28,161 bases of DNA from an uncultured Lachnospira sp. Lineage in GTDB: Bacteria > Bacillota > Clostridia > Lachnospirales > Lachnospiraceae. Every line of letters starts with the position of its first letter. Position 1 is the first letter of the stretch. Under the pieces are notes generated by a model. That model was given only the letters and a program-made list of their open reading frames with translations. It had not been told where the DNA came from and did no database searches. The DNA is taken from positions 1 through 28,161 of the forward strand of contig CAKRKK010000007.1 in assembly GCA_934358235.1 (NCBI GenBank), read 5' to 3'. The position numbers and the translations under genes are program-made. Shown in pieces: positions 1-28,161 of the stretch.

Positions 1-683
1 GTATAGATAATGTTATGGCAGGACTGGATGTTAAAAGAAATGTTGACATAGTTTCGGCTATGGAATACACGAATAAGCTTCATGTGGTTGATGTGCTTAA
101 GAGAAAGCTTTTAGATAATATAAAAACATCCGTTAAGCAGGCAAAGACAAGAGATTATCTGAAGTGGTGGATAAGTGAATGGGAGAATAAAGGCAAAAAT
201 GAGCAGGTGCAAGATAGTAATGCTGCAGGTATAACGGGAATGTTTGATGTGTCAAGTGACTATTATACAATAATAAAAACACGCGTTAATGAGATGACAT
301 ATGCAATGACACCAGTAAGCATGCCGTCTGTATGTAATGATAAAGAGTATGATGATATGGAAGAAAAAATGCTTAAAGAGATATTAAGGGAGGCGGAAGA
401 ATTATCAAGAAACAGAGGTTCACTTGCAATATCAGATGAAGCTGTGATGTTCTGTATGAAAAAGTGGTATAAGGACAGCAGCGAAAAAACGGAGAATGCA
501 CTTAAAAGAGACAGCGTAAGAATTAATAATGCGGTAAAGTTCATAAGCAGCATTAATGATAGAAATATAACGGAAATGTTTTTAAGAAATCTGAATAACG
601 ATGATAGCTTTATATATATTATAGGCAGGATAAGGATTCCTGCTTATGTTGAACAAATGTCTGTAATATATGATGTGGCATAA
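1..683 (+). CDS. Unrecognised protein, 3' part only
   Basis: The reading frame is open to the left edge of the window. The first in-frame ATG is at 15, but nothing in the 14 bases before it resembles a ribosome-binding site, so the true start probably lies outside and this is a C-terminal part of about 226 residues. It is hydrophilic and mostly predicted helical, rich in Lys, Glu and Asn, with two tryptophan-bearing stretches (KWWISEWENK near residue 50 and MKKWYKDSSEK near residue 150, counted from the ATG). I see no signal peptide, membrane segment or catalytic motif, and I do not recognise the family. The stop codon lies inside a 13-bp tandem duplication. It is followed 160 bases later by an independently promoted gene, so its own operon must be to the left. 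Confidence 0.6.
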   Translation, partial: IDNVMAGLDVKRNVDIVSAMEYTNKLHVVDVLKRKLLDNIKTSVKQAKTRDYLKWWISEWENKGKNEQVQDSNAAGITGMFDVSSDYYTIIKTRVNEMTYAMTPVSMPSVCNDKEYDDMEEKMLKEILREAEELSRNRGSLAISDEAVMFCMKKWYKDSSEKTENALKRDSVRINNAVKFISSINDRNITEMFLRNLNNDDSFIYIIGRIRIPAYVEQMSVIYDVA

Positions 684-703
684 ATGTCTGGCATAAATGT
701 CTG
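678..703. repeat. 13-bp perfect tandem duplication over a stop codon
   Basis: GCATAAATGTCTG occurs twice back to back (678-690 and 691-703). The first copy contains the TAA stop of the upstream gene. As 13 is not a multiple of three, the second copy is in another frame and does not extend the protein. It looks like a replication-slippage duplication. Confidence 0.8.
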
Positions 704-782
704 GCTGATATTTAGTTATCAGGAATATGTTGTCGGTATTGGATTGATAAATGGCTTGTAGTCTGATAAAATAATAAAAGTA

Positions 783-810
783 TTTTTGTAAAAAATAGTC
801 ATAGTATAAT
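783..810 (+). promoter_or_regulatory. Candidate sigma-A promoter of the DUF1846 gene
   Basis: A perfect TATAAT -10 box lies at 805-810. The best -35 is a weak TTTTTG at 783-788, 16 bases upstream. A GGAG ribosome-binding site at 829-832 precedes the ATG at 844 by 11 bases. The -10 is convincing; the -35 is not. Confidence 0.45.
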
Positions 811-843
811 ACTTGAAAATCATGGATTGGAGAATATATCAAA

Positions 844-2322
844 ATGAGAACAGGCTTTGATAATGACAAGTATCTTAAGATTCAGTCAGAACATATTAAG
901 GAAAGAATAGGCAGATTTGGAGACAAGCTGTATCTTGAATTCGGAGGAAAGCTCTTTGATGACTATCACGCATCAAGAGTCCTGCCAGGCTTTCATCCAG
1001 ACAGCAAGCTCCAGATGCTTTTACAGTTAGCGGATGTAGCAGAAATAGTAATAGTTATAAGTGCAGCAGATATAGAAAAGAACAAGGTCAGAGGTGACCT
1101 TGGCATAACATATGATGTAGATGTATTAAGACTCATAGGTGAATTTGAGAAAAAGGGACTTTATGTAGGAAGTGTTGTCATAACTAAATTTACAGGGCAG
1201 CCGGCAGCCCTTCAGTTTAAGGAAAAGCTTGAAAAGAAGGGAATAAAGGTTTACCAGCATTATGTAATAGAAGGATATCCATCTAATATAGCTAAGATTG
1301 TGAGTGATGATGGCTTCGGAAAGAATGACTATATAGAAACTACAAGACCACTTGTTGTAATTACAGCACCGGGACCAGGTAGTGGAAAGATGGCTACCTG
1401 CCTTTCACAGCTTTATCATGAGAATAAGCGTGGAATTAAGGCAGGATATGCTAAGTTTGAAACCTTTCCTATATGGAACATTCCACTTAAGCATCCTGTT
1501 AATCTTGCTTATGAGGCAGCAACAGCAGATCTTAACGATGTGAATATGATTGATCCATTCCACCTTGAAGCCTACGGTACAACGGCAGTTAATTATAACC
1601 GTGATATAGAGATATATCCAGTTCTTAACGCTATACTTGAGGAAATATACGGAGAGAATACTTATTATAAATCGCCAACAGATATGGGTGTAAATATGGC
1701 AGGAAACTGTATTGTTGATGATGAGGCCTGCTGTGAGGCATCCAGAATGGAAATTATCAGGAGATATTATGATGCAGTTAACAGAGTGGCTAAGGAAGAG
1801 GCTTTGGAAAGTGAAGTATATAAGATAGAGCTTCTTATGAAGCAGGCAAAGATTACTACAGATGATAGAAGGGTAACAGTAGCTGCTAAAAAGAGAGCCG
1901 AGGAAACAGGTGTTGCCTGTGCTGCCATCGAGTTCGATGACGGAACAATTATCACCTCAAAGACAACAGATTTTCTTGGTGCATCATCAGCACTTATATT
2001 GAATGCACTTAAGTATCTTGCGGGAATAGAACATGATGAGAAGCTTATAAAGCCGGAATTCATAGAGCCTATACAGAATCTTAAGGTTGAGTATCTTGGT
2101 GGAAGGAATCCGAGACTTCATAGCGATGAGGTGCTTATAGCACTTGCACTTACCTCTGTAACGAATGAAAACGCAAGGAAGGCTCTTGAACAGCTTCCTA
2201 GGCTGAAGGGCTGTCAGGTTCATACGACAGTTATGTTATCAGAGGTTGATACAAAGACATTTGCAAGGCTGGGTGTCAATCTGACCTCAGAGCCGGTAAG
2301 GGGTACTAAGAAATTCTATTAA
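844..2322 (+). CDS. DUF1846 family protein
   Basis: This 492-residue cytoplasmic protein matches the DUF1846 (UPF0371) family in full length and in its conserved N-terminus (MRTGFDNDKYLKIQSEHI), which is nearly invariant in Firmicutes. A glycine-rich loop resembling a nucleotide-binding loop (APGPGSGKMAT) is at about residues 174-184, after a strand VVIT. A Cys cluster (DDEACCEAS) is near residue 300. The biochemical function of the family is not established as far as I know; structures show a P-loop-like fold. No membrane segment is present. It has its own TATAAT promoter and is followed by a 474-base gap with a long hairpin, so it is probably monocistronic. Confidence 0.9.
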   Translation: MRTGFDNDKYLKIQSEHIKERIGRFGDKLYLEFGGKLFDDYHASRVLPGFHPDSKLQMLLQLADVAEIVIVISAADIEKNKVRGDLGITYDVDVLRLIGEFEKKGLYVGSVVITKFTGQPAALQFKEKLEKKGIKVYQHYVIEGYPSNIAKIVSDDGFGKNDYIETTRPLVVITAPGPGSGKMATCLSQLYHENKRGIKAGYAKFETFPIWNIPLKHPVNLAYEAATADLNDVNMIDPFHLEAYGTTAVNYNRDIEIYPVLNAILEEIYGENTYYKSPTDMGVNMAGNCIVDDEACCEASRMEIIRRYYDAVNRVAKEEALESEVYKIELLMKQAKITTDDRRVTVAAKKRAEETGVACAAIEFDDGTIITSKTTDFLGASSALILNALKYLAGIEHDEKLIKPEFIEPIQNLKVEYLGGRNPRLHSDEVLIALALTSVTNENARKALEQLPRLKGCQVHTTVMLSEVDTKTFARLGVNLTSEPVRGTKKFY

Positions 2323-2796
2323 TAGTGCTTTAGCAGACCCGTTGGCATAAGACAAAGGGAATTAATTAAATAAAAGTGGATGGACTGCTGTAATTGGAAT
2401 TGTACATCACATATAGACAGAAGAAATGCTTCATAGCTCTATATAATGTATAAGCCAGCTTGCGGCAGTCTATTTTTATAATTAAGAGTTAAAAAAGTCT
2501 GTCAGTATTTATTTTAGGTTTGTTTTGCTGATAAAAATATGGATAAGTATAAGAAAATTGTGCAATATATCTAAAAATGTGTATGTTTTTTTTACTGGCA
2601 TACTATATGATAAAGTGATAAAATATAACGCGTGTATAAAAATACTATTTTAATCAGAATATATAAATATTTTATGTATAACTGTTTAGTGTTTTATAAG
2701 CAGGGGAATTATGAAATAGACAGCAATGCAATGGGGAAATATTGTAGAAATGTTATGCAAGTGTAGTGAAAGTGTTGATGTTATTGGAGAAGAAGG
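2323..2796. other. 474-base noncoding stretch
   Basis: No credible gene is seen here on either strand. The first part carries the long imperfect hairpin at 2381-2472 described separately. The rest is very AT-rich, with a T8 tract near 2585 and AT-rich hexamers suitable as a -10 (for example TATGAT near 2605), so a promoter for the diguanylate cyclase downstream is likely but I cannot fix it. A GGAG just before 2797 is its ribosome-binding site. Confidence 0.55.
2381..2477 (+). terminator. Long imperfect hairpin with U-run
   Basis: Arms 2381-2397 and 2455-2472 pair over about 17 bp with G-U wobbles and one bulged C. Inside this, 2401-2407 pairs with 2446-2452 (7 bp, one wobble), 2411-2417 (ATATAGA) pairs perfectly with 2438-2444 (TCTATAT), and GAAG 2420-2423 pairs with CTTC 2429-2432 around a 5-base loop. 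TTTTT follows at 2473-2477. This can end the DUF1846 transcript, but it is far longer than an ordinary terminator. It could also be a structured small RNA or a small palindromic mobile element. Confidence 0.55.
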
Positions 2797-3930
2797 ATGA
2801 GCGATTTTAAGAAACAGTATGATAAAGAGCTGAGGTATCAGGAAGAAAAGTCTAACCAATATACGCTGAAGGGCGTTGTTTTATTTATTGCAACAGAGCT
2901 TGTTATGTGGCTGTTAAATATAATAGGCATATTTGAAATTGATAATACTATAATAACAATAGCGGTTATTAATTCCATCATATTACTAATTCCAATAATA
3001 TTGATTATTATAAAAGGTGATATGTCAAAGGATTATTATAAGTATATATGCCTTACACTTGTATGTATGGCAAGCGGTGTTACGTGTGCACTTCTTTCCT
3101 ATCACGCTGTGCTTTTATATGTTGTGCCATTATTGTTTGCGGCACATTACAGACAGAAGAAAACCTTATGGTTTACCTCTGTTATTAATTCTGTTTCAGT
3201 ACTTATCAGTATGATAGCAGGCTTTTACTATGGAATATGTGATATGAACCTTTTGTTTGCAGGAAGTCATAAAAGAGACTGGTATCTTGATATTATAACG
3301 GGAGGAACAGGATATGCCTTAAACGCCAATCCGGTATTTGTGATTATAGTATTCGGGGTAATACCAAGATGTATGATTCTTATGGTTATTACATTTATTC
3401 TGCAGGATATAGTTGTTGGTGGAAGTGAAGATGCTGCAAGAATAGCACAGCTTACATATCAGAAGGAAACAGATTCAAGAACTAAGCTGTTTAACAAGAA
3501 TAAGTATGAGGAAATGATATCAGCATATTATCCATATATGGATAACATCAGGGTTATATTCTGGGATCTTAACAACCTAAAGATGATTAATGATACCTAT
3601 GGGCACGAATATGGTGATAAAGCAATAGAAAGATTATCCTCAGTATTATATTCCTTTACCGATGAAAGAAGGCGTGTATACAGAATAGGTGGGGATGAAT
3701 TCATTATGATTATAGATAATCCCCATGACAGCGAGGGTGTAGAAATATCTGCTGCTGTAGCTGATATGATAGATAAGGCTAATGCTGGAAGCCGCCTTAA
3801 GATTTCAAGCGCAGTCGGTTCAGCCAAGGGTTATGGCAGGGATGTGCTTGAAATCGTAAAGAGGGCTGATGAGGCTATGTATAAGCATAAGGTAAAGACA
3901 AAGTCTGGAAGAATGGGAATAAGCAGTTGA
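2797..3930 (+). CDS. Membrane-bound diguanylate cyclase (GGDEF)
   Basis: The 377-residue protein should make cyclic di-GMP from two GTP. Residues about 22-215 hold roughly six hydrophobic segments. The C-terminal 165 residues are a GGDEF domain with the signature FWDLNNLKMINDTYGH near 252-267 and an intact GGDEF active site at 298-302, so it looks catalytically competent. The inhibitory I-site (RxxD ending five residues before GGDEF) is absent: the equivalent positions read D-E-R-R. The N-terminal membrane part is of a kind I cannot name, probably a sensor. Start: GGAG at about 2785 precedes the ATG. It stands alone and converges on the glycoside hydrolase gene, whose stop is only 3 bases away. 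Confidence 0.9.
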   Translation: MSDFKKQYDKELRYQEEKSNQYTLKGVVLFIATELVMWLLNIIGIFEIDNTIITIAVINSIILLIPIILIIIKGDMSKDYYKYICLTLVCMASGVTCALLSYHAVLLYVVPLLFAAHYRQKKTLWFTSVINSVSVLISMIAGFYYGICDMNLLFAGSHKRDWYLDIITGGTGYALNANPVFVIIVFGVIPRCMILMVITFILQDIVVGGSEDAARIAQLTYQKETDSRTKLFNKNKYEEMISAYYPYMDNIRVIFWDLNNLKMINDTYGHEYGDKAIERLSSVLYSFTDERRRVYRIGGDEFIMIIDNPHDSEGVEISAAVADMIDKANAGSRLKISSAVGSAKGYGRDVLEIVKRADEAMYKHKVKTKSGRMGISS

Positions 3931-3933
3931 TGG

Positions 3934-6171
3934 TTATTCTTCGAAGAATATTTTTGCTGCTGCTATCAGCAGGCTGCCATTACCAGGAAGATAAAGAGGA
4001 AGATCTTTTCTTGAATTCTGGCGGTTGTTTCCACTTACTACATATTCATTCTTTGGGGAATTAATAAGCAGTTGTTCAAGGGCAGTATCCTTCATTCCAA
4101 GTGTGTCTGCAGCCATAGCGATAACTGCAAAATCCCATCCCCATAGAGTGGAATAGTCCCATACATCAATAACTTTTTTAAGTGTTGCCCTGAAGGTGTC
4201 AGTATCTATTATATCTTTGGCACCATATCCTTTTAGCATGCCATAAACCTGAAGCATAAGTGGGTGGTCAATAGCTTTATTGGTAAAGGTTTCCTGACAG
4301 TTGGCGTGGGATAAGTATAAACCATTAGCAGCCGGCAGAGGAGCTATTCTGTCAGCTATATTATCCCACTTTTGCGATAGCATGGTCTGATTAAGCTTTA
4401 CAGCCCATTGAGCAGCAATCTTTAAACCATATCTGAAGTATGCAAGCTCGAATATAGGATTTCTTGTATCCTCAGGAAGATGTCTTTCCTGAACCGGGAT
4501 AACGGGTGCCTCTATATTAAAAGTATCTGTATTGATGTCATATACAAGATAATCTTCTATGAATTCTGCCGTTTCCTTAACTAGAATCCAGTATTTATTC
4601 ATATAAGCGCTTATATAGCTATCGTCTTTTTCTTTATAGCAGTCAAGTACCATCTGCAGCATATTGATTATGTGTGGCTGCTGCCATACAAGCAGGGGTG
4701 CTATCTTGGAAGGACAGTCACAGCCTGTATAGGATACCATTTTGGTCCAGCGCGCCCCCTTATAGCCATTTCGTGCTGCATTCCTTCTTGCCTCTGGAAG
4801 TATGCTTATATACCAGTCAAAGCTGCGTTCAAGAAGTTCAGGGTGTCCCCATAGCGGTGCCCACGCCATATGCCAGTAATGCATCTCAAGATGTGCTTTG
4901 CCATACCAGCTATTGCAGGTAAGACCAGTTTCAGCAGGAGGGATATATCCGCTGTCATTAATAATAAGCAGATATTGTGAGAGTATTACCCTTCGCATAA
5001 GCTCAGTATTGCTATGTGTAAGGAATCTGCCGCTGTTCCAGTAGTTATTCCAGAACTCATAACAATTACCAGCAATAATATTAAAGCTTTGTAAAGCATT
5101 AGCTTCATTGTAATAGTTTATGGAAGCATTATTATCTGTTGCTTTGGATAAGCTTTCTGGCTTGGGTATGTGGCAGTTGCTGTATATATTATCGTTATCA
5201 ATAAAGCTTATGCATAGATAAAGTGTATCAGCATCAGCAGCAATATTATATCTGTGGCTGCAGCCTTCCTTAAGAGTGCCATTGCTTTTTATGATAACAG
5301 AATAATGTGTGTTATCCAGAGTTCGTTTTATGTAGTATATATTATCAGTATTGTTATTGCTGTTATTATTGCCATCAGTATTGTTGCTGCTGTTATTATG
5401 ACCAACAGTATTACTGCGTGTGTTGATAGATGAAGTTATACAGCCAAGGCTGTCCTGATGCCAGTTATCGGCAGCCTTATCCCATAAGGAACCGGTTATA
5501 TCACTGGAAGCATAAGGAAAGTGTATAGCTATACCAAGTCCTTTAGTTAGAAGCTGCGAGCTTATCTTAAATGCCAGGGTGTCTGTTTTATTATCGCATA
5601 CAGTTTCTACATATACTTTATGTTTAAGGACCGGAGCTGTGTGCTTATCTGATATAGAGAATTCACTTTTTAAGGTTCCGGTTGCAAGCTCAAGCTCCTG
5701 ATTTATATCAGATATAATGTCTGATGAAACAGGCTCGTTATTAAGAGTGAAGCCTATTCTGGCAAGGTTGAACTTGTGTGGATTCATTCGTACCCAGTCA
5801 TAGGCAGCTTCATTTCCTTCATATTTAACGCGTGGATAGGATACTTTTCGTCCAAGATAATCGTATTCGGTCATCTTAACGTCATCAAGAGTATACTCAG
5901 TCTTAGAAGGCACAGCCTCTTTATCAGTACCAGCAGTACTTAAAGAAGCTTTGGTCTTAGGAGTGCTGTTCTTTGCAGCAGGGGTTGTATGCCAGCCCCA
6001 TTCAGCCATTGTACATAGAGGTGTTTCAGTAACATATTCATCATATAGAGTCTGCATACCGGTGATATCAGCGGTAAAACAGAATCTGCCATTACCAACA
6101 GATAGTGGTGATTGTGGATTTATTTCAGACAAATGTGGATTATATTCATTTATTACAGCAATATTAGTCAT
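3934..6171 (-). CDS. Six-hairpin glycoside hydrolase-like protein
   Basis: This 745-residue protein has the layout of (alpha/alpha)6 glycosidases of the GH65/GH95 kind. An N-terminal beta-sandwich-like part (residues 1-380) opens with SPLSVGNGRFCFTADITG. A helical part follows, with GARWTKM and CPSKIAPLLVWQQPH (about 470-500), like the equivalent loop of those families. There is no signal peptide or membrane segment, so it should act in the cytoplasm on imported oligosaccharides. The exact substrate and GH family are not clear; alpha-L-fucosidase or rhamnosidase-like activities are possible. An Asn/Ser/Thr-rich insertion (about 248-277, built of NNTDGNN-like units) interrupts the N-terminal domain. 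Start: GGAG lies 10 bases before the ATG. No transporter or sugar regulator is adjacent. Confidence 0.75.
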   Translation of the reverse strand: MTNIAVINEYNPHLSEINPQSPLSVGNGRFCFTADITGMQTLYDEYVTETPLCTMAEWGWHTTPAAKNSTPKTKASLSTAGTDKEAVPSKTEYTLDDVKMTEYDYLGRKVSYPRVKYEGNEAAYDWVRMNPHKFNLARIGFTLNNEPVSSDIISDINQELELATGTLKSEFSISDKHTAPVLKHKVYVETVCDNKTDTLAFKISSQLLTKGLGIAIHFPYASSDITGSLWDKAADNWHQDSLGCITSSINTRSNTVGHNNSSNNTDGNNNSNNNTDNIYYIKRTLDNTHYSVIIKSNGTLKEGCSHRYNIAADADTLYLCISFIDNDNIYSNCHIPKPESLSKATDNNASINYYNEANALQSFNIIAGNCYEFWNNYWNSGRFLTHSNTELMRRVILSQYLLIINDSGYIPPAETGLTCNSWYGKAHLEMHYWHMAWAPLWGHPELLERSFDWYISILPEARRNAARNGYKGARWTKMVSYTGCDCPSKIAPLLVWQQPHIINMLQMVLDCYKEKDDSYISAYMNKYWILVKETAEFIEDYLVYDINTDTFNIEAPVIPVQERHLPEDTRNPIFELAYFRYGLKIAAQWAVKLNQTMLSQKWDNIADRIAPLPAANGLYLSHANCQETFTNKAIDHPLMLQVYGMLKGYGAKDIIDTDTFRATLKKVIDVWDYSTLWGWDFAVIAMAADTLGMKDTALEQLLINSPKNEYVVSGNNRQNSRKDLPLYLPGNGSLLIAAAKIFFEE
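3935..3955 (+). terminator. Candidate terminator inside the convergent gene end
   Basis: A perfect 16-base palindrome (stem TATTCT/AGAATA, loop TCGA) at 3935-3950 is followed by TTTTT. It begins a few bases after the diguanylate cyclase stop and overlaps the last codons of the minus-strand gene. The stem is only 6 bp and AT-rich, so termination may be weak. Confidence 0.4.
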
Positions 6172-6364
6172 GATATTAAATCTCCATTTTGATATATGTG
6201 ATAAATATATAATAGCATTTTAAGTGGAATAAAAAAGCTGAAAATATATTTAAAATGCGTAAAATAACATAAAAAATGTGGTAAAATGTATAGAAGATTT
6301 TAGCATGTTTTCGACACAGATGTAGCGATATGTGTAAAAGTAGAATATAGGAGGACGTTTTAAG

Positions 6365-7141
6365 TTGAGTGATAAGACAAAAATAATTGCAGTTGCTGGT
6401 AAAGGTGGAGTTGGTAAAACCTCGCTTGCAGGAGTTATAGTAAAGCTTCTGGTGGAAAGCTACCCAGATAAAAAGATACTAGCAATAGATGCAGATCCAG
6501 CAGTAGGTTTATCAACAGTACTTAATGTTGAAGTAGAGAAAACTATAGATGATATAAGAAAAGAAGTTATTAAAAATGTAGAGGATGGCGATACAAAGTC
6601 AGCAGTAGAACTGCTTGGAGAGGCAAAGTATGAGATAATAGATGCCTTAAAGGAACAGGATGGGTATGCATTTATAGCGATAGGAAGACCAGAAAGTGCA
6701 GGCTGCTACTGTAGGATTAACTCATATCTAAAAGAGGTAATAACTATGTTGTCTGACCAGTTTGACTATGTTGTTATAGATGGTGAAGCAGGTATTGAAC
6801 AGATAAACAGACGCGTGATGGAAAAGGTTACACATCTTTTACTAGTTACTGATGCAAGCAGGAAGGGCAGCCAGGTTGTAAAGACTATTAAGAAGGTCGC
6901 AGATGAGCTTGTTATGTATGATAAGCTGGGCGTAATAGCTAACAGACTGCCTGATAAGGAGGTTGTTGGGCTTATGGATATAGGTGATATGCAGCTCCTT
7001 TCTGCTATCGAAAGTGATGATATGCTTGCAAGGGCAGATGTTCTTGGAGAGAATGTAACTAAGCTTCCTGATGATACAAGAATAGTTAAAGGAGCAAAAG
7101 AGGCACTTGTAAATATAGGCATCTTACCTGATGCAGAATAA
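6365..7141 (+). CDS. CooC-type nickel/metal-insertion ATPase
   Basis: This 258-residue SIMIBI ATPase has a deviant Walker A (GKGGVGKT, residues 12-19, with the signature lysine), the IDADP motif at 41-45 and a conserved DGEAG switch. It also has the GCYC motif (C114 and C116), matching the Cys-X-Cys that binds metal at the dimer interface of CooC, the factor that helps mature the nickel site of CO dehydrogenase (AcsF does so for acetyl-CoA synthase). No CO dehydrogenase is in the window. The start is TTG with a perfect AGGAGG at 6351-6356, 8 bases upstream. It heads a six-gene co-directional run, 59 bases before the next gene. I infer it serves a metal centre of a protein in this run. MinD-like roles are less likely because of the CXC motif and the context. 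Confidence 0.85.
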   Translation: MSDKTKIIAVAGKGGVGKTSLAGVIVKLLVESYPDKKILAIDADPAVGLSTVLNVEVEKTIDDIRKEVIKNVEDGDTKSAVELLGEAKYEIIDALKEQDGYAFIAIGRPESAGCYCRINSYLKEVITMLSDQFDYVVIDGEAGIEQINRRVMEKVTHLLLVTDASRKGSQVVKTIKKVADELVMYDKLGVIANRLPDKEVVGLMDIGDMQLLSAIESDDMLARADVLGENVTKLPDDTRIVKGAKEALVNIGILPDAE

Positions 7142-7200
7142 AAATAACGTTTATATGAGCAGACAGATGAAAAAGGCTGAGGCATAGGAAAGGGATTAAC

Positions 7201-8391
7201 TTGAAGGATTTACAACATTTATATTATTTTGAAAAGCTTCTTGAGGAGGTTAATAATGACCTTGTAAGAAAAGCCCAGGAGAAGGGAGATATAGCCATAG
7301 GGGCGGTATGCTTCCAGATTCCTGAACCATTGCTTAATCTTCCGGGATGTTTTTCAGTAAGGCTAAGGGCACCAAGAACAGGCTCCCTGGAAATGGGCAC
7401 ATATTATATGAGCAGTATGCTGTGTGAAGGCTGCAGGGCTATATTAGAGCGTGCCATAGAGGGCGGGTATAATTTTCTTGATTGTATTATTGCACCTGAT
7501 GCGTGTGCACAGATGAACAGATGTGTAGAAAATATTGAAAGACAGGGGCTGTGTACGAAGGAGAAGTTCTTTGTGGAGTATTCGGATGTTCCGATGAAGT
7601 CAGATGAATCGGCTTTAAGACATTATGTTAAACAGATGAAGCTTCACGTTCTAGAGCCATTACATAATACATATGGAATAGACATATCGGATAATGCACT
7701 TAGGGAGGCTGTAGAACAGCAGAATGAGATAAGCAGGCTGATAAGTGAGATTGGCGATTACAGAAAAGAAGATAATCCAAGAATAACAGGATATGAATTC
7801 GCTGTATTGTGTCTGGCTACTTATTGCTGTCCTAAGGAATATTTATTAGATAAGCTAAGGGATACAGCACAGGAATTAAAGACAAGAGAACCAGATGCAA
7901 AGAAGAGTTACAGGGCAAGAGTTGCTCTTATAGGCTCAGAAATAGATAATCCAGAGCTTATAAAGCTTGCAGAGGAGGCAGGCGCACTTGTTGTAGCTGA
8001 CAGATTCTGCTTTGGTTCGCTGCCTGGGCGAAGTGAGCTTATCCTTAATGAAAACGAGGATGTTCTATATCAGATATGCAGGCAGTATATGAAGTGGGGA
8101 AAGTGCCCAAGATATATGAATACAGAAAAGATAAAAGAACGTGAGGAGTATGTAGATTATATAGCCAGGGAATATAAGGCAGAGGGACTTATATATCAAC
8201 AGATAAAGTTCTGTGATTACTGGGGATATGAAAGAGCATCTGCATTTCATGTTATGAGAAAAGAGTATGGATATCCGGTACTTTCAATAGACAGACCATA
8301 TGCAGTAGGTTCATCAGGACAGATAAGAACAAGAATCCAGGCATTTGTGGAAAGCCTGGAGGTAAAGAAGATAAACAGGAATAACCAGTAA
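7201..8391 (+). CDS. 2-hydroxyacyl-CoA dehydratase/double-cubane family protein, smaller subunit
   Basis: This 396-residue protein has the usual length and hallmarks of the HgdB/FldC/BcrC/double-cubane family. Candidate Fe-S ligands include C75 and C78 (MLCEGC), C102 (APDACAQ), C269-less context VVADRFCFGS (C270), and C338 in LIYQQIKFCDYW. The C-terminal GQIRTRIQAFVESL matches the family ending. Members either dehydrate 2-hydroxyacyl-CoA, reduce aromatic-CoA, or carry an [8Fe-9S] double-cubane cluster that reduces small molecules; all need an ATP-driven activase, and one lies two genes downstream. The start is TTG, with AGGAAAGGGA at 7186-7195. Sequence alone does not decide whether the substrate is a CoA ester; no CoA transferase or acyl-CoA dehydrogenase is nearby, which speaks against a classical fermentative dehydratase. 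Confidence 0.85.
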   Translation: MKDLQHLYYFEKLLEEVNNDLVRKAQEKGDIAIGAVCFQIPEPLLNLPGCFSVRLRAPRTGSLEMGTYYMSSMLCEGCRAILERAIEGGYNFLDCIIAPDACAQMNRCVENIERQGLCTKEKFFVEYSDVPMKSDESALRHYVKQMKLHVLEPLHNTYGIDISDNALREAVEQQNEISRLISEIGDYRKEDNPRITGYEFAVLCLATYCCPKEYLLDKLRDTAQELKTREPDAKKSYRARVALIGSEIDNPELIKLAEEAGALVVADRFCFGSLPGRSELILNENEDVLYQICRQYMKWGKCPRYMNTEKIKEREEYVDYIAREYKAEGLIYQQIKFCDYWGYERASAFHVMRKEYGYPVLSIDRPYAVGSSGQIRTRIQAFVESLEVKKINRNNQ

Positions 8392-8430
8392 TAAACAATC
8401 AGACTATAAAGATAAGATGGAGAAATATAT

Positions 8431-9969
8431 ATGTCAAGTAAGCTTGGAAGTGAACCACTTGGTAAGTTTTATACGGGCAGAAAGCCTAAGAAAAGACGTG
8501 AGTGGCGTGGAATAAAAGATACCTGGTACGATTATGTAAGATGGCTGGGTTACTGGAAAACATTAATAACATTTATAGTAAAACCCAATAATATGAAGGG
8601 ATTCTTTAGATACCGCTGGATGATGAATTATCTCGCATTGCCGGATTTTATGGACAGACATACAGAGGGAATGCGTGGGTTACAGCTCCGTATGGCGCAT
8701 AATGCACTTGGCCTTATAGTAACTGATATATGCGGCATGCTAGGACAGATATTTAAAGCAGATCCTGCAATAGGTAACGATAAAGAGCTCAATAAAAAAA
8801 TAGTTCTGTTTGATGAAAATATGATGAGTACGCTTATGGGAGGATTTCCTAATCTTGTGTGGTTATCCGTAGAGGTGCCAGCAGTGTATACAAGCTCAAT
8901 GATGTCACAGACAGGAGTAAGCTATTATGTGGATGTAACACATGAGTATGGTGTGCCATCAGATGTGTGCCCGATGCCGGCAGCGGAGCTTGGAGTTGCG
9001 CTTGCAGATGATTTTCCACTCATTGGCTGTTGTGCGGTACAGTGCAATACAACCTGTGATGGAAGTCTTATGGGCAATGGTATTGAGGCAAGAAGCTTTA
9101 AGATACCGACCTTCCAGCTTGCTGTACCGATAAGACACAGACAGGAGAGTGTTCAGGAGTATGCAGCAGAGGAGGTACTTAACGCAATACACTTTATAGA
9201 GGAGCAGACAGGAGAAAAGTTTGACTGGGATGCATTCTTTAAGAGTATGGAAAGATTTAATGCAGAAACAGAGGAATTCCTGGAATGGATGGAAATATCC
9301 AAGACAGATTATCCACAGGTTATGGGTGTTACACTTGCACTTTACAGATATGGTGTATATCAGGCAGCAGGAGGAAGAAATCAGGCATTTCTTGATATGG
9401 ATAAGAAGCTCACAGCAATGGCGATGGAGGGCTATGAAAAGAAGCAGCTTGCAGCAAAGGAATATCGCCATCGTGCTATGACCTGGGGTGTTCAGGCAGC
9501 ATATTATACAGCACTTCCAATATGGCTGCTTAACTGCTGGGGTGTTGTAACCATAACAGATATGTTAAGTATGGTATCGACAGAAAAGGTTGACACACAG
9601 GATAAGCATCAGGCTATGTTAGATCTTGCATATCTTTATGAGAACATGATAATGAGAAACCGTTCTAATGGTGGCTATGAAACAGGTGTGGAGGCACTCT
9701 GGAGATTCTGTGAGATGTTCAGGATAGATATAGTTATTATGTATGTTCATATGGGCTGTAAGTCAATGTCTGGGTATCATGGCTTGTTTGAGGAAGAAGC
9801 AAGAAAGCACGGAGTTCATCTTATATGGGTAACACACAATCTGATGTGCCCGGAGGATGGCAGCAGAAGAGATATGAGAACAGAAATAAACAGATATATG
9901 AGAACGGTGTTCGCAGAAGAACCATTGGATCCTAGTCTTGAGGATTTTGATGATAAGGAATGCTGGTAA
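8431..9969 (+). CDS. 2-hydroxyacyl-CoA dehydratase family protein, larger divergent subunit
   Basis: This 512-residue partner is longer than the usual 400-480 residues of HgdA/BcrB-type subunits and is more divergent. The family is recognised from the overall pattern and from the C-terminal block IDIVIMYVHMGCKSMSGYH followed by an ITH-like strand. It has a cysteine-rich stretch in the middle: C179 (SDVCPMP), C200, C201, C205 and C209 (GCCAVQCNTTC), a likely cluster-binding region. The N-terminal 60 residues are basic and aromatic and not typical of the family. It sits 39 bases after the smaller subunit and 9 bases before the activase, so the three are almost surely co-translated and form one enzyme. 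GGAG lies 11 bases before the ATG. Confidence 0.75.
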   Translation: MSSKLGSEPLGKFYTGRKPKKRREWRGIKDTWYDYVRWLGYWKTLITFIVKPNNMKGFFRYRWMMNYLALPDFMDRHTEGMRGLQLRMAHNALGLIVTDICGMLGQIFKADPAIGNDKELNKKIVLFDENMMSTLMGGFPNLVWLSVEVPAVYTSSMMSQTGVSYYVDVTHEYGVPSDVCPMPAAELGVALADDFPLIGCCAVQCNTTCDGSLMGNGIEARSFKIPTFQLAVPIRHRQESVQEYAAEEVLNAIHFIEEQTGEKFDWDAFFKSMERFNAETEEFLEWMEISKTDYPQVMGVTLALYRYGVYQAAGGRNQAFLDMDKKLTAMAMEGYEKKQLAAKEYRHRAMTWGVQAAYYTALPIWLLNCWGVVTITDMLSMVSTEKVDTQDKHQAMLDLAYLYENMIMRNRSNGGYETGVEALWRFCEMFRIDIVIMYVHMGCKSMSGYHGLFEEEARKHGVHLIWVTHNLMCPEDGSRRDMRTEINRYMRTVFAEEPLDPSLEDFDDKECW

Positions 9970-9978
9970 GGAGGATAT

Positions 9979-10776
9979 ATGAGTAAGTTTTATGGTGGCT
10001 GTGATGCAGGAAGCACCTATACAAAGTGTGTCATATTAGATGAGAATGGGAAAATGGCTGCGGCTGTTACCAAAAAGAGCAGGATAAATCCAGTACTTAG
10101 TGCTAAAGAAGCACTTGCTGCGGCGGTAAGCCAGGTTGATGGAATCAATAGTGCAGAAGAGCTGGAATATCTTGTAGGAACAGGATATGGACGTAACAAG
10201 GTTCCATTTGCACAGGAGAATATATCAGAGATAAGCTGTCATGCCATGGGAGTACATATAACAGATCCTTCTGTTAAGGCAATTATAGATATAGGTGGAC
10301 AGGATGTTAAGGGTATAGCAATAGATACGGATGGAACAGTACTTAATTTCGCTATGAACGATAAGTGCGCGGCAGGCACAGGAAGATTCTTTGAGTCCAT
10401 GGCAAGGGCTTTTGAAATGAGTCTTGACGAATTCTCAAGACTATCGTTGTCGGCAAAGAATGTTATTCCAATAACTGCCCAATGCGCGGTATTCGCAGAA
10501 AGTGAAGTTATATCACTTGTAGGTGAGGGAAAGCCTATGGATGAGATAGCAGCAGGTATAGAATTATCTGTTGCAAAGCGATGCTTTGTTATGGCAAAGA
10601 AAGCAGGCGTTGTTGATTCTGTTACACTTACGGGAGGCTGTGCTAAGAACGAAGGTCTTAAGCAGGCTATTGAGAAGGTGCTTAAGGTAAAGGTAGTAGA
10701 GCTTGCAGTAGATCCACAGCTTATGGGAGCACTTGGAGCTGCTGAATATGCAAGAATACATTCGCTTAAGGCCTGA
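9979..10776 (+). CDS. ATP-dependent activase of the dehydratase family (BadF/HgdC type)
   Basis: This 265-residue ASKHA ATPase is the length of HgdC/CompA. It has the phosphate-binding loop GGCDAGSTYTK (6-16), the IDIGGQDVKG motif (104-112) and TLTGGCAKN near 217-223. C130 (NDKCAAGTG) and C169 (TAQCAVFAESE) are the two cysteines that in HgdC bridge a single [4Fe-4S] cluster between the monomers of a homodimer. The family uses ATP hydrolysis to push one low-potential electron into the partner enzyme. A perfect AAGGAGG overlaps the stop of the preceding gene, giving tight coupling. Its natural partners are the two subunits directly upstream. Confidence 0.93.
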   Translation: MSKFYGGCDAGSTYTKCVILDENGKMAAAVTKKSRINPVLSAKEALAAAVSQVDGINSAEELEYLVGTGYGRNKVPFAQENISEISCHAMGVHITDPSVKAIIDIGGQDVKGIAIDTDGTVLNFAMNDKCAAGTGRFFESMARAFEMSLDEFSRLSLSAKNVIPITAQCAVFAESEVISLVGEGKPMDEIAAGIELSVAKRCFVMAKKAGVVDSVTLTGGCAKNEGLKQAIEKVLKVKVVELAVDPQLMGALGAAEYARIHSLKA

Positions 10777-10839
10777 TATGGATACACAATATCAGATAAT
10801 AAGCTCACATAAACAATAAAAGAAAGAGAGTAATTAACA

Positions 10840-11013
10840 GTGATTATACTAAAAATAATTGGAATAGCAGCTATTGTATTAATAGTATTATTTCTGCTTT
10901 CTCTTATTATATATTTCTTTAATCTTGACATGAAGTTTGCTGCCAGTCTGATAAAGCCGTTGACTGCGTATTATAACTGGTCAAGGGACAGACGCAATAA
11001 AAGAAAGCAATAG
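10840..11013 (+). CDS. 57-residue single-span membrane protein
   Basis: A small gene starting with GTG at 10840 encodes about 25 strongly hydrophobic residues (IILKIIGIAAIVLIVLFLLS and onwards), then a short amphipathic stretch (DMKFAASLIKPLTAYYNW) and a very basic C-terminus (SRDRRNKRKQ). The positive-inside rule puts the C-terminus in the cytoplasm. AGAGAG lies about 10 bases before the start. It lies between the activase (63 bases upstream) and the acetyl-CoA-synthase-like gene (23 bases downstream), on the same strand, so it belongs to the run. It may tether the soluble complex to the membrane; this is inference. The family is unknown to me. Confidence 0.7.
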   Translation: MIILKIIGIAAIVLIVLFLLSLIIYFFNLDMKFAASLIKPLTAYYNWSRDRRNKRKQ

Positions 11014-11036
11014 CAGGTGACAGAGGAACCGGATAT

Positions 11037-11792
11037 ATGAAGGATAAGCTGACAGATAACAATATAAATATATATGATGAAGAGATTGCTGCTATAAAAG
11101 AGTATATCAGGCAGTACGGACAGGAAGGCATAAAACAACTGCCCACAGATAAGCATTGGGAGGTTACCAGTAAGGAAAGCCTTGTGTTAAGAAATGAAAT
11201 GGCATATGAGCTTGGTGGGAAAACACTTCCTGCTGTTGGCCTTACGGCGTGTACAACTACGAAGGGGTGTGTTGACAAGGATGGAATATATCTTATCGGC
11301 TCAGATCTTCCTGATATATCAAAGGACACAGCTTATGCAAGAATTACATTTATAAGGCTTAAGGAGTGTGTGGCAGCTAGCAGCCCGCAGGAGCTCTATG
11401 GCATATTAAGAGCAGTAGATTATGTAAGATATCATAACTATCCTAAGGGGTATATGACAAGAATATCAGCCATTAAAGAAAGAGAGCCGGTCAGAGTGGC
11501 TAAAGAAGCATTAGCAGAGGGCATGACCTTTTCACATATTGGTTCAGAGCTGATAAGGGCATATAAGCAGCGTAAAGAAGTAGCTGCGGTACAGATATAT
11601 TTTATTACAGATGAGAATGCTGATTATGAGAAGCTAAAAAGCAGGGCAGAAAGAATAGAACAGATAACAGATTCCCTGAATCATATATTTAATGGTCTTA
11701 TTATGGATTGCTCAACCTGTGGCAGCAGGGAATTGTGTGATGAAATAGATGGTTTAAGACAACTGCATCATAATATGGCAGAAACAGAATAA
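11037..11792 (+). CDS. Stand-alone acetyl-CoA synthase (CdhC/AcsB) middle-domain-like protein
   Basis: The 251 residues follow the order of the region before the A-cluster in acetyl-CoA synthase/CdhC: ELGGKTLPAVGLT (58-70; family ELGGP.. pattern), GIYLIGSDLPDI (83-94; family VIGPDIDEI), PVRVAKEALAEGMTFSHIG (151-169; family IWIRISKKAxxKGLKLKHIG) and VAAVQIYFITDENADYEKL (182-200; family VDKVQVTFITDPDEVEKL). Acetyl-CoA synthase then has CxxCQSFAPxHxC, which starts the A-cluster. Here the protein reads C225-x2-C228-x5-C234 and ends 17 residues later, so most A-cluster ligands and the whole C-terminal domain are missing. It therefore cannot be a normal acetyl-CoA synthase. It is the last gene of the run that opens with a CooC-type ATPase. 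AGAGGA lies about 9 bases before the ATG. Function unknown. Confidence 0.75.
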   Translation: MKDKLTDNNINIYDEEIAAIKEYIRQYGQEGIKQLPTDKHWEVTSKESLVLRNEMAYELGGKTLPAVGLTACTTTKGCVDKDGIYLIGSDLPDISKDTAYARITFIRLKECVAASSPQELYGILRAVDYVRYHNYPKGYMTRISAIKEREPVRVAKEALAEGMTFSHIGSELIRAYKQRKEVAAVQIYFITDENADYEKLKSRAERIEQITDSLNHIFNGLIMDCSTCGSRELCDEIDGLRQLHHNMAETE

Positions 11793-11797
11793 TAATA

Positions 11798-11838
11798 GGG
11801 CAGCACTAACAAGGAAGGTTAATGCTGCCTGTTTTTTT
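11798..11838 (+). terminator. Strong intrinsic terminator of the six-gene run
   Basis: A 13-bp stem with one wobble/mismatch (GGGCAGCACTAAC at 11798-11810 with GTTAATGCTGCCT at 11818-11830) and a 7-base loop is followed by T7 at 11832-11838. It marks the end of the plus-strand transcription unit. It also overlaps the 3' end of the convergent minus-strand gene. Confidence 0.9.
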
Positions 11839-13500
11839 GCTTTTCTGCTTGTTCTTATACATTAGTGAGTCAACTGCCTTAAAACAGTTATCGATACCGC
11901 TTTCATCGATTGCTCCATAGCCTGTTGCAACAGAATAAGGATAATTAGTTGTCAGTGCTATATTGCTGACGGCAGCATGGAAGTGTTCAAGGCACTTATT
12001 AATGGTTTCTAAGTCAGTATTATGTGCAATGACACAGAATTCATCGCCGCCGATACGGTAACAGGTGCCGATGTGTTTAAAGTTATCGTTAATAAGTCTG
12101 GCAGTATTGATGATTGCCTCATCTCCGAAGCGGTGACCAAAGTTGTCATTAACGTGTTTTAGGTTATTGAGGTCTGCAATCAGTATATAGCGCTTGTAAT
12201 CAGTATGCCTGCGTTCTTCCTCCATAGCAAGTTCAAAGGCGGAGCGGTTATTTACCATAGTCATGGTATCAGTAAAAGCAAGCTCCTTATATATATTATT
12301 GCGTGTACTCTGGATAAAGCTATCCTTGATGACACAGAATATAGAAATTATGAAATATAAAAGTAATAACATAATTCCGTATACTGAAAATTCTATGCGG
12401 GTGTAGGCTGTTTTATCATAGTAATATCGTACAATATCCAGCGTGAGGAAGAAAAGCATAACAATAAAGGAAATAAATACATCCAGTTCCTTTGCTGTAA
12501 TATGTTTACGGTTTCGTATAAAAGTTACAACTACAGATAATATTATGGCAATTATCTCTATATGCACAATCCACAGTACATTTGATATAAACAGTATCCT
12601 GCATAGCTGTAGAAGGAATGTGGAAGCCAGCACTATGATGTCTATGCAGTACATTATATGCATAGACCTTTCCTGTCTGAAATATTCAAATGTAAGTAAA
12701 AAACCTGTAATTACGATAGGAAACATAAAGTAACAGCAATATCCGATATAAGAGCGAATCGTACCCAGGTTAAAAAATATCTGTAAAGCTGTTGAAATAC
12801 ATAAAAGCCATACTCCGGCAAGAAGGGATATTAAACCAAGCCAGCGTAAGCGTCTGTTTAGTTCAGCATTTATAAAAAATGAAGCTATTATAATGATAAT
12901 GCCAGTTATGGTAGCCAGACAGCCTATAATCAGATGAAAGGCATGTCCAGAAAGTATATTGTATATAAGGGCACTTTTACTGCCGCTAGTTATTGTCATT
13001 ATATTTTTTATATCAAGTTTTGAATGTATATCAAGCCGTAAGTTAAAGTCATCTTCCGGAACCTGTATAAAGTACCAGTGTGATGGTCTTGCAAATCCCA
13101 GACTATCTACGATATCTGGTTCGCTTAAAACCTTGGAATCATTAATGTATACATCAACTGCAGCATTGTATGCATAAAAGGAAATATAATTTCCATAAAG
13201 CTCGTTACGGTTTATATGTCTGGTTATTGTAAGGAAATTCGTCTTTTTAGATGTTTTAGCTGGAAGACTTGTTTCAACTGTCTCATCATTATAGCTTATA
13301 TAGTATCCATCAGATATATCGTGGACTTCTTCATTGTTAAGGCATAATCCGCGGACGCTTGTTTTATTAAATATAATAATTCCAAGTAATAGGAATACAG
13401 CAATAATAAAATACATACTGATATTGACAGCAGAGGTTTTAGTATTTATATTAGACTTGTTAATAAGATGATTACCATTGTCTGTGGATGTTTTCCGCAC
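11806..13500 (-). CDS. Membrane diguanylate cyclase with extracytoplasmic sensor
   Basis: In this 564-residue protein an N-terminal hydrophobic segment (about 29-47) is followed by an extracytoplasmic beta-rich region (about 50-180). Seven or so membrane spans follow (about 183-395), a layout like 7TMR-DISM receptors. The C-terminal GGDEF domain has LIADLNNLKHVNDNFGHRFGD and an intact GGDEF at 484-488. No inhibitory RxxD site precedes it. It should make cyclic di-GMP in response to an external signal; the neighbouring pectinase genes suggest, but do not prove, a plant-sugar cue. The start is GTG (CAC on the plus strand at 13498-13500) with AAGGA 12 bases upstream. It is divergent from the GH28 gene across a 320-base region with inverted repeats. 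Confidence 0.88.
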   Translation of the reverse strand: MRKTSTDNGNHLINKSNINTKTSAVNISMYFIIAVFLLLGIIIFNKTSVRGLCLNNEEVHDISDGYYISYNDETVETSLPAKTSKKTNFLTITRHINRNELYGNYISFYAYNAAVDVYINDSKVLSEPDIVDSLGFARPSHWYFIQVPEDDFNLRLDIHSKLDIKNIMTITSGSKSALIYNILSGHAFHLIIGCLATITGIIIIIASFFINAELNRRLRWLGLISLLAGVWLLCISTALQIFFNLGTIRSYIGYCCYFMFPIVITGFLLTFEYFRQERSMHIMYCIDIIVLASTFLLQLCRILFISNVLWIVHIEIIAIILSVVVTFIRNRKHITAKELDVFISFIVMLFFLTLDIVRYYYDKTAYTRIEFSVYGIMLLLLYFIISIFCVIKDSFIQSTRNNIYKELAFTDTMTMVNNRSAFELAMEEERRHTDYKRYILIADLNNLKHVNDNFGHRFGDEAIINTARLINDNFKHIGTCYRIGGDEFCVIAHNTDLETINKCLEHFHAAVSNIALTTNYPYSVATGYGAIDESGIDNCFKAVDSLMYKNKQKSKKTGSINLPC

Positions 13501-13589
13501 GATTTTAATATATCCTTTCTATGTACTAGCTTATTAATTATAGGTTCTGCTTATGTAAAAAGCAGATGAATTCTGCTTGTATAAGCATA

Positions 13590-13605
13590 TACCAACCTCT
13601 TGGTA
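13590..13605. promoter_or_regulatory. Inverted repeat TACCAA-N4-TTGGTA
   Basis: Perfect 6-bp arms at 13590-13595 and 13600-13605 lie about 90 bases upstream of the diguanylate cyclase start. It is compatible with a dimeric regulator site; no cognate regulator is in the window. Confidence 0.4.
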
Positions 13606-13634
13606 ACAATGTAATATTCTGGTGCTGATAAAAC

Positions 13635-13661
13635 AATAAGTACTAATAAATAGTACTTATT
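13635..13661. promoter_or_regulatory. Perfect 10-bp inverted repeat, candidate operator
   Basis: AATAAGTACT at 13635-13644 and AGTACTTATT at 13652-13661 are exact reverse complements separated by 7 bases. There is no U-run, so it is not a terminator. It lies centrally between two divergent genes, the usual place for an operator controlling one or both. Confidence 0.5.
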
Positions 13662-13820
13662 ACCTATATACAGCAGCTGATATTGTAGCACACTAAAGCA
13701 GCAGTATTCAAGAGGTAATATAAAGTTTTATATATCATTTAAGAAAGTACAGGATGTCAGGAAAATGTCACATATAGGACAGGTAAATTAGTTATTATAA
13801 TAAAATAAGGAGATGCTGAT

Positions 13821-15131
13821 ATGTATAGAGAAGATTATAATGTTATTATTCCAGAGTTTAATAAGACAGAGGTTTCAATAGAAAAGCTTGGTGCGGTAAG
13901 TGGAAGGCTCGACGTTGAAACAGGACACAGCAATGCTGTGATTATTAATAATGCTATAAAGACCTTATCCATGGAGGGAGGCGGAACAGTAGTTATTCCT
14001 GCCGGAATATGGGCTTGTGCACCTATAAGAATATTATCAGGTATAAACTTAAGACTTGAAAGTCAGGCAATGCTTAAGTTTATTAAGTCAAAGGAGGATT
14101 ATCCTTTAATTATCACTAATTATGAGGGACAGCAGTGTATACGTGCAGTATCTCCAATTACAGCAGAAAATGCAGAGAATATAGCAATCACAGGAGAAGG
14201 AATAATAGATGGAAGTGGCGATGAATGGCGTCCTGTTAAGAAGTTCAAGGTAACTGACAAGCAGTGGGAGGAGCTTTTAAAGAAGAGTGATAATGTGTTT
14301 GCAACAAAGGAAACACAGGTATGGATGCCTTCTGAATCAAGCCTTAAGGGTAATGAAAAGAATATACAAAGTGATAAAGAGGACGCACTAAGTGAAGTAG
14401 CAGATTATTATGATTTTTACAGACCAGTTATGGTCAGCTTAAGATATTGCAGAAATATTCTGCTAAAGGGCGTGACATTTATGAATTCCCCAGCGTGGAA
14501 TATACATCCATTCTTCTGTAAGAGTCTGACAGTTGATAGTGTTAATGTCCGTAATCCATATTATGCGCAGAATGGTGATGGAATTGATGTGGAATCCTGC
14601 ACAGATGTACATATTCATCATAGTGTTTTTGAAACAGGTGATGATGCCATATGTATTAAGTCAGGAAAAAATGCTGTTGCAAGAACGATAGAGGGACCAT
14701 GCAGCAATATATATATACATGACTGTGTTGTTAATGAAGGACATGGAGGCTTCGTTATTGGAAGCGAAATGTCAAGAGATGTTAAGGATATACTTGTAGA
14801 AAATTGTACATTTACAGGAACAGATGTAGGTGTTAGAATTAAGAGCGCGTTAGGACGTGGCGGTGTAGTACAGAATATAACTATACGTGATATTAATATG
14901 ATAAATATAAAGGGTGAGGGCATTATACTTACAATGTCATATGTTCTTAATCTTCTTAACCGTAACGAAACAATAGCTATGGATAATGAAGAGGATGTGC
15001 CTTACTTTAAGGATATTAATATGGATAATATTACCTGTATAGGCTGCAGGGAATTCGTGAAAATAGATCCATTACAGGATCGTCCTGACACAATAACAGA
15101 TGTAGTGGTTAATGGTAAGAAATATTGCTGA
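13821..15131 (+). CDS. GH28 family pectinase (cytoplasmic exo-polygalacturonase-like)
   Basis: This 436-residue right-handed beta-helix enzyme has all GH28 active-site blocks: NGDGID (251-256, supplying D253), GDDAICIKSG (273-282, D274 and D275), GHGGFVIGSE (307-316, H308) and RIKS (339-342). In the first block G replaces the usual T of NTD. The N-terminal part has the GGTVVIPAG turn common to the superfamily. No signal peptide is seen, so it should hydrolyse imported galacturonide or rhamnogalacturonide oligomers inside the cell. Galacturonidase, rhamnogalacturonan hydrolase and xylogalacturonan specificity cannot be told apart here. Start: AAGGAG 8 bases before the ATG. Its downstream neighbour is a MATE exporter; the secreted PL9 lyase nearby could supply its substrate. 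Confidence 0.9.
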   Translation: MYREDYNVIIPEFNKTEVSIEKLGAVSGRLDVETGHSNAVIINNAIKTLSMEGGGTVVIPAGIWACAPIRILSGINLRLESQAMLKFIKSKEDYPLIITNYEGQQCIRAVSPITAENAENIAITGEGIIDGSGDEWRPVKKFKVTDKQWEELLKKSDNVFATKETQVWMPSESSLKGNEKNIQSDKEDALSEVADYYDFYRPVMVSLRYCRNILLKGVTFMNSPAWNIHPFFCKSLTVDSVNVRNPYYAQNGDGIDVESCTDVHIHHSVFETGDDAICIKSGKNAVARTIEGPCSNIYIHDCVVNEGHGGFVIGSEMSRDVKDILVENCTFTGTDVGVRIKSALGRGGVVQNITIRDINMINIKGEGIILTMSYVLNLLNRNETIAMDNEEDVPYFKDINMDNITCIGCREFVKIDPLQDRPDTITDVVVNGKKYC

Positions 15132-15208
15132 TATATTGATTAAAGTATAAATGAATGCTGGCCGCATAATCTGTTTTACAATGGATGGAAAGAAGGAATA
15201 TTAGTGCA

Positions 15209-16555
15209 ATGAAGGGAAATAAGTATGAAATAGATATGTGCAATGGTTCACTTATGGATAAGCTCATATCTTTTGCATTTCCTCTTATGCTATCTGGAAT
15301 GCTTCAGCTTTTATTTAATGCGGTTGATATAATAGTTGTAGGACGTTTTACAGGAAGTCAGGCGTTAGCAGCGGTAGGCTCCACAACAGCGCTTATAAGT
15401 ACGTTTACTAATCTGTTTATAGGTATATCACTTGGTGCTAATGTTCTGGCAGCCAGATTCTATGCAGTTGGTAAAGCTAAGGAAATGTCAGAAACAGTAC
15501 ATACAGCTATAACTCTTGCAGCTATAAGTGGAATTGTAATGTGTATTATTGGCATTGCCTGTGCAAGAGAGTCACTTGCACTTATAGATACGCCAGATGA
15601 TATTATAGCCCAGGCAGCATTATATCTTAGAATATATTTTTCAGGAATGCCATTCTTTATGCTGTATAATTATGGAGCAGCAATATTAAGGGCAGTAGGA
15701 GATACAAAGCGTCCGCTTATGTATCTGGTGGTGGCTGGTCTTGCGAATGCGGCACTTGATCTTATACTTGTTATAATATTTGGAATGGGAGTTGCAGGAG
15801 TTGCAATCGGAACAGTTGCTTCACAGCTTATATCCTGTATATTGGTTATCAGATGCTTATGTAAGGCAGATACTTCATATAAGCTCAGGTTATCACAGCT
15901 AGGTTTAAAGAAGTATTATCTGGTGCAGATACTTAAGGTTGGATTACCAGCAGGAATACAGAGCACAGTTATTAATTTCTCAAACGTACTGTTACAGTCA
16001 TCTGTGAATTCCTTTGGTGAAATAGCAATGGCAGGATATACGGCAGCTAATAACATACTGGGCTTTCTTTATGTGTCTGTTAATTCAGTATCACAGGCCT
16101 GTATGAGCTTTACAAGCCAGAATTATGGTGTACGGAAGTTTAAAAGAATGGACAGAGTGCTTATAGATTGTGCAATATTATCGGTTATTGTATCGGTAAT
16201 TATTGGCGGAGGTTCATATCTGTTTGGACACCAGATATTAAGCATATATACAAGACAGGAAGATGTTATACAATGTGGAATGGAAATACTTTCTATATCA
16301 ACGATTCCGTATTTTCTATGTGGAATAATGGATATGCTTCCGGGCTCTATGAGAGGAGTAGGATACTCAGCAGTTCCTATGATACTTTCTATAATAGGAA
16401 CAGTAGGAACAAGACTTGTGTGGATATATGGTGTATTTCCACAGCATAGAACCTTGTATACATTATTTATATCATATCCAGCATCCTGGGGACTTACCAT
16501 AATACTGCAGGCAGTATGCCTTGTATTTGTAAGGAAGAAGATAAGAAAAATATAG
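15209..16555 (+). CDS. MATE family multidrug exporter
   Basis: A 448-residue integral membrane protein with about 12 hydrophobic spans in two similar halves. MATE hallmarks are the N-terminal GSLMDKLISFAFPLMLSGML, the VDIIVVGRFTGSQALAAVG segment of helix 2 and the equivalent SFGEIAMAGYTAANNI in the second half. These antiport toxic cations or metabolites against sodium or protons. Start: an ATG eight codons further upstream (15185) lacks a ribosome-binding site, while AAGGA at 15193-15197 serves the ATG at 15209, which also gives the start MKGNKYEIDMCNG common for this group. It follows the GH28 gene by about 75 bases without a terminator, so co-transcription is possible. Substrate unknown. 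Confidence 0.9.
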   Translation: MKGNKYEIDMCNGSLMDKLISFAFPLMLSGMLQLLFNAVDIIVVGRFTGSQALAAVGSTTALISTFTNLFIGISLGANVLAARFYAVGKAKEMSETVHTAITLAAISGIVMCIIGIACARESLALIDTPDDIIAQAALYLRIYFSGMPFFMLYNYGAAILRAVGDTKRPLMYLVVAGLANAALDLILVIIFGMGVAGVAIGTVASQLISCILVIRCLCKADTSYKLRLSQLGLKKYYLVQILKVGLPAGIQSTVINFSNVLLQSSVNSFGEIAMAGYTAANNILGFLYVSVNSVSQACMSFTSQNYGVRKFKRMDRVLIDCAILSVIVSVIIGGGSYLFGHQILSIYTRQEDVIQCGMEILSISTIPYFLCGIMDMLPGSMRGVGYSAVPMILSIIGTVGTRLVWIYGVFPQHRTLYTLFISYPASWGLTIILQAVCLVFVRKKIRKI

Positions 16556-16580
16556 TTAACATATGTTACAGTAATATACA

Positions 16581-16636
16581 AAAAAGGTGCTGCTGCATCA
16601 GGAATGTTATTATTCCTATTGCGGCAGCACCTTTTA
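16581..16636. terminator. Bidirectional terminator between MATE and PL9 genes
   Basis: AAAAGGTGCTGC (from 16582) pairs with GCAGCACCTTTT (16624-16635), and inside it GGAAT pairs with ATTCC. The A-run on one side and T-run on the other allow termination from both directions, fitting the convergent genes. Confidence 0.85.
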
Positions 16637-16666
16637 AAGATTAAAGAGCTGATAGTGTATTATAAA

Positions 16667-18190
16667 TTAGAAGCCCTTGCAGTTACCCTTAAGTGTAGCA
16701 CCTGTTATATTAACCTTGCCATTAATATTAGTACAATCCTGAATAATAGCTTTGCCAAATGTTACCTTGTAACCAAGTGCAGATGGCTTACCTGTTAATG
16801 GCCAATGATAGTTATTGCCCTTGTTAGAATCAGATATACAATTCTTCATAGTAACAACACCACTCTGATTGTTTCTGTCAAAGCCATTAGCATAGTTGCC
16901 TTTAGCTGTACATCCGATAAGAGTGTGATTAAGTGCATCCAGATGTGCTGCAACACCAGGAGTTTTGTTATCAACTCCTCCCATCTTAAAGCCATTTCCA
17001 TCGCCATATATGCCATTGCATAAGCCGTTATAGTTTGCCTGACAGTTAACAAGTGTGACAGCGCCATGTGCCGCATAGCAGTCCCAGCCGTCATCACTGT
17101 TATATTCAGCGATACAGTTTTCAAAGTAGTTGCCTTCTCCAGAATGAAGTTTTACAGCAAAGCCATCGGCATTTTCACCCTTAGCATCAGCGTTGTGGTG
17201 GGATGTACAACTGTAGAACTTGTTGTTGGCTCCGCCATTACTTACCTGAAAGCCGGCATCTTCATTGTAGCAGCATACTACATTCTTTAATACGTTGTTA
17301 GAACCAGAGATAAAGATTCCGTTATCAGAAGCCTTGGTTACTGTTATGTTCTCAAGAGTGCTTCCGTTACCAGAGATTGTAATACCTCTTCCTGAGCTTC
17401 CGCTTGTCTGTGAAAAGTCAATCGTAGCATTATTCTTACCAACAATATTAACACCAGCAGGAAGTGATACAGCACCAGATTTAATAGTGCCATCAATAAC
17501 AATAGTCTGACCTGACTTAGCTTTCTTAACGGCATCCGCAAGTGAAGTACCACCGTTCTTAACAGTTATATCACCAGTTACATCAGAGCCTGAGCTGTTA
17601 GAAGAACTGCCAGAGGAATTATTTCCTGAATTACTTCCAGAGTTACCTGAATTGCTGCTAGAACCATTAGAATCAACCTGAATTTTGTAAATATTGATTC
17701 CGCTGTTAGCAGAGTAAAGATATATGTAACCAGCAGAGCCAGAATAAGTATATGTACCTAATGAAGCATTTTTTTCTGCACTTATTGTACCAAGCTTCTT
17801 TCCCTTAGAGTCAGCTACAATAAGTGAGCGTGTAGAGCTTCCGCTGCTTCTTAATACGACCTTGATAGTATCATAACCGGAAACAGGAACCTTAACTGCG
17901 CGGTAAGATGTAGAACCAGTACCGCCTAATGCAAGACAGTAGGTGTAAGCTGTACCATTAACATTAACATTCTCAGCTTTAACCTGCATAGACTTAGAGC
18001 TTGTAGCAACAAGACCTAGTCCATCGATGGTTTGTGTGGCTGTAATCTTTCCAAGACCTTTAAAGCTTGAATTCTTAAAGTTCCAGGATGTGTTAGCTGC
18101 AGCATTGGCTGTAACAGAAGTAGCAGCAGTAAAGCATATTAGTGCTAAAGTAAGAAATGCTGCGAATACATTTTTCGCTTTTTTAAACAT
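16667..18190 (-). CDS. Secreted PL9 family pectate lyase
   Basis: A 507-residue secreted enzyme that cleaves polygalacturonate by beta-elimination. A signal peptide (FAAFLTLALICFTAA; cleavage likely after ANA, residue 30) is followed by a beta-rich N-terminal domain (34-173) often found on bacterial pectate lyases and probably sugar-binding. Next is a Ser/Gly/Asn linker (174-202), then a PL9 beta-helix (205-507). The calcium ligands and catalytic lysine known from Dickeya PelL have clear counterparts: D342, D366, D367, D370 and K402 (DGNGFKMGG), with the same spacing for the four aspartates. GFDRNNQ (436-442) is also typical. Start: an in-frame ATG 11 codons upstream lacks a ribosome-binding site; GGGAGG (18201-18206) lies 10 bases before the ATG at 18188-18190, which gives a proper signal peptide. 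There is no cell-wall anchor, so the enzyme is released. Confidence 0.93.
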   Translation of the reverse strand: MFKKAKNVFAAFLTLALICFTAATSVTANAAANTSWNFKNSSFKGLGKITATQTIDGLGLVATSSKSMQVKAENVNVNGTAYTYCLALGGTGSTSYRAVKVPVSGYDTIKVVLRSSGSSTRSLIVADSKGKKLGTISAEKNASLGTYTYSGSAGYIYLYSANSGINIYKIQVDSNGSSSNSGNSGSNSGNNSSGSSSNSSGSDVTGDITVKNGGTSLADAVKKAKSGQTIVIDGTIKSGAVSLPAGVNIVGKNNATIDFSQTSGSSGRGITISGNGSTLENITVTKASDNGIFISGSNNVLKNVVCCYNEDAGFQVSNGGANNKFYSCTSHHNADAKGENADGFAVKLHSGEGNYFENCIAEYNSDDGWDCYAAHGAVTLVNCQANYNGLCNGIYGDGNGFKMGGVDNKTPGVAAHLDALNHTLIGCTAKGNYANGFDRNNQSGVVTMKNCISDSNKGNNYHWPLTGKPSALGYKVTFGKAIIQDCTNINGKVNITGATLKGNCKGF

Positions 18191-18235
18191 TATAAAAAAA
18201 CCTCCCAATAATACGTTAAACAATAGAAAACCTTT

Positions 18236-18247
18236 AGTTTCGAAACT
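18236..18247. promoter_or_regulatory. 12-bp perfect palindrome AGTTTCGAAACT at the PL9 start site
   Basis: The palindrome lies 4-15 bases downstream of the candidate -10 of the PL9 gene, so it overlaps the expected transcription start. That is a usual place for a repressor operator. No regulator gene is adjacent. Confidence 0.45.
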
Positions 18248-18250
18248 GTA

Positions 18251-18279
18251 ATTATAAAAAATAGTTTTCTACACCGTAA
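18251..18279 (-). promoter_or_regulatory. Candidate promoter of the PL9 gene
   Basis: On the minus strand a perfect TATAAT (18251-18256) is preceded, with 17 bases between, by TTACGG (18274-18279), a poor -35. This leaves an untranslated leader of about 55 bases. Confidence 0.45.
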
Positions 18280-18434
18280 AATAACATATAAGTTTAAAAA
18301 AGAAAATAGTATAAAAATAACAAAGATTTAAACAATAACATATATAAAATGCACAAAAGAATTGGTTAAAATAATAACAAATTTGTAACAATAGTTAAAT
18401 ACCTGGGCGAAAAATCCTTCAATAGGAAACAGCT

Positions 18435-18463
18435 TTGACGTATAGTAGGAAATCTTATATACT
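18435..18463 (+). promoter_or_regulatory. Near-consensus sigma-A promoter of the acetyltransferase gene
   Basis: TTGACG (18435-18440) and TATACT (18458-18463) are 17 bases apart. Transcription would start near 18470, which makes a TTG start at 18485 unlikely and supports the ATG at 18557. Confidence 0.75.
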
Positions 18464-18556
18464 GAAAACAATAATGCATATATATTGCTGAGAGTGAAAT
18501 GTAATTCAGACACTCAGGCATATTCTAAAAAAAATAACAGTAAGAGGAAAATATTA

Positions 18557-19363
18557 ATGAATGATAAGGTATGTAATAAAGTATATAGTAGGGAACAATT
18601 AACAGCACAGCTTAAGGATATGGGGTTAACAGGAGAAGAAACAATACTTATCCATTCATCCATGAAGGCAATCGGGGAAGTTGATGGCAGGGCAGATACA
18701 GTACTGGATGTATGGATGGATTATTTTAAGGATGGATTATTGCTGCTTCCAACACATACCTGGAAGACAGTTAATTCAGATAATCCAGTATATAATCCAG
18801 CAAAGACTCCATCGTGCGTGGGGATATTAACGAACCTGTTTATGAAAAGAGAGGGCGTTATACGTTCACTTCATCCAACACATAGTATGGCAGGGTATGG
18901 AAGGAAGGCTTCGGAATATCTTAAGGGTGAAGAATATAATAATACACCTTGTACGCCGGGAGGCTGTTATGACAGACTTAAGGATGTAGGTGGAAAGGTA
19001 CTGCTGGTAGGAGTAGGACATGAAAGAAATACATATATACATAGTATAGAGGAGGTGCTTAATGTTCCTAACAGATTATCAGATATGCCTATGAAGTTAA
19101 GAATAGAGCGTTCAGACAATGAAGCAGGGACAACAGTATATGTAAGAAAGCACTATAATGCACAGCAGCCGCATATATCAGAGGATTTTGTGAAGCTTAA
19201 CCAGATATTCATAGAGCAGGGAGTTGTTAAAAAGGTAAAGTTTGGTGCTGCTGACAGTCTGTTATGTGATGCGAAGGGAATGTTTGAGGTTGTCAGACAC
19301 GTTATTGCAGCCGATCCTCAGTGTATAGTAACAAAGGATAAGCTGTATTATAGCCAGCCATAA
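18557..19363 (+). CDS. AAC(3)-family aminoglycoside N-acetyltransferase-like protein
   Basis: A 268-residue cytoplasmic enzyme of the AAC(3)/YokD family, which transfers acetyl from acetyl-CoA to an amine. Family blocks are IHSSMKAIGEVDG, LLLPTHTW, VIRSLHPTHSMAGYG and TPCTPGGCYDRL, followed by GKVLLVGVG with TYIHSIEE. Start: AGAGGA (18543-18548) precedes the ATG at 18557; an open frame back to a TTG at 18485 has no ribosome-binding site. Related proteins are common chromosomal genes in gut Clostridia, and many do not give resistance, so it should not be read as a resistance gene without tests. It is flanked by no mobile element. It is transcribed alone from its own promoter. Confidence 0.85.
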   Translation: MNDKVCNKVYSREQLTAQLKDMGLTGEETILIHSSMKAIGEVDGRADTVLDVWMDYFKDGLLLLPTHTWKTVNSDNPVYNPAKTPSCVGILTNLFMKREGVIRSLHPTHSMAGYGRKASEYLKGEEYNNTPCTPGGCYDRLKDVGGKVLLVGVGHERNTYIHSIEEVLNVPNRLSDMPMKLRIERSDNEAGTTVYVRKHYNAQQPHISEDFVKLNQIFIEQGVVKKVKFGAADSLLCDAKGMFEVVRHVIAADPQCIVTKDKLYYSQP

Positions 19364-19410
19364 GAAATAACAATAAGGAATAATAAGAAGAAATAATAAT
19401 AAGAAATAAC

Positions 19411-19448
19411 AGATACATATGTAAATGAAATTGTTGATATATGTATCT
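19411..19448. repeat. Inverted repeat, arms 10 bp perfect
   Basis: AGATACATAT (19411-19420) and ATATGTATCT (19439-19448) with an 18-base loop. No T-run follows, so it is a poor terminator, though it lies about 50 bases after the acetyltransferase stop and may protect the mRNA end. Confidence 0.5.
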
Positions 19449-19579
19449 ATAATTGAAGATGCTTAATCTGCAATATTTAAAACTGTATTGGCTGTAAATG
19501 TAGTAATATACAGGAGGTGGATTTAAAACTGCTTGTTTATAAAAGTTGATTTTATTTATTCACTATTAATCTGTTAACA

Positions 19580-19610
19580 GTATTATTATGTTCAAAAAAC
19601 ATAATAATAC
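19580..19610. repeat. Perfect 13-bp AT-rich hairpin
   Basis: GTATTATTATGTT (19580-19592) and AACATAATAATAC (19598-19610) pair exactly around a CAAAA loop. No U-run follows. The function is open: operator, RNA structure or relic of a small palindromic element. Confidence 0.6.
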
Positions 19611-19696
19611 AGAGAAGTAATCAGATAACAGCAGATAACAGATAACAGATTTGAATAATTATTTACAACAAAAAATAACAAAATAAGAAGACTAAA

Positions 19697-19716
19697 GATT
19701 TTTGCGGGCAAAAATC
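19697..19716. promoter_or_regulatory. Inverted repeat GATTTTTG-CGGG-CAAAAATC
   Basis: Perfect 8-bp arms with a CGGG loop lie about 70 bases before the XRE-type gene. It may be an operator or a leader hairpin. Confidence 0.4.
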
Positions 19717-19787
19717 CGGGTGTGATATCAGAAATGTCATGTAATGTCATGTAATTAATGTAATGTGAAAGGAGCTGATATCATATC

Positions 19788-20129
19788 ATGATGAAGTGCA
19801 GTATTTTTGATATGCCGCAGGTAGACGCAATTGTAATTGGACAGAATCTTAGAAGGTTAAGATTATCTAACCATTACTCAGTCAGAGATATTCAGGATTT
19901 CTTTAATTTTGAGAATCCTCAGGCTGTGTATGGCTGGGAAAATGGTAAATATATCCCCAAACTTGATAATCTATATGCACTCAGCAGACTTTATGGTGTA
20001 AGTGTTGACAGTATACTTATGGATTATTCGACTATTGATAACAGCAATGCTGGTAATACCAACAGTAGAGGTATAAGTGCTATAGCTGCTGCAAGTGCTG
20101 CAAGACCTCAGGTGTCTTACAATATTTAA
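19788..20129 (+). CDS. XRE-type helix-turn-helix regulator
   Basis: A 113-residue protein. Residues 14-80 form an XRE/Cro-like helix-turn-helix: IGQNLRRLRLSNHYSVRDIQDFF, QAVYGWENGKYIPKLDNLYALSRLYGVSVDSIL. The recognition helix is around NPQAVYGWENGK. The 33-residue tail is Ser/Asn/Ala-rich and probably flexible. GAAAGGAG ends 13 bases before the first of two adjacent ATGs, somewhat far, so the second ATG or M9 are other possible starts. TGATATCA palindromes flanking the ribosome-binding site region suggest autoregulation. It converges on the VirD4-like/ClpP gene set and may control it. A good terminator follows. Confidence 0.85.
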   Translation: MMKCSIFDMPQVDAIVIGQNLRRLRLSNHYSVRDIQDFFNFENPQAVYGWENGKYIPKLDNLYALSRLYGVSVDSILMDYSTIDNSNAGNTNSRGISAIAAASAARPQVSYNI

Positions 20130-20150
20130 GACAACTAAGATATAAATATA

Positions 20151-20200
20151 AGAGCATCCCGGATACGGAACAATCCGTAACCGGGGGCTCTTATTTTTTT
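20151..20200. terminator. Strong GC-rich terminator after the XRE gene
   Basis: GAGC-CCCGG and ATACGGA (from 20152) pair with TCCGTA and CCGGG-GCTC (20174-20190) around ACAA, followed by TTATTTTTTT. The convergent VirD4-like gene ends at 20212, and on its strand the hairpin is followed by a T-rich stretch, so it probably serves both sides. Confidence 0.9.
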
Positions 20201-20211
20201 ATGATAATTAT

Positions 20212-21675
20212 TTATGCAAATGGAAAATCGTCGAATTCGTCATAAGGAAATGGAAATTCGTCAAATTCAGCATTATCATTTTCGTTATCATTATCATAGC
20301 AAGGTTTATCATCAGGCTTTGCTGACTTTATGGCAGCCGCTTCTGCCGCCTCGCGCATTTGTTTCTGTTTTCTGTGTTCTTCGTTAAGAGCAGTTAATTC
20401 ATCATATACAGGGCTTAGTGATATGTCGAATTTATCGGCTATTTGGGCAGATTTTCCACGTTCAAACAATAAGACCTTATCAAGTGGCAGATTAGCAATG
20501 CTTACAGGCATTTTGTTTGATTTAAGGCTGATTTGTTCAATAGTATCAATATCCTGTCCACCAAGGTATAACCAGTGGTCACAGTTGTTAATGATAGTTT
20601 TTGCACAGGGTGCTGAGTATAAAGCTTCGAGCTGTGACAGACTTTGCAGTATAATACTAACGTATATATCACGGGATCTTATTACTGATATGATTTTATC
20701 AAAGTCAGCTATAGTTGTGCCAGCGGCGAAATCATCCAGAATAAGCCTTACAGGTATCTGAAGATGATTCTTTTCGTTCATATCGGCGATAGTCATAAGT
20801 GAGTGCAGCGCCTGTGCGTAGAATAATGATACGAGAACGTCAGATGAACGGTCAGAGTCACTAACATTGAGGAAAAGTACGCTTTTTTCACTTGAAAGCT
20901 TTTCAAATGAAATGCGTTCGGGAGCATTATACAGGTTATTAGCTGCACTATTATCAAGTGGAGTAAGCTTTTCAAATATAACTGAAATTATGCTCGAACG
21001 CATCTTCTCAGCAGAACCAGTAGCTTTAAGTACATTGTAGTATTTAATTGCCAGAGAGTTTTCATTTTCAATAGAAAGCTCTGAAAGCATGTATTCGTAT
21101 TCATCAAAATGACCGGCTAATTTGGCAAGAGCTGCTATGTTTCGCTGGTCTTTAGGGAAGCATTCCATAACATATGCAATCATAGAGGCGATTATATATT
21201 TGGCAGAAATATCCCAGAATATATCCTTTGTGTTGTGTATAGGGGCTAGCTGTTCAGCCATACATAGCACATCGCGTTCACTATAGTTACCATTGATATC
21301 AATATCAATATTATCAAATGGATTATAGCCAACTGTTGAGTGGCTGATACCAGAAAAGTCTATATTGTATACAGCAATTCCCTGCTGCTTTAGATATGGC
21401 TGAAGAAACCTTCTTAATGAATTCTTGGTATCAGTAACTATCAGGCTTTCGTTGCCAGATAATATGTTAGGCATAACATAGCCTCTGGTCTTACCTGCAC
21501 CAGCAGGTCCGATAATTAGGTCATTGTTGTTAAGCTGGGTATTATGTGTGTTATTGTCAACATATATATTTTTGGCAAGTAATCTTGCATTTTCGAAAGC
21601 CATATTAGCTGTGTTAGCTGATGAAGTGTTAGTTGATGTAGTGTTAAGTGATGTTGTATTAATTGCTGTGTTCAT
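20212..21675 (-). CDS. Orphan VirD4/TraG-like ATPase without membrane anchor
   Basis: A 487-residue P-loop ATPase of the VirD4/TraG coupling-protein family. Walker A is GPAGAGKT (56-63) within NDLIIGPAGAGKTRGYVMPN. The SLIVTDTKNS segment follows (77-86), then Walker B (PVRLILDDFAAGT), and the late conserved ISVIRSRDIYVSIILQSLSQLEALY and NCDHWLYLGG (about 370-395) of the family. Coupling proteins normally start with two membrane helices; here the N-terminus is a Thr/Asn-rich low-complexity stretch (1-24) and no membrane segment exists. The C-terminus is acidic and aromatic with a repeated EFDxFPF. GGAGG lies 7 bases before the ATG. No relaxase, VirB4 or pilus gene is in the window. It is the last gene of a minus-strand set with a ClpP-like protease. 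Confidence 0.88.
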   Translation of the reverse strand: MNTAINTTSLNTTSTNTSSANTANMAFENARLLAKNIYVDNNTHNTQLNNNDLIIGPAGAGKTRGYVMPNILSGNESLIVTDTKNSLRRFLQPYLKQQGIAVYNIDFSGISHSTVGYNPFDNIDIDINGNYSERDVLCMAEQLAPIHNTKDIFWDISAKYIIASMIAYVMECFPKDQRNIAALAKLAGHFDEYEYMLSELSIENENSLAIKYYNVLKATGSAEKMRSSIISVIFEKLTPLDNSAANNLYNAPERISFEKLSSEKSVLFLNVSDSDRSSDVLVSLFYAQALHSLMTIADMNEKNHLQIPVRLILDDFAAGTTIADFDKIISVIRSRDIYVSIILQSLSQLEALYSAPCAKTIINNCDHWLYLGGQDIDTIEQISLKSNKMPVSIANLPLDKVLLFERGKSAQIADKFDISLSPVYDELTALNEEHRKQKQMREAAEAAAIKSAKPDDKPCYDNDNENDNAEFDEFPFPYDEFDDFPFA

Positions 21676-21748
21676 AAGAGTACCTCCGGATATTGTTAAT
21701 GGTATAAAATATTGTTGATGATATAAAAATGTTGGTAATAATATAAAA

Positions 21749-22348
21749 TCATAGTGAGCTTATTATCTCATCTGCAAGACCAAATTCGATAGCTTCGCTG
21801 GCAGTAAAATATGTATCCTTAGAAGTCTTTTCATAGACCTCTTCTAAGGTTTTGCCGGTGTGCTTTGATATGATGCTGCCAAGGATTTCCCTGGTTTTCA
21901 TAATATCGTTGGAATGCTGCATTATAGTGAGGGCTGGACCTGTGATACTGCCAGCAGCCAGCGGATCGTGTATCATTACTCTGGAATGGGGCAGCATGCG
22001 TCTTGTATCTGCACTCATAAACAGAATAGAACCCATGCTGGCAGCTATGCCGCAGCATACGGTTGTAATAGGGCAGGATATTGCCTGCATAACATCATAT
22101 AGTGCAAGTCCTGAGTCAACCTCCCCACCGGGGCTGTTGATATACATAGTTATGGGAGCATCAGGATTCTCCTTTTCAAGATGAAGAAGCTGTATAATAA
22201 GTGAGTTAACGGTCTGTCTGTTTATTTCAGATACGCATAGTACCTCACGTCTGCTAAGCATTTCGTCCTGAATGCTGAATGGACAAAGTCCGTTGCTTGT
22301 TTCTCTTAATATAGCAGGTGTAATTATAGTATTTGTTGTATTTTCCAT
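21749..22348 (-). CDS. ClpP-like serine protease (extra, divergent ClpP)
   Basis: 199 residues, the normal ClpP length. The catalytic triad looks intact: S104 (GIAASMGS), H127 (SRVMIHDP) and D178 (TSKDTYFTA). MYINSPGGEVDSG (68-80) is the family oxyanion-loop block. The Ser-His spacing is two residues shorter than in E. coli ClpP. The N-terminal 25 residues differ from housekeeping ClpP, and tig/clpX are absent, so this is probably a second, specialised ClpP that needs an AAA+ partner for folded proteins. AGAAAGGA lies 9 bases before the ATG. It is 73 bases upstream of the VirD4-like gene on the same strand and 129 bases downstream of the unknown 313-residue gene, which suggests co-expression. 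Confidence 0.92.
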   Translation of the reverse strand: MENTTNTIITPAILRETSNGLCPFSIQDEMLSRREVLCVSEINRQTVNSLIIQLLHLEKENPDAPITMYINSPGGEVDSGLALYDVMQAISCPITTVCCGIAASMGSILFMSADTRRMLPHSRVMIHDPLAAGSITGPALTIMQHSNDIMKTREILGSIISKHTGKTLEEVYEKTSKDTYFTASEAIEFGLADEIISSL

Positions 22349-22399
22349 AGTGTTTAATCCTTTCTTACATTTATTATTAATTTCTATTATTTATCCCGT

Positions 22400-22424
22400 G
22401 GGGAACCGTCAGAGTTCCCCTTTT
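22400..22424 (+). terminator. GC-rich hairpin in the gap before clpP-like gene
   Basis: GGGGAAC (22400-22406) and GTTCCCC (22414-22420) pair around a 7-base loop. TTTT follows on the plus strand only. On the minus strand, the direction of the surrounding genes, there is no U-run, so it is either a terminator of antisense transcription or a processing/stability hairpin within the operon mRNA. Confidence 0.5.
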
Positions 22425-22477
22425 AACCAGACAACCAGCGGTGCTTTATAATTATGCGGTGTTAGAAGAATAAAGAC

Positions 22478-23419
22478 TTACCACGACTTGCTGCCATAAG
22501 TAGAGACATAATCACAGTAGACAATATCTATAAGAGCTATGATTCTTTCAAAAAAGGCATCTACTATGCCGGGCTTAAGAAAGAAATGGCAGTTATGGTT
22601 TTCATCAGGAGAATATTTAAGATTATTCTCGAAAACCTGAATAATATAAGAATCATAGGGAAGCTTATCTAACAGCTTCCAGTTAAACTTATCGCTTCTT
22701 TGTATATCCGGACTATCGACCAAGTTAGTAAGACGGAACTTTTCGGCTTCTGATGTAAAGTGAGTAGTTTCCACGCAGGCACCATCATATAAATCAGAGA
22801 TATTCATATAAAATAATGCAATTATGAAGGTATTCTGAAAATGCCTTTTATATATAGAGGCGTAGTTATGCAGCCTTCTGTCAAGAATAGATGCATTTTT
22901 ATAATCTGTTGGATGATGGTAGAAAGTAAAGGCTGAGTAATGCTTATCGTGTACAGCCAATATCTCCTTCTGCGCCTGTGTAAGTTTCATTTTATGAAAT
23001 GCGGGTGCTATCTTTGCCTTGTCATTAGACTGCACCTCAGTCCACATAAACATACCAGGTCTTAACAGAAGATAGAAAAGTGTCAGATTAACAGGATCTG
23101 AAAACAGAAAACTGATATTGTCCTTATCAGAGCTTGCAGCACGTCTTTCCATAAGAATGTGGCAGGCCTGTCCAACAGTAAAATCGCTGTGGACATTAAG
23201 CACTTCTGGAAGATACTGATTATTAACCCAGAAAGCAGTAGTTCCTTTGATGCTATTCTCACCCTGGTAAGTATTAAAGAACGAATAACTGGCATACACA
23301 GATAAAGGCATGCTTACGATTTCGTTGAGTATACAGCCCTTATCGTAGTCATTTTCGAATTCAAATTCATTTTTATATAGTTTGTTTGCCTGGCTGAAAA
23401 CGTAATTAATATTGTACAT
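22478..23419 (-). CDS. Unrecognised 313-residue protein, first gene of the VirD4-like/ClpP set
   Basis: I do not recognise this protein. It is soluble (no signal peptide or true membrane helix), rich in aromatic residues and His, with blocks NSIKGTTAFWVNNQYLPEVL (about 55-75), MERRAASSDKDN and HKMKLTQAQKEIL. It has an excellent ribosome-binding site (AAGGAGG, 6 bases before ATG), so it is a real, well-translated gene. It lies upstream of the ClpP-like and VirD4-like genes on the same strand. By position it could be a substrate, adaptor or regulator of these ATPase/protease proteins; this is speculation from context only. Confidence 0.8.
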   Translation of the reverse strand: MYNINYVFSQANKLYKNEFEFENDYDKGCILNEIVSMPLSVYASYSFFNTYQGENSIKGTTAFWVNNQYLPEVLNVHSDFTVGQACHILMERRAASSDKDNISFLFSDPVNLTLFYLLLRPGMFMWTEVQSNDKAKIAPAFHKMKLTQAQKEILAVHDKHYSAFTFYHHPTDYKNASILDRRLHNYASIYKRHFQNTFIIALFYMNISDLYDGACVETTHFTSEAEKFRLTNLVDSPDIQRSDKFNWKLLDKLPYDSYIIQVFENNLKYSPDENHNCHFFLKPGIVDAFFERIIALIDIVYCDYVSTYGSKSW

Positions 23420-23589
23420 ATAGTACCTCCTTGTTAAGAATAAATATTTATTTAAATGATTTTATATTAAACCCGAAACAATACACCGTAAGGGGGATTG
23501 TTTTATTGACAACAGAAATGAGTTTAAAAGAAAAAACGGGTACAGACAATGAAGTACAGCTTGAACATTAATTCGTAAAAATAGTATGC

Positions 23590-23612
23590 GGTTATAGCAA
23601 ATACCTATAACC
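23590..23612. promoter_or_regulatory. Inverted repeat GGTTATAG-N7-CTATAACC
   Basis: Perfect 8-bp arms lie in the 293-base gap between the divergent 313-residue gene and the SGNH gene, about 100 bases before the latter. No T-run follows. It may be an operator shared by the divergent genes. Confidence 0.45.
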
Positions 23613-23712
23613 ATATATATGTTATTAGGATTATACAAAAACACTACTTAGTAATATAATTACCTTGTAAACATACAGGAAAAGTAGGAAAAAGAAAGAG
23701 GGATATGATATT

Positions 23713-24402
23713 ATGAAACAGATATTATGCTTTGGAGATTCTAATACATGGGGACTTATACCTAAGACAGATAAAAGATATGATTGGGGTGTGAGGTGGA
23801 CAAGCCTTTTGAATGAAAGCCTGAATAATAAGAGCTTGAATAATAAGAGCCGGTATGATAAAAGTCTGGAGAATAAAAGCTCTGATGTATACAGTGAGGA
23901 ATATAGAGTTATAGAAGAAGGCTTGTGCGGTAGAACAACGGTATTCGATGATCCGTTAAGAGATGGAAGAAATGGCGTGAAGATTCTTCCAACAATACTA
24001 GAAACACATAATCCGGTAGATATTGTGATAATTATGTTAGGAACTAATGATTGTAAGACGGTATACAACGCTTCTGCAGAATTCATAGGACAGGGAGTTA
24101 AACGACTGATAGGGCAGGTGAAGCACCATATACCTGACAGCAGGATACTTGTAATTTCACCTATTCATTTAGGTGATGGAGTTGAACAACCAGATTATGA
24201 TCCTGAATTCTCTAAGGAATCAGTAGCTTTGTCAAAAGAACTGTCAGCAGTATATGAAAAAATAGCCGGTCAGGAAAATGTTGGTTTTATAGCAGCCTCA
24301 GAGGTTGCATATCCAAGTGATACTGACAGAGAACATATGGATGCTGACGGACATAGAAGGCTGGCTAAGAAAGTTGAGGAGTGGATAAGAGGGGCTGCTT
24401 AA
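23713..24402 (+). CDS. SGNH/GDSL-family esterase
   Basis: A 229-residue cytoplasmic esterase-like hydrolase with the four SGNH blocks: CFGDSNTWG (S10), GLCGRTT (G70-T76), MLGTND (N112) and DREH (D205 and H208). The arylesterase/acyl-CoA thioesterase-like subgroup has the same GDSNTWG opening. The likely job is removing acyl, perhaps acetyl, groups from sugars or small esters; in a pectin degrader pectin-oligomer deacetylation is attractive but unproven. Residues 36-55 are four copies of a five-residue unit (SLNNK, SLNNK, SRYDK, SLENK) inserted after the first block. AAGAGGG lies about 10 bases before the ATG. It appears monocistronic. Confidence 0.88.
   Translation: MKQILCFGDSNTWGLIPKTDKRYDWGVRWTSLLNESLNNKSLNNKSRYDKSLENKSSDVYSEEYRVIEEGLCGRTTVFDDPLRDGRNGVKILPTILETHNPVDIVIIMLGTNDCKTVYNASAEFIGQGVKRLIGQVKHHIPDSRILVISPIHLGDGVEQPDYDPEFSKESVALSKELSAVYEKIAGQENVGFIAASEVAYPSDTDREHMDADGHRRLAKKVEEWIRGAA
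23818..23877 (+). repeat. Four 15-bp tandem repeats within the esterase gene
   Basis: Units of the AGCCTGAATAATAAG type, the first two almost identical and the last two diverged. They are in frame, so expansion or loss of units changes protein length by five residues without a frameshift. Confidence 0.85.
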
Positions 24403-24611
24403 TTTCTGTGTAGCAGTTATTTATTACAAGAGTATCCATAAGAAAAATTGCATAATTAAGTAAAATTTTATTAAAAATAACCATGTAAAATGTTATGATA
24501 AGAAATAAGGATAAAAGAGTGTATGTATTTTGTTAAAATACAACATATATCAGCCGGAAATTTAAATTATCAAAACATAACGGTGAATTTTAAAGAAATG
24601 GGGTGCTTATT

Positions 24612-25601
24612 ATGTGTACAGCAGCAACTTACAAAACAAAAGATTTCTATATTGGAAGAACACTTGATTATGAGTTTTCTTATGGTGAGGAGATAACCAT
24701 AACACCAAGAAATTATGAGTTTAAATTCAGGCACGCAGAAAAACTTACATCACATTATGCGATTATTGGAATGGCCTTTGTGGCAGGTGGATATCCGCTT
24801 TATTACGATGCAGTCAATGAAAAGGGTGTCGGTATGGCAGGACTTAACTTTGTGGGAAATGCGGCATATGCCAATCCGGTACTAGGAGATGAAACAGATG
24901 TAGTACAGGTTGCACAGTTTGAATTCATACCATGGATTCTTAGCCAATGTGAATCTGTAATGGAAGCAAGAACTAAGTTGTCAGGAATGAGACTTACGAA
25001 TACAGCGTTCAGTGAGCAGCTTCCAGCAGCACAGCTTCATTGGATAATCGCAGACAAGGATGAATGTATAGTTGTTGAGTCAATGAAGGATGGATTGCAT
25101 ATATATGATAATCCAGTAGGTGTACTTACGAATAATCCACCATTTCCAATGCAGATGTTTGAGCTAAACAATTATGCGGGAGTATCAAGAAAACAGCCTG
25201 AAGGTACATTTGCAGGAGTACTTAAGCTTGATGCATACAGCAGAGGTATGGGTGGAATGGGAATTCCGGGTGACCTTTCAAGCCAGTCAAGATTCGTTAA
25301 GGTGGCATTTACGAAGCTTAATTCTGTATCAGGAAGCAGCGAAATGGAGAGTGTGAGCCAGTTCTTCCATATATTAGGCTCAGTAGACCAGCAAAGAGGC
25401 TGCTGTGAGGTTAAGGATGGAAAGTATGAGATAACCATATACACCTCTTGCTGCAACGCGGCTAAGGGAATATATTACTATACAACCTATGATAACCATC
25501 AGATTACAGCGGTAGATATGCATAAGGAGAACCTGGATGCAGCACAGCTTATAAGATATCCGGTTATAACTTCAGGAGAAGTAAGATGGCAGAATAAGTA
25601 A
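24612..25601 (+). CDS. Choloylglycine hydrolase family enzyme (bile salt hydrolase/penicillin V acylase)
   Basis: An Ntn-hydrolase of 329 residues. The start must be the ATG at 24612, because removal of Met exposes C2 (MCTAATYKTKDF) as nucleophile; a GTG three codons upstream would destroy this. All family active-site residues are present: C2, R16, D19, N79 (MAGLNF), N174 (VLTNNPPF) and R227 (GDLSSQSRFVK). GMGGMGIPGDLSSQSR matches the Gram-positive bile-salt-hydrolase branch. The enzyme would free bile acids from glycine or taurine, or cleave related amides such as N-acyl homoserine lactones or penicillin V. No signal peptide, so it is cytoplasmic. A GGGGTG ribosome-binding site lies 6 bases upstream. 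Two stop codons in tandem (TAA TAG) end it, followed in the same frame by a gene relic. Confidence 0.92.
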   Translation: MCTAATYKTKDFYIGRTLDYEFSYGEEITITPRNYEFKFRHAEKLTSHYAIIGMAFVAGGYPLYYDAVNEKGVGMAGLNFVGNAAYANPVLGDETDVVQVAQFEFIPWILSQCESVMEARTKLSGMRLTNTAFSEQLPAAQLHWIIADKDECIVVESMKDGLHIYDNPVGVLTNNPPFPMQMFELNNYAGVSRKQPEGTFAGVLKLDAYSRGMGGMGIPGDLSSQSRFVKVAFTKLNSVSGSSEMESVSQFFHILGSVDQQRGCCEVKDGKYEITIYTSCCNAAKGIYYYTTYDNHQITAVDMHKENLDAAQLIRYPVITSGEVRWQNK

Positions 25602-25604
25602 TAG

Positions 25605-25962
25605 TGCAGAGGAAAAGTAAGCAATGCTCCAGAAAAAGTAAGCGATGCTCCGGGAAAAGTAAGCAATGCTCCAGCAAAAATAAGCAATGCTCCGGAAAAA
25701 GTAAGCAATGATTTTGATGAATATATACCATTGTTAAAAAATGAAGACGTGACGGATAAATTTATAAATAATATTAAAATAGTATATGAGAAGAATAATT
25801 TAAATGAACCATTTGGACAGATTAATGTTATGGAATGGCTAAAATGTTCTAAGTCTAAGGCTACCAATATAATAAAGGTATTAAAGAATGCCTATATGAT
25901 AGAAAAAGTTAAAGGATTCGGTGCGGGAAAATATAAATTTGTGGATTTAAAAAAAAAACTAA
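25605..25962 (+). pseudogene. Relic: C-terminal winged-helix part of an AlbA/AAA_4-type ATP-binding protein
   Basis: Directly after the two stops of the preceding gene, the same frame reads a repeat of V-S-N-A-P-E-K units and then FINNIKIVYEKNNLNEPFGQ, VMEWLKCSKSKATNIIKVLK and EKVKGFGAGKYKFV, a winged-helix domain. Repeats of KVSx-type before a winged helix are typical of the C-terminus of AlbA_2/RecG-like ATP-binding proteins of Firmicutes. No ribosome-binding site or good start exists (only a TTG at 25731), and the N-terminal ATPase-like part is missing. An A10 run at 25949-25958 appears to have gained a base: with nine A the frame would stop at TAA 25960-25962, but as it is the frame runs on into the antisense of the next gene to 26180. 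I call it a decayed fragment. Confidence 0.6.
25615..25710 (+). repeat. 21-bp tandem repeats (four full, one partial)
   Basis: Units start at 25615, 25636, 25657 and 25678, with a partial one at 25699; each is AAGTAAGCAATGCTCC plus five variable bases. The 21-bp period is in frame and encodes seven-residue VSNAPEK-like units of the relic. There are no spacers, so it is not a CRISPR array. Confidence 0.92.
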
Positions 25963-25976
25963 ATCATATTTATATT

Positions 25977-26006
25977 ATGAGGGGCAAATGGTATTCTGCC
26001 CCTCAT
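25977..26006. terminator. Hairpin after the MATE gene
   Basis: ATGAGGGGCA (25977-25986) and TGCCCCTCAT (25997-26006) pair perfectly around a 10-base loop, 15 bases beyond the minus-strand MATE stop. The following sequence on the minus strand is AT-rich but has no long T-run, so termination is likely but perhaps not complete. Confidence 0.7.
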
Positions 26007-26021
26007 TTAGTATTAATAATA

Positions 26022-27353
26022 CTACACATATCCGTATTTCTTACGATTAATAATTACAAATATAACAGATACTATAAGTGCAAGTGCTTCAGCAGCGATA
26101 ACAGCAATCCATATTCCCTTAATTCCTATTATAGCAGGCAGCATAATTATCATAATTATCTGGAATACAAACATTCTTAAGAAGGATATTGCAGCGGATA
26201 CGAAGCCATTGTTAAGTGCTGTAAAGAATGACGAAGCAAATATATTTAGTTCACTTATAAGATAAGAAATTGAATATATTCTTATTGCGGTTGTGGTTAG
26301 TTCCAGTAATTCAGCATCATAGCTTACAAATATACCGGCAAGGTATTTTGCAAGGACCTCAGCTAGTATAGTCATAAGGATGGAGAAAGCAGCAAGTAAT
26401 GTAATACTGTGTTTAAAAAGGCTCTTCAACTCTTTTTTATTACCAGCACCGTAATGGTAGCTTATAACAGGTGCACTTCCGACAGAATATCCTATATAGG
26501 TGCCTGAGAATATGAAACCGACATACATAATAATTCCATAGGCAATAACACCGTTAGTTCCGATATATCTCATAAGCTGAATATTATAAAGCATATTAAC
26601 TAAAGACATAGACATATTAGTAACCATTTCAGAAGAACCATTGATACAGGTTTTTATGATAATATCCTTGTTGAAATGGCATTTTTTAAGGTGAAGGATA
26701 TTATTTCTGCCACTTGCAAAGTATATGATAGGCAGTATGGAGCCGACAAGCTGGCTTATGCCAGTTGCAATAGCTGCACCGAATACACCAAGCCTGAATA
26801 CATATACGAAAAGAAAGTCCAGAAACATATTGGTAAAGCCTGCAATAAGTGTTACAGCTAGTCCAAGCTTTGGCTTTTCAGCAACCACCAGAAAGCTCTG
26901 GAAAGCATTCTGTAAGAATAAACCTGTCATCATAAAGAATATGGTTCTTCCATATATGACACAGTTATTGGCAATATCACCCGTAGCTCCAAGCAGCACA
27001 GCAATAGGTCTGATAAATATTATTCCGATAACGGACAGAGCTGCACCACATACAATACATAGATAGATAAGCATAGAAAAGTATTCACTTGCTTTTTCCT
27101 GCTTTTTTTCACCAAGAGTCTTAGACACGATGGCACTGCCACCTGTACCAATCATGAAACCAACAGAGCCAAGAATCATAATAACAGGCATGATAAGATT
27201 TACTGCTGCAAATGCATCACTACCAACGCAGTTAGATACGAAAACACCATCAACTACGCCGTATATAGAAGTGAATATCATCATAGCGATAGTTGGCAGG
27301 GTGAAGCGTATAAGTTTATTATATGTAAAATGATCTGATAATTGTATTTTCAT
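26022..27353 (-). CDS. MATE family multidrug exporter (MepA-like)
   Basis: A 443-residue membrane protein with about 12 hydrophobic spans. Family blocks are FTLPTIAMMIFTSIYGVVDGVFVSN (helices 1-2), GTGGSAIVSKTLGE, and in the second half YIGYSVGSAPVISYHYGAG. The GGSAIVSKTLGEKKxxxA motif places it near the MepA/DinF-like branch that exports cationic drugs and dyes. It begins 23 bases after the MarR-type regulator gene on the same strand, so the two form an operon driven from the duplicated-operator promoter. An AAGGA lies 14 bases before the ATG, further than usual and inside an inverted repeat AAAGG-ATTAA-CCTTT, so translation may be weak or structure-dependent. Confidence 0.9.
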   Translation of the reverse strand: MKIQLSDHFTYNKLIRFTLPTIAMMIFTSIYGVVDGVFVSNCVGSDAFAAVNLIMPVIMILGSVGFMIGTGGSAIVSKTLGEKKQEKASEYFSMLIYLCIVCGAALSVIGIIFIRPIAVLLGATGDIANNCVIYGRTIFFMMTGLFLQNAFQSFLVVAEKPKLGLAVTLIAGFTNMFLDFLFVYVFRLGVFGAAIATGISQLVGSILPIIYFASGRNNILHLKKCHFNKDIIIKTCINGSSEMVTNMSMSLVNMLYNIQLMRYIGTNGVIAYGIIMYVGFIFSGTYIGYSVGSAPVISYHYGAGNKKELKSLFKHSITLLAAFSILMTILAEVLAKYLAGIFVSYDAELLELTTTAIRIYSISYLISELNIFASSFFTALNNGFVSAAISFLRMFVFQIIMIIMLPAIIGIKGIWIAVIAAEALALIVSVIFVIINRKKYGYV

Positions 27354-27376
27354 TGCTTAAAGGTTAATCCTTTCCT

Positions 27377-27853
27377 CTAGAGATTGTTAATAAGTTTTTC
27401 TAATTGTTTAAGATGATTAAAAGATATATCAAACATTGCCTCAAGCTCTTTTTCGTCTAAGCCCGTAAAGGATTGCTTTTCGGCATCAATTACAGGCTGT
27501 ATGAGCTCATCAGCAAATAGATGTCCTTTTTCAGTAAAATATATCTGCTTGCTTTTTTTGTTTTCCGGTGCAAGCTTAAGGGTAATGAGTTCCTTTTGTT
27601 CCATAGCTTTAAGTGCAGAATTAATAGTCTGTGCACTATAAAACCACTCTTCGCATATATCAGTCTGAGTAATTCCCTCACCATAATAATATATAGAATA
27701 TAATATCCAGAAGGTTGTATCAGATATGCCTTTTGAAGCCGCGTAATTATGATATATTACATTTGTTTCCTTACATATTTTGTTAAAAAGCCGCAGACCG
27801 TTGTTTCCATTATTACAGTTATATTCAGATGTTGCATTTACAGATAGATTCAT
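27377..27853 (-). CDS. MarR-family transcriptional regulator
   Basis: 158 residues, typical MarR length. The winged helix spans about residues 40-115: TFWILYSIYYYGEGITQTDICEEW (helices 2-3), FYSAQTINSALKAMEQKELI (recognition helix), then the wing LAPENKKSKQIYFTEKGHLFAD with the basic tip and TEKG. Start: an ATG four codons upstream (27865) has no ribosome-binding site, while GAGG within those codons lies 6 bases before the ATG at 27851-27853, so the shorter form is preferred. It should repress its own operon and the MATE gene behind it, binding the two TCCGATTTCGGA sites upstream; a small-molecule ligand would release it. Confidence 0.88.
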   Translation of the reverse strand: MNLSVNATSEYNCNNGNNGLRLFNKICKETNVIYHNYAASKGISDTTFWILYSIYYYGEGITQTDICEEWFYSAQTINSALKAMEQKELITLKLAPENKKSKQIYFTEKGHLFADELIQPVIDAEKQSFTGLDEKELEAMFDISFNHLKQLEKLINNL

Positions 27854-27891
27854 ATTAAGCCTCATTATTAAATAAAATTAAATAAAAATAT

Positions 27892-27940
27892 TCCGAAATC
27901 GGATAAATGCCAATATACTCCGAAATCGGAATAAAGTCAA
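27892..27940 (-). promoter_or_regulatory. MarR-MATE operon promoter with two identical operators
   Basis: On the minus strand TTGACT (27935-27940) and TATATT (27912-27917) are exactly 17 bases apart. A 12-bp near-palindrome with arms TCCGA and TCGGA lies inside the spacer (27919-27930), and an identical copy lies just past the -10 (27892-27903), over the expected start site. Copy starts are 27 bases apart. Bound protein would block polymerase at both places. Confidence 0.85.
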
Positions 27941-27960
27941 ATGAAAATAATTGATATAAA

Positions 27961-27978
27961 AAGTTAAAAACTTAACAA
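27961..27978. promoter_or_regulatory. Candidate Rex (NADH-sensing) operator upstream of pckA
   Basis: AAGTTAA-AAAC-TTAACAA fits the clostridial Rex consensus TTGTTAA-N4-TTAACAA at 12 of 14 fixed positions, the two outermost left bases differing. It ends 8 bases before the pckA -35. It also lies about 20 bases upstream of the divergent MarR promoter. Confidence 0.45.
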
Positions 27979-27986
27979 TTTAAAGG

Positions 27987-28015
27987 TTGCTTTTTGCTAA
28001 GTGATTAGGTATACT
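27987..28015 (+). promoter_or_regulatory. Promoter of pckA
   Basis: TTGCTT (27987-27992) and TATACT (28010-28015) are 17 bases apart. The leader would be about 95 bases long and contains no riboswitch that I recognise. Confidence 0.65.
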
Positions 28016-28116
28016 ATCAAAAGAATGTGGTTAAAGCCATTTTCTGTAAATTACTATAATACTTACATTAAAAGGTATTAAGGAACTACAATTAAAGAAA
28101 AGAGGTTTAATGTAAA

Positions 28117-28161
28117 ATGGCAAACGTTGATTTAAGCAAGTATGGTATTACAGGCGCTACA
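28117..28161 (+). CDS. pckA: ATP-type phosphoenolpyruvate carboxykinase, first 15 residues only
   Basis: The window ends 15 codons into this gene. MANVDLSKYGITGAT matches my recollection of the N-terminus of the ATP-type PEP carboxykinase of Lachnospiraceae, where the family typically starts with a short helix followed by K/KYGI-x-G-A/T. The enzyme interconverts oxaloacetate and PEP; in fermenting gut bacteria it commonly runs towards oxaloacetate, fixing CO2 and gaining ATP. AAGAGG lies 11 bases before the ATG. The promoter and a candidate Rex site lie upstream. With so few residues the call is provisional, and the catalytic motifs are outside the window. Confidence 0.65.
   Translation, partial: MANVDLSKYGITGAT

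Follow-up and report, generated by a model that had tools for sequence, protein, structure and literature searches.

The closest described relatives of the locus analysed here belong to the superfamily of benzoyl-CoA reductases (BCR), 2-hydroxyacyl-CoA dehydratases (HAD) and double-cubane reductases. To our knowledge, neither CooC nor the core of acetyl-CoA synthase (ACS) has a role in the known BCR or HAD systems, and ATP-driven double-cubane reduction is not known to work together with CooC/ACS nickel chemistry. For the class I benzoyl-CoA reductases of the Bzd/Mbd type (BzdNOPQ, MbdONPQ), separate roles in storage and catalysis have been published for BzdN and BzdO, and Cys36/73/100/263/293/327 of BzdN are named as ligands of the [8Fe-9S] cluster and Cys95/128/380 of BzdO as ligands of the [4Fe-4S] cluster (PMC11971306). 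Further members are the homodimeric DCCP with its ATP-dependent partner DCCP-R, and (R)-2-hydroxyisocaproyl-CoA dehydratase (HadBC) with its activator. The isr operon of Acetobacterium wieringae consists of five genes, namely IsrA, two HypA, HypB and a ferredoxin, in which IsrA is a putative isoprene reductase whose N-terminal part is rich in Cys and whose other half is of the GltD/Nfn type (PMC10134865).

The window, i.e., the whole stretch of 28,161 nucleotides analysed here, brings several of these components together in six co-directional genes on the + strand (6365-11792), all of which have been confirmed as open reading frames. They are separated by 59, 39, 9, 63 and 23 bases and followed by one intrinsic terminator on the + strand (11797..11838, stem ∼11798-11830), a hairpin with seven T behind it that folds with -17 kcal/mol (z -3.65, none of 200 shuffles as good); a simple terminator scan has listed the same hairpin on the - strand only. 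The original description of six co-directional genes with gaps of 9-63 bases and a single terminator is thereby borne out. A Pfam scan of 16 ORFs of the window (the six of the locus and ten others) has, in agreement with it, brought up no CO dehydrogenase. In the open-licence literature, with subscription papers mostly outside the search, no description of a system combining CooC, HGD-D and CdhC has been found, and this conserved six-gene set of gut bacteria may represent an undescribed metabolic machine.

Both predicted HgdB/HgdA-family subunits match the Pfam family HGD-D, HgdB (7201..8391, 396 aa, TTG start) with 1.5e-87 and HgdA (8431..9969, 512 aa, 59.1 kDa) with 4.8e-40. When the HgdB profile (30 rows) is aligned to BzdN, HadC, DCCP and MbdN, its C37/C75/C102/C270/C302/C338 fall on C36/73/100/263/293/327 of BzdN; these six cysteines are invariant in the 30 rows and conserved to at least 99% in 58 rows. 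In HgdA, C180/C209/C443 correspond to C95/128/380 of BzdO, where C443 has been matched through MbdO and C209 by a shared T-x-C motif, the printed BzdO alignment being one residue off at C128, and all three are invariant in 62 rows. Judged by these sequence positions, HgdB carries the six-cysteine [8Fe-9S] ligand set and is predicted to be a double-cubane subunit of the BzdN/DCCP type, while HgdA carries the three-cysteine ligand set of class I benzoyl-CoA reductases and is predicted to be a BzdO-type catalytic subunit with a single [4Fe-4S] cluster. The AF2 model of HgdA (pLDDT 81) retrieves only superfamily members in Foldseek (20/20 rows at E ≤ 0.001 are HAD, BCR or DCCP), with HadB in the top row (5e-13).

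The gene-level likeness to Bzd/Mbd pairs HgdB with BzdN and HgdA with BzdO, and extends to the activase ATPase, of which the locus operon has one gene whereas Bzd/Mbd have two. HgdA differs from BzdO by an N-terminal extension of ∼110 residues, by the additional cysteines C205 (62/62) and C201 (61/62), which form a C-x3-C-x3-C motif with C209, and by the loss of the catalytic acid/base His131, in whose place we read Gly211 or Ser212 in the alignment; the locus moreover adds CooC, the membrane protein TM57 and an ACS core. Scores of the locus proteins lie below the cut-offs of the bzd/bcr NCBIfam models TIGR03190, TIGR03191 and TIGR02263. With DCCP and DCCP-R the locus has the superfamily, the HgdB ligand set and the ATP-dependent partner in common, but DCCP is a homodimer, whereas here two different subunits occur and HgdB stays below the NF040772 (double-cubane reductase) cut-off (139.4 vs. 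350 bits). With HadBC it shares the HgdA fold and the activase, although HgdB, unlike its HAD counterpart, keeps all six double-cubane ligands and accessory genes are present.

The activase (Act; 9979..10776, 265 aa) matches BcrAD_BadFG (2.1e-56) and TIGR00241 (214 bits, cut-off 125), its closest structures are MbdQ, the HAD activator, HgdC and DCCP-R, and the two cluster cysteines expected for it, C130 and C169, are both conserved to at least 99% in 73 aligned rows. The CooC-type ATPase (6365..7141, 258 aa, TTG start) combines the Walker A motif GKGGVGKT of a P-loop ATPase with the CXC metal site C114-Y-C116, which agrees with the assignment made beforehand. Its best Pfam match is AAA_31 (4.5e-12), followed more weakly by ArsA_ATPase and CbiA, and among solved structures CooC1 comes closest (2.2e-14; 3kje and three other entries), with the CYCR motif aligning; C114, Y115 and C116 are conserved to at least 99% in 60 aligned rows. 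P-loop, CXC and sequence are shared with CooC1 of CO dehydrogenase, but no CO dehydrogenase gene has been recognised beside the locus CooC. TM57 (10840..11013, 57 aa, GTG start) is without a Pfam match above cut-off; its hydropathy peaks at 3.4, a hydrophobic span occurs in 74/74 aligned rows in keeping with the predicted single-span membrane protein, and F27, N28, L29, D30 and K32 (FNLDxK) are conserved. The N-terminal ∼110 residues of HgdA are helical and free of a hydrophobic span, and their composition (17 W/F/Y, 20 K/R and 9 D/E in 115) is suggestive of membrane contact.

The last gene (11037..11792, 251 aa) passes the profile test named beforehand, matching Pfam CdhC with 37.4 bits (cut-off 24), and has the fold of ACS domain 2. 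The accompanying description as an acetyl-CoA-synthase-like protein has had to be given up, as the protein is not an ACS: it consists of ACS domain 2 and a short Cys3-His tail (C225-x2-C228-x5-C234-x9-H244), lacks domain 1, and is without the Ni-binding Cys-Gly-Cys, which is present in a genomic ACS (L105). Within the tail, the residues of C225-x8-C234-x9-H244 are spaced as in C488-x8-C497-x9-C507 of a genomic ACS, with His at the last position; C485 of the latter has no counterpart at that place, and the tail has C228 instead, three residues past C225.

Scanning species genomes has confirmed at least 513 places, the best 80 of which have been kept as loci and underlie all locus counts given here; for the CdhC-like protein, 151 homologues have been counted at E ≤ 0.001, 120 of them listed. 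Alignments have been built from 27 of the 120 listed homologues (A1) and from full-length loci rows (29 of 57 in A2, 31 of 60 in A3, 21 of 33 in A4), with the window row added to A1-A3; rows below 80% of the window-protein length or with X or a stop are excluded from the conservation counts, TM57 spans, operon order and tree. The best 80 derive mostly from records named Lachnospiraceae or its genera, among them Pseudobutyrivibrio ruminis, P. xylanivorans and B. fibrisolvens 16/4, with outliers in Treponemataceae (L012), Clostridium gasigenes (L036) and Anaerovoracaceae (L029, L066). All six genes occur in order on one strand in 51 of the 59 loci with at least 6 kb upstream, so that the gene order reaches far beyond one strain, with median gaps of 41, -1, 66, 11 and -1 bases in the conserved loci. 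Exceptions are L018 (TM57 not found), L066 (activase and TM57), L052 (CooC and HgdB), L073 (HgdB, HgdA and, within the flank examined, CooC), and L020, L021, L028 and L039, in which HgdBA is missing between CooC and the activase. The closest HgdA rows among the 80 are from 'Lactobacillus rogosae' (L002, 94% identity), L003, L007 and L004. HgdA is found in 10/120 family genomes (9/119 without the window's own, completeness not stated) and, among 398 phylum genomes, in the window's own only; the unit has the appearance of an accessory trait with its centre in a single family.

Among the 71 rows of the HgdA tree, 28 form a window-type clade (support 89/98) and 41 a sister clade (100/100), and a modular organisation has been seen. 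All five HgdBA-less operons (L020, L021, L028, L039, L073) have a lone HgdBA pair elsewhere in the genome; catalytic pair and engine therefore go together even when unlinked, and CooC-Act-TM57-CdhC behave as an engine for exchangeable HgdBA heads. In Pseudobutyrivibrio genomes and B. fibrisolvens 16/4, a lone HgdBA pair away from the operon is of the window type (L089-L093). Beyond the evidence of the window, the unit of the large sister clade has HypA/HypB partners and an IsrA-like flavoprotein. This protein of ∼930 aa, in which a Cys-rich N-terminal stretch is joined to a half of the GltD/Nfn type, is related to IsrA, as we infer from layout and neighbours alone. It occurs in 35 of the 64 loci whose downstream sequence extends for at least 3.2 kb, in 30 loci directly after CdhC (within 600 bases). 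It is near in 29 of the 41 sister-clade rows, and also linked in L036, yet outside that clade; of 11 sister-clade operon rows without it, six have less than 3.2 kb downstream, and L015, L022, L038, L069 and L071 show no linked IsrA in the downstream flank examined. HypA lies just downstream of IsrA in 23/80 loci and HypB just upstream of CooC in 9/80, one of each confirmed by family models and the others by similarity to such rows, and four loci (L013, L017, L043, L061) present the nine-gene order HypB-CooC-HgdB-HgdA-Act-TM57-CdhC-IsrA-HypA. The isr operon shares the flavoprotein and HypA/HypB with these units but is without their CooC, HgdBA, activase and ACS core. The window contains no IsrA-sized ORF, nor the isr set of IsrA, HypA, HypB and ferredoxin together; in its clade, the genomes behind L002 and L003 contain an unlinked IsrA-like gene with HypA-like neighbours (L101, L104). 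Thirty unit-bearing genomes, picked mostly for the lack of a linked IsrA, include 16 with IsrA including its N-terminal part (a match in G031 covering the GltD half only is left out) and 14 without. Full-length IsrA is found in 7/10 HgdA-positive vs. 17/110 negative family genomes (seven candidates scored per genome, completeness not stated; Fisher p 4.6e-4 without phylogeny correction), or in 6/9 positives without the window's own (p 0.0016).

We consider it somewhat more probable than its negation that the locus encodes one ATP-driven reductase of very low potential, as a member of the BCR/HAD/double-cubane superfamily, to which the HGD-D subunits and the BcrAD_BadFG activase assign it. This reading is favoured because the order is conserved in the 51 loci, because HgdB and HgdA together repeat the ligand sets of BzdNO, because the activase is similar to MbdQ, the HAD activator and HgdC, because the five HgdBA-less loci have HgdBA elsewhere, and because the IsrA-like gene is frequent beside the unit and enriched in HgdA-positive genomes. 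The loss of His131, the sub-threshold NF040772 score, the failure to recognise a ferredoxin recurring directly beside the unit (ORFs of at least 90 aa, families in at least four loci) and the lack of any known part for CooC and the ACS core in BCR or HAD systems have been counted against it. Upon ATP hydrolysis, Act would push electrons from its [4Fe-4S] cluster into the double-cubane cluster of HgdB, which would act as electron store, and the putatively water-accessible [4Fe-4S] cluster of HgdA would reduce the substrate, with the N-terminal extension and TM57 placing the complex at the membrane. CooC might insert or stabilise a metal in one Fe-S site, and the ACS-core protein, with its probable Cys/His Fe-S centre, might dock a CoA-like or redox partner and pass electrons; in the sister clade, the donor or companion would be the IsrA-like NAD(P)H/FAD flavoprotein, with HypA and HypB as its maturation factors. 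Of the original prediction, the low-potential reductase driven by ATP is supported, as is its union with a CooC-type ATPase and a protein derived from ACS, and the extra metal centre is plausible. Our leading guess for the substrate is a hydrophobic molecule with an unactivated C=C. One may postulate, as a rather unlikely idea, a new nickel-linked class in which a BCR-type engine, the CooC/ACS module and, in the larger clade, a Ni-containing IsrA-type ene-reductase cooperate, such that electrons powered by ATP arrive at a Ni-Fe-S site, or activate it, and this site saturates unactivated (conjugated) C=C, e.g., in polyunsaturated fatty acids or isoprenoids of gut and rumen. In the locus, ATP-driven double-cubane reduction and CooC/ACS nickel chemistry would be joined in one operon, stably kept by Lachnospiraceae of gut and rumen, whose genes could carry anaerobic reductions without assigned genes, e.g., of double bonds.

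The strongest rival, which we nevertheless regard as doubtful, holds that the unit, rather than being the final reductase, uses ATP to assemble a nickel enzyme or to activate it reductively, the IsrA-like flavoprotein being the foremost candidate. HypA/HypB would bring Ni, CooC would insert it, and HgdBA-Act together with the ACS core would bring the Ni-Fe-S site into its working state by reduction. The positions of HypB beside CooC and HypA beside IsrA speak for it, as do L021 and L041, where HypA follows CdhC directly without IsrA between, and the likening of the IsrA Cys6 cluster V to the ACS A-cluster as a proposed Ni site (PMC10134865). Against it stand the 14 unit-bearing genomes without an IsrA having its N-terminal half, the 17/120 family genomes with full-length IsrA and no HgdA, and the published neighbourhood network of 988 IsrA homologues, which shows HypA, HypB, TetR and DUF5692 and no HGD-D among neighbours above 20% co-occurrence (PMC10134865). 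A net dehydration of a CoA ester with merely catalytic ATP use, as in 2-hydroxyacyl-CoA dehydratases, would agree with HadB as top structural match and with an activase like the HAD activator and HgdC; it is distinctly improbable, as the second HAD subunit has a [4Fe-5S] remnant (PMC11971306), whereas HgdB keeps its six ligands. CooC and the ACS core would also be left unexplained, and no CoA-transferase has been recognised by eye among the listed recurrent neighbour families.

That rumen bacteria of the Pseudobutyrivibrio type have in the unit and IsrA together their reductase for conjugated polyunsaturated fatty acids, taking rumenate to vaccenate, is quite unlikely, and we know of no such phenotype for the window's own clade, which counts against it. 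The unit is indeed present in P. ruminis, P. xylanivorans and B. fibrisolvens 16/4, a CdhC homologue occurs, among the matches listed, in Pseudobutyrivibrio sp. JW11 (P0087), and the membrane features of HgdA and TM57 speak for it too. The Pseudobutyrivibrio-type group takes linoleate to vaccenate (PMC4478896) and IsrA homologues have been proposed as reducers of conjugated C=C (PMC10134865), but a rumenate reductase sequence has been reported (Fukuda 2007, as cited in PMC4478896) and the NADH:rumenate stoichiometry is cited as 1:1 (PMC4478896). A CO/Wood-Ljungdahl (CODH/ACS-related) function, to which CooC and the ACS-derived domain might point, is highly improbable given the missing CGC and the lack of association with full ACS, found in 1/10 HgdA-bearing vs. 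13/110 other family genomes. As a natural ACS domain 2 without nickel site, the ACS-core protein is useful for the question of A-cluster origin.

Genes resembling subunits of 2-oxoacid:ferredoxin oxidoreductases have been found in the flanks of the unit's relatives in other genomes, lying upstream of CooC in L057, L058, L074 and L080 and at positions 15064-17300 in L095, with gamma-like subunits occurring in five loci and delta-like and alpha-like subunits in four. These flanking genes may provide an electron source, or they may merely reflect a synteny common to close relatives.

The two HGD-D subunits have also been observed apart from the operon, as lone HgdB-HgdA pairs (L089-L093, L094 and L095) whose HgdA is 66-74% identical to that of the window; in L089, a 435-aa ORF separates HgdB from HgdA. 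The pair of L090 is adjoined by MetK, NifH/D/K-like and MTA/SAH-nucleosidase-like genes (L090:10319-16058), a set which we take to be reminiscent of methylthio-alkane reductase clusters. Frame-split genes for HgdA, the IsrA-like flavoprotein and a second HgdB (the latter split in L093) have been seen in Butyrivibrio fibrisolvens 16/4 (L053, L093), perhaps owing to errors in the draft sequence.

The Candidatus Crickella genome that carries L066 holds a second, divergent unit, in which HgdA measures 601 aa at 38% identity and TM57, the 57-aa membrane protein, has not been found, as well as extra HgdA/HgdB pieces (L097:133-5810 and L098). P0121, a protein of 690 aa and possibly a fusion, contains a stretch that resembles HgdA (52% identity over 85%).

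Elsewhere in the window, a 745-aa ORF divergent from CooC (3934-6171, reverse strand) has given no Pfam match at 1e-5. The Pfam scan has also placed a ClpP-like ORF at 18485-19363 (forward) and a conjugative coupling-protein-like ORF at 20212-22348 (reverse), which are suggestive of a mobile element; an aminoglycoside 3-N-acetyltransferase-family ORF (PF02522) lies near them. A member of the choloylglycine hydrolase family, matching PF02275 at 339 bits, is encoded at 24603-25601 on the forward strand, and its relatives occupy the same neighbourhood in the near relatives L002, L003 and L007.
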